In this document: positions 1 to 47,657 of the stretch, in pieces
Position numbering within the stretch: the first letter of the stretch is position 1
Layout: every line of letters begins with the position of its first letter
NCBI GenBank assembly: GCA_903871465.1
Contig: CAIQHB010000070.1
Location: forward strand, 1 to 47,657
DNA: 47,657 nucleotides
DNA from: an uncultured Methanosarcinales archaeon
Lineage (GTDB): Archaea; Halobacteriota; Methanosarcinia; Methanotrichales; Methanotrichaceae
Direction of reading: 5' to 3'
Position numbers and translations under genes: made by a program
Notes under the pieces: generated by a model
What the model was told of the DNA's origin: nothing
Seen by the model: only the letters and a program-made list of their open reading frames with translations
Databases searched by the model: none

Positions 1-168
1 CAGTGCGTAAGACTACAGACTCGACGCTGGATGAGATCAAAGCAGTGCGTAAGACTACAGACTCGACGCTGGATGAGATCAAAGCAGTGCGTAAGACTAC
101 AGACTCGACGCTGGATGAGATCAAAGCGGTGCGGGGGAGCACCGAAACAACTCTCGAAGAAATTAAAG
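1..168 (+). repeat. 42-bp coding minisatellite, three perfect units plus one diverged
   Basis: Units occupy 1-42, 43-84 and 85-126 with no base difference between them; 127-168 is a diverged fourth unit. The period is a multiple of three, so gain or loss of units keeps the reading frame. The array may continue to the left of the window. Confidence 0.95.
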
Positions 169-254
169 GCTTGAGAGAAGATATCCAACCAGGGTATGCA
201 AGACAGGTGCGAGAAGACGTCCGTGCCATAAAAGAACGCTTGGGCATGTCCTGA
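1..254 (+). CDS. C-terminal end of a coiled-coil protein built on 14-residue repeats (5' end outside window)
   Basis: The frame is open from the window edge to a TGA at 252-254, so this is the tail of a longer gene; the GTG at 3 is probably an internal Val. It begins with three repeats of the 14-residue unit VRKTTDSTLDEIKA, then a diverged fourth (VRGSTETTLEEIKG), then a unique tail ending in KERLGMS. Charged and hydrophobic residues alternate as in a coiled coil. No enzymatic motif is visible. The repeats are identical at DNA level, so copy number probably varies. Function unknown; a structural or sensory coiled-coil tail is the most that can be said. Confidence 0.6.
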   Translation, partial: VRKTTDSTLDEIKAVRKTTDSTLDEIKAVRKTTDSTLDEIKAVRGSTETTLEEIKGLREDIQPGYARQVREDVRAIKERLGMS

Positions 255-930
255 AATGATATGCAATTAAGAATATTGCGCGCAGCTTTGCAGCTCTCCT
301 ATCATCCTTGCTGACCTCATGCTCCTGCCTCCACTGATCCCTGTGCAGGCAGTGCTGCAGCGTCTGTGGCGAACTATAGTCACGTACCCCGAAATGTTCG
401 CTCTTTCCACCTTTCGGGCCAGCCATTCTTTTCGATCCGGTCCATGTATTACCATCTTCAAAAATGGCCGCCTTGCAGCCTACAGCGCCCGAAATCCAGG
501 CGCCTTCTCCCGGCCTCCAATGTCGACAAGCCCGCCAACTGCGGCCCGGAGGTGAGTGGAGTGCAATCTCGGTTAAGATGGATCTTGTTAATCTGATAGC
601 CAAACCTCTTGGGTTACGGACGGCCACCACAGAGACACAGAGCGCACGGAGGACGCACAGAGAAAAAAAACGAAAATTTAAAGTTGGGATCACACGCATG
701 TTATATGTTGGAATTATAGATATGATGATCATAACCCCGGTCTATGGACGGTCACCATGGGGCAAACGCGCACAAAGAAAATCCAGGGTAAATTTCGAGT
801 CTTAATATTATATATATTTTTTTAGTAGTCTCTGTGCGTTCTCTGTGAACTCTGTGCCTCTGTGGTGGGAGTTCGTTAGTAGTATGTATAATAATCATTC
901 GATGATTTAGGAAAGAAGGAAGCATCCCAG
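255..930. other. Non-coding, repeat-rich stretch
   Basis: I see no convincing gene here. The stretch carries members of several dispersed repeats. One at 349-410 is similar to 6147-6209, one at 484-537 is similar to 2226-2279, and one at 545-581 is similar to 3145-3181. A long inverted repeat has arms at about 626-664 and 831-869 related to the elements at 25.7 and 27.2 kb. Open frames crossing it are low-complexity shadows of these repeats. Confidence 0.7.
626..869. repeat. Inverted-repeat element, CTCTGTG family (copy 1)
   Basis: The left arm (626-664) starts CCACCACAGAGACACAGAG and the right arm (831-869) reads CTCTGTGCGTTCTCTGTG and onward to CTCTGTGGTGG. The arms are near reverse complements, separated by about 165 AT-rich bases. 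The arm sequence matches the elements at 25635-25860 and 27086-27309, but here the arm order is reversed, so it may be two half-elements or a differently bounded copy. Shorter decayed matches lie near 3211-3250, 3790-3830 and 3895-3950. Confidence 0.75.
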
Positions 931-1338
931 CTAACCATTAACCAGCCTTCTTACTCCATCCTTAAGCATTATCACGTTGAAGTTTATAATCAACCCCAGC
1001 CATGCATCTCTCAACCTCAGATATGTCAGCAGCTGCGCATCATGAATGGGCTCAAGAGCTTCTATCGACTTCAGCTCAACTATAACTTTATCTTCCACCA
1101 GCAAATCCATCCTGTATCCGCAGTCAAGATCCACTCCCTTGTAATTCAAGGGCAGAGGGACCTGCCGTTCGAATTTAATTCCCCTCAATGTCATCTCGCA
1201 GCACAGACACTCTTCATAGGCAGATTCAAGAAGTCCGGGACCAAGGTGCTTGTGGACCTCAATGGCCGCGCCGATGATCTTCCCGGATATATCATTCTCC
1301 TGGCGCCCGGTAGTTGCCCCCTGATTTATTTCTGTCAA
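931..1338 (-). CDS. GxxExxY-family protein
   Basis: This 135-residue protein has the family signature at about residues 33-41 (GPGLLESAYEE) after the conserved IIGAAIEVHKHLG helix. Further on is a nuclease-like core: YRMDLLVEDKVIVELKS, where the D and the ExK pair resemble a PD-(D/E)XK active site, followed by H-AQLLTYLR. The length is normal for the family, so it looks intact. GxxExxY proteins are widespread in bacteria and archaea, often as accessory genes, and their function is not established; a nuclease role is inferred from the fold-like motif only. It is the first gene of a long minus-strand series of accessory genes. Confidence 0.88.
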   Translation of the reverse strand: MTEINQGATTGRQENDISGKIIGAAIEVHKHLGPGLLESAYEECLCCEMTLRGIKFERQVPLPLNYKGVDLDCGYRMDLLVEDKVIVELKSIEALEPIHDAQLLTYLRLRDAWLGLIINFNVIMLKDGVRRLVNG

Positions 1339-1587
1339 GTATTCTCACACCTTTAGTTTATTATCGCAGTGCGAGGGTCTAAGATACTTATAAAAGTTTC
1401 TGATGATTGATAGATTGAGATGGCTTCCTGTTAGGTTGGGCGTGTTGGCGATAACTAACCTGGGGTTTACGGGAATAAAACCTACGTCGTCACAGATCGT
1501 ACAGAGGATGATCGTGGAATCGATGCACGCCCCATTTAATGCAAAAGTAAGCCACATACGGTCCTCTCGTGAGTCCGGCTTTTTCTA

Positions 1588-1785
1588 TCAGCTTCTTGTG
1601 GAGGCCATCTTGAGTCCTTCTCCTGCGCTCTTGAGTCGGGATTTCAGGCATCCTATTATAGCCTCGTTTACGTTTTCCAAAGCATTTTCGAGGGTTTCTC
1701 CTTCAGAAAGACAGCCTGGAAGGTCAGGGCACTCGGCTACATATCTGCCTTCATCATTTTTCTCTATGATAATGTTAAATTTCAT
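1588..1785 (-). CDS. HicB-like antitoxin, no HicA partner seen
   Basis: The 65-residue protein starts MKFNIIIEKNDEGRYVAECPDLPGC, the classic HicB partial RNase H-like fold, followed by the helix in which SEGET and ALENVNEAI appear. HicB proteins neutralise the HicA mRNA interferase and often repress their own operon. No HicA-like frame (small dsRBD-like protein with a GSH motif) is visible on either side, so this is an orphan or has lost its toxin. The C-terminal tail (KSAGEGLKMASTRS) has no obvious DNA-binding domain. A frameshifted relative lies at 3965-4136. Confidence 0.85.
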   Translation of the reverse strand: MKFNIIIEKNDEGRYVAECPDLPGCLSEGETLENALENVNEAIIGCLKSRLKSAGEGLKMASTRS

Positions 1786-1844
1786 GATTGTAGTTACATG
1801 TCTTAAGTCGTATAAGCTTTCTGGATGCTGGTTCTGAGCATGCC

Positions 1845-1950
1845 TTACAACATTGGGCTAAAAGTAGGATAATCGAGAAGATGATATGTCAGGATAATTG
1901 AATCAACAAGGACTCTCTCACCCGGTGGCAAATTGGCCAGAGTCCTTCTT
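1845..1950 (-). pseudogene. PIN-domain (VapC-like) toxin remnant, N-terminus only
   Basis: Directly downstream of the DUF104-like antitoxin, a second frame reads NLPPGERVLVDSIILTYHLL and stops about 13 residues later. The V-D-S-x-I-L-T-Y core is the first beta strand and first catalytic Asp of a PIN ribonuclease; the usual Asn after Ser is Ile here. A normal PIN toxin runs 120-150 residues, so all other acidic residues are missing. It closely matches the remnant at 6479-6567 (ENEKVFIDSNILTYFLL). Confidence 0.65.
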
Positions 1951-2136
1951 TCATTGTGACCCATATTTCGTATCCTCTATGATTTCATCTATCGCTTCTG
2001 CGTCGAGTTTAATCAACCCATATGTTCTCTTTACGATATTTTTCTTTATCTCTAATTCGACTTCCTCGCCCTCTTCAAGATCCAGGTCTCCAACAGGCCT
2101 CAGGACATGACTCTCATAAATGGCTTTTACCTTCAT
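1951..2136 (-). CDS. DUF104/AF2212-like antitoxin, copy 1
   Basis: The 61-residue protein begins MKVKAIYESHVLRPVGDLDL and continues EEGEEVELEIKKN, the typical beta-rich N-terminal half of DUF104 (PF01954) antitoxins. It ends with YGLIKLDAEAIDEIIEDTKYGSQ split here as YGLIKLDAEAID and EIIEDTKYG. Such proteins pair with PIN toxins in archaea. Its former partner appears to be the stump at 1845-1950. All of it except the last residues lies in a 259-bp block duplicated at 5564-5822, and the two proteins differ at position 16 (Val/Ile), near the C-terminus (Glu/Gly), and in their tails. Confidence 0.82.
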   Translation of the reverse strand: MKVKAIYESHVLRPVGDLDLEEGEEVELEIKKNIVKRTYGLIKLDAEAIDEIIEDTKYGSQ

Positions 2137-2218
2137 TAATATCGCCAGAAATTAGTATCCGCGCAATGGCTAAATCTTTTTGCACTCGATGACTTTTAAA
2201 TGCAGGAGCAATTCTCGC
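1960..2218. repeat. 259-bp duplicated block, copy 1
   Basis: By eye it aligns without gaps to 5564-5822 with 6 substitutions in 259 positions (about 97.7% identity). It carries the DUF104-like antitoxin from the codon for TKYG back to its start plus about 80 bp upstream, including a possible TATA box (minus strand, TTTAAAAG near 2201-2210). Both boundaries are sharp. Confidence 0.93.
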
Positions 2219-2225
2219 AATGCAT

Positions 2226-2279
2226 AGCGCCCAAAATCCGTGCGCCTTCTCCCGGCCTCCAATGTCGACAAGCCCGCCA
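2226..2279. repeat. 54-bp dispersed repeat (second copy at 484-537)
   Basis: It runs from AGCGCCC to AAGCCCGCCA and differs from 484-537 at 3 of 54 positions. It lies in the upstream gap between the DUF104-like gene and the PIN toxin gene. No function visible. Confidence 0.85.
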
Positions 2280-2351
2280 CCGGCTGCAGTTGGAATTTAA
2301 TTCTTCCTGATGACTTTGTGGCAGGTTTTCCTTTAGCAGAGGGTTGTATGA

Positions 2352-2822
2352 TCAAACGGATATGGACTGATCTGCGTCCACAGACTTCAAGAGATCCAAA
2401 AGATCCGCAGTCGTATAGACTTTCACAGACTTCTGTTTCTTGAAATGCTTATCATTGGACCATACTGGACAGCAAAGCTGCAATGCTAAAGCTAAAATCG
2501 GTGCATCCTTTTCATCGATCTCTTTCATGATCTCGGATGCATTTTTTATCTTTTGGCAATATAAATCAAAAGGGGCGATCTTAATCTCTTCCATGATATA
2601 TCTTTCAGCAAATTCAAGTGATAAGGATTGAGACTTTCTCTCTCGTTTTGCTATAATATAACTTCTATATTTTTCTATTTCCTTTAATCCATATTCTGGA
2701 AAGTAGATACTGAAAAATTTAGATCTTATCAATTGTGCGTGTATTGAATGGTCCTTCAGAAGAGCCGATATAAGGATATTAGTATCGACTACAATTCTAG
2801 GCTCTTCTTTTCTTCTTTCCAT
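2352..2822 (-). CDS. PIN-domain toxin (VapC-like ribonuclease)
   Basis: The 156-residue protein has PIN landmarks: IVVDTNILISALL at residues 10-22 with Asp13, an acidic helix (FPEYGLKEIEKY) after the SKFFSIYFPE strand, and DEKDAPILALALQL with WSNDKHF near the C-terminus for the later acidic residues. PIN toxins cleave tRNA, rRNA or mRNA using a Mg2+-bound acidic cluster. Full length suggests it is intact, the only such PIN gene in this island. It overlaps the 3' end of its upstream neighbour by 34 bp, a typical antitoxin-toxin arrangement. Confidence 0.87.
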   Translation of the reverse strand: MERRKEEPRIVVDTNILISALLKDHSIHAQLIRSKFFSIYFPEYGLKEIEKYRSYIIAKRERKSQSLSLEFAERYIMEEIKIAPFDLYCQKIKNASEIMKEIDEKDAPILALALQLCCPVWSNDKHFKKQKSVKVYTTADLLDLLKSVDADQSISV

Positions 2823-2998
2823 ACTCGCTCTCGCACTTCCTCTAAAGCCTGAAGATCCTCTTCCGCAAGATCCAGATCCTCGACTGCTCTTTCAAATAGC
2901 ACCCATTTTGTTTCTTCTTCTTTAATGAGGTCATCGATCTTCTTCTTTAGGGGCTTCAAGGGCAGGCAATCTGGGATCTCAACCTCAATTACACCCAC
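2789..2998 (-). CDS. Putative antitoxin of the adjacent PIN toxin
   Basis: This 69-residue acidic protein (begins MGVIEVEIPDCLPLKPLKKK) is mostly helical after a short beta N-terminus and is rich in Glu and Leu (EEDLQALEEVRERVWKEE). It lies just upstream of the toxin gene and overlaps it by 34 bp. Small size, acidity and position point to a VapB-type antitoxin, although no AbrB, RHH or Phd signature is clear. Confident as a gene, less so as to family. Confidence 0.72.
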   Translation of the reverse strand: MGVIEVEIPDCLPLKPLKKKIDDLIKEEETKWVLFERAVEDLDLAEEDLQALEEVRERVWKEEKKSLEL

Positions 2999-3298
2999 TT
3001 TATCACCACACGACTATCTGTCCTTGTAGTTCATAAACTCTTTCTTGGATTAGTCATTCAATGATCGCAGATCGCTCCTGCGCCCCCTGTCCTCTCGCCG
3101 GGGCTTTGGTCTCCTGCAACTCTTGTTTAGGGCGGCAACCCTGGTCCGGAGGTGGTTGGTGTGCAATCTCGGTTAAGCTGGGGGGAGGATAGTTTGAACA
3201 CTGGTGGTTTACGGGAAGAAAACCACAGAGGCCCGAGAGCGCACGGGGGACGAGCGGACGGAGACGACTATTATCTCAGATGCAATCGTTTGCGTATT
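2999..3298. other. Non-coding stretch with repeat fragments
   Basis: I see no gene here. It contains the 3145-3181 copy of a short repeat shared with 545-581 (GTGCAATCTCGGTTAAG core) and, at about 3210-3250, a decayed half of the CTCTGTG-family inverted repeat. The order, short repeat then hairpin arm, is the same as at 545-664, suggesting one composite element. Confidence 0.6.
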
Positions 3299-3457
3299 TT
3301 ATGAATCTAATGGTTGAAAATCGTAGGCATGAGCTTGCAGTCTTCCTCGCAACATGCCTTCATTGGGGCCGAATTCGCTAAAGTCCGCTTTCTTATCGGC
3401 TATTATTTCCGCATTTCTTATTCGGAGTTCGACATCCCTGAAATAATCAGAGATCAC
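3299..3457 (-). pseudogene. Truncated TumE-like (DUF6516) toxin
   Basis: Translation from a GTG at 3457, overlapping the upstream stop as GTGA, gives VISDYFRDVELRIRNAE, then DFSEFGPNEGMLRGRLQ, which I recognise as the N-terminal half of archaeal TumE-type toxins. After GRLQ the sequence loses similarity and stops at about 52 residues, roughly half the usual length. The missing half is replaced by the repeat-bearing gap at 2999-3298, so the toxin is probably dead. Family assignment is from memory of its motif. Confidence 0.6.
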
Positions 3458-3708
3458 GAGGAAAGCACCGCTCTTGCTTTCTTTATCTCTCCCGCAATCG
3501 AATTCTTTCCTTTCAAAAGACCCCACCACTCGAAGTAGTCTTGAGAATCTCCCAGTTCTCCATTCTCGAATCTGCTCAAGAATTTCTGAGAATCCATCTC
3601 ATATCGTCGTTCGAATTCTTTGATCTCTTCTTCAGCCAACCTCATTTTCATCTCTAGCAGTCCTATCTCCCGGCTTCTAGGACCTTTTGATAATGAGTTC
3701 TGCATCAT
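3454..3708 (-). CDS. TumA-like antitoxin
   Basis: The 84-residue protein starts MMQNSLSKGPRSREI and contains the helical segment EEEIKEFERRYEMDSQKF with DYFEWWGLLKG, typical of small archaeal proteins encoded directly before TumE toxins. Its TGA overlaps the GTG start of the truncated toxin by four bases, so the two were translationally coupled. Likely an antitoxin left without a functional toxin. Confidence 0.68.
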   Translation of the reverse strand: MMQNSLSKGPRSREIGLLEMKMRLAEEEIKEFERRYEMDSQKFLSRFENGELGDSQDYFEWWGLLKGKNSIAGEIKKARAVLSS

Positions 3709-3964
3709 TAGCTGTTGTGGCGCTTATCATCATAATAAATTGCTTCTAGCCTTATAAGACTTCGTAGCTTGGGTAAGCCCTGGTGGTTGCGGAATTAAAC
3801 GTCAGAGTCGCAGAGGACGAACGACGGAGAACTACTATCCGGGAAGTAATTGGCTGGGCTTTTCAGGGTTGGATGGAATGGAGATGAGGAAGATTACGCG
3901 TCTCTGTTAACTCTTTGCGTTTTGTGATTTGATGATAGTTGGTGCCAGACCCGGGAATTGAAAC

Positions 3965-4136
3965 TCAATCACCGATAATTTGCATCTCGAGATAAGCCTC
4001 GATCGCTTCTTTTACTCTTTCCAGGAGGTCGTCCATGCTTCTAGCTTGTGTGTGGCATCCGGGAAGGGTTGGAACTGTCGCTACGAGGTAGCCATCCTCG
4101 TCTTTTTCAACCAAAACACTGAATTTTTTTTTTCAT
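3965..4136 (-). pseudogene. HicB-like antitoxin with a homopolymer frameshift
   Basis: After ATG there are ten A residues; this frame stops after nine codons. With nine A residues the frame would read on through FSVLVEKDEDGYLVATVPTL, PGCHTQARSMDDLLERV and KEAIEAYLEMQIIGD to a stop, a complete short HicB protein resembling 1588-1785. So this is either a real slippage mutation, a phase-variable run, or a sequencing error. No HicA gene is adjacent. Confidence 0.75.
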
Positions 4137-4294
4137 GACCACATGCTACTGCCTGAATATTCACAGTCGTCTATAATTTGACTGGGATCGAGCTTATCTT
4201 TTTTTGCCTGGATGGAATCCGTGGCCATTGAAATGAAGCCTGCAACACGGTCCCTATAAAAACAAAGATGCGTTTTGCTCAGGAATTCCGTTCA

Positions 4295-4447
4295 TTAGAA
4301 TTTATTACGATTGGCCCTGTAAATTCTCTTCGCTTTCCTGAAAAAAGCTAGCTGCTTGGAGGTGAAGACTGTGCCATTTTCATTCTGGAGGAATTCGTCT
4401 GCTTCAGCACCCTCAAATACCAATCCCAGCTTAGTCGGCCTTGCCAT
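4295..4447 (-). CDS. Small 50-residue protein downstream of a winged-helix regulator
   Basis: It starts MARPTKLGLVFEGAEADEF and ends KRIYRANRNKF. The coding sequence uses ordinary codons with a GGAG-containing region upstream (GAGGAGTCAGGAA). It lies about 90 bp behind the winged-helix gene on the same strand and probably shares its operon. I know of no function; its basic tail and conserved look suggest a real small protein, perhaps part of a toxin-antitoxin-like pair. Confidence 0.6.
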   Translation of the reverse strand: MARPTKLGLVFEGAEADEFLQNENGTVFTSKQLAFFRKAKRIYRANRNKF

Positions 4448-4535
4448 TTCCTGACTCCTCTTGGCTCAATCTTAAATCGATATCATCCAATGCTCTGTCT
4501 TGAGAATGAAGCACTTTCTCCCCTGTCTAAGCGAC

Positions 4536-4925
4536 TCACGCAAGGATGAGCCGGGGGTCCGATTTGTTTTCGTGGGAATCTATTGTGGCCTCTTCTTTTT
4601 CAAGACGAGTTGCATGGAATTCACAGATAGCGTTATCCAACTCAATGAATTTCTTGACCACCGGGTTCTTTAAATTCAATTTATACATTTTCGCTCTTCC
4701 GACCATGCGTGTTTCTCTCACCAGGCCATTTTTCTCTAAATTCTCCCACGCCATAGAGAGGGTTGTTCGGCTGATTCCTGCTCCTTTCGCTATGTCGGTT
4801 TTTGAGTAATCGTAAGCTTTGTTATCCATCAGGAAGTCCAATATTCTCAAAGCCGGGCTTTTTATGCCAAACTCTTTGAGAAATAGCGTCTCATCATGGT
4901 CTTCTATGGGGGGGATTCCGTCCAT
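4536..4925 (-). CDS. Winged helix-turn-helix transcription regulator
   Basis: The 129-residue protein has a wHTH in its middle: PALRILDFLMDNK, then YSKTDIAKGAGISRTTL as helix-turn-helix, then ENLEKNGLVRETRMVGRA as wing, followed by a helical tail that could dimerise. It resembles small archaeal MarR/ArsR-like regulators. Upstream is an AT-rich stretch (4930-5040) with TATA-like sequences in both directions, so it may be divergently controlled with the gene at 5065. It has no effector domain. Likely autoregulates itself and the 50-residue gene behind it; this is inference. Confidence 0.8.
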   Translation of the reverse strand: MDGIPPIEDHDETLFLKEFGIKSPALRILDFLMDNKAYDYSKTDIAKGAGISRTTLSMAWENLEKNGLVRETRMVGRAKMYKLNLKNPVVKKFIELDNAICEFHATRLEKEEATIDSHENKSDPRLILA

Positions 4926-5064
4926 TTATGGGTAGTCTCCTTTTTATTGATGATAAGGGTTTAGTAGCATTGTTGGGCATTATTGATAAATAAAGCTTTC
5001 GTTAATGTATAAAATATTGAACAAGCGATACTTTTAAATCCCTTTGAGTTTATCGAATCCGCAA

Positions 5065-5349
5065 ATGGCAAAGCGTCTCAAAAATTCCGAAGAGATTAAC
5101 GAGATAAAAGCCACGGTCTTCGATAAATTAAATAGGCGTGGAAAATGGGGACCCATTCACACCAGCAAGGAAAATGCCATTAAGGGCATACCCAGTCATG
5201 ATATAGGCGCCGCCAAAGACGTCATAGAAGATGCAATCAAAGACGGATTTTTAAACCTTAAGCCCACAAGCTATGGTGACCAAATATCTCTTAACTTCAA
5301 GAGAAAGGAAGAAATCAAGGCTATTATAGAAACCTATTCTTATCTATGA
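5065..5349 (+). CDS. Hypothetical 94-residue archaeal protein, winged-helix-like
   Basis: I take ATG 5065 (MAKRLKNSEEINEIKATVF) because a TATA-like TTTTAAAT lies at 5032-5039, which would put transcription start only a few bases before it. The protein continues DKLNRRGKWGPIHTSKENAI and has GIPSHDIGAAKDVIEDAI, ending IIETYSYL. The alternation of helices with a final beta pair looks like a small winged-helix domain. It is the only plus-strand gene in the antitoxin island. Function unknown. Confidence 0.72.
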   Translation: MAKRLKNSEEINEIKATVFDKLNRRGKWGPIHTSKENAIKGIPSHDIGAAKDVIEDAIKDGFLNLKPTSYGDQISLNFKRKEEIKAIIETYSYL

Positions 5350-5382
5350 ATACTCTTTCGCCAGACTGGAGCTGAGATAAAA

Positions 5383-5568
5383 TCAATCCCACATCTCCAT
5401 ATCAATTATCTCATCAGCCAGCTTTCTTGGAATTTTCATCATTCCATAAAACCTATCAACTGCGCTCTTTTGAGCAAGAATATCTACATCCTTTCTTTCG
5501 AGAGGACCAATCTCCGTAACGGGCTTTGATAAACTTTCCTCATGTCTCCCAATTACTTTTATGCCCAT
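5383..5568 (-). CDS. Small antitoxin-like protein with a YGxxK C-terminal motif
   Basis: The 61-residue frame begins MGIKVIGRHEESLSKP and ends FYGMMKIPRKLADEII-DMEMWD. Its C-terminus matches the motif shared by the other small antitoxins here (YG-x-x-K-L then an acidic EII helix). It overlaps the 3' end of the second DUF104-like gene by 29 bp, exactly where the 259-bp duplicated block ends, so it could be the C-terminal part of an older antitoxin whose front was replaced by the block. No toxin follows. Confidence 0.5.
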   Translation of the reverse strand: MGIKVIGRHEESLSKPVTEIGPLERKDVDILAQKSAVDRFYGMMKIPRKLADEIIDMEMWD

Positions 5569-5740
5569 ATTTCGTATCCCCTATGATTTCATCTATCGCT
5601 TCTGCGTCGAGTTTAATCAACCCATATGTTCTCTTCACGATATTTTTCTTTATCTCTAATTCGACTTCCTCGCCCTCTTCAAGATCCAGGTCTCCAATAG
5701 GCCTCAGGACATGACTCTCATAAATGGCTTTTACCTTCAT
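5540..5740 (-). CDS. DUF104/AF2212-like antitoxin, copy 2
   Basis: The 66-residue protein has the same first 57 residues as the copy at 1951-2136 apart from Ile for Val at 16 and Gly for Glu in DEIIGDTKYG, then a different tail (HKSNWET) because the duplicated block ends at TKYG. The changed Glu lies in the presumed toxin-binding helix. No PIN frame follows directly. Either a recent duplicate acting as an extra antitoxin or non-functional baggage. Confidence 0.75.
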   Translation of the reverse strand: MKVKAIYESHVLRPIGDLDLEEGEEVELEIKKNIVKRTYGLIKLDAEAIDEIIGDTKYGHKSNWET

Positions 5741-5822
5741 TAATATCGCCAGAAACTAGTATCCGCTCAATGGCTAAATCTTTTTGCACTCGATGACTTT
5801 TAAATGCTGGAGCAATTCTCGC
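5564..5822. repeat. 259-bp duplicated block, copy 2
   Basis: Direct-orientation copy of 1960-2218 with six substitutions and no gaps. It joins unrelated sequence at both ends: the 5383-5568 frame on one side and a truncated PIN frame on the other. Confidence 0.93.
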
Positions 5823-5836
5823 CCTCTCTGATTTAT

Positions 5837-5908
5837 CTATTGGGAATAGAAAAAGAGATGATGATAGATGATGATGTTAGTGTCGATCAGTATCGCCAGG
5901 TATCTTCC
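5837..5908 (-). pseudogene. PIN-domain toxin remnant
   Basis: Overlapping the end of the antitoxin at 5887-6042, another frame reads GRYLAILIDTNIIIYHH and stops ten residues after the DTN. LIDTN is the first PIN beta strand with its catalytic Asp. The remainder of the domain is gone; the break lies next to the edge of the duplicated block at 5822, which may have caused the loss. Confidence 0.68.
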
Positions 5909-6042
5909 TCCAGATCCAGGATCTCTTCTATGCCTAAAACCCTGTCAAGCTTGACGATTCCATAATACTTATCTAGGATCTTCTTCAGGAGATCGTTCAA
6001 AAGCAGTCCCTCGGGCACATCCACTTTTTTCTCGCCCACCAT
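5887..6042 (-). CDS. Small VapB-like antitoxin (51 residues)
   Basis: It starts MVGEKKVDVPEGLLLNDL and ends ILDLEEDTWRY. The middle, YYGIVKLDRVLGIEEIL, matches the YG-x-x-K-L motif of neighbouring antitoxins. It resembles 6216-6401, which ends FELEEDNWLC. The overlapping PIN fragment is its former toxin. Short, but its codon use and position support a real gene. Confidence 0.68.
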   Translation of the reverse strand: MVGEKKVDVPEGLLLNDLLKKILDKYYGIVKLDRVLGIEEILDLEEDTWRY

Positions 6043-6146
6043 TAACCACTATACAACTCTAATCGCTTTTTAGCTATGGACCTTTTCATCCAAAATTCAT
6101 GACAATTTAAGGAATCCAATCCAGTTCACCCTGTTCTGCAGTGCCG

Positions 6147-6209
6147 GCAAATGCTGTAGTGTCTGTGGCGGACTATAGTCCCGTACCAGAGATATTCTCC
6201 CTTTCCTCC
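6147..6209. repeat. Dispersed repeat with ACTATAGT core (other copy at 349-410)
   Basis: Both copies share GTCTGTGGCG(A/G)ACTATAGT followed by (C/A)CGTACC and a pyrimidine-rich end. The core contains the palindrome ACTATAGT. Here the repeat begins just where the PIN frame downstream of 6216-6401 degenerates. Confidence 0.75.
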
Positions 6210-6215
6210 GCTCAA

Positions 6216-6401
6216 TCAGCACAGCCAGTTGTCTTCCTCTAGTTCGAAGATCTCCTCAAGAGTAAGTGGTTTCTTTAGCTTTAATATGCCTACATAATTT
6301 TCCAAGATCTTCATCCTATCCTCTTTGGAAGGCATTCCTGTTATCTCCATATCCTTTGTTAATCCTGGGGTTATCTCTTTCTTCAATTCCGGTTTTTGCA
6401 T
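6216..6401 (-). CDS. Small VapB-like antitoxin, possibly N-terminally extended
   Basis: The 61-residue frame from ATG 6401 reads MQKPELKKEITPGL and ends YVGILKLKKPLTLEEI-FELEEDNWLC, with the same C-terminal plan as 5887-6042. The frame stays open upstream through ESLRRFEIYYASNEEVISKA, so translation may begin earlier from a non-ATG codon or this may be a fusion with debris. Behind it, another frame gives GRQLAVLIE, the very start of a PIN domain, before a dispersed repeat takes over. Confidence 0.62.
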   Translation of the reverse strand: MQKPELKKEITPGLTKDMEITGMPSKEDRMKILENYVGILKLKKPLTLEEIFELEEDNWLC

Positions 6402-6478
6402 GAGGAGAGCCTTGATTGCTTTAGATATTACTTCTTCGTTGGAAGCATAATATATTTCAAACCTTCTAAGGGATTCAT

Positions 6479-6567
6479 TTAAAAATATACTTTCAATAAA
6501 AAGTAAGTTAGAATGTTGGAATCAATAAAAACTTTTTCATTTTCGGGAAGATTCCGAAGATTACCAT
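6479..6567 (-). pseudogene. PIN-domain toxin remnant behind the DUF2283 hybrid
   Basis: A frame overlapping the stop of the DUF2283 gene reads NLPENEKVFIDSNILTYFLL and stops five codons on. FIDSN is the first PIN strand with catalytic Asp. It is closely related to the remnant at 1845-1950 (NLPPGERVLVDSIILTYHLL). Only about 28 residues survive. Confidence 0.68.
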
Positions 6568-6860
6568 GATCGATATTCTGTATCCTCAATGATCTCTTCA
6601 ATGGTATCATGATCCAGCTTGAAAAGGCCAAAGGTCTTCTCCGATATCTTCTTCGTTAGCATAAGTTCTACTTCTCCGCCATCTCTCCGAGGGTTGATTT
6701 TTGTCTGGCCGGATGCGTTGATTATCTCGATTCCTATTGTTTCTCCTTGATCTCCATAATCAATTAGAACATTCTTCTCTACTTCAATTGTGTCGACTGC
6801 CTTTCCGTCAATTAGCTTCAGGTACATAACATCATATTTGGGATCGTAAGAGATCTTCAT
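6561..6860 (-). CDS. DUF2283 protein with a DUF104-type C-terminal tail
   Basis: Residues 1-60 are a DUF2283 domain: MKISYDPKYDVMYLKL, then VEKNVLIDYGDQGETIGIEI. Residues 62-99 switch to EVELMLTKKISEKTFGLFKL, then DHDTIEEIIEDTEYRSW, which aligns with the end of the DUF104-like antitoxins (VELEIKKNIVKRTYGLIKL). So the gene looks like an antitoxin made from a DUF2283 front and a toxin-binding tail. A truncated PIN toxin frame overlaps its stop codon. An RBS-like GGAG lies before ATG 6860. A DUF4258 remnant lies upstream. Confidence 0.8.
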   Translation of the reverse strand: MKISYDPKYDVMYLKLIDGKAVDTIEVEKNVLIDYGDQGETIGIEIINASGQTKINPRRDGGEVELMLTKKISEKTFGLFKLDHDTIEEIIEDTEYRSW

Positions 6861-6862
6861 TT

Positions 6863-6972
6863 TTATCTCCTCAAGTACTTGCTTATTTTTGAGGTACTGT
6901 ATGCGCTGATTACTATTATCGTTTCATCCTCGGGAGAAAACTCAACCTTTTCAATCGTTTCTATCAAGCCTG
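6863..6972 (-). pseudogene. C-terminal remnant of a DUF4258-like protein
   Basis: Immediately upstream of the DUF2283 gene a frame reads ETIEKVEFSPEDETIIVISA, then YSTSKISKYLRR and a stop four bases before the GGAGATAAAAATG region. This resembles the C-terminus of DUF4258 proteins, which are commonly encoded just before DUF2283 genes. Nothing recognisable remains upstream, so the gene is truncated. Confidence 0.45.
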
Positions 6973-7189
6973 CCCGGCGTTGAGGGCGCCCCGTTTGCAC
7001 TCGTGCGTAACACCTGCGCGCGGTCCCCCGGCAGATCAAGGAACAGATGCTGATAAAATCATTTCAATCCTATGGGGATTTGAATCAGAACAATCAACTG
7101 CTTTGCTTCCCAAAAAGTGGGCAACAAAGCAAAGTGCAATTGTCCGAAGACCAATTCCACGAAGAAACAGGGGTTGAAAAATGAAAACT
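6973..7189. other. Intergenic stretch with a hairpin near 7099-7129
   Basis: No gene is seen. GCTTTGCTTCCCA and TGGGCAACAAAGC around a 5-base loop form an imperfect hairpin downstream of the epimerase gene (minus strand). It lacks a clear T-tract, so calling it a terminator would be speculative. The sequence around 7068-7090 is vaguely CRISPR-repeat-like but single-copy. Confidence 0.4.
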
Positions 7190-8104
7190 TTATCCCCGCC
7201 TCATGGTCTCTTCTATCCCTGACTCCAGCGACCACTTCGCTTCGAAGCCCAAGTGCTCTTTCATCTTGCTTGTATCCGCAAGCGTGTCCTTCACATAATT
7301 TTTGATCGGGTTAGCCTTGTACTCCGGCTTGAGGCTTGTTCCCAGCTTTTTGTTCAGAAGGTCGACCACATAGTTGAAGCTATAGGACTTCCCGGTGCCG
7401 AGGTTAAATACGCCCGTTCCTCTCCCGGCAGCTATGACCATGGCGGTCGTCACATCCTCGACAAAGGTGAAGTCTCGCGTCTGTGTCCCGTCGCCAAAGA
7501 CGACCGGTGCCTTTCCCTCCTGCATAGTCCACAGGAACTGCGATATCATGTTGGCATAAGATCCTTTGGCCAACTCACCCGGCCCGTAGACCGAGAAGAA
7601 GCGCAGCGCTGCATAGTCAATGCCGAAAAGCCGGTTATAAAGCTCCGCTATTCTTTCAATGGCCAGGCGGGCTTCCGTGTAATAATCAGTGACCAGAATG
7701 GACGCCGTCTCTTTATGCGGAGTAGGAAGGCCGTTGTAGAGGGAGGAAGAAGAGGCAAACACCACTTTGCGAGTTTCGCTTTTTTTGGCCAGCTCCATTG
7801 TAGCAATCATGCCGTTAATTGCTTCCCCCACCAGAAGAGGGTTAGATTTGTACATGGGCGATGAGGAAGGAATACCCAGGTGAAATATCACATCCGGGCA
7901 GAGGTTTAGTGTCTGGCAGTCATTGCATGATCCTTTTATTACTTTGATACGTTTCCTCACTGTTTTGAGGTTGTCCATGCTTCCCGTATGGAAATTATCC
8001 AGGACTGTTACCTCGTACTTGTCTACAATTGCTTCTACCAGGTTAGAGCCTATGAACCCTGCTCCGCCCGTCACCAATGCCTTCATCATTTCTTTATTCC
8101 TCAA
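7190..8104 (-). CDS. NAD-dependent sugar-nucleotide epimerase/dehydratase with an YxxxR active site
   Basis: This 304-residue extended SDR protein has the NAD-binding GGAGFIGS at residues 13-20, LDNFHTGS for the adenine ribose, a serine triplet ASSSSLY near 118, and ALRFFSVYGPGE in the substrate region. The catalytic pair, normally YxxxK, reads Y142-TEA-R146, so Lys is replaced by Arg. Ser and Tyr are kept. The family converts UDP-sugars (for example UDP-Glc/UDP-Gal), but specificity cannot be read here. I suspect a subfamily with YxEAR rather than a dead enzyme. The start could be Met1 or the second Met near residue 6. It lies downstream of the TPR/HEAT/TPR genes. Confidence 0.85.
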   Translation of the reverse strand: MRNKEMMKALVTGGAGFIGSNLVEAIVDKYEVTVLDNFHTGSMDNLKTVRKRIKVIKGSCNDCQTLNLCPDVIFHLGIPSSSPMYKSNPLLVGEAINGMIATMELAKKSETRKVVFASSSSLYNGLPTPHKETASILVTDYYTEARLAIERIAELYNRLFGIDYAALRFFSVYGPGELAKGSYANMISQFLWTMQEGKAPVVFGDGTQTRDFTFVEDVTTAMVIAAGRGTGVFNLGTGKSYSFNYVVDLLNKKLGTSLKPEYKANPIKNYVKDTLADTSKMKEHLGFEAKWSLESGIEETMRRG

Positions 8105-8137
8105 TTAAAAAAATTATCCGAGCCTGTTCTTCGAGGC

Positions 8138-8902
8138 TCAGAGCTTCACAAATATCTCCATGGCCTCTTGCGGCTTCTTCAGAGCCAGCAAGACATGCAT
8201 CTTCCCAATCAAGGCCTGAGCATAGGCGGGATCGATCTGCAGAGCTGCGTCGTAGGCCTGTTGAGCCTCTGCATACTTTTCGGCGGCTTCCATGGCCATT
8301 CCCTTGGCGACGTATGCCTGCTTGTACTTGGGATCAATAGTCACAGTCTGGTTAAAGAGCGTCCCTGCATCTGCATAGCTTCCCAGAATCATTAGAGAGA
8401 GCCCTTTCTTATAAAGAGCATCCGTGTACTGGGGGTCTAGGGCCAGAGCGCCATCATATTTAGCTGTAGACTCGTTGTACATTCCTTGTAGCTGGAGGAG
8501 ATTTCCCTCTCGCAGCCAGTTGGCTTTTGTCTTGTTATCAAACTCTGTGACTTTAGCGGCAGCAATAGACGCATTGGCATAGCTCTTTAATGTAATATAG
8601 TCCTCAGTGATGCCCGACCAGGCAGCCACCTTCTTTCCGTCTATCTGTAGAGCGGCGTTGTAGGACTGAATTGATCCATTGTAGTCCTTAAGAGCCTTCT
8701 CTGTGTCTCCTTTGTGAATCCAGGCGTCTATGTAGCCCGGGTCCTGGGTGACGGCCTTATCGAAATAGGTCAGAGCACCTGTATAATTCTTGGCTGCGTA
8801 GAGCTTTGACCCCTTCCAGTCGAAATATTCTGTCTCTTCTGCCAAACATATGGCACTCAATAGAAATATGCACACAAGTATACCAAATATCTTCAGATTC
8901 AT
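8138..8902 (-). CDS. Secreted TPR-repeat protein
   Basis: A signal peptide is clear: MNLKIFGILVCIFLLSAICL followed by AEETEYFDW. The rest of the 254 residues are about six 34-residue TPRs, for example YTGALTYFDKAVTQDPGYID and YAEAQQAYDAALQIDPAYAQ. TPRs form protein-binding superhelices; being exported, this one probably acts outside the membrane. It is a paralog of 10267-11079, with shared blocks such as YIDAW-HKG and the AWSG motif. Both flank a secreted HEAT-repeat protein on the same strand, suggesting one functional unit. No enzymatic domain. Confidence 0.87.
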   Translation of the reverse strand: MNLKIFGILVCIFLLSAICLAEETEYFDWKGSKLYAAKNYTGALTYFDKAVTQDPGYIDAWIHKGDTEKALKDYNGSIQSYNAALQIDGKKVAAWSGITEDYITLKSYANASIAAAKVTEFDNKTKANWLREGNLLQLQGMYNESTAKYDGALALDPQYTDALYKKGLSLMILGSYADAGTLFNQTVTIDPKYKQAYVAKGMAMEAAEKYAEAQQAYDAALQIDPAYAQALIGKMHVLLALKKPQEAMEIFVKL

Positions 8903-8995
8903 TCCTCCATAGTCAGCATCTTCTTGATTTCCTTGATGCAGTTTGTCTTTTTAGAACTTTCCTGAATATAAAAAATGATAGGCCACAAAGATGCT

Positions 8996-10237
8996 TTATA
9001 TCGAATACACGTGGACAGAAACTCCGCCAATATTCTTCAGGGCTTTTGCTGCACTCAATCGTACATTGTTATCCTTATCGAGGGCCATTGCCTTGAGCAA
9101 GGGACCTCTGGCTTTGATATCATTTATCTCCCCCAGCGCCCAGGCCGCATCCGCTCGTATATCGCTTCCGGCACTCGGATCCTGCAGAATCTGGACAAAC
9201 GGCTGCAGGACACGGCTTCTGTTTATCCTGGCAAGCGCAATTACGGCAGCATGTCTCACATTGCGGTCACCGTTTTGGAAGGCCGATAGCAGCGGATCCG
9301 TGCTTCTCTCGTCTCCGATTTCTCCCAGCACCACTGCCACACCTGCCCGAGTAGTGTTGTCGCCATCTTTTAGCGCCGAAATCAGTGCTTCTTCACCGGG
9401 CTTGCCAATTGCCACAAGGGCTCTTCCGGCTTTGCCACGAACATCGACTTCGGGATCCCGGAGGTGCTTTATCAATGGAGTGATAGCTCGATTGTCGCGA
9501 AGTCTGCCAAGAGATTCCGCCGCCCCGGCCCGCACACCGGCATCCGTATCTTCCAGCACTCCAATTAAAGGCGGCACAGCTTTCATATCGCCAGAGCTTC
9601 CAAGCGCGTCTATTGCACCCATCCGCCGGCTAGTATTGCCGTCAGGCAGGATTCGTATAAGTAAGTCTGCCGAGCCTGCGCCTGCAACGGATCGTATGGC
9701 CCATCCCGCTTCATCTCTAAGGCTCCGGTTGCCATCCCCCAGGGCCGAGACGAGAGGGTCCAGTGATCTCGGATCCTTGATCTGTCCTAATGACGCCATC
9801 GCCCAATAGCGCACAGTGCTATTATTGCTTTCCAGTGCTGAAATTAGCGGCTGTGTGCCTCTGGTATCATTGATCAATCCTAGATCCATCGCTGACTCCC
9901 ACTTGACAAAATCATTCTTATCCTTCAGGGCAGCAATCAGCGGATCTACTGCCGGCTTGCCAATCTTTACCAGCGCCAGAGACGCCCACTCTCGCACATT
10001 ACTGTCGCCGTCATCAAGAGCCTGGATTAATGGGCCCACTGCCGATGGGTCGCCTCTTTTCCCCAGTGCCCAGGCTGCATCAATCCTGACCTTGGCATCC
10101 TTATGGGTGAGGTTCTGGATGATATCCTCAGTGGATTTGCTGCCGGGCGATTGCCCGGTGACGAGGCCGGCCAGGGCCAACATCAACAATATGGTCAGTG
10201 TAAAAGCAAAGATTGTACTCCTGTTCAGAATGACCAT
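8996..10237 (-). CDS. Secreted HEAT-repeat (PBS lyase-type) protein
   Basis: The 413-residue protein begins with a hydrophobic export signal (STIFAFTLTILLMLALAGLV after a short N-terminus) and then carries about eleven HEAT-like repeats of ~31 residues. Each follows the pattern D-x-x-VR-x-x-A-x-x-ALG-x-I-D-x-R-A-x-x-PL-x-x-AL-x-D, for example VRIDAAWALGKRGDPSAVGP. Such repeats in E-Z/PBS lyase-like proteins bind partner proteins; no lyase function should be assumed. It lies between two secreted TPR paralogs, 29 bp after the upstream one, so probably one operon. Its partner is unknown. Confidence 0.87.
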   Translation of the reverse strand: MVILNRSTIFAFTLTILLMLALAGLVTGQSPGSKSTEDIIQNLTHKDAKVRIDAAWALGKRGDPSAVGPLIQALDDGDSNVREWASLALVKIGKPAVDPLIAALKDKNDFVKWESAMDLGLINDTRGTQPLISALESNNSTVRYWAMASLGQIKDPRSLDPLVSALGDGNRSLRDEAGWAIRSVAGAGSADLLIRILPDGNTSRRMGAIDALGSSGDMKAVPPLIGVLEDTDAGVRAGAAESLGRLRDNRAITPLIKHLRDPEVDVRGKAGRALVAIGKPGEEALISALKDGDNTTRAGVAVVLGEIGDERSTDPLLSAFQNGDRNVRHAAVIALARINRSRVLQPFVQILQDPSAGSDIRADAAWALGEINDIKARGPLLKAMALDKDNNVRLSAAKALKNIGGVSVHVYSI

Positions 10238-10266
10238 CTCTCTCCTGCCTCTTTAATCTCAGTGTT

Positions 10267-11079
10267 TTACATCCTCAAGAAGATATCTACTGCCTCTCTT
10301 TTATTGCCGGACTCAATCATAGCGTGCATCTTATTCGTCAGAGCCAGAGTCCATTTTGCATCTATCTCCAAGGCTCTATCGTATGCAGCAATTGCCAATT
10401 CATATTTTCCCTGTGCTTCCAGGGCCTGGCCTTTGGCATTGTAGGCTTGCTTGTACTTATCATCAGAGGCAATGACCTGATCAAGGAGCTCTATGGCCTG
10501 ATCTGTGTCATTTACTGCCAGCTCCGATATCGCTTTTCGATAGATAGCATCTTTGTACTTCGGGTCGAGAGCGATAGCCTGATCAAAGTCCGGTCGGGCT
10601 CGATCAAAGTCTCCCCTCAACTGAAGCAGCGTCCCGTTTTTGAACCAATAGCCCTTGTTCTTGGGGTCAAGCCTGGTGAGCACTGCCGCGGCGGATGAAG
10701 CATTGACATAGTCCTTTCTGGCAGAATAAGAGTCCGACAATCCTGACCAAGCTGGTTGATTCTTGCTATTCGAAGCGATGGCTCGATTGTATGATATGAG
10801 TGAGGCGTTATATTGCCGGAGTGCTTTTTGGGCATTTCCCTTATGGACCCAGGCATCGATGTAACTGGAATTTTGATCAATTGACTTATTGAAGTAGTCC
10901 ATGGCCTCGCTGTAGTTCCCTGCTGAATAGAGCTTGTTTCCCATACTGTCGTAATTCTTTGATGCATCTATGCAGGTACCAGAGTCGCTCATAATGAATA
11001 TGCTCAAAATGATAAAGTATAGTAATAATTGGTTCCGCTTCAAATCAGTCCCTTCCATAGCTTTCGCCCGGGTTCTCAC
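10267..11079 (-). CDS. Secreted TPR-repeat protein, paralog of 8138-8902
   Basis: The N-terminus has a hydrophobic stretch (LLLYFIILSIFIMSDSGTC) typical of a signal peptide or lipoprotein-like signal; translation may start at Met1 or at Met8 (11058). About six TPRs follow, for example YSEAMDYFNKSIDQNSSYID and YELAIAAYDRALEIDAKW. The ordered similarity to 8138-8902 over the whole length shows gene duplication. It is probably the first gene of a three-gene minus-strand operon, since the HEAT gene starts 29 bp after its stop. Confidence 0.86.
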   Translation of the reverse strand: MRTRAKAMEGTDLKRNQLLLYFIILSIFIMSDSGTCIDASKNYDSMGNKLYSAGNYSEAMDYFNKSIDQNSSYIDAWVHKGNAQKALRQYNASLISYNRAIASNSKNQPAWSGLSDSYSARKDYVNASSAAAVLTRLDPKNKGYWFKNGTLLQLRGDFDRARPDFDQAIALDPKYKDAIYRKAISELAVNDTDQAIELLDQVIASDDKYKQAYNAKGQALEAQGKYELAIAAYDRALEIDAKWTLALTNKMHAMIESGNKREAVDIFLRM

Positions 11080-11684
11080 AGGTCATTTTGGTCGTACTTC
11101 ATAAGCTCATACCGTCTGTTGCCTCAAGAATCATCGATATGAGAAGAATGATATCGATCAACTGAATCGTTATGGATAAAATTTTGGAAAAGCTTCCGCT
11201 ATTCAGCCATCTCCTCTTATCATTCTCGTGACTATCGTCAACTATGAAACTCGATAAAATCGAGGTCTGATCAATTCAGCGGATGGCTTGTCATGCCGTT
11301 TGTGTATGCCAACAGGCTATCTTAGGTTCTAAAGTCTTTTTCCTAGCCCAACACTACGCTGGAATTTAAAGGCTTTGTTTGCACATCATGCTCCCTGGTA
11401 GTGGCAGCATGTGCTCCTTTTTGCTCATGTTCCAGACGGAAGACAAGACCAATTGTTTTGTAGAAATGAGTTTGAATATCTCAGTATGAATTTTGGTTCC
11501 TCGGGTTCGGACTTACGCAGCCATCCCGATAGACGCGGTGATTGCTCAATATTGCTCAATCATGGAGGCGACCTTTCCCCGGGATTGACAGCCTCTTCCG
11601 GAGTCAGCTGTTCCACCGTCTCACGGTCTCGCCCGACAGTTTGATGAAGATTGTCTGAATATTCTCTCCAGGGTTCGATCAATT
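11080..11684. other. Intergenic region, no supported gene
   Basis: It separates divergent genes (TPR on minus, epimerase on plus). A 77-codon frame at 11411-11644 has no recognisable pattern and I do not call it. A TATA-like TTTAAAGG lies near 11356-11363, but is far from the GTG at 11685. The short sequence TTGCTCAAT occurs twice in tandem at about 11543-11561. Part may be a leader or gene debris. Confidence 0.5.
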
Positions 11685-12611
11685 GTGTCAGATAAGCTTG
11701 TCATAACCGGGGGGGCAGGTTTCATAGGCTCCAACTTGGCCGGGGCGCTGGCTCAAGAGAATGAGGTAGTAGTTATCGATGATCTCTCCTCAGGCAAGGT
11801 TGAAAATCTTGCCCGATTGGATGTTCACTTTATCAGAGGCAGCATTACCGATCCTGATCTCCTGGAGGAGGCCTTCCAGGGCGCCGACTGCGTCTTTCAC
11901 CAGGGAGCAATAGCTTCAGTCAAAAAGAGCGTTGAGAACCCTTCCCTGACCAATTTGGTGGGCATTGATGGGACTCTTAACGTTCTCGTTGCCGCCAGAG
12001 ATGCCGGGGTCAGGCGAGTGGTTCAAGCCTCCTCGGCTGCAGTCTATGGAAGCTCGCCGGAACTCCCTAAAACAGAGGATATGCGGCCTTTTCCACAGTC
12101 GCCCTATGCCGTCACCAAGCTTGCGGCCGAGCATTATGCCCGGGTCTTCCAGGAACTCTACGGCCTGGAGACTGTGTCATTGCGTTACTTCAATGTCTTT
12201 GGCCCCAAACAGGACCCAACATCCGAATATTCAGGAGTAATATCCAGGTTCATCTCTGCTCTTCTTAATAATGAGCAGCCTGTGATCTATGGCGATGGCG
12301 AGCAGACTCGTGATTTTGTCTATGTTTCAGATGTGGTGAAGGCAAATGTCTTATCTAGCCGCAGCGCCACTGGTGTTTATAACATAGCCTGTCAAAAAAG
12401 TATCAGCTTGAACACTCTGGCGGAAGTGATGGGCGAGATCCTTGGGAAAGAGGTGCATCCTAGATATGAATCGCCCCGGGCGGGGGACATCAGGCATTCT
12501 CTGGCAGACATCGGCCGGGCGAAAGATATGGGCTACAATCCAGATTACAGCCTTAATGATGGACTGATTGAGACAATTCAATGGTTTCGGAATGGAAAGA
12601 TCAGAGATTAG
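11685..12611 (+). CDS. UDP-glucose/UDP-GlcNAc 4-epimerase-like protein
   Basis: This 308-residue extended SDR starts at GTG 11685 (MSDKLVITGGAGFIGSNL). It has GGAGFIGS at residues 9-16, IDDLSSG at 31-37, ASSAAVYG with the active Ser, and the canonical Y141-AVT-K145. Late motifs include LRYFNVFGPKQ and GDGEQTRDFVYV. These fit WbpP/GalE-type epimerases acting on UDP-hexoses or UDP-N-acetylhexosamines. It probably supplies sugars for surface glycans. The GTG start is chosen because the Rossmann strand begins four residues later. Confidence 0.87.
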   Translation: MSDKLVITGGAGFIGSNLAGALAQENEVVVIDDLSSGKVENLARLDVHFIRGSITDPDLLEEAFQGADCVFHQGAIASVKKSVENPSLTNLVGIDGTLNVLVAARDAGVRRVVQASSAAVYGSSPELPKTEDMRPFPQSPYAVTKLAAEHYARVFQELYGLETVSLRYFNVFGPKQDPTSEYSGVISRFISALLNNEQPVIYGDGEQTRDFVYVSDVVKANVLSSRSATGVYNIACQKSISLNTLAEVMGEILGKEVHPRYESPRAGDIRHSLADIGRAKDMGYNPDYSLNDGLIETIQWFRNGKIRD

Positions 12612-12650
12612 GCGCAAAATGAAGTTAGATCCGGGTAGATGCCATCTGCT

Positions 12651-13010
12651 CTAAAGCAGCAGTTCCGAGACCGCCCTTGCCGGCACATTTAGAATTCTCG
12701 TAGTTGTTTCCACGAATAGATTCTCCTGCTGTTGGCGATCCATGCCGAATTTGTCATCCAGCCCAAGTCTTTCCATCTCCAAAGCGATCAATCTAATCTG
12801 GATCTTAGCAACTTTATGGCGCACGCCAAGCTCTGCAATCAGATTCATGAAATACCCTAAGCTTCGCGGCTTATCGGATGACAGATTCTTGATCAATCCG
12901 CATTCTATGCAATAGGGATGGGGTTTCAGTCCTCGTTCTCTGCCTTCAAAGTAGTATGGCAGCCATATCTTCTCTCTGCTTCCAGATATCTTATGTTCAC
13001 AACCGGACAT
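12651..13010 (-). CDS. Conserved archaeal zinc-ribbon-like protein of unknown function
   Basis: The 119-residue protein has a Cys/His set: Cys4 and His6 in SGCEHKISGS, then PHPYCIECGLIKNL with Cys34 and Cys37, plausible as one zinc site. The remainder is helical (LGYFMNLIAELGVRHKVAK) and basic-acidic mixed. This type occurs in methanogens as a single-copy gene of unknown role; a nucleic-acid-related function is only a guess from the zinc ribbon. It converges on the epimerase gene with 39 bp between stops. Confidence 0.78.
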   Translation of the reverse strand: MSGCEHKISGSREKIWLPYYFEGRERGLKPHPYCIECGLIKNLSSDKPRSLGYFMNLIAELGVRHKVAKIQIRLIALEMERLGLDDKFGMDRQQQENLFVETTTRILNVPARAVSELLL

Positions 13011-13238
13011 CTATTCTCTCCCGATTACGCATTTAAAATCAAGAACTAAATGCTTTAAAAACTTATTGACTGCAACAGAGCATTATTGTCGGTTCTGAGC
13101 ATAATATGTTGATAAGGTGAATGGCTAACATAAACCGAAAACTCTTCTTTACAATTTAATTATTTATTTATATTTTTACAACACCCGCATTTGAAAAAGG
13201 ATAGTTGTGATATAAAATATTTTTTAAATATTTGATAC

Positions 13239-13442
13239 TTAATTAATGATGTCACGTGGGCGTCTTCCTGCGCGACGGTAGAATTTCCTGAGTTTCTCCG
13301 GGACGGTCACTTCCACAAGGCCTTCCTGCTTGTCCATGCAAATGACAGGGAGGGGCCCGGAGTAGGGGAAAGGTGATCTTGGCATCGAAGAGTAAATCAA
13401 GGGCGTGCTGCTTTGAACATAGGATGAGAAGTCGGATATCAC
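13239..13442 (-). CDS. Hypothetical short frame, doubtful
   Basis: A 67-residue frame ending VEVTVPEKLRKFYRRAGRRP-RDIIN. The basic C-terminal part looks like real protein, but the first 30 residues are Ser/Pro-rich and unconvincing. It may be the tail of a lost gene. The upstream 13011-13238 gap is very AT-rich and holds no gene. Confidence 0.3.
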   Translation of the reverse strand: MISDFSSYVQSSTPLIYSSMPRSPFPYSGPLPVICMDKQEGLVEVTVPEKLRKFYRRAGRRPRDIIN

Positions 13443-13473
13443 CCGTTATCTGGAAAGCCGCTATTTTCGCTTT

Positions 13474-13731
13474 TCAACTTTCTGCCTTGTCAGGCTTAAA
13501 TATCTTTACCAGGAATAACGTGCCAAGCGTTGTTCCAAGTCTCACGCTTCCAGCGAGAAAGATCGCAAGCCCTAAAGAATCCAGCGGAAGGTTTTCGCCA
13601 GTCAATGCATTATTCTTCAAGGTCGAGCCATGTTCACAAAATATATGATTTACAGATACAATTACCAAGCAAATTATGACAACTGAAATCAGATGTTTTG
13701 ATGTTCCGCTCATGGCAATCAAAGTACTCAT
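13474..13731 (-). CDS. Small membrane protein, unknown
   Basis: From Met at 13731 (MSTLIAMSGTSKHLISVVII) the protein has a transmembrane helix at HLISVVIICLVIVSVNHIF and a second hydrophobic segment, LGLAIFLAGSVRLGTTLGTL, ending with a basic/charged tail (KIFKPDKAES). An ATG eight codons upstream (13755) is also possible. No family recognised; two helices with a loop of about 25 residues outside or inside. Confidence 0.5.
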   Translation of the reverse strand: MSTLIAMSGTSKHLISVVIICLVIVSVNHIFCEHGSTLKNNALTGENLPLDSLGLAIFLAGSVRLGTTLGTLFLVKIFKPDKAES

Positions 13732-13755
13732 GAAGAATAATATAGATGATTGCAT

Positions 13756-14070
13756 CCATTTCTGGATGGTAAATCTGTACAGATCAGACTAAAATAATCC
13801 TTTTCAATATTGTCCTATTTGTTGTTATCCAAAAATGATAAGCCCCGAATCAAAGCATAGAATAGGCCACGGTCATCCCAATAGTCGTCATCATGCAATC
13901 CTCCTTTTGGGGAGGTTCTCCTTTGGTCACGCAAGAAAATGATCTGCTCTTTGGTCGATCAAAGATTCAATCTTTTGTATCTTATTCATACTTTCTATTA
14001 TGTAAAAATGGTTGATCAATATTGTTTTCTGGCAAACCTACTTAACCTTACATGTAGTATATGCTCAATC
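13756..14070. other. Non-coding gap
   Basis: AT-rich sequence with a small hairpin (CCTCCTTTTGGGGAGG near 13901-13916). An open frame runs into the next gene from 13939, but its residues before 14071 look untranslated. No other feature is seen. Confidence 0.5.
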
Positions 14071-14295
14071 ATGGCAGGAATCTTTGAGCGGCTGGTAAGG
14101 CCTCCGATGAGGGCCGAGCAATGCGATCCAAAGGCGATGGAGCTCCAGACGGCCAAGGAGATCCTGGCAGAGGTCTTCGGGGTCAAGCTCGCGGAAGTGA
14201 ATGAGATGATTTTGAGTCGCTTTGAAGCCGCCGGCAATGAAGATCTTGAGGGTGAAGAAAATGAGTCGTGGCCGCAAGAATTCCGGCTGGAATAA
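14071..14295 (+). CDS. Small conserved archaeal protein, unknown function
   Basis: From ATG 14071 the 74-residue protein reads MAGIFERLVRPPMRAEQCDP, then KAMELQTAKEILAEVFGVK and an acidic tail. It looks like a compact helical protein with the EQCDPKAMELQTAKEIL block that I believe recurs in methanogens. The longer frame from 13939 begins with Phe/Tyr/Leu-rich residues typical of AT-rich non-coding DNA, so I prefer 14071. Function unknown. Confidence 0.68.
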   Translation: MAGIFERLVRPPMRAEQCDPKAMELQTAKEILAEVFGVKLAEVNEMILSRFEAAGNEDLEGEENESWPQEFRLE

Positions 14296-14496
14296 TGAAG
14301 CTTTTCCTATCTGTCTTTTTATCATCTTCCTTTCTCGGTTGGTGAGAATTTCCGTTTGATCTGGTCTTCCTTCGCTCGCGAGTGAATTATGAATATGCGA
14401 GAATCTGCCTTTCTCACATTGAAATGTTCTGAGATCGCACCAACTTTATTCCAAACCTTCAATCTGCTTTGGGACTATCATCCATAACGTCCAAAT

Positions 14497-15624
14497 ATGA
14501 TATCGAATATGTCGAACTCATTACCATCTTTGCAAGGGAGGGAATTTGAAACGAAAAGACTACTGATTTTGGCGGTACTAGTCATTACTTTATTTAATAC
14601 AGTTGGAGCTGCCAACTACATGTACGAAAAGGCTTCCGTCAAGGGCCTTGGCTACAAGAATGTAGAGATGATCGTCTCCACCCAGACAGGCTTTAACGGC
14701 CAGAAGCTGGTCGAGAGAGAGTCCGGATCTGGAAACGTAATCACTGAGAAAACGGAGCTTGAGGCAGAAAGAGAGCTTAATCGAGACTATACCATTTCCG
14801 GCAACTGCCCGTGGCCTACAGGAACGGGATGCCCCATGGACTACGTTAATTTCACAAAGGAAGCCGAGTTTGAGTACATGCCCATCTCTTACCAGACGGG
14901 TTCTTACGACCAGAAGTGGGTAGAAAAGCTGTGCGTGCAGAACTACAGAATAGGCGCTGTGCTGACGGAGATGTACACCCATGCTGAGCATCTACAGAAG
15001 ACCACTGAGGTCAAGACCAGAGGATATGGGTGGGATCCGGCCGTAAAGCACGATCCTCAGACCATATATGGATATGGCGATAAGTTCTATGCGAAGGAGG
15101 GTTTCGATCCCAAGAATCCCGACTACACATTGACAAGCCCGGAACAGACTGACGAATTCCAAATTCCATATGTGGTGTCACATGATACCGAGAATTATGC
15201 GGCTGTGGCTTATGAATCTGATGATAACCCTCCTGAGCCGGAACCTATACCGGACCCACTTCCAGAACCGGAACCTATACCGGATCCACCGGAACCTCCA
15301 TTGCCACCAGATCCACCGGTGACTCCATCGCCTTCCGAACCAGTTATTAAGCCCGGCTACACGGATCCTGCAAAGGAATCCTTCTGTTCTGCCTGTTGCA
15401 CTGGTGTCCTTGAGGCAAACCTAAACAGCAATGTCATCGGTGTTGCTCATATTGGATGGATGTCACGTGACCCGACTGTCGATAATCAGCTCAAGGGTCG
15501 CCATGCTGAGTACGGTCGAAGTGTAGAAGACCTCACAGGCGTCTTCTCCATAGAGAAGTTTATCCAGCTATGGGGTAACTCCACTTGTGGAGCCATCAGT
15601 GTTGATTGGCTGCCGTGCGTTTAA
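14497..15624 (+). CDS. Large secreted protein with Pro-rich linker and YGRSVEDL segment
   Basis: The 375-residue protein has an export signal (KRLLILAVLVITLFNTVGAA at about residues 20-39), then a beta-rich domain to about residue 245 (KGLGYKNVEMIVSTQTGF is typical), with Cys residues that could pair in GNCPWPTGTGC. A linker rich in PEPEPIPDP repeats follows (about 245-285). The last ~90 residues contain FCSACCTGVLEANL, then EYGRSVEDLTGVFSIEKFI, and end SVDWLPCV. The YGRSVEDL segment recurs right after the signal peptide of the protein at 26481. No known domain; probably cell-surface or sheath associated. Confidence 0.75.
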   Translation: MISNMSNSLPSLQGREFETKRLLILAVLVITLFNTVGAANYMYEKASVKGLGYKNVEMIVSTQTGFNGQKLVERESGSGNVITEKTELEAERELNRDYTISGNCPWPTGTGCPMDYVNFTKEAEFEYMPISYQTGSYDQKWVEKLCVQNYRIGAVLTEMYTHAEHLQKTTEVKTRGYGWDPAVKHDPQTIYGYGDKFYAKEGFDPKNPDYTLTSPEQTDEFQIPYVVSHDTENYAAVAYESDDNPPEPEPIPDPLPEPEPIPDPPEPPLPPDPPVTPSPSEPVIKPGYTDPAKESFCSACCTGVLEANLNSNVIGVAHIGWMSRDPTVDNQLKGRHAEYGRSVEDLTGVFSIEKFIQLWGNSTCGAISVDWLPCV

Positions 15625-15647
15625 CTCGTAGATAATCTCCTCTTTTT

Positions 15648-16154
15648 TTGAGACGAACGGATAGGACAGGATTGAGATCTTCAATCCGGGCGGCTTTCTG
15701 GAAGGGGGTCCGGCTGGATAATTTGCTGGTCGCAACACAAGGTCGTGCAATCCTTCTCTTGCGGTCAAAACCTATTGCAGAGGAGAGATCAATCCTTGAG
15801 CGACTGACGGAAAGCGGAATTGTAGATGCTCGCGGAGAAGGCAAGAATCGCTCATACCGGTTCTCTGCCCACACCTACAAGCGACTGGGCCAGAAAGCTG
15901 CATATGTGCGACAGCGAGGCTTTGAACCTGTTCAAGTAGTGCAAATGGTGGGCCAGTATTTGGAGGCTTATGGGAAGATCACACGCAAGGAGGCAGCAGA
16001 GCTATGCAAGACCACCTCAACACAGGCACGTGATCTTCTGAGTCGGCTGGTGAAAAAGGGCATTCTGAAAATGTATGGCAGTAAGAAAGGAGCCTATTTT
16101 GCGGATGCATCCAAAAATATGGATGAAATCCAGATAGGATTTGGATGTATCTAA
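15648..16154 (+). pseudogene. C-terminal fragment of an AlbA_2/RecG-like transcription-regulator or helicase-related protein
   Basis: The 168-codon frame matches, from memory, the C-terminus of AlbA_2-type ATP-binding proteins often annotated RecG-like. LDNLLVATQGRAI, ILERLTESGIVDARGEGKNR and YRFSAHTYKRLG are the first winged helix. VGQYLEAYGKITRKEAAELC, then QARDLLSRLVKKG, is the second. The N-terminal AlbA_2 and ATPase-like domains (normally about 350 residues) are absent. It starts directly after the secreted-protein gene, so the front was lost or replaced. Confidence 0.6.
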
Positions 16155-16455
16155 AAATGGGCACATTTTGCCAAATCAAGTCGATATGCTAAGATCACCG
16201 ACTATTTATGATACCATTCGTTGGTTCAGTACGCCTTGTATCATTTAATAATTCCGCTTTGCTTGTAATGATATTATATAAAAACTTAGATTAATTAATT
16301 AATTTTTGAGACCCTCAATTCTTATGCTTATCGCCTAATAGAATCGTTTAAAAAAGGGTAGGATCAAATTGCATGGTATCTTCTGACAGCGCGTCGCGTT
16401 TATGCGTGGACTAATGCCTGTCCAAAAAATAACTGGAACTACTATCAAGGATCTT
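16155..16455. other. AT-rich non-coding gap
   Basis: Contains TTAATTAATTAATTTTT near 16292-16308, able to terminate transcription from the left by its T-run. No gene seen. Confidence 0.5.
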
Positions 16456-16743
16456 TTATGTTTTCTTCTCATCTGGTTTCTTTGCAGCTTGACCGTCTGC
16501 ATAACCTTGGCCGATTACGTAGCCGCCAACAATTCCAGTAATTGCTGTCAATATTCCAGAGAGGTTATCCTTAGTCACAAGACCCTGTAATGCTCCAATT
16601 GCGATAATTAGAGCTACTAAAATAAGTCCCGCTAATGTAATAAAGAATTTTCTGCTGTCAAGCTTGCTTTCGCCTTGACCCTCCTTAATAACATGTCCAT
16701 TTATTGCATTTGTTTCTAATTTGTTCTTTTTGGTATCATCCAT
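16456..16743 (-). CDS. Small single-pass membrane protein, glycine-rich C-terminus
   Basis: From Met at 16743 (MDDTKKNKLETNAINGHVI) the protein has a cytoplasmic charged N-terminus, a transmembrane helix FFITLAGLILVALIIAIGAL, and then a second weakly hydrophobic, Gly-rich stretch LTAITGIVGGYVIGQGYADG before a Lys/Asp tail. The pattern resembles small phage- or plasmid-type membrane proteins of unknown role. An alternative start lies nine codons upstream (16770). The upstream gap to 17086 shows no gene. Confidence 0.6.
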   Translation of the reverse strand: MDDTKKNKLETNAINGHVIKEGQGESKLDSRKFFITLAGLILVALIIAIGALQGLVTKDNLSGILTAITGIVGGYVIGQGYADGQAAKKPDEKKT

Positions 16744-17086
16744 TCCTATTTGCTTCGTTCCTATTTTCATTCTTCATTCCCGCCTCGATTTTTTGAGAGT
16801 AATTTGTTTGATTAAACATAAAAAGATAGCGATAGTTTCAGTTATATACGCCCTACATAAAGTTTTTATCTGCGATATCAAATGGCATCGGCGTACTTTC
16901 ACACTTTGCCAAAATTCACTTGTGGCGAACAACCTTCTAACCTTCTGTTTTAGAGCGCAACCTTCGTCCCTTACGAACTTTACAAAAACTTGCCAGGCAT
17001 ATATAGAGAAGCCTGGCATGTGTCAATTTTTTGTCAATCTGTGCTTTATCTGTAAGTCTTGAAACTATTTCGCGCCTACTTTCAAG

Positions 17087-17457
17087 ATGAGTCCAGCAAG
17101 TCTGGAAACAGTATCTCGACACAGGAATAGAGCCGGTTATGGCAAAGATATTGGTCGGCCCAAGAAGCACGATGATTCAAAGGATGCTCAGATTGTTATT
17201 TTGGCTTTTGCTCTTTACAGATTGGGAGCAGGGATGCTTGAGGTAGCAGCAAGAAAGGTCGATAAAACTTGCATCTACATAACCGTATCCACATGTATCT
17301 TAAAGCATCCGGCCTGACTCAAGATGATCCTAGCAAGAAGAAGCGACGCAAATGGGTTAGATATGAACAAAAGCATAGCCTATCCGCCAGCCATAAGACA
17401 TTGTTTTCAAGCTCTTCCAGATCGGAAGATATGTCTCTTACCATAAAGAAGCGCTGA
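17087..17457 (+). pseudogene. Broken integrase-core (rve/IS481-like) transposase remnant
   Basis: Two frames together resemble part of a transposase. Frame 1 (to about 17280) has DIGRPKKHDDSKDAQIVILA and YRLGAGMLEVAARKVDKTCI. Frame 2 (from about 17270) has HNRIHMYLKASGLTQDDPSK and KKRRKWVRYEQKHSLSASH, the block that normally precedes the DDE catalytic core. The shift happens near 17275-17285. Nothing of the catalytic core remains; the relic ends at the tRNA gene. Confidence 0.65.
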
Positions 17458-17562
17458 GGGTGAGATTTGAACTCACGAGGTGCGATGCACCGCTGGTTTG
17501 CTTGTCCCGGTGTTAAGCCCGGACCTCAAGACCAGCGCCGTAGGCCGCTTGGCTACCTCAGC
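17452..17562 (-). tRNA. tRNA-Ser(UGA), class II, with a ~26-nt intron
   Basis: On the minus strand the acceptor arms GCTGAGG and CCTCAGC pair perfectly with G as discriminator, as for archaeal Ser. D-arm GCC/GGC, T-arm GTGAG-TTCAAAT-CTCAC, long variable arm GTGCATCGCAC. The anticodon stem CTGGT/ACCAG closes only if about 26 nt (17499-17524) are removed, leaving loop C-T-TGA-G-A. The intron sits one base 3' of the anticodon, the canonical archaeal site, and can form a short helix (GTCCGG with CCGGGAC) suitable for a bulge-helix-bulge. No CCA is encoded. Confidence 0.88.
17499..17524 (-). other. tRNA-Ser intron
   Basis: This is the segment between G37 and A38 of the tRNA. Its removal restores a 7-base anticodon loop. 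Exact ends could shift by one base because of repeated G/A residues. Confidence 0.75.
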
Positions 17563-17666
17563 CCGCCTCTTATCTTTGGATCAGTAGATCTTAAGCCTGA
17601 CGATACCATTTCGCCCGGCAATTTCCTCTCGACAATTTTAATATCTCTTCGGACAGATTTTCTCCG

Positions 17667-18905
17667 ATGCTGATAAGAAACGTCTCCATTCTCAAATCAG
17701 GACAGATGCTGCATGGCCGTGATATTCTCATAATTGACCGCAGGATCGCGAAGATCGGCAAAGATCTGCGGGATGAAGTTGGGGATGATGTCATCGACGG
17801 CCGGGGAAAACTGGCCATTCCCGGGCTCATTAACGGTCACACTCACCTGGCCATGACTCTCTTGCGCGGCTACGCAGATGATATGGAGCTGATGCCCTGG
17901 CTCCGGGAGAAGATCTGGCCCCTGGAAGCCCGGCTGACTGCAGAGGATATTCGTTGGGGCGTTAAGCTCGGCTGCCTGGAACTGATTCGCTTCGGCATCA
18001 CCTGCTACTCGGACATGTACTACTTTCCGGATGAGACGGCCCAGGCTACACGGGAGATGGGCCTGCGGGCAATCATTTCCGGCGTGGTCTTCGATATGCG
18101 GCCCGAACTCCTCCTGGAGGTAGAGCCCTTCATCCGGCGCTGGAAAGGCGATGAGCTCATCACTCCGGCTGTAGGGCCACATGCCGCTTATACCTGCTCG
18201 GAAGAGACGCTGCAAAAAGCGAAGGAGATAGCAGACCGGCATGACGCAATGATTCATATCCACCTCTCCGAGACCCGCGAGGAGGTAGACGGCTTTTTGC
18301 TCTCCAAAGGCAAGAGTCCGGTGGAATATCTTGACTCTCTGGGGATGGTGAACGAGCGCCTGGCAGCCGTCCACTGCGTCTGGCTCTCGGAAGAGGACTG
18401 CTATCTTCTGGCGGAGAGAAAGGCCAATGTGGTGAACTGCACGGTGAGCAACCTGAAATTAGCGTCGGGCATTGCTCCTCTGAACACTCTGATGAAGGCG
18501 GGCGTGAACGTATGTCTTGGCACGGACGGAGCCTCGAGCAACAACAACCTCAGCCTCTTTGAGGAGATGAAGGTGACAGCCATCGTGCAGAAGAATGCTT
18601 ATCATACTCCTGCCGCCTTCTCAGCAGACCAGATCTGGCAAATCGGTACAAAGAATGCCTACAAAGCATTTGGCATGAATATGGGACTCAATGTAGGAGC
18701 TCAGGCAGACCTGGCCTTGATCGACTTGAGAAAACCCTGGTTCTGCCCGGAGACAAATATTCTCTCGCACCTTGTCTACAGCATGAACGGTGGGGTCGAT
18801 ACCACCATAGTTAACGGAAAAGTCCTCATGCGCGAGGGAGTCATACCCGGAGAGGAGGAGATTCTGGAAAAGGCACAGGAACGCTTTCTGCGCTTGACCT
18901 CTTAG
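17667..18905 (+). CDS. dadD: 5'-deoxyadenosine / SAH / MTA deaminase
   Basis: The 412-residue amidohydrolase has the metal-binding NGHTH at residues 56-60, HIHLSETREE with the third His, AVHCVWL with the fourth, and GTDGASSNN with the catalytic Asp. These are typical of the MtaD/DadD clade (MTA/SAH deaminase family). In methanogens the DadD enzyme deaminates 5'-deoxyadenosine, SAH and MTA, recycling products of radical-SAM and methyltransfer reactions. The N- and C-terminal beta-sandwich halves are both present, so it is complete. Start ATG 17667 gives MLIRNVSILKSG. It stands alone, downstream of tRNA-Ser on the opposite strand. Confidence 0.9.
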   Translation: MLIRNVSILKSGQMLHGRDILIIDRRIAKIGKDLRDEVGDDVIDGRGKLAIPGLINGHTHLAMTLLRGYADDMELMPWLREKIWPLEARLTAEDIRWGVKLGCLELIRFGITCYSDMYYFPDETAQATREMGLRAIISGVVFDMRPELLLEVEPFIRRWKGDELITPAVGPHAAYTCSEETLQKAKEIADRHDAMIHIHLSETREEVDGFLLSKGKSPVEYLDSLGMVNERLAAVHCVWLSEEDCYLLAERKANVVNCTVSNLKLASGIAPLNTLMKAGVNVCLGTDGASSNNNLSLFEEMKVTAIVQKNAYHTPAAFSADQIWQIGTKNAYKAFGMNMGLNVGAQADLALIDLRKPWFCPETNILSHLVYSMNGGVDTTIVNGKVLMREGVIPGEEEILEKAQERFLRLTS

Positions 18906-18945
18906 TGGTTCTCATCCTTATCCACTCTATATTCTTTTCCCAAAC

Positions 18946-19914
18946 TCAGTTCCTCGTGATTCGGCGCGATTTCCTCTTCTTGCCGAGAAATCTTCTCCGT
19001 CCATAGTAGCCTCCAGCCAGGAGCAGCAGAAGCAGCAGTCCTGCTGCCAAGAGAAGCCAGGTGATAGAAGATGCATTCTTATGCACCATGACAAGGAGGG
19101 CGAGGTCCTGGTCCTTGATCATTTGACCGCTCTGCTCAGGGTCCCGGTAGGAGATCTTAATCGGCAGAGGACTGTAGCCGGGAGTGGCATTTACATTTGT
19201 GAATACCTGTAGCTTCACCAGATAGGAGCTTCCCGGGTCCAGATCCACATCTCCTTTTTCATTCTCGGCCCGAAGAAAAGGCGGCAGAGGTCTGGCTTCA
19301 ACGTGCAGATCATTTGCAGGCTCATCGCCGCTATTTAAGATATCAAGCTCCAGGTTCGCCTCTTTTCCTGCAGTTGCCTCTTCCGTCACTTCTTTCAGCT
19401 CTATTTTGGGTCCGCGCACAACCTTTACAAGCAAAGGTATCTCAAAAGAGACTTCTTCATAACTGAAGACGAGATCAGGAGCGCTATCAACTCCTTCGGC
19501 CGTCACCTTGGATAGCCGGGAATAATTGAGGCGGAGCTGTAGAGGATAGATGCCCACATCTGTCAATTCTGTCTGGGCCATAAACTGTACTGTTTCATTC
19601 TCTCCCGGCGCGAGAGTGCCGGCCATCTGGATCCCGGAGAGCACATGGACCCTGTCATCGGAGCTTTCAAGCTCTGCCGTAATGCTGCTGGCATCGGCTT
19701 TTTTGAGATCTAGCTCCTCCGGCACTCCCAATGGGGAGGCATTGTTATGCAGCACGATGGATATCGTTGAAGCGCGGTCCATTTCCAGTGAACCATAGAT
19801 AGATGATGCCTCCAGATGAGGCTCCCCTGCCCGTTGATCTTCGCCATTGACCGCAATTGTCGTCGACAGGAAGAGAAGAACGAGAGCTATTCCCAGGATC
19901 CACGGTGCCTTCAT
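18946..19914 (-). CDS. S-layer/COG1361-like surface protein, C-terminal membrane anchor
   Basis: From Met at 19914 the protein opens with a signal sequence (MKAPWILGIALVLLFLST), has two or more Ig-like beta-sandwich repeats (for example GPKIELKEVTEEATAGKEAN, LELDILNSGDEPANDLHVEA), then a hydrophobic helix near the end (WLLLAAGLLLLLLLAGGYYG) followed by a basic tail RRRFLGKKRKSRRITRN. This is the layout of archaeal COG1361-type surface proteins anchored with the C-terminus in the cytoplasm. The longer frame from 19974 adds 20 unlikely residues. Possibly a glycosylated envelope component. Confidence 0.78.
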   Translation of the reverse strand: MKAPWILGIALVLLFLSTTIAVNGEDQRAGEPHLEASSIYGSLEMDRASTISIVLHNNASPLGVPEELDLKKADASSITAELESSDDRVHVLSGIQMAGTLAPGENETVQFMAQTELTDVGIYPLQLRLNYSRLSKVTAEGVDSAPDLVFSYEEVSFEIPLLVKVVRGPKIELKEVTEEATAGKEANLELDILNSGDEPANDLHVEARPLPPFLRAENEKGDVDLDPGSSYLVKLQVFTNVNATPGYSPLPIKISYRDPEQSGQMIKDQDLALLVMVHKNASSITWLLLAAGLLLLLLLAGGYYGRRRFLGKKRKSRRITRN

Positions 19915-20042
19915 CAAACCTATTAGAGCAGCCGTACCTTTTATCCTTACTGCCTGAATAATGGGGCCGGGCAATTTTGGTGGAATCGTGGAATCCTAAA
20001 TAGACAACCCTGAAAATTTGGTGTGGAAGCAGATCTGTGCAT

Positions 20043-20855
20043 CTACTCTGCCTGAGGAGTTTCCATAGCCTCTTTTGCATTGAGGCCCTTATGCACTACC
20101 CCGCAGATGCGGCGCACGATGAGTTCGGGATTCTCATGCTGGAAGACATTCCTGCCGATGGCAACTCCTCGTGCTCCTGCAGATATGGCTCCTTCCACCA
20201 TGCAAAGCAGATCCATCTCCGACTCCACTCTCGGCCCTCCTGCAATGACCACTGGAACGGGGCAGCTCTCTACCACCGTGGCAAAGCTGTCGGGGTCGCC
20301 GGTGTAGTTGGTCTTTACTATATCCGCACCAAGCTCTGCTCCCACTCTTGCCGCGTGGGCGATGTACTCGGCAGAGTATTCGTCTTTGATCTTCTTTCCT
20401 CGGGGGTACATCATAGCCAGCAGAGGCATACCCCACTCCTGGCAGTGGCGAGAGACCTCACCCAGAGTTGAGAGCATACGGCTTTCATCTTCTGCACCTA
20501 CATTGACGTGAATGCTCACGCCATCCGCCCCGATCTTCAGAGCCTCTTCCACAGTCGCCACCAGGACTTTGTTGTTGGGGTCCGGGCCAAGTGCGGTGGA
20601 GGCGGAGAGATGTATGATCAATCCCAGGTCTCGACCGTAGCCGCGATGGCCGAAGATTGCCGCCCCCTTGTGCACAACAGCTGCGTCCGCACCTCCGCGG
20701 GCCACGGCATCGGCGATGGTTTTGACGCTCTTGATACCCCTGATGGGACCTACAGTAACCCCGTGGTCCATCGGAATTATGACGGCATTTCCTGTACTGC
20801 GGTTGAATATCCTCTCCAGACGAATCGATGTTCCTCTCAATTTCGGCATCCCCAC
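20043..20855 (-). CDS. aroA': 2-amino-3,7-dideoxy-D-threo-hept-6-ulosonate (ADH) synthase
   Basis: The 270-residue class I aldolase-fold protein is full length and matches the archaeal ADH synthase (MJ0400-type). Key pieces are [16 protein letters not shown] with Asp30, [36 protein letters not shown], and [11 protein letters not shown] where Lys181 forms the Schiff base, then IAGGP and GRNVFQH for phosphate. It condenses an aspartate-semialdehyde unit with a 6-deoxy-5-ketofructose 1-phosphate to start aromatic amino acid synthesis in methanogens. The partner DHQ synthase II is not adjacent. The alternative, fructose-bisphosphate aldolase class IA, is less likely by these motifs. Confidence 0.88.
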
Positions 20856-21021
20856 GAATTGTGATTGAATTGCGATCTACCTAATGTACCTTCTAGTACA
20901 CCATAGTACATGTAATTGCTATGATGCGCATCAATGCGTATTTATAGTTTCCCGTTCTGGTCGGCTTGAAATTAGCAAGCCTGAAATAGTGGCAGGACGC
21001 CGTACCCTCGGAGTGATTTCG

Positions 21022-22050
21022 ATGGGTGGCGGTGTATCTTGTCCGGAGCGTATGCAAGAATTGGCAGGAATGACATTAATCGTTTCGCTGCTAGCGGCTC
21101 TATACATGAACTTGATTATCGGTATAGCACTGGCGGGAACGGAGACCGGCGAGTTCTGTCCAACCTGTCCCGATTGGACCGACCTGGACGGCTGGCTGGC
21201 CAAGAAGGAGGTCTACGAGAAAGCCCAGGGGATCGGCCAACCGGTCGGCTCCCAAAGCGGAAAAATAAATAGCAACGTGGTTGCGAGTCTCAAAGTCGAT
21301 CCATCGGCGAACGGCTATCCCGTTAATAAGCTTCTCACCAGGGCGACCTTGATCAAAAAAGATCAGGTTATTCTGGATGTTCGAGACCCGCAAGACTACC
21401 AATCAGGCCATATTCCCGGGGCCCGCAGCCTCTACTGGAAAGATATGCAAAAGGGTGGCATTCTGGACCCGGATCTTGCAATAAAGGCGCTGGAACGGGC
21501 TGGAGTGAACGGCAATGAGAGTCTTCTTGTCTATGGCGGATCGGATGAGGGAGCTGCTTTCGTCTTCTGGGCTCTTGGCTACCTCGGGCAAAAAGATGTG
21601 AGCCTGCTCGATGGTGGAGCCGATGCTGCCTGGAGTGCAGGCATCAAGAAGGATGTGTCCAAGACCACCTCTCCTGAGTCCAACTATACGGCTCGCACCG
21701 TTCCCTGGCTTTTGGTTACACCTGTCAATCTGGACCGTCTCCTGGCCCGGTCTGATATTCAGATTCTGGATGCGCGGGACTATTCCGACTATGGCATGAG
21801 CATGATTTCCAAGGCCATTTCGCTAAGTGCTGAAATGCTCTACAATGACGACTCCAAGATAAAAGATCCCGCTACCCTAAATGATCTGCTCAGCCGTCGC
21901 AGTCTGGATGAGAAGGGCGCCCAAGTTGTTTACGGCACACCCCAGGCTTACAGGCTCTTCTATAGCCTCAAGCTCATGGGCTATAATGTCACGCTGCTGG
22001 AAGGCGATTGGTGGATGAAGACAAAATGGGTCGTCAGCAGCGTAAAATAG
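21022..22050 (+). CDS. Secreted/anchored rhodanese-like protein with two domains, lacking catalytic Cys
   Basis: From ATG 21022 (or 21052) there is a hydrophobic N-terminus (MTLIVSLLAALYMNLIIGIA) then two rhodanese folds. The first has DQVILDVRDPQDYQSGHIPG and ends at SLLVYGGSDEG. The second has IQILDARDYSDYGMSMISKA and VVYGTPQAYRL. The active loop of a sulfurtransferase normally reads C-x5 near VVYC; here Gly occupies that place in both domains, so persulfide formation is not expected. A short Cys pair FCPTCPDW follows the signal. Probably a binding or scaffold rhodanese outside the membrane. Confidence 0.8.
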   Translation: MGGGVSCPERMQELAGMTLIVSLLAALYMNLIIGIALAGTETGEFCPTCPDWTDLDGWLAKKEVYEKAQGIGQPVGSQSGKINSNVVASLKVDPSANGYPVNKLLTRATLIKKDQVILDVRDPQDYQSGHIPGARSLYWKDMQKGGILDPDLAIKALERAGVNGNESLLVYGGSDEGAAFVFWALGYLGQKDVSLLDGGADAAWSAGIKKDVSKTTSPESNYTARTVPWLLVTPVNLDRLLARSDIQILDARDYSDYGMSMISKAISLSAEMLYNDDSKIKDPATLNDLLSRRSLDEKGAQVVYGTPQAYRLFYSLKLMGYNVTLLEGDWWMKTKWVVSSVK

Positions 22051-22074
22051 AGAAATTCTATTTTATTCATCAGA

Positions 22075-23031
22075 TTACGGAACATCCCGGAGCAGAGATG
22101 CGATTGCCATACGAATGGCTCCCGCCGATCCCAGCCGGGGCTTCCAGCCCAGCTTTTTGATCTTCTCGATGGAGAGCTGCATGACTAATACGTCGCCCTT
22201 CCAGCCCCTGCCATTCGTTCCGCCCGTATAATCGTACTTGACCTCGGAGAGCCCCATCTGCTCCACTACGATGTCTGCAATCTCTGTCACATCCACAGTG
22301 TCGGCTGAGCCTATATTGAAGACATTGGTCTCGTCGCTGGAGTGCTCCACGGCGTCTATCATTGCCCTGACACAGTCCTTTACTTCCAGGTAGGACTTGC
22401 GCTGCTTTCCTGATCCCAGGATCTTCAGTCTATCAGGATCTTCCCGCAATTTGCGTATGAAGTCCACCAGGACTCCATGCGTGCCCCGCTCACCCACGAT
22501 ATTGGCGAAACGGTAGATCCAGGACTGCATCTCGAAAGTGTGGCAATAGGAAGATATCAGCGCCTCGCAGGAGAGCTTCGATGCGCCGTAAAGGGAGATA
22601 GGCAGGAGTGGACCGTAATCCTCAGGTGTAGGCACTTTTGTCGCCTCCCCATAAACTGTGGACGTGGATGTGAATGCAATGCGTTGAACTCCAGATTTAC
22701 GCATAGCCTCCAAAAGGTTGTAGGTGGCCAGAACATTTTGCTCCAGGTGCACACTGGTGTTTTCCGCACCCAGTTTTACATCGGGATTGGCGGAAAGGTG
22801 AAAGACCATATCCTTTCCTTCCATTGCTTTTTTCAGCAGGCCGGCGTCCCTCAAGTCTCCATCCAGGAGATGGAAATCGGGATTATCGAGGTAGGGAGCC
22901 AGGAATTCTCTTTTTCCCGAGCTGAAGTTGTCGAGGACTGTTACTTCGTTCTCCAAAAGCAATCTTTCCACGAGGTGGCTGCCGATGAAGCCAGCGCCAC
23001 CCGTGACGAGGATGGATTGATCCTTAAGCAT
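22075..23031 (-). CDS. UDP-glucose 4-epimerase-like protein
   Basis: This 318-residue extended SDR has GGAGFIGS at residues 11-18, LDNFSSG at 33-39, TSTSTVYGEA with the active Ser, and Y148-GAS-K152. The tail includes SYLEVKDCVRAM, in place of the usual RDFVYV region, and NIGSADTVDVTEI. The length and motifs fit an archaeal NAD-dependent nucleotide-sugar epimerase; which sugar is unclear. It converges with the rhodanese gene (24 bp between stops) and diverges from tupA. It is the third such epimerase in the window, each at a separate locus. Confidence 0.86.
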   Translation of the reverse strand: MLKDQSILVTGGAGFIGSHLVERLLLENEVTVLDNFSSGKREFLAPYLDNPDFHLLDGDLRDAGLLKKAMEGKDMVFHLSANPDVKLGAENTSVHLEQNVLATYNLLEAMRKSGVQRIAFTSTSTVYGEATKVPTPEDYGPLLPISLYGASKLSCEALISSYCHTFEMQSWIYRFANIVGERGTHGVLVDFIRKLREDPDRLKILGSGKQRKSYLEVKDCVRAMIDAVEHSSDETNVFNIGSADTVDVTEIADIVVEQMGLSEVKYDYTGGTNGRGWKGDVLVMQLSIEKIKKLGWKPRLGSAGAIRMAIASLLRDVP

Positions 23032-23131
23032 CGTTCACATGGAATTCTCTCCAGGGTAATCAAGATTGTGGACTGGTGCAGAGCTTTGCCACCCTGTCCA
23101 TCATTCGATTGCCATTGGCCCGGCTTACATA

Positions 23132-23142
23132 GCTTATTTATC
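23132..23142 (+). promoter_or_regulatory. TATA box of the tup operon
   Basis: GCTTATTTATC fits an archaeal TATA box and lies about 40 bp upstream of ATG 23175, which would place transcription start near 23165 with a very short leader. Confidence 0.45.
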
Positions 23143-23174
23143 GTAAGCCCTTATGTTTAACTAGCGTGATATGT

Positions 23175-24095
23175 ATGGCGGGAAAAATGATCAAGATATC
23201 CTTGCTGCTCCTGGCACTTGTTGTTTTTTGCAGCAGTGCATATGCAGCGGAGGGCGAACGGCTCAAGCTGGCGACTACTACCAGTCTACATGATACCGGA
23301 CTCCTTGATCTGATCAAGGAGAAGTTCGATGCCAAGTACAACGTTTCCCTGGATGTCGTATCCGGAGGAACCGGCATTGCCATCCAGTACGGAGAGCGCG
23401 GCGACGTTGACGTCCTCATAGTCCATGACAAAGTGAGGGAGATGAAGTTCATAGCTGATGGGCAAGGGCTGGAGAGAAGATGCATTGCCTATAACTACTT
23501 CTACATAGTCGGCCCGAAAGATGATCCCGCAGGGGTCAAGGGTATGAACGCCACTCAGGCATTTACGACCATCATGGCCAAGGGAAAAGCCGATTCCTCT
23601 AAGGTGAAGTTCGTCTCCCGGGGCGACAACTCCGGTACCCAAGCCCGTGAGATACTGATCTGGAAGAAGGCCGGTTTCAACTACACTCTCGTCAACAACT
23701 CCGGGCCCTGGTATATCGATGCCGGACAGGGCATGGGCGCCACGCTGAACATTGCCAATGAGATGCAGGCCTATACTTTGAGCGACATGTCCACCTTCAT
23801 GGCCTACCAGGGCAATCTGAGTCTGGTTTCCCTGATCGGAGGCGGAAACGATCTCTTGAACGTTTACGTGGCCATGGCCGTGAACCCGAAGAAGCATCCC
23901 AATGTGAACTGTGTTCTGGCTAACGAGTTCATCAATTATCTGGTTTCCAATGAGGGCCAGGATCTGATAGCCGGTTATGGTAAGGATAAATACGGCAAGT
24001 CGCTCTTCTCCGCTGCCAGGGGCAACTGCACCCTCATCGGCTGCTCAGATGGAGAGTGTGCGTCACCCACAAACGCCTCCTGTGCGACGGCATAG
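23175..24095 (+). CDS. tupA: Tungstate-binding protein, ABC transporter
   Basis: The protein has a signal peptide (KISLLLLALVVFCSSAYA) and then the TupA hallmark LATTTSLHDTGLLDL, VVSGGTGIAIQYGERGDVD and FVSRGDNSGTQ, which bind the oxyanion. The distinction from molybdate-binding ModA/WtpA rests on the TTTS-DTGLLD motif. The C-terminus, CTLIGCSDGECASPTNASC, is unusual in carrying four Cys residues. Starts at 23166 (GTG), 23175 or 23187 are possible; I prefer ATG 23175. First gene of tupABC on the plus strand. Tungsten is needed for formylmethanofuran dehydrogenase and aldehyde oxidoreductases. Confidence 0.9.
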   Translation: MAGKMIKISLLLLALVVFCSSAYAAEGERLKLATTTSLHDTGLLDLIKEKFDAKYNVSLDVVSGGTGIAIQYGERGDVDVLIVHDKVREMKFIADGQGLERRCIAYNYFYIVGPKDDPAGVKGMNATQAFTTIMAKGKADSSKVKFVSRGDNSGTQAREILIWKKAGFNYTLVNNSGPWYIDAGQGMGATLNIANEMQAYTLSDMSTFMAYQGNLSLVSLIGGGNDLLNVYVAMAVNPKKHPNVNCVLANEFINYLVSNEGQDLIAGYGKDKYGKSLFSAARGNCTLIGCSDGECASPTNASCATA

Positions 24096-24151
24096 ACTGA
24101 AAGTGGACCGAAAGTAGACAGAAAGGCAAAAATCGTTAGTGGTGAATTTGG

Positions 24152-24844
24152 TTGGAAGAGATCTGGAATGGACTTATCAGGGCCGCCATGCTGATTGCGG
24201 CCCTCAATCCCCAGGTGGTGGAGATCACCACCAGGTCTCTTTTCATCTCTTTGTCGTCTGCCTTTTTCGCAGCCGTCATCTGCATTCCTCTGGGGGGCTT
24301 CATCGAGTTTCGCCGCTTTTGGGGCAAAGGAACGCTCATAAACGCGATTCATACCCTTTACAGCCTGCCAACGGTGACTGTTGGCCTGATGGTCTTTCTG
24401 CTCATCTCACGATCTGGGCCTCTGGGCAGTCTGGGCCTGCTCTTCAGCCCGGCGGGAATGATACTGGGCCAGACCATTCTCGTCAGCCCCATCATGACCG
24501 GCCTTGCCATCACCGCCCTGGCAGCCGTCAGCCCGCAGATCAGGGACACGGCGAAATCGTTAGGCGCAACAGAGATGCAGATAATAATAACCGTGATAAA
24601 AGAGGCCCGTTCCGGGGTTATGGCGGCAGTGATTCTGGGGTTTGGCAGAGCACTATCGGAAGTGGGCGTGGCCATGATGATCGGCGGGAATATTCGGGGC
24701 TACACGCGCGTGCTCACCACGTCCATAGCTCTTGAGACCTCCATGGGGAACCTGGAGCTATCCATGGCCCTGGGAATTATCCTCATATCCATCTCGCTGG
24801 TGATCAATCTCCTGCTGAACAGGATTCGAGGGAGATGGATTTGA
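24152..24844 (+). CDS. tupB: Tungstate ABC transporter permease
   Basis: The 230-residue integral membrane protein has about five to six helices and the permease EAA-type loop TAKSLGATEMQIIITVIKEA near residue 140, where it contacts the ATPase. It starts at TTG 24152 (MEEIWNGLIRAAML), with a GGTGA five bases upstream. The 3' end overlaps tupC by 10 bp. The sequence SLSSAFFAAVICIPLGGFIE and the central PTVTVGLMVFLLIS helix are typical of TupB. Complete. Confidence 0.9.
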   Translation: MEEIWNGLIRAAMLIAALNPQVVEITTRSLFISLSSAFFAAVICIPLGGFIEFRRFWGKGTLINAIHTLYSLPTVTVGLMVFLLISRSGPLGSLGLLFSPAGMILGQTILVSPIMTGLAITALAAVSPQIRDTAKSLGATEMQIIITVIKEARSGVMAAVILGFGRALSEVGVAMMIGGNIRGYTRVLTTSIALETSMGNLELSMALGIILISISLVINLLLNRIRGRWI

Positions 24845-25620
24845 CCCGTGGACCGGCTGGAGGACCGGCTGATGGATCAGCTGATGGATTCGCTGACGTG
24901 CGGGCATTTTTAGAGATAAAGGAGCTGGGCAAGAGCTATGGTCACGCGGAGATTCTGAAGGGGATCAACCTGACGATCGAGCAAGGCTCCGTCCTGGCTC
25001 TCATCGGCCCCACTGGGTCCGGGAAGACGACTCTGCTGCGACTGGTGAACCTGCTGGAGAGCCCGAGCTCTGGGCAGATCATATTCAAAGGCCAGAAGGT
25101 CTCAGACCGTTCGGAGAGAGAGATGCTTATGGCACGTCGCAGCATGGCCATGGTCTTTCAAAAACCGGTCATGTTCAAGGCAAGAGTGCAGGAGAACATC
25201 TCCTTTGGCCTGAAGATGCGGAGAATGGATGATCGGGAAAAAGTGCGGGAGGCTTTGTCGGCTGTGGGGCTCGCCGGGTACGAGAACCGGGATGCCGGCA
25301 CGCTCTCGGGAGGAGAGATGCAGAGGATAGCTCTGGCGAGGGCTCTCGTCCTGGAGCCGGAGCTGCTGCTTCTGGACGAGCCGACCGCCAACCTGGACCC
25401 GAAGAGCGCGGCTGCGATAGACCGGCTCCTGCAGGGGCTGGCAGGACAAAAAACGACAGTGATCCTGGCCACGCACAACATGCGGGAGGCCTTGAAATTG
25501 GCAAGCATCGTGGCAGTGCTGCAGGCGGGCAGGCTGACGGCCGTAGGGAGTCCGGAGGCGGTCTTCGGGTCCGGCGGCCTGGTGGACCCACTCGCATGCG
25601 GAATTTCCGCGCCATGGTGA
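24835..25620 (+). CDS. tupC: Tungstate ABC transporter ATPase
   Basis: The 261-residue ATPase has Walker A GPTGSGKT at 58-65, Q-loop MVFQKPVMF, signature LSGGEMQRIALARAL, Walker B LLLLDEPTANLD and H-loop LATHN. It begins with an overlap of 10 bp into tupB. The first 24 residues (MDLTRGPAGGPADGSADGFA) are low-complexity, encoded by a short DNA near-repeat, so the true start may lie near residue 27 (LEIKELGKSYG); no in-frame ATG supports that. A hairpin repeat follows 15 bp after the stop. Confidence 0.9.
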   Translation: MDLTRGPAGGPADGSADGFADVRAFLEIKELGKSYGHAEILKGINLTIEQGSVLALIGPTGSGKTTLLRLVNLLESPSSGQIIFKGQKVSDRSEREMLMARRSMAMVFQKPVMFKARVQENISFGLKMRRMDDREKVREALSAVGLAGYENRDAGTLSGGEMQRIALARALVLEPELLLLDEPTANLDPKSAAAIDRLLQGLAGQKTTVILATHNMREALKLASIVAVLQAGRLTAVGSPEAVFGSGGLVDPLACGISAPW

Positions 25621-25634
25621 TGATCGATTGATGC

Positions 25635-25860
25635 GGCTTTTCGCCCTTTCTAATTGCTGAGCTCAGTTAACTATGGTTTTCCTGTTGTTAGTTAGTCGCT
25701 CTGTGCGTTCTTTGTGAACTCTGTGCCTCTGTGGTTGAAACCTCGTTGGCCACTGGTTAGGACAAATGATTTACGAACTACCACCACAGAGACACAGAGC
25801 GCACGGAGGACTCACAGAGGATTCTATTATTCTATCATCCACTCGGTACAGCGAGGAACC
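25635..25860. repeat. ~225-bp hairpin element, left copy
   Basis: It matches 27086-27309 along its whole length from GGCTTTTCGC to GCGAGGAACC, in the same orientation. Inside are two arms, about 25697-25737 (CTCTGTGCGTTCTTTGTG onward) and 25780-25821 (ACCACCACAGAGACACAGAG onward), that are imperfect reverse complements and would fold into a long hairpin. It has no coding capacity. It lies between tupC and tfx. Confidence 0.88.
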
Positions 25861-25906
25861 ATGAATGCTTTTATCTTCTTATACATCTTCTGAATCCAGC
25901 GATAAG

Positions 25907-26362
25907 ATGATGCCCGAAAGTGCCGAAGACGAAGCAAAGGTCGAGGAATCCCCGGATTCCTTCCTCACGGCGAGACAGCTGGAGGTGTTGCAGCTGCGCC
26001 AGCAGGGCAGCTCCCAGCAGGATGTGGCGGACAGGCTCGGCACCACGCGCTCCAATATCAGCATCCTGGAGAAGCGAGCCCACCAGAATATCGCCCGGGC
26101 GGAGCGCACGCTCCAGCAGTGGATGATGATTCGTGCTCCTATCACATGCCGGGCGAAAGCGGGGACGGACGTCTTCGATCTGCCCAGGATGATCTTTGCG
26201 TCTGCGGATGAGAAGGGAATGCGCCTGCCGGTTACCTCCCTGGACATCGTGGTACAGCTGCGGCGGAGAGCGCCCCGGCTCTTCAAGAAGCGGTCTCTGG
26301 AGCAGGATGCCGAGATCTATGTGACTGAGGAGGGGGAGGTGATGGTGGAGGGAATGGGGTGA
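25907..26362 (+). CDS. tfx: Tfx-family DNA-binding transcription regulator
   Basis: From Met at 25907 (MMPESAEDE) the protein carries FLTARQLEVLQLRQQGSSQQ, then DVADRLGTTRSNISILEKRA, a LuxR/sigma-like helix-turn-helix at residues 20-60, and then the Tfx C-terminal domain with AGTDVFDLPRMIF and LRLPVTSLDIVVQLRR-like sequence (here MRLPVTSLDIVVQLRRRA). Tfx was first described as binding DNA downstream of the fmdECB promoter in a Methanothermobacter. Its place directly after tupABC suggests a link to molybdate/tungstate supply. It is separated from tupC by a repeat element, so it has its own promoter. Confidence 0.86.
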   Translation: MMPESAEDEAKVEESPDSFLTARQLEVLQLRQQGSSQQDVADRLGTTRSNISILEKRAHQNIARAERTLQQWMMIRAPITCRAKAGTDVFDLPRMIFASADEKGMRLPVTSLDIVVQLRRRAPRLFKKRSLEQDAEIYVTEEGEVMVEGMG

Positions 26363-26480
26363 TGGGAGGAATTTCTATTTTGTAGCCAGGTGAATTCTTC
26401 ACTATAGCATTTTCCACATACATTCACACCTTCGCCGCCAAGGAAAACCTATTTCTCTCTTCCAATCCATCCCACCAATC

Positions 26481-27062
26481 GTGATCAGAATTCCGGTTTC
26501 CCGAATCCTAATTCTCGTCCTTCTTCTCCTGCTCATCACCTCAAGCCTAGCCTCCGCCTACGGCCGCAGCGTGGAAGATCTGGTGGGCGCCTTCTCCATT
26601 GAGAAAACCATAAAGATCGGCAGCAGCAGCCAGGGCTTCACCACCGCTGGCGACGTTGATCCCCTGAGCCCGCCCCAAAGCATGGCATCCGGCCCTCTGG
26701 CAGACGACCAGGCCCCCAGCCTGGCAGGCTTCGCCTTTGAGCCGCAAAAGGTATCGGCCAACTCGACCCAGCCCATTAACCTTACCCTACATGCCATTGA
26801 CGACCAGGCAGTCTGGGCGGCAGAGGCCAGATTCACCGGCCCGGCTGGAGAGGAAGCGGTGGCGCTCTTCCCGGCCCAGAACCTCACCTCTGGATCTGCC
26901 CAGGATGGTGTCTACAGTGCCAGGATGATGCTGCCTGCGAACGAGACGGGAGACTGGCATCTGCAGAGCCTGATCCTGGTGGACAGAGAGGGCAACCGCA
27001 GAACTCTGGGGCAGAGCGACCTGATGCGACTGGGGCTGCCTACACGGATATCGGTAGTTTAG
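26481..27062 (+). CDS. Small secreted protein with YGRSVEDL segment after the signal peptide
   Basis: Starts at GTG 26481. A strong signal peptide (ILILVLLLLLITSSLASA) is followed at once by YGRSVEDLVGAFSIEKTI, nearly the segment found near the C-terminus of the protein at 14497. The remaining ~140 residues form a beta-sandwich-like domain (GFAFEPQKVSANSTQPINLT, then GVYSARMMLPANETGDWHLQ), resembling an Ig-like or fibronectin-like domain with potential N-glycosylation sites. Function unknown; probably in the cell envelope. It lies between the two copies of the hairpin element. Confidence 0.75.
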   Translation: MIRIPVSRILILVLLLLLITSSLASAYGRSVEDLVGAFSIEKTIKIGSSSQGFTTAGDVDPLSPPQSMASGPLADDQAPSLAGFAFEPQKVSANSTQPINLTLHAIDDQAVWAAEARFTGPAGEEAVALFPAQNLTSGSAQDGVYSARMMLPANETGDWHLQSLILVDREGNRRTLGQSDLMRLGLPTRISVV

Positions 27063-27085
27063 GGCTGCACCTGGGAAAAGAAGAA

Positions 27086-27309
27086 GGCTTTTCGCTACTC
27101 CTAATGACTAACTCAGGTTACTATGGCTTTCCAATTGTTCGTTACGCCCTCTGTGCGTTCTTTGTGAGCTCTGTGTCTCTGTGGTTGAACGTCGTTAGCA
27201 ACTGGTTTTAACCAAATAGTTACGAACTAACACCACAGAGACACAGAGCGCACGGAGGACTCACAAAGGACTCGATTATTCTATTATCCGATCGATACAG
27301 CGAGGAACC
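27086..27309. repeat. ~225-bp hairpin element, right copy
   Basis: Direct repeat of 25635-25860 with several substitutions and small length changes. The arms are at about 27147-27187 and 27230-27270. It follows the stop of the secreted protein by 24 bp, just as the left copy follows tupC by 15 bp. The two copies bracket tfx and the secreted-protein gene. Confidence 0.88.
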
Positions 27310-27328
27310 AAGAAAGGAAAACGCATGT

Positions 27329-27766
27329 CTATTCGCCCATAATCTGCACCACAACCTTCCGTTGCCGTGGCCTGTTATCCAACTCCAGGAAAACGATTTG
27401 TTGCCAGGTTCCCAGCATCAAGCGCCCTTCACAAAAGGGCACAGTGAGGCTGGGCCCCAGGAGCGAAGCGCGAATATGCGAGTGGCCGTTGCCGTCATGC
27501 CACCGCTCGTTGTGGGCGTAATCGATCTCAACTGGTGCGATCCTCTGCAGTGCATCACCCAGATCCGCCACCAGCCCGTCCTCATACTCGATGGTGGTGA
27601 CGGATGCCGTTGCTCCCGTCACAAAGACCGTGACCACTCCTGCTTTCAATGATGTTTTCTCCAGCGCCTCCTGCACTTCATCGGTTATATCCAATACTTC
27701 TCCGCTATGCGTCTCAAACTCCAGGTATCTGGTCGCTATCAAGAGATCAGCTCCAATCAGCTCCAA
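27329..27766 (-). CDS. YjbQ/UPF0047 family protein
   Basis: The 145-residue protein is full length. It shows VFVTGATASVTTIEYEDGL, then AHNERWHDGNGHSHIRASLL, GPSLTVPFCEGRLMLGTWQ and a C-terminal MGE. These are the conserved blocks of the YjbQ family, trimeric beta-fold proteins; some bacterial members have weak thiamin-phosphate synthase activity, but the physiological role is unsettled. It converges on the secreted gene at 26481 through the right hairpin copy. Start ATG 27766; MELIGADLLIATRYLEF. Confidence 0.88.
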   Translation of the reverse strand: MELIGADLLIATRYLEFETHSGEVLDITDEVQEALEKTSLKAGVVTVFVTGATASVTTIEYEDGLVADLGDALQRIAPVEIDYAHNERWHDGNGHSHIRASLLGPSLTVPFCEGRLMLGTWQQIVFLELDNRPRQRKVVVQIMGE

Positions 27767-27812
27767 TCAGCACTAAGAAATTATTTATCGCTCCCCGATG
27801 TATCTAAACCTG

Positions 27813-28712
27813 ATGGCCTACTACGATGCGGTTCGGCGCATTCTGATCTATATATTTGTCCTGAACATAACCGTAGCCCTGCTCAAAGGGGTTTATGGCC
27901 TTCTTACCAACTCCCTGAGCATGAGCGCAGACGGGCTTCACTCTCTTTTCGATAGCACCTCCAACATCATCGGCCTGGTTGGCATCGCCATAGCCTCCCG
28001 CCCGCCTGACAGGGAGCATCCCTACGGCCACGCCAAGTTCGAGACCTTCGCCTCCATTGGCATCGCCGTCCTCCTCTTCGCTAGCTGCTTTCAACTGATA
28101 CTCGCCGCAGTCGGTCGCTTTCAAAATCCATCTGTTCCCGAGGTCACAGAGCTCTCCTTCGGCATCATGGGCTTGACTCTGGTTGTCAATATAGGCGTCT
28201 CGGCCTACGAGTATATCCTGGGCAAAAGGCTGAAGAGCAGCATCCTGGTGGCAGACTCCATGCACACCCGAAGCGACATTTATGCCTCGGTTGGTGTCAT
28301 CCTGGGTCTTATTGCCATCAAGATGGGCTACCCGCTCGCCGATCCGGTCATAGCCCTGCTCATCTGCGGTCTGATCATTCTGACGGGCATCGAGATCATA
28401 AAAGACAGCTCCAGCGTCCTGCTGGATAAGGCTCCGATCGAGGAGAGCGCAATATTCGATCTGGCAAAGTCCGTAGACGGGGTCTGCACCTGCCACCGTG
28501 TTCGGACGCGCGGTATGGCAGGAGAGATTTACGTGGATCTGCATATCGGAGTGGACTCGTCTCTATCCATCGAGGCGGCTCATAACGTGGCTGAAGACGT
28601 GGAGCACAAGATCAAGAGTAAAATTGTTGGGGTCAAGGATGTAGTCGTGCATCTGGAGCCCCAAGGCTTCTGCGAGATAAAAGCTCAAAAGGGATCAACC
28701 AGCCTGGTATGA
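27813..28712 (+). CDS. Cation diffusion facilitator (divalent metal efflux)
   Basis: The protein has six predicted helices and CDF metal-site motifs: SADGLHSLFDSTSN in helix 2 (D...H-x3-D) and DSMHTRSDIYAS in helix 5 (H-x3-D), followed by the cytoplasmic domain with GVCTCHRVRTRGMAGEIYVD and H-containing HIGVDSSLS. It exports Zn2+, Fe2+, Mn2+ or similar in exchange for protons. I start at ATG 27813 (MAYYDAVRRILIYIFVLN); an ATG five codons upstream is also possible. Full length, about 300 residues. Confidence 0.88.
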   Translation: MAYYDAVRRILIYIFVLNITVALLKGVYGLLTNSLSMSADGLHSLFDSTSNIIGLVGIAIASRPPDREHPYGHAKFETFASIGIAVLLFASCFQLILAAVGRFQNPSVPEVTELSFGIMGLTLVVNIGVSAYEYILGKRLKSSILVADSMHTRSDIYASVGVILGLIAIKMGYPLADPVIALLICGLIILTGIEIIKDSSSVLLDKAPIEESAIFDLAKSVDGVCTCHRVRTRGMAGEIYVDLHIGVDSSLSIEAAHNVAEDVEHKIKSKIVGVKDVVVHLEPQGFCEIKAQKGSTSLV

Positions 28713-28751
28713 GCCTGTGGTAGGATAAAGAATCTGAGAGGATACATAGGG

Positions 28752-28832
28752 ATGAGAATGGCGTTGAGCATGAGTTTGAGCAAGGAGATGATCATGAGGA
28801 TGATCCTGGAAATTAGCGCAGAGGAGGAGTAA
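28752..28832 (+). CDS. 26-residue Met-rich mini-gene coupled to the CHAT-like gene
   Basis: ATG 28752 opens MRMALSMSLSKEMIMRMILE followed by ISAEEE and TAA. The TAA overlaps the ATG of the next gene by one base (TAATG), and GAGGAGGAG before it serves as ribosome binding site for the downstream gene. The peptide would form an amphipathic helix with six Met. It may be a leader for translational coupling or a small protein in its own right; nothing but sequence supports it. Confidence 0.45.
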   Translation: MRMALSMSLSKEMIMRMILEISAEEE

Positions 28833-31800
28833 TGATGCAAAATATCACAATCGCTGTTTCTGAGGCGGGAAGCGCACAGACCAGGACCTTTGACTATAAA
28901 GTTACCCTTGACGGAGAAGTCGTATCTGAGAGAAGGCTCTCACCAGTCCAGACTTCACAGGTTCGGGAGATGGCAATGCAGTATCTCTCTCTTCTGCAGG
29001 GCGGCGGCAGCAACAGCAGCCCGGGCGCGAAAAGTTATCTGCCCATCCTTGGAGCCGGATTATTTCATCTCTTTCTGGAGTCCGGATGGCAGGAGTTTGG
29101 CTCGAAGATCCCGGCGGCTGACGTTGGGAGACTGATCGTCAATTCGTCAATCCCGGAGGTTCTGCAGCTGCCCTGGGAACAGCTCAGGCTCCCCGGCCGG
29201 GAGGAAATCCTTGGCGATAGCCCCGACTTTAGCCTCATTCGCCATCCCGATAGCGCGGAAAGTCTTTCTTCGTTCTCGCTGGAATTGTCTCCCGGTCCCT
29301 TGCGCGTGCTCTTCCTGGCCGTGGAAAGTGACTACGAACGCGAAGAAGGCGAGATGCTCAAAATGGCGGAGGGACTGGATTTGTCGCTGGAGATCTCCGA
29401 CTCCGGCACCCTGGAAGAGCTGAAGAGCCTGGCTGAGGCCTTCCGGCCTCACATCGTGCACCTGGTGGGCCAGGCGAGAATGTCCGGCGTTCAAGCCGGT
29501 TTTTCAATGCCGGGCATGGTCACCGGAGGCACGGGAAGCCGCTCTAATCTCTGCTCAGCAGAAGAGCTGGCAGAAGCCCTGAAGAACAGTGGGGCACAGT
29601 GCATAATACTGGGCGGCCGGCAGAGCGAGCCCGCATTTGCTCAGGGCCTCCTCTGTCAGACGCTGGCGGAGCATATCCCGATGAGTGTGGCCTGGAATGG
29701 CTCAACCGCATCTGCCTCCTCCTTCTATCGTTCTCTGGCGAAAGGCGAGTCTCTGGACACAGCTCTAAAAGCTGCGGCCATTGAGACCCGGAAGACAGGC
29801 CGGGAAGCGGGAGCGATTGCTGCCTTTCCCATCCTTTATGCGACATGTGATCAATCCAGAGATCGGTTGGGGCTATTCGACACCCAAAGAAATGAAAGCG
29901 TTGCCGCCACAGTCTGCAAAGAGCAGCTTGCACTGCCAGGCATGACAGAAGGATATGCGGAGTGCTTCGTGGACAGGAGACGGGATTTAGAGCGTTTCCT
30001 TCCTCTTCTGCTTGGCGGAACGGTGCACACTCTAATATTCACCGGCCCGAATGGCGTCGGCAAGAGCACTCTTGCGGTGCATCTCGCCCGCTCGCTTGCC
30101 TTCTCCGGCTACTCCATCCTGCCCATTTATGCCTCTTCCAATAATCCCATAAGCTCGCCCCGCCTTCTGGACGCGATCATAGGACAGACAACAGCCGGAA
30201 ATGGAGGAGATTTGATGAAGCTCAAAGATCCGAGTCTCTCAGTCAAGGAACGGCTGCAGATTTCAATCGACTTCTTGAAAGCCAATCGCATCCTGATGTT
30301 ATGGGACGGCCTGGATCTGGATGGCAAGACTGGCAAGATCGCAGACCCTGTTATTGCCGATTTCTATCGGCTATTGCTCAAGGACCTCGTCTCAGCTCGC
30401 GCTATCATCACCTGTAGCTCTCTTCCTGCCGAGGCTTCGATACTGCCCTCGAAATCACGTGAGTTGAAGATTGCTGGCCTTTCAGAGACGGCTTTCATGA
30501 GGTTCCTTCTCCAGGATGATCTGGTGGCAAATCGCTATCATAAAGGCGAGTTATCATATGCGGATCTTCAAGCGATACATTCCAGCTTCCTGAGAGATCC
30601 GGCAAATCTGTCCCGGATGCGCCGGGCTTTGAGGACAGAGTTATCTCCTGGCGTGGATGCCAGGGCAAAGCTTTGCGCAACTCTCGGCCCGGAGTCCCAT
30701 CAAGCCCTTTCCCGGGCGGCAGTCTACGAGACAGCCATGAGCCCCGCAGCATTTGCGGTCGTGGCAGAAGTCCCGGTCGAGACAGCCCTTGCCACTCTCT
30801 CTCTTTGGCAAAGCCTCTCCCTGGTTTATGAGGTGGGAAAGTTGTGGGCGGTGCCCTCTTCCGATCGAGCCGCATATCTGGCCGCCATAAGCACTGAAGA
30901 GCGTGGCATTGCGCAAAAATTGGCAGGAGATTTTCTGAAAAACCAGGCCGAAGCGGGCCGCTCTGCGGAGCTTTCCCTCTCCCGGCTGGACTGTCTATTG
31001 GAAGCACGGGGGCACTATCTTGCAGCATCGGATCTGGAAGATGCAAGGGTTATCACCGGACGTATCAGCGGCTATCTGGAGAAGCGCGGCTACTATTCCG
31101 AGATAATAAGACTGAACCGGGAGTTATTGGACTTGCAGCCGGATGCCGGGCCCTTGGGCTGGATCGCCAGGGTCTACGCGGACCAGGGCGATTACGGAAG
31201 GGCTCAAGAGTGGTACGAGCGTGCCATCAAGATTGCGCCTGTTGCTTCTGCCTATCTGGGTCTGGGCATGGCATACCTGTCCCTGAGAAAACTTGAACCG
31301 GCCGGAGTCAACCTGCAAAAGGCCGTGGATATCTACGTTTCCGAAAAAGACAGGGCGGGCGTTGCTGCCGGCCTGCTGGGATTGGCATCCATCGATATGG
31401 AGAAGAACGAAAACGATAGCGCGCATTTGAAACTGCAAAAGATTGCAGAGATCTCGGAGAGCCTGGGCGATCTGGCCGGCAGGGCCAGGGCATTGCAGGA
31501 AATGGCCAGGCTGGATATGATGCGGCGAGACTATGAGGCGGCACAGCCAACGCTTCTTGAATCTCTGCAGCTGATGCAGAGACTGGGCGACAGAACCGGG
31601 GAAGCCGTCGTCCTTTTCAATCTGGCCAGTCTCTTTCTGGAGAAGGGCGAAAATGCCCTTGCAGACCGGGAGTTCCAAAAAGCCCTGATGCTGGCGCGTG
31701 AGAATGGAGATCGTATAGGCGAAGCCGCTATCCTGCACAGCCTGGGTCTGATCAATTCAAATGCCGGGGACAGAGAGTTGGCCAGGGAGAATTTCGAGGA

Positions 31801-32104
31801 AGCTTTACGGATCTTTCAAGAGATTGCAGACAGATCCGGCGAAGCAGGAGCATTCTTCCAGCTTGGCGCTATAGCCTTGCAGCGGGACAAGATCCAGGAA
31901 GGACTTCGTCTGATGGCCCTTGCCGCCATAATCCTGAGAAGCATCAAGAGCGATGAGGTCAAGAACGTCGAGCCGCTGGTGGAGCGCCTGGCCTCACAGC
32001 TCGGCAACACACAAGAGCAGTTCATGACCATGGTGCAGGAGGTCTTGCAGAGTTACGTCAGAGATCGGGGTTGGGGGCTTGTGGAGAGGGCCTCAGGAAA
32101 ATAG
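28832..32104 (+). CDS. CHAT-like / STAND NTPase / TPR protein with a degenerate CHAT active site
   Basis: This 1090-residue protein has three parts. Residues ~100-335 have the CHAT fold order (SIPEVLQLPWEQLRLPG, RPHIVHLVGQA, CIILGGRQSE, SFYRSLAKGESLDTALKAA). Catalytic His (normally G-H-G) is Gln214, and the Cys of LNACxS is Arg263. Residues ~375-560 are a P-loop NTPase: Walker A GPNGVGKST at 405-413, Walker B ILMLWDGLD at 487-495, then a winged-helix-like arm. Residues ~750-1040 are at least seven TPRs (YGRAQEWYERAIKIAP). Such STAND proteins act as sensors in signalling or phage defence; here the protease half is probably non-catalytic. Start ATG 28832 is coupled to the mini-gene. Confidence 0.85.
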   Translation: MMQNITIAVSEAGSAQTRTFDYKVTLDGEVVSERRLSPVQTSQVREMAMQYLSLLQGGGSNSSPGAKSYLPILGAGLFHLFLESGWQEFGSKIPAADVGRLIVNSSIPEVLQLPWEQLRLPGREEILGDSPDFSLIRHPDSAESLSSFSLELSPGPLRVLFLAVESDYEREEGEMLKMAEGLDLSLEISDSGTLEELKSLAEAFRPHIVHLVGQARMSGVQAGFSMPGMVTGGTGSRSNLCSAEELAEALKNSGAQCIILGGRQSEPAFAQGLLCQTLAEHIPMSVAWNGSTASASSFYRSLAKGESLDTALKAAAIETRKTGREAGAIAAFPILYATCDQSRDRLGLFDTQRNESVAATVCKEQLALPGMTEGYAECFVDRRRDLERFLPLLLGGTVHTLIFTGPNGVGKSTLAVHLARSLAFSGYSILPIYASSNNPISSPRLLDAIIGQTTAGNGGDLMKLKDPSLSVKERLQISIDFLKANRILMLWDGLDLDGKTGKIADPVIADFYRLLLKDLVSARAIITCSSLPAEASILPSKSRELKIAGLSETAFMRFLLQDDLVANRYHKGELSYADLQAIHSSFLRDPANLSRMRRALRTELSPGVDARAKLCATLGPESHQALSRAAVYETAMSPAAFAVVAEVPVETALATLSLWQSLSLVYEVGKLWAVPSSDRAAYLAAISTEERGIAQKLAGDFLKNQAEAGRSAELSLSRLDCLLEARGHYLAASDLEDARVITGRISGYLEKRGYYSEIIRLNRELLDLQPDAGPLGWIARVYADQGDYGRAQEWYERAIKIAPVASAYLGLGMAYLSLRKLEPAGVNLQKAVDIYVSEKDRAGVAAGLLGLASIDMEKNENDSAHLKLQKIAEISESLGDLAGRARALQEMARLDMMRRDYEAAQPTLLESLQLMQRLGDRTGEAVVLFNLASLFLEKGENALADREFQKALMLARENGDRIGEAAILHSLGLINSNAGDRELARENFEEALRIFQEIADRSGEAGAFFQLGAIALQRDKIQEGLRLMALAAIILRSIKSDEVKNVEPLVERLASQLGNTQEQFMTMVQEVLQSYVRDRGWGLVERASGK

Positions 32105-32112
32105 AGCCAAGA

Positions 32113-32122
32113 TACTTATATC
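32113..32122 (+). promoter_or_regulatory. TATA-like box for the small membrane protein
   Basis: TACTTATATC lies about 35 bp upstream of ATG 32152 and just after the stop of the STAND gene, so the membrane protein may be transcribed separately. Confidence 0.4.
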
Positions 32123-32151
32123 CCGGGGACACAAATCAGCCAGGACGAAAT

Positions 32152-32394
32152 ATGACCGATAACAAGAACATGATGCATAAATTCGCTGCGCTCTTGCTGG
32201 CGTTCATTGGCGTCGCCGCAATGATTTCCGCCTGGTTCATCCTGCTCACCACAGCCTCACACAATATGCGAATAGTCGCCCTGGAGATATTTGGGGTGGT
32301 TGTCACCACGGCAGGGTATTTCCTGTGGCAATACAGCCATAGAAACAAAACTCCGGCAATAAAAGAGGAACAAACTATAGATGAAGATGTTTAA
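32152..32394 (+). CDS. Small two-helix membrane protein
   Basis: From ATG 32152 the 80-residue protein MTDNKNMMHKFAALLLAF has two transmembrane helices (AALLLAFIGVAAMISAWFIL and IVALEIFGVVVTTAGYFLWQ) and a charged tail (YSHRNKTPAIKEEQTIDEDV). Its gene follows the STAND gene by 47 bp. It could be that protein's membrane partner or effector, but a TATA-like box between them and the lack of known homologs leave this open. It converges on glgP with 13 bp between stops. Confidence 0.62.
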   Translation: MTDNKNMMHKFAALLLAFIGVAAMISAWFILLTTASHNMRIVALEIFGVVVTTAGYFLWQYSHRNKTPAIKEEQTIDEDV

Positions 32395-32407
32395 ATATTA
32401 ACGTTGA

Positions 32408-34627
32408 TCAGATCCCTCCAAACGGGTTCTGCTTCAACTCACCACTTTCCTTCCTATAGTCAGCCTTCATAGCTGTCTCAAAGCCCTTACGGTAGAACTT
32501 TTCCGTGTACTCTTTGGCCATGCGGCGCGCGCTGAAATTAGGCCCCGACATCTTGATGGCCTCCTTCATCACCCGCACCCAACCATGAGAGACACCATCC
32601 TCGTCCACATCGTAGAAAAGGGATACAATCTCTTTCTCCAGCAGCTCATAGATTGCAGCGGCATCCTTTGCATCTCTATCCGGTCCTTCTTCTGCGCCGG
32701 AGACTGACCAGCCATTTCTTCCGTTGTAGCCTTCAATCCACCAGCCGTCGAGTATGGAAAGCTGTGGTACTCCGTTTAGCGAGGCCTTCATGCCGCTCGT
32801 TCCACTCGCCTCCATGGGCGGCAAGGGATTGTTCACCCACACATCCACACCGTGCACCATGTACTGAGCCAGCAGCTCATCATAGTCCTCGACGAATGCT
32901 ACTCTGCCGCCAAAAACCTGGTTCTTGGCGGCATTGAAGACCTGCTGCAAGAGCATCTTGCTCTGCTGGTCATCATGATGAGCCTTTCCTGCAAAGATGA
33001 TCTGTACCGGCCTCCAGGGGTTGTTCAGAATATTCTTGAGTCGATTCAAGTCCTGCAATAGAAGCGTGGGTCGTTTATACGAGGCGAAACGCCTGGCAAA
33101 TCCCAGGGTGAGGGTCGCAGGATCGAGCATAATTCCGGAAGCCATTACGATATTCGGATTCGGATCAGACCCCGCTTCCAGCCATTTGTTCCGAGCCCGT
33201 TCCCTAATCTTTTCGATGAGCATGCCCTTCATGGCATAATGGTGTCGCCATAGCTCGTCATCCGGTATCTCGTCGACCATCTCCCAGATGCGGCTCTGGT
33301 CATGCTCCTCCAGCCATGTCCTCCCAAGGTAACGTTTGAAGATCACATCGCCGAGACGCCGGTCAATCCAGGATGGCACGTGGACCCCGTTGGTTATGTA
33401 GTCGATGGGAACCTCTTCCAGAGATTGTCCAGGCCAGAGCTGCTGCCACATCTTTCGGCTGACCTCTCCATGCTTCTTGCTCACTGCATTGTGGTATTTG
33501 GAGGAGCGAAGGGCAAAAGCGGTCATGTTAAAGCCATCGGACCTGACCGGATTCTCCCCCTGGTGCAAGAACTCCTCTCTGGATAGATCCAATGTGGGCA
33601 GATAGGAACCGAAATACTTGTCCAGGAGCTGATGAGCAAAGACATCGTGGCCCGCTGGCACGGGAGTATGGGTGGTGAAGACGGTTGTGCCCTTGACCTG
33701 CTCGAAGGCGTCCCGATAATTCATTCCTTGCTCCACCTTCATCCTGATCCTCTCCAGAACGGCAAAAGCAGGATGACCTTCATTCAGGTGAAGGACGGAA
33801 AATTTCTCTCCCATGGCCTCTAAGATGCGGACGCCTCCTATCCCCAGGACGATCTCCTGGCGCAGACGTCTCTCCAGATCTCCCGTATAAAGCCGGTCGG
33901 AGATGACACGGTTCTCGGGCTCGTTGGCCTCGCTGGAGGTGTCGATTAAGTAGAGCCTGGTCTTTCCCACCTGAACCTTCCAGACCTCCAAATTAATGGG
34001 CGGGTCCATGATCGGCACTTTAATGGAAAATGGATCTCCATTCAAATCCGCCATCTTCTGAATGGGCGCATTCTCCCTGTCCAGGATTTCGCAGGCCCCC
34101 ACTTGCCAGCCGTCCGGCGAGATCATCTGGCGGAGGTAGCCTTGAGGATACATGAATCCCACTCCCACCAGCGGAATACCAAGATCGCTGCACTCTTTCA
34201 GGAAGTCTCCTGCCAGGAAGCCTAGCCCCCCCGCATAGAATGGAAGCGCGTGGTGCAAGCCGTATTCCGCTGAGAAATAGGCGACAGCGCATTTTTGTGG
34301 TTCAGTCACATTGGCGCAAAACCAGCCGCTGGTTGGGTTCATGTAGCCCTCAAACCGGGCCATAACAGAATCATAATGTCTCAGAAAGTGAGGATCTCTT
34401 GAGGCTGCCTCAAGTTTTCCTTTATCCATCTGGTTGAGCATCTTAATCGGGTTGTGGTTGCTCAGATACCAGCCTTGGCGGTTAAGCAGCTTAAATAGCT
34501 CCCTGCCTTCCGGATGCCAGCTCCACCAGAGATTGTAGGCCATCTCTCTTAGCCCGGAGATCCTTTCGGGCAGATCGGCAAGTTTGTCTTTGATGCCTTG
34601 CATAGTTAGTGTCAGCTCCGATATCAT
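32408..34627 (-). CDS. glgP: Alpha-glucan (glycogen/maltodextrin) phosphorylase
   Basis: The 739-residue GT35 enzyme is full length. Features are AEYGLHHALPFYAGGLGFLA, LHLNEGHPAFA, TTHTPVPAGHDVF, ITNGVHVPSWI, the FARRFASYKRP phosphate-binding stretch, and EASGTSGMKAS with PLP lysine Lys614. It cleaves alpha-1,4-glucans with phosphate to glucose 1-phosphate. In Methanothrix-type organisms glycogen is a reserve. The start MISELTLTMQGIKDKLADLP is supported by a TATA-like AAGCATATATC near 34645-34655 on the minus strand. Confidence 0.92.
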   Translation of the reverse strand: MISELTLTMQGIKDKLADLPERISGLREMAYNLWWSWHPEGRELFKLLNRQGWYLSNHNPIKMLNQMDKGKLEAASRDPHFLRHYDSVMARFEGYMNPTSGWFCANVTEPQKCAVAYFSAEYGLHHALPFYAGGLGFLAGDFLKECSDLGIPLVGVGFMYPQGYLRQMISPDGWQVGACEILDRENAPIQKMADLNGDPFSIKVPIMDPPINLEVWKVQVGKTRLYLIDTSSEANEPENRVISDRLYTGDLERRLRQEIVLGIGGVRILEAMGEKFSVLHLNEGHPAFAVLERIRMKVEQGMNYRDAFEQVKGTTVFTTHTPVPAGHDVFAHQLLDKYFGSYLPTLDLSREEFLHQGENPVRSDGFNMTAFALRSSKYHNAVSKKHGEVSRKMWQQLWPGQSLEEVPIDYITNGVHVPSWIDRRLGDVIFKRYLGRTWLEEHDQSRIWEMVDEIPDDELWRHHYAMKGMLIEKIRERARNKWLEAGSDPNPNIVMASGIMLDPATLTLGFARRFASYKRPTLLLQDLNRLKNILNNPWRPVQIIFAGKAHHDDQQSKMLLQQVFNAAKNQVFGGRVAFVEDYDELLAQYMVHGVDVWVNNPLPPMEASGTSGMKASLNGVPQLSILDGWWIEGYNGRNGWSVSGAEEGPDRDAKDAAAIYELLEKEIVSLFYDVDEDGVSHGWVRVMKEAIKMSGPNFSARRMAKEYTEKFYRKGFETAMKADYRKESGELKQNPFGGI

Positions 34628-34820
34628 GCTTATGCGATTTTCCTCAGAGATATATGCTTCGATCTAAAATAATATAATTGTCGAACTTATCTCTCAACGG
34701 TACATTCTTACACGAATTCCTGGGATCAGGTCGGGAATCGAAGCCTGAATTCGGTCTACTAACATCTGCTTTGCATCAAAAGTAAGGTTTTGACCCTACT
34801 TTAGATTCATACCTCTGACT

Positions 34821-35168
34821 TTAGTTGCAGGAACCCAGGATGTATCCCATTTTCGTACATTTCATGAATACCACAGTTAGATTGTACGCAATAATTTTAG
34901 CAAGTAATTCATTCACCTGAGCGGTCGGATTCTTGGATTTCAAGGTCTCGCCAAACTTGCGCTTGATGGCTGCATTTGTGGCTTCTATGTCGGATAGCTT
35001 ATGACAATGGGCCAAAAATTCATCACAATTAAGCTGGAAACAGTGAAATATCTTCTTCCAAATAGCAGAACCGCCAGCCCTACCAGTCGCGTTTTTCTTG
35101 AAAGGAATGTACGCTTTCCCACCAGTGTTCGCCACGGATTGAAGATTGAGACGCGATGAATAAGCCAA
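34821..35168 (-). pseudogene. C-terminal fragment of an IS4/IS5-like DDE transposase
   Basis: The frame reads YSSRLNLQSVANTGGKAYIP, FKKNATGRAGGSAIWKKIF and IEATNAAIKRKFGETLKSKN, then AQVNELLAKIIAYNLTVVF, which is the last catalytic Glu and tail of a DDE transposase. The N-terminal two-thirds with the first two Asp are missing. It lies on the same strand as, and downstream of, the AT-rich cassette at 35260-36885, so insertion sequence activity has touched this locus. Confidence 0.72.
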
Positions 35169-35259
35169 ATAAGCGGATACCTCATTGATGGGTTAAGTTA
35201 TATAGCGGTTAATTACTTTGGGGATTAGAAACAGAAGAGCTTCGGGTGTATAAATCTGC

Positions 35260-35898
35260 TTATTTTTCATTCATCGGATATATCGGGGTGATATCTTCAA
35301 CTCTGATTCTTTTCTCTTTCGCATACGCTTCTAATTGAGCTTTATTGAATGGATACCACTCATTGTAGGGATACCTACGGAAATATTGCGCTATAGCTTC
35401 TCTGTAATGTTCATAAGCAAAGGACGCTAATCTGCCTTTCCTCAGATTTATATATTTTTCCAAATCAACTTTCTCAACTTGGAATATTTCGTGGAAATTT
35501 ATTGCCATTTCTTCATCGATACCAATATCGGCATCTTTCGGCAAATAGAACCAACTTGCATTTTTGCAGGCGCGTTCTGTTAATGCGTGTACCCACCCCA
35601 AATCTTTACTAATGGGGTTCCTATACACTTCCTTAAACGGCCTAATTCTGAATAATGATATGGAAGATCTCCAAGTTGCATCGCAATCTTGAGTCGCGAC
35701 AATACCCCATGTTTTTTCAAGTATAACGGTGGCAGAAATATCTCTCTTGTCCTGAGCTTTTGCCCAGTTCATTGCCTCAAGATAACCGTCTTCCGATACA
35801 GCTTGTACATCGTCTAGTGAGATATTCGGACAAGGCAAAGGGAAAAATAAATCTCCTTGTCGTACAAGTTGATCGCCATTAAGTTTTTCATAACACAC
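35260..35898 (-). CDS. Unknown protein with QGDLF and TQDCD motifs
   Basis: The 212-residue protein begins at a GTG overlapping the upstream stop by one base (TAGTG), with GGTGAGG as ribosome binding site. Near the N-terminus it has LVRQGDLFFPLPCPNI and then IVATQDCDATWRSSIS. The QGD...(V/A)TQDCD pair is typical of a group of small proteins encoded in accessory operons; I cannot name it. The C-terminal half is charged with YREAIAQYFRRYPYNEWYPF. No membrane helices. Last gene of a three-gene overlapping operon; AT-rich compared with its flanks. Confidence 0.7.
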   Translation of the reverse strand: MCYEKLNGDQLVRQGDLFFPLPCPNISLDDVQAVSEDGYLEAMNWAKAQDKRDISATVILEKTWGIVATQDCDATWRSSISLFRIRPFKEVYRNPISKDLGWVHALTERACKNASWFYLPKDADIGIDEEMAINFHEIFQVEKVDLEKYINLRKGRLASFAYEHYREAIAQYFRRYPYNEWYPFNKAQLEAYAKEKRIRVEDITPIYPMNEK

Positions 35899-36545
35899 TA
35901 ATCCTCACCCGCCCTAAGGACGGATCTTAGTCTAGCCTCTTCTTCAAGACATTTTTTACGGCGATCGTTAATCTCTTTTGACGTATTTAATGCTCTTTTA
36001 TATGCGTCAACGAATGGTGCTTTACCAAATTTCGCCTTCGTTTTGCAGAGAGTTTCCCCTAACTCGTTGTCTAAAAACGTATCTTGTCTGACATTAGGAC
36101 TGGGCATTGTTTGCACTATTCTTCCAAAATCGATTTCTAATGATTTATCTCTCTGAACGTTATTAGCTCTTCCGTATGGAGATGGATGTTGCCTAGGTCG
36201 AACTGAGTGCGCAAATGCAAGGTATTTTTGTATATCCTCGTTGGCTATTGGAACGGTATCCTGTGTCTTTACAAGAGACAAAAACCCAATAGATTTCTGA
36301 TCTAGGAGGGTCCCCCTAAGTCCACAGCTCGCTTCTCGACTAATTTGATTTATGTCAAATTGACCTAATGGAAAGGAATTTTGAGTGATTGATTTTGACG
36401 TCTCGTCTCCCATTGCAAGAGCATTTTGTATATTAAAATTGGATCGCCCTTTCCAGATTAAATCCGAAGGTGAACCTCCGCAAATTTGATTGTTGTTGCC
36501 TTGATTCAATGGCAACACTTCAGAAGAACTTGGCAAGAATCTCAT
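35898..36545 (-). CDS. Unknown protein, middle gene of the cassette
   Basis: From ATG 36545 (MRFLPSSSEVLPLNQGNNNQ) the protein is about 215 residues. It is polar and Asn/Gln-rich at the front. It then has FAHSVRPRQHPSPYGRANNV and ends with a helical, basic-acidic region (YKRALNTSKEINDRRKKCLE EEARLRSVLRAGED, two pieces). No family recognised. It overlaps the upstream DUF3467-like gene by 26 bp and the downstream gene by 1 bp, which argues for coupled translation. An ATG eight codons further up (36569) is possible. Confidence 0.62.
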   Translation of the reverse strand: MRFLPSSSEVLPLNQGNNNQICGGSPSDLIWKGRSNFNIQNALAMGDETSKSITQNSFPLGQFDINQISREASCGLRGTLLDQKSIGFLSLVKTQDTVPIANEDIQKYLAFAHSVRPRQHPSPYGRANNVQRDKSLEIDFGRIVQTMPSPNVRQDTFLDNELGETLCKTKAKFGKAPFVDAYKRALNTSKEINDRRKKCLEEEARLRSVLRAGED

Positions 36546-36885
36546 CCACCTTCGCGTCAATATCATCATTTCCGGATTTGACGTGCCCTATACGGGTGTC
36601 ATATTGTTTCAAATTTTGCAATAGATTCATTACCAAAAACTTGGCGGTCTGTGGTGTAAGCCTGATGCAAAGCTCTTCGGTATGATCAACTACTGCATGT
36701 CCTTTCGTGAGGGACTCAGTCAAATTGTTTTCTGATACAACCCCAATTAATTCAAATAAACCATAATTTACGGTGCATGATATATAACTCGGCGCAATAT
36801 CTCTATAACTAGGCGACCTATGCCACCTCTGTTCAGGCAGTTCTATCTTCTGTTCCGTTACCTTTTCTTCCGCGCCTTCTGCCAT
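36520..36885 (-). CDS. DUF3467-like protein, first gene of the cassette
   Basis: From ATG 36885 (MAEGAEEKVTEQKIELP) the protein has the pattern of DUF3467: a beta-rich core (YISCTVNYGLFELIGVV) and LTPQTAKFLVMNLLQNLKQY, matching the usual end of that domain (P-x-x-AK-x-L-x-x-L). Function of the family is unknown; it is a small (~100-residue) domain sometimes next to other accessory genes. A TATA-like AAAATACTTATT is present near 36930-36945 on the minus strand, so transcription starts here. Longer frame to 36930 adds 15 unlikely residues. Confidence 0.65.
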   Translation of the reverse strand: MAEGAEEKVTEQKIELPEQRWHRSPSYRDIAPSYISCTVNYGLFELIGVVSENNLTESLTKGHAVVDHTEELCIRLTPQTAKFLVMNLLQNLKQYDTRIGHVKSGNDDIDAKVDEILAKFF

Positions 36886-37085
36886 ATGACGACATCTCCA
36901 TCTTGATGTGACAATATCAATGACATCCAATGTAATAAGTATTTTGTAGCAAGCTATTATAATAATAATTTATTTATCGTTAGACTATTATATTTAGGTT
37001 GTGCTCAATATTGGACTTTAGGTGCAAAACCATTAACATCGAAACCTTTAAAGATTTATAAGAGCATTATCTATAGGGTGATTTA
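36886..37085. other. AT-rich divergent promoter region
   Basis: Drives the cassette on the minus strand and the COG4315-type gene on the plus strand. TTTATAAG near 37055-37062 is the likely TATA box for 37086, and AGGGTG at 37075-37080 its ribosome binding site. Confidence 0.45.
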
Positions 37086-37529
37086 TTGCCAATAAAATCC
37101 AAGATAAGCATTTTATTGCTGGCCGTAACAATGCTGGCAGGAGCGGCAGTTGCCGCTGAAAAGATGAACGAGTACTCCGTGAATCTTGCGACTAACAATA
37201 CATTAGGATCTTACCTCGTTAATCAGACCGGGTTTACGCTCTATTACTTCAATAACGATGCCCCTGGAAACGGCACCAGCACCTGCTCTGGAAAATGCAG
37301 CCAAATCTGGCCTCCGTTTTATGCCGAAAAGATCTCGGTACCTAAGGGTTTCAACACCACAGACTTCACAAATGCCACGAGAGCTGATGGAATTGAGCAG
37401 ACTGCATACAAAGGATGGCCGCTTTACGTCTTCTCCAAAGACAAAAAGGCGGGAGAGATCAACGGCCAGGGATTCAATGACCTCTGGTTCGTCATCAATA
37501 CCACTTACTTCCCGCCCATGAAACCCTGA
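37086..37529 (+). CDS. Secreted COG4315-type protein with FTLYYFNND motifs
   Basis: The 147-residue protein starts at TTG 37086 after AGGGTG. A signal peptide (ISILLLAVTMLAGAAVAA) is followed by two copies of the COG4315 motif Y-x-(F/Y/W)-x-x-D: GFTLYYFNNDAPGN and GWPLYVFSKDKKAGE, each with a following Cys/Trp block (CSGKCSQIWPP). Members are lipoprotein-like surface proteins of unknown role. No lipobox cysteine at the cleavage site here, so probably free in the envelope. Complete. Confidence 0.82.
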   Translation: MPIKSKISILLLAVTMLAGAAVAAEKMNEYSVNLATNNTLGSYLVNQTGFTLYYFNNDAPGNGTSTCSGKCSQIWPPFYAEKISVPKGFNTTDFTNATRADGIEQTAYKGWPLYVFSKDKKAGEINGQGFNDLWFVINTTYFPPMKP

Positions 37530-37538
37530 AGATATATT

Positions 37539-38075
37539 CTATTCTTCAGACTTTTTTGCCAGCTCTCCGGCGTACAACAGATAATTGCAGGCCGGGCTTC
37601 CAATGGGAATGATATTGCCAAACACTCTGCCGTTAATGATCTCAATCTCTGCCACAGATGGGGCGGACATTCTTGGCAATGTGGTGCTTCCGGGACAGAT
37701 CAGAAGCCGTTCGCCCTTCTCGACTATGGGTCGATGAATATGCCCAAATACCAGAACCTCTACCTCCATCTCCCGAGCCATCATCCGGGCGCCCGCCAGG
37801 TCGGAGCCATGCGAGGCCATGTGCACGAGCCCGATCCTGATCCCATCCACCGTGACGACTTTTCTTTCCGGAAGAAGCCGCTTCAGTTCAGCAGAGTCCG
37901 AGTTGCCATATACCGCTTCCAGCCTTCCCAGCTTTGCCAGGTTGGCGTAGGCCCGTGATGAGACATAGTCCCCGGCGTGAAGAATTATGTCCGCATTCCC
38001 GGCAAGTTCGATTACTGCATCAGGAAGCATTTCGCCTTCCAGATGAGTATCGGATAGGGCAATTATTCTTGTCAT
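37539..38075 (-). CDS. Metallophosphoesterase, YfcE/MJ0936-like
   Basis: The 178-residue protein carries all metal motifs: DTH at 8-10, HAGDYV, VYGNSD, LVHMASHG and VFGHIHRP. This is the single-domain MJ0936/YfcE type phosphodiesterase. It hydrolyses phosphodiesters such as bis-pNPP or 2',3'-cAMP in vitro; the natural substrate is unknown. It converges on the COG4315-type gene with nine bases between stops, and lies downstream of a SIS protein on the same strand. Confidence 0.9.
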   Translation of the reverse strand: MTRIIALSDTHLEGEMLPDAVIELAGNADIILHAGDYVSSRAYANLAKLGRLEAVYGNSDSAELKRLLPERKVVTVDGIRIGLVHMASHGSDLAGARMMAREMEVEVLVFGHIHRPIVEKGERLLICPGSTTLPRMSAPSVAEIEIINGRVFGNIIPIGSPACNYLLYAGELAKKSEE

Positions 38076-38127
38076 CGATATTGCACCCGGGTCGTATGTG
38101 AGTTCAATGCGTCCTTCAATTCATCTT

Positions 38128-39327
38128 TTATACATGCATGCGTTTCATGCCCTCTTCCATAATCCCCAAAAACTCTGCTCCCACAGCCACAACGCTGTTG
38201 GTGAATATGGAGGCATTGATCTCGAAGATGGGATAGCGAAACTTGGTGTAGTCGGACATCAACCAGGTTGTGGAGCTGGTATCTCCACTGAAGAGTTCAC
38301 TATACACAGGCTTCACTGGAATGATCGCTATGTCCTTCTTCCGTCCGTTACTCTCCAGAACGGCGACCTGTCGGGATGACGGATTGGCAGTTATAGGCAT
38401 AACATCTGCGCCCTTGCGCAGTGCGGTCATTGTGCCTTCCAAAGCTTCATAGGTATTGCCGATTCCGGTTATGGGTATGTAGACGTCGCCGATTTGGAAA
38501 CTTGGTGTATTGAAATCCCTCTCCCAATAGCTGATCTTATTTAAATGGGTAAACCTCATTTCGAAGGCTCGGGCCACCAGTCCGGATCTTCCCACGCCGC
38601 CGATAATGTATCTGCCGCTGCGGGGCAAAAGCCTCGTGAACCAGTAATCCAGGTGTCCGGGGTTCATCTGGTCCATCTGAGAGATGAGACGGGCATTCTC
38701 CTCAAAGTCCTTTATCATGGCCTGGTATTCCGGACAGGAGGAATCGCAAACTCCACGAAGCCTGGACTGGATATCAACGAATAGGGCATTTAAAAAGGCC
38801 AGAACCTCCAGTTCGAACTCCGTTCCCATGGGGGAGAGTCTGGACCGCACATCCTTATCCGTGGCATATTTCGTTCGTGCCTTGATCACGAGCGTAGAGC
38901 CGCGTTCGTATTCGCTCACCATTTTATAGGCAGTGCCGTTCTCGTTGGCCGTTATGAGCTTGATCTCGCCGCCGCGTGTGATGATGTCGTCGATATATTT
39001 GTTAACGGACAGCGTCTCTCCAGAGCCGGATATGGCGATGCCAAGGTTCTTGCCCTTGCGGTAGTGCCTTTGCAGGGGATCTTCCAGTGTGAAAGGAAAT
39101 ACGTTTTCAAAATGGTTTTGGATCAGCTGCAGAAAACTGTAGAGAGCAAGAGCCGATCTGCCCGCAGCGAGGCCGTATACGAACTTGTTCTCTGGTGTTG
39201 GTCTCAGGAACTCCACCATGGAGTCGGAGAAAGCGGCAACAGCTGCCATGTCCAGATCCAACAGCTTTTCCAGAAAGCCGCATTGTAGAACCGTGGCATC
39301 ACGAAATGTCTCTATCAGGCCTGACAT
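38128..39327 (-). CDS. Double-SIS sugar-phosphate isomerase-like protein
   Basis: The 399-residue protein has two SIS domains. The first carries VYGLAAGRSALALYSFLQLI and NLGIAISGSGETLSVNKYID, where the SGSGET loop binds a phosphosugar. The second carries YIIGGVGRSGLVARAFEMRF and VYIPITGIGNTYEALEGTM. It resembles archaeal SIS proteins of unclear substrate, perhaps a hexose-6-phosphate isomerase or a sugar-phosphate-sensing protein. It lies between purP and the phosphoesterase on the same strand (about 53-bp gaps), which may be one transcript. Confidence 0.82.
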   Translation of the reverse strand: MSGLIETFRDATVLQCGFLEKLLDLDMAAVAAFSDSMVEFLRPTPENKFVYGLAAGRSALALYSFLQLIQNHFENVFPFTLEDPLQRHYRKGKNLGIAISGSGETLSVNKYIDDIITRGGEIKLITANENGTAYKMVSEYERGSTLVIKARTKYATDKDVRSRLSPMGTEFELEVLAFLNALFVDIQSRLRGVCDSSCPEYQAMIKDFEENARLISQMDQMNPGHLDYWFTRLLPRSGRYIIGGVGRSGLVARAFEMRFTHLNKISYWERDFNTPSFQIGDVYIPITGIGNTYEALEGTMTALRKGADVMPITANPSSRQVAVLESNGRKKDIAIIPVKPVYSELFSGDTSSTTWLMSDYTKFRYPIFEINASIFTNSVVAVGAEFLGIMEEGMKRMHV

Positions 39328-39380
39328 GAGGAACCTGAAGTGAGCCCAAATGATAAGGCTTTCCAGGCCCTGATCGATTT

Positions 39381-40451
39381 TCAGGTCACGATCTCGTGCA
39401 GCAGATTCTGCTCATTTGCCGACTTGATCTCCTGGGCGATGCGCCTGCCGTTTGAGAGTCCGGGCTCGATGAGGTCCGAGTAAGGAGAGCCGTTGATATA
39501 GAGATTGGTGCCAGCGACGATGCGAGCCGATATCTCGAAGACCTTGAACTCCAGTTCATCGGTGACAATCGTCTCCAGGCTAAAAGCACCAAGCATTCCT
39601 CCGAAGAGATCCAGGCTGGTTTCCACGACCCTCTCGCCCAGTTCGAATGCACGCGGAAGGAGAGACTCGCGCAGCACTAGAGGGAGGTTGCCGGTAACAA
39701 CGAAGCTCGGATAGATGCCGGCCTCGGCCAGCTCTTTCATGCTACCAATACGAAAGATCTCGTCTGCATTTGATTCCACGCGCCGGTCGATGCCGAGCAT
39801 CTCCAAAGATCCCTTGCTCAGCCGGTAGCCTTCCGACTTTATGGGCGAGTAGAAGAAATGAATATAATATCTAGTGCCGAGGATGAACTCCTGGATGGTG
39901 TACTTCTCTTGACTACTCATCTTCGACTGCAGCTCTTCTTTTGTCTTGGCGATGAAGAATCCACGTCCTCCTTTGGCTCCATGATACTTGACAATCACCG
40001 GCCGGTCAATATCCTCAGCCTTTTCAAATCGCATCGGAACGTTGACTCCGGCCTTGAGCAGCCATTCGCGCTCCATCTCCCGGTCGCTCTCCCAGGCCAG
40101 GACGCGGCGGTTGCCGAAGGTGGGAACCGCCAACGACTCGAACCGCTCTATGCCTAAGTACTCAACAAGAGAGCCATGGGGGATTATGATAACGTTCTCA
40201 TCCACAAGATCATCTGCATAGCCCAGAAGCGCCTTGTAGCTCTCTACACAGACGAACTTATCAGGCTTAGCCCGCGGGAAGGCATCGTAGAACCGGGGCG
40301 GCTGGCCGATGCAGATTCCTATGGTCTTGAAGCCCTCCTGGCGCGCACCATGAAAAATTTGCAGGCTGCTGTGAGAGCAGATGGTGGCGATTGTAAGATC
40401 ATCTTTATCGTATCCCTTTAAAATCTCCTGGATATCTTCTTTAGAAATCAT
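39381..40451 (-). CDS. purP: FAICAR synthetase (archaeal purine synthesis)
   Basis: The 356-residue ATP-grasp protein has IATICSHSSLQIFHGARQEG at the N-terminus and VIVKYHGAKGGRGFFIAKTK as ATP-grasp core. IHFFYSPIKSEGYRLSKGSL follows, and FEISARIVAGTNLYINGSPY is near the end. All fit PurP, which makes FAICAR from AICAR, formate and ATP, replacing the PurH transformylase. The length is normal. Start ATG 40451 (MISKEDIQEILKGYD). It diverges from the HisB-like gene over a 137-bp gap, so both may be controlled there. Confidence 0.9.
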   Translation of the reverse strand: MISKEDIQEILKGYDKDDLTIATICSHSSLQIFHGARQEGFKTIGICIGQPPRFYDAFPRAKPDKFVCVESYKALLGYADDLVDENVIIIPHGSLVEYLGIERFESLAVPTFGNRRVLAWESDREMEREWLLKAGVNVPMRFEKAEDIDRPVIVKYHGAKGGRGFFIAKTKEELQSKMSSQEKYTIQEFILGTRYYIHFFYSPIKSEGYRLSKGSLEMLGIDRRVESNADEIFRIGSMKELAEAGIYPSFVVTGNLPLVLRESLLPRAFELGERVVETSLDLFGGMLGAFSLETIVTDELEFKVFEISARIVAGTNLYINGSPYSDLIEPGLSNGRRIAQEIKSANEQNLLHEIVT

Positions 40452-40555
40452 GGTGATAACCCTTTGTTCTATGGCCTATGAAACTTCTCGGTTGGCACAA
40501 AGGTAGATAAGCTCTTCGGAGACGATCGACTCAGACTATTGACCCAAGATCGATG

Positions 40556-40566
40556 AGCTTAAAAAT
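40556..40566 (+). promoter_or_regulatory. TATA box of the HisB-like gene
   Basis: GAGCTTAAAAATG fits an archaeal TATA box (core at 40559-40566), about 25-30 bp before ATG 40589, implying an almost leaderless transcript. Confidence 0.45.
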
Positions 40567-40588
40567 GTCAATCAAGTAGAATACAATC

Positions 40589-41107
40589 ATGTTGGCATCG
40601 AGAAAGAGAGAAACAAGAGAGACCAGCATCGATGTAATTCTGGAGACCGATGGCGTGGGCACAGTCGACGTCGACACAGGAATCGAGCTCCTGGATGAGA
40701 TCCTGCGAGCCTTTGGCCGGGGCGCGCTCTTTGACCTCACCGTCAAAGCCAGGGGCGATCTGGAGACCGGGGACCACCACACCACAGAAGATGTCGGCAT
40801 CGCCATCGGAGGAGCGCTGGCCCAGGTTATAAAAAGCGGTATTGGAAGCTCAATCGTTCCATCAGGCCAGGCCATGGCCATCGCAGCAGTTCGTTTTGGC
40901 GAGCCGGGCTACAGGGGAGATTTCGATATGCAGTCCGGGAATCTCGCCGGCATGAGCCTGGAGAACGTCGGCCACTTCCTGCGGGCTCTGGCTTATAACG
41001 GTGGATTCACCCTCATCGTTCGCGCAGAAGGGGGAGACGACCGGAGCCGGATCGAGGCCATGAGCTTGGCTCTGGGAAGAGCGATAAAAAAGGCCATCTC
41101 AAGATAG
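40589..41107 (+). CDS. HisB (IGP dehydratase) homolog with missing metal ligands
   Basis: The 172-residue protein follows HisB from end to end: TRETSIDVILETDGVGTVDV, then TGIELLDEIL, DLTVKARGDLETGDHHTTED, and the closing SRIEAMSLALGRAIKKA. It keeps DHHTTED (His63, His64, Glu67), the first metal site. It lacks the FDHML His (Asp36-Glu37 in its place), the MDE block and the HH of NxHHxxE (Asp151-Arg-Ser-Arg-Ile-Glu156). A true dehydratase needs those Mn2+ ligands, so this is probably a paralog with a different task or a reduced-activity enzyme. No other his genes are nearby. Confidence 0.82.
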   Translation: MLASRKRETRETSIDVILETDGVGTVDVDTGIELLDEILRAFGRGALFDLTVKARGDLETGDHHTTEDVGIAIGGALAQVIKSGIGSSIVPSGQAMAIAAVRFGEPGYRGDFDMQSGNLAGMSLENVGHFLRALAYNGGFTLIVRAEGGDDRSRIEAMSLALGRAIKKAISR

Positions 41108-41117
41108 AAACGAAATT

Positions 41118-44042
41118 CTAGCCCCACCGCCTGGCATAGGCTCCGGCGAGGATGGCAGCAATGGAGGCGACAAATCCCAGGGCATCGCTCTTCTTAGCTG
41201 CTTTGTCGCCCGCGACAATGGTGATGGAGCCGTTGGTGATATACTCTGGCTTAAAGCCGCTTGTGCCTGTTATATTGAGATATGCTGTCTCATTCGCTCT
41301 TTTGGGGGCAGCGTTTTTGGCATCAAATGTGAGGTTGGCAGAGACGCAGCCTCCCGGCAGCAGAACGCTGATCCTTCCTGCATTCGAGTCCACCTTCATT
41401 GTGGGCTCACACTCACCAGAAATGCCTGTAGCCAACACCCTAGTGGCATCATAAGAGATGTTTATTCTCTTTTCAGCTCCCGAAATTGGTGCTTCAAGCG
41501 GAATATTAACGCTTTCTCCGGCCTGGGCAACAGTTGAACCCAGGGATATGCCGCGCACTTCGCCTGGAGTCACATTTAAGAACTCTCCAAAAACCTGGAT
41601 GGCATTTACTGCGTTCTCTACCCTCACCCTTAGCTCGTATCGACCGGTTTTGGCGTCTCTGACGACCGCATGAGGCTCCAAAGCCTCCAGGGTACCGTGG
41701 AGCGTATGATTGATCTTGCTTGGAACAAATTTGTTATCAATGACATCATAAAACTGCAAAATGCTCTTTCCAGGCTCAATTTTGAGGAATCTCTCGCGGG
41801 CAGTCTCGTTGGCTAACATGGCATCATAATCCATGCCGGCATTTAGTCTGCTATACTCACTGCGGGTAAGGTAATATGCTGATTTACTACTTGTGATTCT
41901 AATGATTCTTCCGGAAGAGTCGAACACAATGCCTACCTGCACCGGAGGAGTGGTTTGATTGAGGTAAAGCAATCCAGGCACGGAATTCCCTCTGGCATCC
42001 AGGACTTGACTCTTATCATCACTGAGCTGCAGAGTTGTAGCATTCCATTTCCAGGAGAATATCCAGAGATCTCCCGAGCCCAGACCCAAGGGAGTGATAT
42101 CTTCGGTGAAGACGGTCTTATTACTGGAATCTAAGATATCCGCAGTAACTCGATGGATCTCTGCCGCCTGGACGATCATGGAAATGTTCTCAGGAGCTCC
42201 CGATGTTACATTGCCGGATTTATTGAACAGCGGCGGCTTTGGAGCGGGAACAACATATGCCGCAGTGTAGAGATAGTAGCGAAGAGTATCGTTGTCAGCT
42301 ACCCGGATGTTCATTCCCGGCCCGATGGAGATCGTCGAGTCGCGATTTAGATCGACATAGTCGTCATTTACCATAGATATGCCATTTGGTTGAATGCTGA
42401 TGATCTCGAGATCGCCTATAAGAAGACCCTGATCAATGGAAAGTAGATATTGATCGGATATCTGGAAGATACCATCTATGGTTGCGAATCTCTTCGTCCC
42501 GTTGTTGAAGACATTGTTGAGATGAACCATTATTATCGGCAGGTCTTTGACGTCACCCAGATCTTTTTTATAAATATAGGTCGAGTTGGATTTAACCACT
42601 GAATTGTCAACCGGTTCGCCATTTTTTAGAAGCTGCAAAAAGATGCTGTCATTTCCTACATCTCGAATTCGCATTTCGTAGCCTTCTTGAAATGTATAAT
42701 TGCCGGCGAAGACTATCCCCTGCGTCTCTGTGTCCAGAAGCACCTTTCCCAGGTAATCATGCTCAAGCAAGCTCTTGGTTGCTTTTGAATCAATCATGCT
42801 GGAGTCGTATCCTGCGAACCACTGCGTCCCCAGGAAGTTTATGACAAAATATTTTCCCCATGATTTGAAATCGAACTCTTTGGGCTGCAGAAACGAGATA
42901 TACTGAAAACCATCCGAACCCAGCCTCTTACTTCCGCTGCTTATAGCAATTTGGATGGGAGAGGGAACCCTTCTGCCCTGAACATTGTAAAGAATAAGGG
43001 TCTCCTCGCCCAGAATCTTCGCAGGATCGAAGTAAAATCCGCTATAATTTTGGGAATTCCATCTGGCTGCGACTGCCAGGTTACTGTCTCCTTGACTTGC
43101 CATGATGGCAGGGCTGGCACCAAAGACCGGCCCTCTTATCTCGTGAAGTCCGTAGTCTAGAATGGTTCCCACTGGATAATAGACCAGATCCGGCTGATCA
43201 AGCACGATAATTGCCAGATCCGCTGTCAACGGAACCATAAAATTCCTGGTGAAAGTGAGGGTTATGCTATTGCGAAACTCTATGCCGTCTTCAGAAAGAT
43301 CAATAAGCTCCATATTGCCGAGCCTGCCGCCCTCAAAGAGCTTGATGTCAGGAAGATCGCTCACCTGAAAGATCCCGTCCACTTCGGCAAATCCCTTATC
43401 TTCGCTCTTCATGGCGCCGGCCAGATGGACTAAAAGCACAGGGACATCATTCACTTTATACTTGAAAGTTCCGCCAAGGCTTACTACAGCTCCGTATATA
43501 GGCTTTCCATTTTTTAAGAGAATGAAGTTCACTGCTCCATCCTTGCTGGAGGTCTCCAATGCAGCCAATGCATAGCCCTGTGCGAGGGGAAGAGTGCTGT
43601 TATCGGTCAGGGTATAGGTATCTTTTTCATCCCTTAGGACCTCTCGCAGGTCTCCTTTGCCAAGAGAGCTGACCTCATCAGCAAAAGAGCTCTCGGGATA
43701 GCCGGCCAGGTAGAGTTTACCTAAGAATGCCAGAACGTTATAGCTTCCCCAGGGCTTATACTCAAACTCTCTCGACCAGGGTTTGGAGGAATAGACGATC
43801 TGGCCCTTTTCCGCCGACCTTCCCTGCAGGCCGATCTTGAGCTGCTCGCCGCCTGCGGCCTTGTCCAGGTCGTAGTAAAACCAGCCGAAGTCACTCGCGC
43901 TCCAGGTCCCGTTGCCATTGCTCGTGTGACCTCTCACCTCGGCAGACTCCACTGGATCCTGCGCCGATGCTGTCGAGAGAAGCACGAGATGCATAGCTAT
44001 GATTGCCAATGCAACTATCAACCAGATCTTCCTTATCTCCAT
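41118..44042 (-). CDS. S-layer protein with two DUF1608-like modules
   Basis: From Met at 44042 (MEIRKIWLIVALAIIAMHLV) the protein of about 974 residues has a signal peptide, then two homologous modules of ~290 residues. The first starts AEVRGHTSNGNGTWSASDFG; both contain the paired blocks (Y)WG-x-Y(N/F)V-(L/I)-x-FLG and (E/A)-x-DG-(I)-FQ(V/I)SD. A third Ig-like region follows, and it ends with a hydrophobic helix (ALGFVASIAAILAGAYARRW). Tandem DUF1608 modules build the lattice in Methanosarcina S-layers, so this is a strong S-layer or S-layer-like candidate. The C-terminal helix with RR resembles an archaeosortase-like signal. Probably glycosylated. Confidence 0.88.
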   Translation of the reverse strand: MEIRKIWLIVALAIIAMHLVLLSTASAQDPVESAEVRGHTSNGNGTWSASDFGWFYYDLDKAAGGEQLKIGLQGRSAEKGQIVYSSKPWSREFEYKPWGSYNVLAFLGKLYLAGYPESSFADEVSSLGKGDLREVLRDEKDTYTLTDNSTLPLAQGYALAALETSSKDGAVNFILLKNGKPIYGAVVSLGGTFKYKVNDVPVLLVHLAGAMKSEDKGFAEVDGIFQVSDLPDIKLFEGGRLGNMELIDLSEDGIEFRNSITLTFTRNFMVPLTADLAIIVLDQPDLVYYPVGTILDYGLHEIRGPVFGASPAIMASQGDSNLAVAARWNSQNYSGFYFDPAKILGEETLILYNVQGRRVPSPIQIAISSGSKRLGSDGFQYISFLQPKEFDFKSWGKYFVINFLGTQWFAGYDSSMIDSKATKSLLEHDYLGKVLLDTETQGIVFAGNYTFQEGYEMRIRDVGNDSIFLQLLKNGEPVDNSVVKSNSTYIYKKDLGDVKDLPIIMVHLNNVFNNGTKRFATIDGIFQISDQYLLSIDQGLLIGDLEIISIQPNGISMVNDDYVDLNRDSTISIGPGMNIRVADNDTLRYYLYTAAYVVPAPKPPLFNKSGNVTSGAPENISMIVQAAEIHRVTADILDSSNKTVFTEDITPLGLGSGDLWIFSWKWNATTLQLSDDKSQVLDARGNSVPGLLYLNQTTPPVQVGIVFDSSGRIIRITSSKSAYYLTRSEYSRLNAGMDYDAMLANETARERFLKIEPGKSILQFYDVIDNKFVPSKINHTLHGTLEALEPHAVVRDAKTGRYELRVRVENAVNAIQVFGEFLNVTPGEVRGISLGSTVAQAGESVNIPLEAPISGAEKRINISYDATRVLATGISGECEPTMKVDSNAGRISVLLPGGCVSANLTFDAKNAAPKRANETAYLNITGTSGFKPEYITNGSITIVAGDKAAKKSDALGFVASIAAILAGAYARRWG

Positions 44043-44072
44043 CCACCTCTTAAGAATCATTGCTGGATAAGC

Positions 44073-44081
44073 TGTATATCC
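44073..44081 (+). promoter_or_regulatory. TATA box of cfbC
   Basis: TGTATATCC lies about 35 bp before ATG 44113 in the short divergent gap between the S-layer and cfbC genes; transcription would start near 44102, giving a leader of about 10 nt. Confidence 0.45.
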
Positions 44082-44112
44082 TATGGGGATATCACAAACG
44101 AAGCGGAGTTAG

Positions 44113-44913
44113 ATGTCATCTATTAAACACGTTGCGATATACGGCAAAGGTGGTATCGGCAAGTCGTGCACTGCCTCGAACGTAGCCGCCGCCTGCGCCG
44201 AAGAAGGCCATAAGGTGCTGGTTGTGGGTTGCGACCCGAAGAGCGATTCGAGCATAACTTTGGTGGGCAGAAGGATTCCCACCATGATGGATCTCATCTT
44301 GCGGGGTGGAGAGATAGCAGAAAAGGATGTGGTTTTTCAAGGTTACAGAGGAGTGAAGTGCATTGAGGTCGGAGGACCGGAGCCCGGCGTGGGGTGCGCC
44401 GGCCGGGGGATAATAGTAGCCATCGATTTTCTGCGCAAGGTCTCCAAGGCTATGGAAGAGGTGGACCTGGTGCTGTATGATGTGCCAGGGGACATTGTTT
44501 GTGGCGGTTTCTCCGCGCCCATCAGAAAAGGGTTGGTGAGCCAGGCTTACATCATCACCTCCGGAGAGTATATGCCGCTTTATGCCGGAAACAATATCTG
44601 CAAGGGCCTACTGCGCTTGAACACACCTCTAGCGGGAGTGATCTGCAACTCTCGCGAGGCTGCCGGTGGGCGGGAGAGGGAGATTGTGGAGAAATTTGCC
44701 CTGGAGCTGAAGAGTCGCCTCGTGGCATTCATTCCCAAAGACCCCATAGTTCAGCAGTGTGAGAGGAGAGCCGTAACCGTCATCGAGGGCGCGCCCGACT
44801 CGAAGATTGCCGATGTTTACAGGACCCTGGCAAAAGAGATCATGTCCGGCGCCTCGCCTCAAATCCCGGTGCCCCTTAGCGACGAGCGGCTAATGGAGCT
44901 CTCTCGCGATTGA
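44113..44913 (+). CDS. cfbC: CfbC, NifH-like reductase of coenzyme F430 synthesis
   Basis: The 266-residue protein is a NifH-type ATPase. It has P-loop GKGGIGKSC at 11-19, switch Asp41-Pro in [10 protein letters not shown], and the [4Fe-4S] cysteines Cys95 in GVGCAGRG and Cys130 in [11 protein letters not shown]. Context with cfbB identifies it as CfbC rather than nitrogenase reductase. CfbC passes electrons to CfbD for reduction of Ni-sirohydrochlorin a,c-diamide, the step that leads to F430. Methyl-coenzyme M reductase needs F430. The partner cfbD is not in the window. Complete. Confidence 0.9.
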
Positions 44914-45001
44914 TTGCAGGATAAAGGAAGATCGGGAGCGAAGCCGGAAAGAGGCGAAAAAAGAAGCAAGGAAAGAAGAGAGCAACGGAAGTGAGGAAAA
45001 G

Positions 45002-46384
45002 ATGAAGGCCGACTGTGCACGGGTTCTGCTGGCAGGCGACAGAAGCTCCAGCGGCAAGACCACCATAGTTGCCGGACTGCTCTCCGCTCTGCGAGGTCGC
45101 GGCCAGGAGGTGCAGCCTTTCAAGGTGGCCATGGACTACATCGATCCCAGCTACCACACCTGGATAACCGGGAGGAGCTGCCGCAACCTGGATGGCTATC
45201 TGATGACGGAAGCGGCAATCCGGGAGATATACGCCCATGCAGCCGCGGACGCGGATGTGGCCGTGATCGAGGGAGTGCGCGGCCTTTATGAGGGATTTGA
45301 TGGCGACCTGGGATCGACGGCTCAGATTGCCAAGATGCTTCACACGCCCGTCGTCTTCGTGGTGGATGCGCGCAGCATCACGCGCAGCTGTGCCGCCCTG
45401 GTTAAGGGCTATATGGACTTCGACCCCGAGGTTCAGTTTAAGGGAGTCATACTGAACAAGGTGGGGTCCGCGAGACATGCCGAGAAGGCCACGAAGGAGA
45501 TAGAACGCTACGCGGGCGTGGAAGTAGTGGGCGTGATTCGCCGCAATGAAGATATGCACCTCGCCATGCGTCATTTAGGCCTCGTTCCTGTTCTGGAGGG
45601 GAAGACCCGTCACGAGGGCTTCCAGGAGCGTGTGGACAGGATCCGTCAGATTGTGGAGGAAGGGCTGGACCTAGATCGCATCCAAGAGATCGCCAGGTCT
45701 GCAGAGCCGCTTCCGGACGTGGAAATAGACCTCTACCGGGAGAACGATCTCGGAAAAGGCATTCGCATCGGTGTGGCCAGGGATGAGGCCTTCAACTTCT
45801 ACTACCGGGATAACCTGGAGCTGATGGAGCTGGCGGGAGCCGAAGTAGTTCCCTTCAGCCCCGTGCACGACTCGTCTCTGCCGGATGTGGACGGCGTCTA
45901 CATCGGAGGCGGCTATCCTGAGCTTTATGCCAGGGAGCTATCCCTGAATCAGGGAATGATCAGTTCGCTGGAGAGGGCGCACGAAAAGGATATGCCCATT
46001 TACGCCGAGTGCGGCGGGCTGATGTATCTCGCGCGCGAGATCGAGTGGGATGGCGAGCGGCAGGAGATGGCAGGCCTTGTCCCTGGAAGATCCAGGCGGG
46101 GAAAGAACCGCATAGTCAGCTATGTGCATGGCAGCTTGACGCAGGACTGCTCCCTGGGGCCCAAAGGCACGCCGATTATGGGCCACGAATTTCACCATTC
46201 CGAGATGCTGATGGACGGGAAGGTGAACTACGCCATCCAATTGTCGCGCGGCACGGGCATCGAAGGCGGTCGGGATGGATTTTGTGAGGGGAATATGGTG
46301 GCCAGCTATGCTCATATTCATAGCGCATCTTTCCGGGGATATCCCGCCAACTTCATCAAAGCCTGCCGGGAGAGAAAGGAATAG
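45002..46384 (+). CDS. cfbB: CfbB, Ni-sirohydrochlorin a,c-diamide synthase
   Basis: The 460-residue protein has the cobyrinic-acid a,c-diamide synthase layout. N-terminal ATP-binding domain: GDRSSSGKTTIVAGLL at residues 12-27, then FKVAMDYIDPSYHT and IEGVRGLYEGFDG. C-terminal class I amidotransferase-like domain: GGGYPELYA and YAECGGLMYL with Cys337, then GHEFHHSEM. In methanogens the paralog next to cfbC amidates Ni-sirohydrochlorin, using glutamine and ATP. The gene follows cfbC by about 90 bp with GTGAGG as ribosome binding site. A CbiA for B12 synthesis is the alternative, but the neighbour favours CfbB. Confidence 0.86.
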   Translation: MKADCARVLLAGDRSSSGKTTIVAGLLSALRGRGQEVQPFKVAMDYIDPSYHTWITGRSCRNLDGYLMTEAAIREIYAHAAADADVAVIEGVRGLYEGFDGDLGSTAQIAKMLHTPVVFVVDARSITRSCAALVKGYMDFDPEVQFKGVILNKVGSARHAEKATKEIERYAGVEVVGVIRRNEDMHLAMRHLGLVPVLEGKTRHEGFQERVDRIRQIVEEGLDLDRIQEIARSAEPLPDVEIDLYRENDLGKGIRIGVARDEAFNFYYRDNLELMELAGAEVVPFSPVHDSSLPDVDGVYIGGGYPELYARELSLNQGMISSLERAHEKDMPIYAECGGLMYLAREIEWDGERQEMAGLVPGRSRRGKNRIVSYVHGSLTQDCSLGPKGTPIMGHEFHHSEMLMDGKVNYAIQLSRGTGIEGGRDGFCEGNMVASYAHIHSASFRGYPANFIKACRERKE

Positions 46385-46833
46385 AAGAGACTCCTTTTTA
46401 AGGACAAAGCGCGAGCTTCATGGATTGTTCCCCGCGGCCGCGGGGTTAGGGGGGGCCGCCACGGCCATAAGTCTGGCCCCGTCACCCCAGCGCGTCTCAC
46501 CGCGCGGGACCTGGAAGAAGTTGTAGGACTATTTTTTGCAACCAATTATAATTTATTTAACCGCAAAGGGATCTATCTGGTGCTTGCAAGGACAACATTC
46601 GTACATTCTTCCGGGGTGCCGCGAGTCGGCCCTGCGGGCCTCCCGCGAGGTGCCCGGGGGCGCCGCTCAAGGCCGCGGCCGGCCAAGCGACGGCGATTAA
46701 GCTGCAGACTAATAGAAAGCGGCCTTTCACAATAATCAAAGCTCGGTCACCTGAAAATAGCGAAGTGTACACATCTTGACGCGCAGGTATTTATTGAATG
46801 CTGGACTTCTATTACTATCAAGGTGATTAGAAA
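46385..46833. ncRNA. GC-rich stem-loop islands, candidate structured RNA (unassigned)
   Basis: The gap has two very GC-rich islands around an AT-rich centre. Left: the perfect 16-bp palindrome CCCCGCGGCCGCGGGG (46430-46445), a GGGGCC/GGCCCC stem (46452-46480) and GCGCG-TCTCAC-CGCGC (46490-46505). Right: GGCCC-TGC-GGGCC (46628-46640) inside a CGCG/CGCG outer pair. The centre (46540-46565) has TATA-like sequence on both strands (TTATAATTTATTTAA). This could be two divergent small RNAs, or non-coding debris. No known RNA family recognised. Confidence 0.35.
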
Positions 46834-47238
46834 ATGGTGAAGATGCCAGTCGAAGTCAGGGAGACCCTGGAGAAGCAAAAGCCCATACCGATTGCCACAG
46901 CGAGCAAGTCGGGAGTTCCGAATGTAGTCTTTGTGGGACTATTGAAGATCGTGGACGACGAGACGCTTATGTTGGCGGACAACTTCTTCTACAAGACTGC
47001 TCAGAACCTGATGGAGAACCCCAAGATCGCTATACTCTGCTACAACAGCGAGACCAAGAAGTCCTTCCAGATCAAGGGCGATGTAATGCTCTCCAAGGAA
47101 GGCGAGAACTTTGACGCGATGAGATCCTGGGTGCATGGCATCAACAACAAGCTGCCCGCCAAGGCCTGCGTCATGGTCAAGATCACAGAGATCTACAATG
47201 CCATGTGGGGACCGGCTGCGGGGAAACAGATCGCTTGA
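46834..47238 (+). CDS. Pyridoxamine 5'-phosphate oxidase-fold (FMN-binding) protein
   Basis: The 134-residue protein starts MVKMPVEVRETLEKQKPIPI and has IATASKSGVPNVVFVGLLKI followed by LADNFFYKTAQNLMENPKIA, the PNPOx split-barrel core that binds FMN, then FQIKGDVMLSKEG. Members in methanogens are small flavin-binding proteins of unsettled role. Length is normal. A GGTGAT-like ribosome site precedes ATG 46834. Confidence 0.88.
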   Translation: MVKMPVEVRETLEKQKPIPIATASKSGVPNVVFVGLLKIVDDETLMLADNFFYKTAQNLMENPKIAILCYNSETKKSFQIKGDVMLSKEGENFDAMRSWVHGINNKLPAKACVMVKITEIYNAMWGPAAGKQIA

Positions 47239-47621
47239 TACGGATCAATAAGATTTCCAGTCGTTAGACATGGATAAATGACTAACGATATGGGAAATGT
47301 TTTAGATTTTTCTTTGAGATAAGTCGTGTATCCTAATACTATAATCAATAATGTTTGTGAGCCTTAATCCATTTATAGATATCAATTATCTGAGTTAGAA
47401 TTCTCTAACAATCAATAAAAAATATAATTTATGGACGGATTCGCTAATCACAATCGTCTATATTATCTCAGTATGTATAGTCAGTATCAAGGTGATGTTG
47501 ATGATTGATTACATATCCAGTACGTGTTTAGCTCCCACTTAAGTCTCTGAAAAATTCCCTCAGAATTCATTTGGACCAGAAAAATTAAGTAATATAATGT
47601 CAATATTCTTTAATTGGGATT
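47239..47621. other. AT-rich non-coding gap
   Basis: No gene seen. A TATA-like TAATATAATG near 47590-47599 lies before the next gene. T-rich runs follow the PNPOx gene (near 47300-47315), likely terminating it. Confidence 0.45.
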
Positions 47622-47657
47622 ATGGACGAAGGAGAGATAATTAAGCAGCTTCGAGAA
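47622..47657 (+). CDS. Start of a gene that continues past the window
   Basis: ATG 47622 opens MDEGEIIKQLRE and runs to the window end. A TATA-like box about 25-30 bp upstream (47590-47599) supports a real, nearly leaderless gene. Too short to identify. Confidence 0.45.
   Translation, partial: MDEGEIIKQLRE

Follow-up and report, generated by a model that had tools for sequence, protein, structure and literature searches.

The Methanotrichaceae maintain a protein in which a CHAT fold without its catalytic His-Cys dyad precedes a STAND NTPase and a TPR superhelix, and which is on balance probably a domesticated pseudoprotease: an ATP-gated switch that would present a non-catalytic CHAT surface for docking. 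The gene was found in a 47,657-nucleotide stretch of DNA (the window) from an uncultured Methanosarcinales archaeon of this family. Its ORF is a real gene of 1090 amino acids with at least 25 orthologues, the full-length ones sharing 40–58% identity with it in some 25 genomes, and 25 of the 26 genomes of the genus carry it at a mostly conserved locus. Among named genomes, orthologues were found in the methane-making Methanothrix/Methanosaeta and in Methanotrichaceae by an alignment-based scan, the query with the single protein having matched none. A literature search on pseudo-CHAT proteins and on CHAT in Methanothrix found no report. The positions of the gene, of its parts and of its neighbours are collected in Table 1.

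Table 1. The dyad-less CHAT-STAND-TPR gene, its domains and motifs, and neighbouring genes (window positions)
Feature	Position	Strand	Basis
Exported DUF7743-like gene, conserved upstream neighbour	26481..27062	+	Neighbourhood comparison; weak Pfam match
YjbQ/UPF0047 gene, conserved upstream neighbour	27329..27766	-	Pfam and neighbourhood comparison
Gene of a CDF metal-efflux transporter, immediately upstream and a candidate operon partner	27798..28712	+	Cation_efflux and ZT_dimer; TIGR01297, 243 bits; adjacent in 24 loci
Pseudo-CHAT / STAND NTPase / TPR gene	28832..32104	+	ORF; 25+ orthologues; mean pLDDT 88.7 in the full-length model
Residues 1-95, N-terminal beta/alpha part before the CHAT core, family-conserved	28832..29116	+	Alignments; DSSP of model
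Residues 96-345, CHAT fold without catalytic dyad	29117..29866	+	PF12770; model pLDDT 90.2; Foldseek
Gln214 codon, catalytic His position	29471..29473	+	Alignment
Arg263 codon, catalytic Cys position	29618..29620	+	Alignment
Residues ~370-749, STAND switch: NBD, helical domain, winged helix, arm (boundaries approximate)	29939..31078	+	Foldseek 6mfv; motif conservation
Walker A, residues 405-412, GPNGVGKS	30044..30067	+	Motif conservation
Walker B, residues 488-492, LMLWD	30293..30307	+	Motif conservation
Residues ~750-1045, TPR superhelix, predicted sensor	31079..31966	+	Pfam TPR; helical hairpins in model; LGN-type TPRs (Foldseek)
Small two-helix membrane gene, outside the system	32152..32394	+	Beside no other orthologue

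The order CHAT-like domain, P-loop NTPase and TPRs, which a preliminary description had read from the letters, was borne out by Pfam, by the predicted structures and by Foldseek. The P-loop and the TPRs were clear by Pfam, and the CHAT profile PF12770 scored 23.1 bits on the full protein, below its cut-off of 24, and 27.2 bits on residues 1–365 alone, above it. The AlphaFold2 model of residues 1–365, made with 32 homologues, reached a pLDDT of 90.2 and matched Csx29 (E = 7e-9), SAVED-CHAT and separases at the top of its Foldseek results, which places the domain in the CHAT fold family and agrees with the suggestion that the fold is otherwise kept. The best Foldseek match of the full-length model was the STAND-TPR protein PH0952 (6mfv; TM 0.59 by target length). 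The P-loop, Walker B and sensor Arg of STAND NTPases are present, and the model shows the succession of NBD, HD, WHD and arm followed by a repeat sensor, as that architecture has been set out (PMC6468293).

The alignment places Gln214 in the column of the catalytic His and Arg263 in that of the catalytic Cys. In a profile alignment to the solved SAVED-CHAT structure 8tl0 these columns fall on its GHG and NACC motifs, and in the model residue 214 lies in the turn after strand 208–212 and residue 263 in the loop after strand 257–261, as expected for a CHAT dyad; the replacement of both protease residues was thus confirmed. The two positions were read in each homologue that was found, and the same is true of the whole orthologous clade, in which none of the 30 rows (28 core rows and the long-branch rows L034 and L036) has both His and Cys. 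The core rows carry Q (21), P (5), E (1) or L (1) at position 214, which is moderately slow-evolving, and R (12), C (10), G (3), Q (1), E (1) or W (1) at position 263, which evolves at an average rate. L034 has neither residue, and L036, whose alignment is uncertain, shows His but no Cys. Further catalytic-loop residues, among them the Lys of CQSGK, are also lost in the clade. By its missing dyad the domain does not belong to the CHAT cysteine proteases. The 27 other CHATs covering both positions in a 345-genome sample of the phylum all keep His and Cys, and because the dyad is lost throughout the clade while these keep it, an effect of chance or sequencing is excluded; the clade-wide pattern and the intact frames likewise rule out a pseudogene. 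A different His/Cys pair was sought in the alignment and the model and no conserved one was found: H207 and H210 precede or sit on strand 208–212, and C257 starts the next strand and is mostly Gly or another residue in the clade, being Cys in 10 of 28 rows. As to whether Gln214 and Arg263 are conserved across species, the loss of the dyad is shared by the clade and the replacing residues are not fixed. A fixed new function of these two residues themselves was partly rejected, given the moderate conservation of 214 and the lack of it at 263.

When the tree is rooted on outside CHATs, a single clade with 100/99 support unites the 30 positional orthologues of Methanotrichaceae, and every row of its sister clade keeps H and C (hereafter HC-type). 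Parsimony on the first tree counted two changes at the His position and four at the Cys position. Because the early branches of the dyad-less clade usually have the state Q/C, the His was lost first; the Cys, which persists in about one third of the rows, would by parsimony have been lost several times afterwards. The dyad-less gene stands directly upstream of thrC in genera g7, g8, g10, g11 and g2 and in one g1 genome, and in genus g9 an HC-type gene occupies the same spot (L093, L091; a fragment in L220). From this shared place upstream of thrC it follows that the two kinds of gene are positional orthologues and that one branch of the family gave rise to the dyad-less state. When loci truncated by a contig end were set aside, 22 of 25 dyad-less genes were unbroken single ORFs against 2 of 11 HC-type genes (Fisher 1e-4). 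Since most of the genomes are MAGs and there are fragments in the HC set, the difference is suggestive and falls short of proof. HC-type sister genes were broken or truncated in most Methanotrichaceae genomes (L083, L041, L087, L040, L093, L091, L220). Separately, two genomes carry TPR-only gene arrays whose products are related to the C-terminal part of the pseudo-CHAT protein (L045 in G028:C33 and L038 in G036:C104), the former standing upstream of thrC; they seem to have been left over or derived from the STAND gene.

The Walker motifs of the NTPase have hardly changed in the dyad-less clade. Both nucleotide-binding motifs of the window protein are intact, as had been described. In Walker A, every ungapped row has G405 and G410, and K411 is kept in 26 of 29 rows, Arg replacing it in three; D492 of Walker B is invariant in all 30 rows. 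R382 is invariant too, as is R523 wherever the alignment has no gap. The three orthologues with Arg in place of the Walker A Lys are L020, L022 and L036, where the change may weaken the NTPase.

The CDF metal-exporter gene lies on the same strand directly upstream of the dyad-less gene in 24 loci including the window, with 9–149 bp between the match ends in the other 23. Of 50 family genomes, 24 have a CDF orthologue (E ≤ 1e-60), and each of these also has the dyad-less gene. Four further genomes (G004, G027, G031 and G034) have the dyad-less gene and no CDF orthologue, and so the exporter is not a universal partner. The YjbQ and DUF7743-like genes are conserved upstream too, and the CDF linkage may in part be inherited synteny. 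The downstream neighbours vary among loci. In several genera of the family a larger block is conserved, which in the window spans 23166–28712 and comprises an ABC transporter, a TFX regulator and the DUF7743-like, YjbQ and CDF genes.

Homologues beyond the family fall on both sides of the loss. HC-type relatives occur in Methanophagales, in ANME-1 and in one Acetobacteraceae MAG, and the HC-type sister clade (L035, L089, L246 of Ca. Methanocrinis natronophilus, L253 of Methanophagales and L256 of Acetobacteraceae) has the same domain order as the window protein and is homologous to it over nearly the full length at ~33–37% identity, in some genera from the same place upstream of thrC; it differs in keeping GHG...GCQ/GCE with H and C, and most of its Methanotrichaceae copies are broken. 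In bacteria, six homologous CHAT-STAND-TPR proteins of Magnetococcales (L254, L257, L258, L275, L270, L273) are all without the Cys, the His being gone as well in five of them, and the first four are encoded directly upstream of a gene identified by sequence reading as 6-phosphofructokinase-like. The AU test of shared against separate loss in Magnetococcales and Methanotrichaceae gave p 0.257.

Parts of this organization are known from other systems. Csx29, the TPR-CHAT protein of type III-E CRISPR (7zoq), shares the CHAT fold and also has a non-catalytic domain used for contacts, its pseudo-caspase CHAT1 touching Cas7-11 beside the active CHAT2 (PMC10028731), but it has no STAND NTPase, keeps CHAT2 active and is CRISPR-associated. 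The STAND proteins with TPR sensors PH0952 and MalT (6mfv) have by fold the NTPase-WHD-arm-TPR switch core in common with the window protein, and PH0952 differs in its N-terminal putative ArsR-like DNA-binding effector, which stands in the place of the CHAT domain. The pseudo-orthocaspases known from cyanobacteria and other bacteria, with HC changed to YS, are likewise dyad-free caspase folds kept in lineages (PMC6426788). They differ in being p20 orthocaspases, with mainly Tyr/Ser replacements and no known STAND link; the window protein has a replaced dyad in a CHAT domain and does not belong among them. Membership in an anti-phage defence system was rejected, as PADLOC returned TPR-only and weak P-loop matches and the gene has a mostly conserved place in nearly all genomes of its genus.

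Loss of the dyad could also mean that the CHAT domain is drifting under selection on the NTPase and TPRs alone, its N-terminal fold remaining as a passive structural cap. The site rates lean in that direction, with a CHAT median of 1.03 against 0.77 and 0.76 in the two slower parts, as do the many residues accepted at positions 214 and 263 and the retention of HC-clade invariant sites, which was 49% in CHAT against 60% in the NBD. The faster evolution fits a partial relaxation of the CHAT domain. A passive remnant is nevertheless rather unlikely, because the fold is confidently predicted, the frames are intact and S105, L111, W115, E116 and W288 of the CHAT core are invariant or nearly so. Moreover, 48 positions, of which CHAT holds 12, are conserved at 75% or more in the dyad-less clade and absent from the HC clade; they are spread over all domains, a pattern that speaks for new constraint and against mere decay. 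The kept fold, the remodelled catalytic loop and the newly fixed positions together go beyond decay and stop short of a fixed replacement at 214 and 263. It is very improbable that the domain is a cryptic enzyme that works with another set of residues and gives Gln or Arg a new role; the frequency of Gln at 214 would suit it, and other residues may retain some catalysis, but Pro in five rows, Leu or Glu in others and a variable 263 speak against it, as does the want of a conserved His/Cys pair elsewhere in the domain.

A decoy or dominant-negative role would have the protein tune those CHAT-STAND-TPR proteins of its cell that are catalytically intact, by co-assembling with them, in the manner of cFLIP for caspase-8 or TbMC4 for metacaspases. 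Pseudo-caspases acting with active relatives have precedents (PMC6426788), and the window's own genome (G000) encodes, on contigs C16 and C46, two long CHAT proteins whose dyads are intact. These align mainly over their TPRs, however, making mixed assembly doubtful, and the closest HC paralogue in that genome is a broken CHAT fragment on contig C35, so that the decoy appears quite improbable. The small membrane gene at 32152 had further been put forward as a candidate for a separate effector, which the pseudo-CHAT sensor would release, and the question was whether it always follows. It adjoins the pseudo-CHAT gene, in the same orientation, only in the window; at no other orthologue locus is it a neighbour, and its homologues in 13 other genomes of the genus lie on other contigs, two of the four checked standing next to the phosphorylase gene that is its neighbour in the window. 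This refutes it as a general mechanism and leaves the proposal scarcely credible. The gene belongs to the neighbourhood of the DUF3417 phosphorylase gene; a pairing of the two (DUF3417/glycogen phosphorylase; window 32152–34627, L198 and L199) was seen in several Methanothrix genomes. The suggestion that the lineage turned a protease into a binding module accordingly survives in the lineage-wide loss of protease chemistry with fold and NTPase kept, and not in the effector assigned to it.

For the domesticated switch that we favour, a cycle can be proposed by analogy to PH0952 and MalT, STAND-TPR proteins being autoinhibited and ADP-closed (PMC6468293). At rest, with ADP bound, the NTPase core would be kept shut by the TPR superhelix and the arm; binding of a ligand to the TPRs would open it, and ATP binding would drive assembly. 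The assembled CHAT domains, presumably devoid of protease activity, would then offer a partner a surface for docking or scaffolding, with no substrate being cleaved. As to that partner, our guess would be the CDF exporter, the best-linked candidate, or an intact CHAT protease elsewhere in the genome. In evolution, the catalytic His would have given way, mostly to Gln, close to the root of the Methanotrichaceae clade, and the Cys would have been lost several times later; the gene would since have stayed under selection on the chromosome in a stable place, mostly right behind the CDF gene.

CHAT-STAND proteins are usually read as death or defence effectors. A wider and still speculative possibility, to which we give rather little credence, is that non-catalytic CHAT-STAND-TPR proteins form a recurrent class of domesticated ATP-driven scaffolds that lost the dyad both in Methanotrichaceae and in Magnetococcales, whether in one event or separately, and that regulate core functions of adjacent genes (CDF metal export, threonine synthesis, phosphofructokinase) and not defence. 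In the Methanotrichaceae the whole machine has been kept with its ATP switch intact and its protease residues gone, which suggests that the assembly is worth keeping without proteolysis, and the positional orthologues with and without the dyad allow a direct test of this. The family is also a warning that a CHAT fold alone is no ground for annotating a protease.

Follow-up and report, generated by a model that had tools for sequence, protein, structure and literature searches.

What do three small, overlapping genes of an uncultured Methanosarcinales archaeon encode, and how did they come to lie among genes of a different composition? The stretch of DNA that was analysed, a contig of 47,657 nucleotides to which we refer as the window, carries these genes on its minus strand, in the frames that had been read from the letters. 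Gene 1 (36520..36885) encodes a DUF3467-like protein of 121 residues, which starts at ATG 36885, the frame being open to TTG 36930, and stops at TGA 36520. Gene 2 (35898..36569; ATG 36545 or 36569, stop TAG 35898) encodes the presumed antitoxin, a protein of 215-223 residues with a long N-terminal extension, and gene 3 (35260..35898; GTG 35898, stop TAA 35260) encodes the presumed toxin, a protein of 212 residues from what we call the QGD/TQDCD family. Genes 1 and 2 overlap by 26 bp, or by 50 bp if ATG 36569 is the start of gene 2, and genes 2 and 3 overlap by 1 bp. As all three frames recur in the same order at two other loci (L004 and L006) and pN of gene 3 (0.26-0.27) is well below its pS (0.76-0.84, which is saturated), they are more than chance open frames. 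Among the cassette pairs for which it was computable, dN/dS was 0.06-0.43. The AT-richness for which the genes had been singled out is clear, with a GC content of 0.398 in the element as against 0.527 in the 2 kb to its left and 0.500 in the 2 kb to its right, and with a GC3 of 0.35-0.43 in the three genes as against 0.57-0.66 in five neighbouring genes.

What carries the three genes is a small IS5-type transposon of 2265 bp (34767..37031) that has decayed. The original prediction had proposed lateral acquisition and had seen a transposase remnant at the end of the set, and both proposals are borne out; that the whole set lies between the two ends of one transposon had not been seen. For the left terminal inverted repeat, TGCTTTGCATCAAAAGTAAGGTTTTGACCC (34767..34796, plus strand), a count by eye gives 27 of 30 positions identical with the end that adjoins an intact transposase in L016; the right one is GGTTTTGCACCTAAA in the minus-strand reading (37017..37031). 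They are flanked by 9-bp target-site duplications on the plus strand, ACTAACATC (34758..34766) and ATTAACATC (37032..37040), which agree at 8 of 9 positions. A pair of ends as good as this occurs once in the real window, compared with a mean of 0.03 (maximum 1) in 30 Markov-simulated windows. The remnant of the transposase (34821..35195, minus strand) matches positions 190-288 of the 289 of the IS5-family model NF033579 with an E-value of 6.6e-11 and 42 bits, the curated cut-off of 140 being set for the full-length protein, and is 80% identical to the copy in L006 over 110 residues. No intact transposase was found in the element; this C-terminal part, with one stop, is all that remains. In a relative (L134) the same neighbours, by eye a glycogen-phosphorylase-like gene, a gene for a 147-residue secreted protein and a phosphoesterase gene, surround an uninterrupted site without the insert.

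Comparison with intact relatives, which come from Methanothrix and its family and whose ends follow the pattern GGCTTTGCA..TAAA, agrees with these boundaries. Elements at L119, L120, L124 and L127 have target duplications matching at 9 of 9 positions together with an open transposase of about 400 residues, and those at L037 and L028 have duplications of 9/9 and 8/9. In the intact relatives it is other cargo that adjoins the transposase. In L006, a contig of 3156 bp from a bin of another family that may be mis-binned, one end is followed by the fragmented transposase, then by genes 3, 2 and 1 and by the other end, as in the window; L004 has kept one end and just a trace of the transposase. Thus in all three elements with a TQDCD gene 3 (window, L004 and L006) the transposase survives in broken form or hardly at all, while the three genes stay open. 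Two related cassettes with a HEPN-like gene 3 (L055 and L059) sit between ends of the same kind, with imperfect flanking repeats and without a transposase, which suggests that cassettes may also move in trans. No such ends were found flanking the cassettes of L056, L061, L062, L064 and L067.

The transposon group itself is varied. At L119 (positions 110-6547) three consecutive elements have identical types of end and are separated by one and the same 9-bp repeat; two are 2462-bp copies with a transposase of about 403 residues and the third (110-1605) has none. Elements at L120, L121, L124, L127, L128 and L130 carry diverse cargo, including several unknown small genes, the SDH-type ClpP-like proteases of L124 and L127 (Pfam matches) and, in L130, a protein of 134 residues whose end is held in common with gene 2 of one kind of cassette, the YGSK kind described below (E = 2e-9).

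To what extent do the three genes belong together? Gene 3 was matched in 3 of 237 genomes of the class, one match being a remnant of 36 residues, and in 3 of 392 genomes of the phylum, where G268 adds a full-length copy. One phylum match, in G365, was taken as chance, since it covers 92 residues inside a frame that by eye is Cdc48-like. The window protein is 54-59% identical to the copies of L004 and L006 over its whole length, and each of the three full-length copies (window, L004, L006) belongs to a complete three-gene set; no full-length gene 3 apart from the set was found in the class and phylum genomes. With gene 1 of L006 as the query, relatives were found in 16 of the 237 class genomes, and genes 2 and 3 follow gene 1 at 14 of these 16 loci, the exceptions being L063, which is cut by a contig end, and L069, where gene 1 is broken. 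These counts fit the suggestion that the genes are translated as a set. A second cassette is present in the window's own genome (G000:C72, L059:1056-2382), where the transposase-less ends mentioned above enclose a DUF3467-like gene, gene 2 and a HEPN-like gene with an R-x6-H motif. The HEPN cassette of L056 (G188:C213) adjoins a ParB-like gene and genes that by eye have a plasmid or virus look.

The findings that would have spoken against the original prediction did not appear, gene 3 never being apart in the full-length cases found; a qualification is that DUF3467 genes also stand alone. A wider profile of gene 1 gave DUF3467-type matches in 58 of the 392 phylum genomes, and of 19 further loci examined from those 58, 18 are stand-alone DUF3467 genes of Methanosarcinales with stable neighbours and the remaining one (L100) is the first gene of another set of three. 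Examples of the stand-alone genes are G000:C37:116532-116777 (L111), L109, L113 and L116; in Methanothrix their neighbours are TPR, AsnC-like and transporter genes (named by eye). Searches of plasmids, phages and viral contigs gave no relative of gene 3, whether with the window query, with an alignment of the window and L004 copies (viral contigs) or with the L006 copy (plasmids), none of gene 1 in plasmids or viral contigs and none of the YGSK gene 3 in plasmids. Titles and opening lines of abstracts on archaeal toxin-antitoxin systems of SecB-like or HEPN type, passenger genes of IS elements, mobile insertion cassettes, Methanosaeta insertion sequences and archaeal tripartite modules held nothing describing this set.

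The naming of gene 1 after DUF3467 needs a similar qualification. The window protein does match PF11950, but weakly (E = 0.011; 16.2 bits, the cut-off being 25), and its E-value of 9.2e-18 was obtained with a profile that includes the window copy. The copy of L004 reaches 18.0 bits; among five other cassette proteins checked, L064 (26.2 bits) and L068 (26.3 bits) pass the cut-off, L055 scores 20.3 bits and L056 and L100 have no match, while all four stand-alone proteins checked pass. Judged by profile comparison, the cassette and stand-alone groups are related (hhalign probability 98.5%, E = 1.6e-15), the window protein on its own giving 29.6% and an E-value of 5.7e-4. In the portions of the literature covered, DUF3467 was mentioned only in an unrelated context.

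The gene behind this front is exchangeable. For a comparison of 16 cassettes we took the 16 class loci, left out L065 because it nearly duplicates L064, L063 because its contig is cut and L069 because its gene 1 is broken, and added the window, L006 and L100. Gene 1 is DUF3467-like throughout, weakly so in the window and L100, whereas gene 3 is of at least five kinds, which carry names of our own: TQDCD (three cassettes), HEPN-like (six), YGSK (five), HicA-like (one) and a protein of 82 residues (one). Links by blastp between the kinds are limited to those between two HEPN groups and a match of 17 residues at E = 0.009. One member of the HEPN kind matches Pfam HEPN at E = 0.002, under the curated cut-off, and the kind matches bacterial proteins annotated as HEPN at E = 2e-7 and 3e-6; the 95-residue gene 3 protein of L068 matches HicA_toxin at E = 0.051, again under the curated cut-off. 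Genes 2 and 3 of the window have no meaningful match in Pfam or NCBIfam, and PHROGs gave nothing convincing for any of the three window genes (best E = 0.04). Genes 2 and 3 overlap by 1-26 bp in several relatives and are separated by about 7-11 bp in most YGSK cassettes.

Gene 2 was cut by hand into an N-terminal and a C-terminal part, and it is between these parts that the cassettes change partners: gene 3 is exchanged together with the C-terminus of gene 2, and the front of gene 2 is partly common between kinds. The similarity of the C-terminal parts follows that of gene 3 (partial Spearman 0.48, reached in 0 of 2000 permutations with 16 cassettes; 0.46, 3 of 2000, with the 12 non-redundant ones), and the same comparison found no link to gene 1. 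Between cassettes of different kinds, 6 of 100 pairs of N-terminal parts are similar at E<=1e-3, compared with a mean of 0.05 (maximum 2) in 60 shuffles and one match for the reversed sequences, and none of 100 pairs of C-terminal parts is. Single pairs illustrate the same pattern. L004 and L056 share 66% identity in gene 1 and 41% in the N-terminal part of gene 2 and have no similarity beyond that, while the window and L004 share 48% in the C-terminal part of gene 2, where about 65 residues are conserved with the other TQDCD cassettes, and 59% in gene 3 and cannot be aligned in gene 1. Whether the N-terminal part in turn follows gene 1 is less clear. The correlation (0.22, 21 of 2000 permutations, 16 cassettes) is not significant among the non-redundant cassettes (0.15, 345 of 2000), that with gene 3 is about equal (0.21, 31 of 2000; 0.21, 110 of 2000 among the non-redundant), and the N-terminal part of the window resembles that of L055 though their gene 1 proteins are hardly alike. 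These values hint, weakly, that the N-terminal part may follow gene 1.

The HEPN kind has a bacterial two-gene counterpart. On two Gloeothece plasmids a HEPN gene is overlapped from upstream by a gene for a protein of 118-119 residues, which matches only residues 94-183 of the 204 of gene 2 of L060 (E = 2e-6 and 7e-6), and there is neither a gene 1 nor an N-terminal extension. As the Gloeothece partner matches the C-terminal domain of gene 2 alone, the HEPN cassette resembles a pair of known type to which an N-terminal extension, on the presumed antitoxin, and gene 1 have been added; the window differs further from the pairs in its gene 3. A third record, from Thermus, gave no match at that level. 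That the extension is missing from two-gene relatives thus holds for the HEPN kind; the searches turned up no two-gene relative of the TQDCD kind. L068 stands in a similar relation to HicAB, having a HicA-like gene 3 (below threshold, as given above) and a gene 2 whose end is HicB-like by eye, but with gene 1 and an N-terminal extension of about 110 residues in front. More generally, the small overlapping pair with the presumed antitoxin first is arranged as in type II toxin-antitoxin systems.

By analogy with known systems, this mobile and modular three-gene unit is most likely a tripartite toxin-antitoxin system with a DUF3467-type partner. In the form that we favour, and hold to be probable by a modest degree, the cargo of the decayed transposon is a modular toxin-antitoxin-like unit whose antitoxin would depend on a helper, as in the bacterial toxin-antitoxin-chaperone (TAC) modules. 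Gene 3 would be the toxin and gene 2 the antitoxin, neutralising the gene 3 product by binding it through the C-terminal domain. The N-terminal extension of gene 2 would act as an adaptor for the DUF3467-like protein of gene 1 and bind it, so that the antitoxin would work only while gene 1 is present, and the same front would serve the other toxin-antitoxin-like pairs (HEPN, HicA-like and YGSK). As to biological purpose, the unit would stabilise the element and perhaps serve in the response to stress or viruses. According to the reports on TAC modules, it is through the extension that the antitoxin becomes dependent on a SecB-like helper, and unrelated antitoxins can be given such an extension (PMC5105189, PMC6377645); one helper family is combined with HigBA, MqsRA and HicAB (PMC5105189). 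Like TAC (HigBA of M. tuberculosis with its SecB-like helper; CmdTAC), the cassettes have three adjacent genes, here in a conserved order and with presumed roles, a presumed antitoxin with an extension that the bare pair lacks and one putative helper family with unrelated toxin-like families, here HEPN, HicA-like, YGSK and TQDCD. Unlike TAC, where the chaperone-addiction region (ChAD) is C-terminal, the extension is N-terminal here and the conserved part linked to gene 3 is C-terminal; moreover, the cassettes are archaeal and the putative helper is DUF3467-like and not SecB by sequence.

Attempts to connect gene 1 with SecB gave nothing. PF02556 is absent from the window's own genome and from 364 genomes of the phylum, the control genomes being positive, and E. 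coli SecB aligned with gene 1 with an hhalign probability of 0.06, a value that unrelated E. coli proteins reach as well. A model of gene 1 was built with AlphaFold from the L006 copy (pLDDT 83.7, pTM 0.56); it has strands at residues 30-35, 41-50, 58-60, 68-70 and 79-89 and a helix at 91-120. Foldseek gave no match to it at E<=0.001, to SecB or otherwise, and SecB is not among the VIA-align rows shown, none of which exceeds Z = 4.6. Since SecB profiles are absent, E. coli SecB cannot be aligned and the fold matches are weak, the chaperone-like helper role of gene 1 is proposed by analogy.

The main rival to a helper role is a role of gene 1 in binding nucleic acid. The unit would still be a tripartite toxin-antitoxin system, with gene 1 as a regulator or co-repressor that binds DNA or RNA and controls transcription through the extension of gene 2; three-gene toxin-antitoxin systems in which the regulator is a separate protein offer a parallel. 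Gene 1 does lead the operon, its model of four to five strands and a single helix gives nucleic-acid binders among the best VIA-align rows (Pur-alpha, Z = 4.3; PC4, Z = 4.0), and in several Methanosarcinales outside Methanothrix a stand-alone DUF3467 gene has an Sm-like or HTH gene nearby (named by eye). A COMMD-like protein scores as high (Z = 4.6), however, values of Z under 8 may reflect a common arrangement alone, and family searches found no DNA-binding motif in gene 1; we consider this alternative rather improbable.

Two further explanations do away with the antitoxin. Defence systems commonly have swappable effectors behind a constant front, and the cassettes could be a virus-defence operon in which genes 1 and 2 sense or assemble and the gene 3 kinds are alternative effectors. 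The transposons of this group may indeed carry defence-like cargo, as at L132 (4536-5984), in another family of the class, where a PD-T4-4_A-like ATPase (PADLOC, E = 1e-60) lies beside this type of end and a transposase remnant. None of the three window proteins has a PADLOC match, though, and the occurrence of the HEPN kind as a bare overlapping pair is a toxin-antitoxin organisation, which makes the defence operon unlikely. The guess at defence in the original prediction thus yields to a toxin-antitoxin-type module, while its lateral acquisition and its treatment of the genes as one set stand. The genes might also be accessories of the transposon, helping transposition or its tolerance by the host and with no toxin function, as their position between the ends and beside the transposase in L006 and the window would allow. 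This explanation is disfavoured and seems very unlikely to us, because related elements with an intact transposase lack these genes and have other cargo and because cassettes occur between ends without a transposase (L055, L059) or with no such ends at all (L056, L061, L062, L064, L067).

Passenger genes are known from IS elements (tIS) and from mobile insertion cassettes (MIC), and toxin-antitoxin cargo is reported for the Tn3 family (PMC7157771). The toxin-antitoxin-like unit that we favour resembles these in being cargo between IS ends, with or without a transposase, and differs from them in its IS5-type ends, 9-bp duplication, tripartite cargo and occurrence in Methanothrix and its family.

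The TQDCD protein has no detectable relative in the databases searched outside three archaeal contigs and the remnant of 36 residues. It matched no known toxin family among the Pfam and NCBIfam profiles and no PDB sequence, and a model from three sequences (pLDDT 38.6) was too poor for a structure search. Its motif order, RQGD..W.IV.SQDCD..ISLF.I.PF..GI..EM..NF, resembles what we take to be the blocks of MazF. A likeness to MazF/PemK is not supported, in that PF02452 gave no match up to E = 10, PDB sequences gave no support and hhalign against 25 PemK-domain sequences gave a probability of 0.34 with E = 0.18.

In its widest form, which is possible and which we put forward tentatively, the reading with a DUF3467 partner makes the cassettes an archaeal, SecB-independent counterpart of chaperone-addicted toxin-antitoxin systems. 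A DUF3467 protein, from a family whose genes otherwise stand alone among stable neighbours in Methanosarcinales, would have become indispensable to exchangeable toxin-antitoxin pairs, to which an N-terminal adaptor of the antitoxin would couple it. The set would move between genomes on IS5-type transposons or on derivatives that have the same ends and lack the transposase, and the QGD/TQDCD protein would represent a new family of toxins. If so, antitoxins came to depend on helpers on at least two occasions, the helpers being unrelated, and the DUF3467 family gains its first testable role. The exchange of toxin-antitoxin pairs behind a constant gene offers natural chimaeras with which adaptors can be tested, and the archaeal transposon group would often carry toxin-antitoxin-like, and perhaps defence-like, cargo. 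About 2.7 kb to the left of the element the window also encodes a protein of 1090 residues (28832-32104) with a Walker A motif, TPR-like repeats and, by eye, perhaps a CHAT-like front, which makes it a STAND-type candidate.
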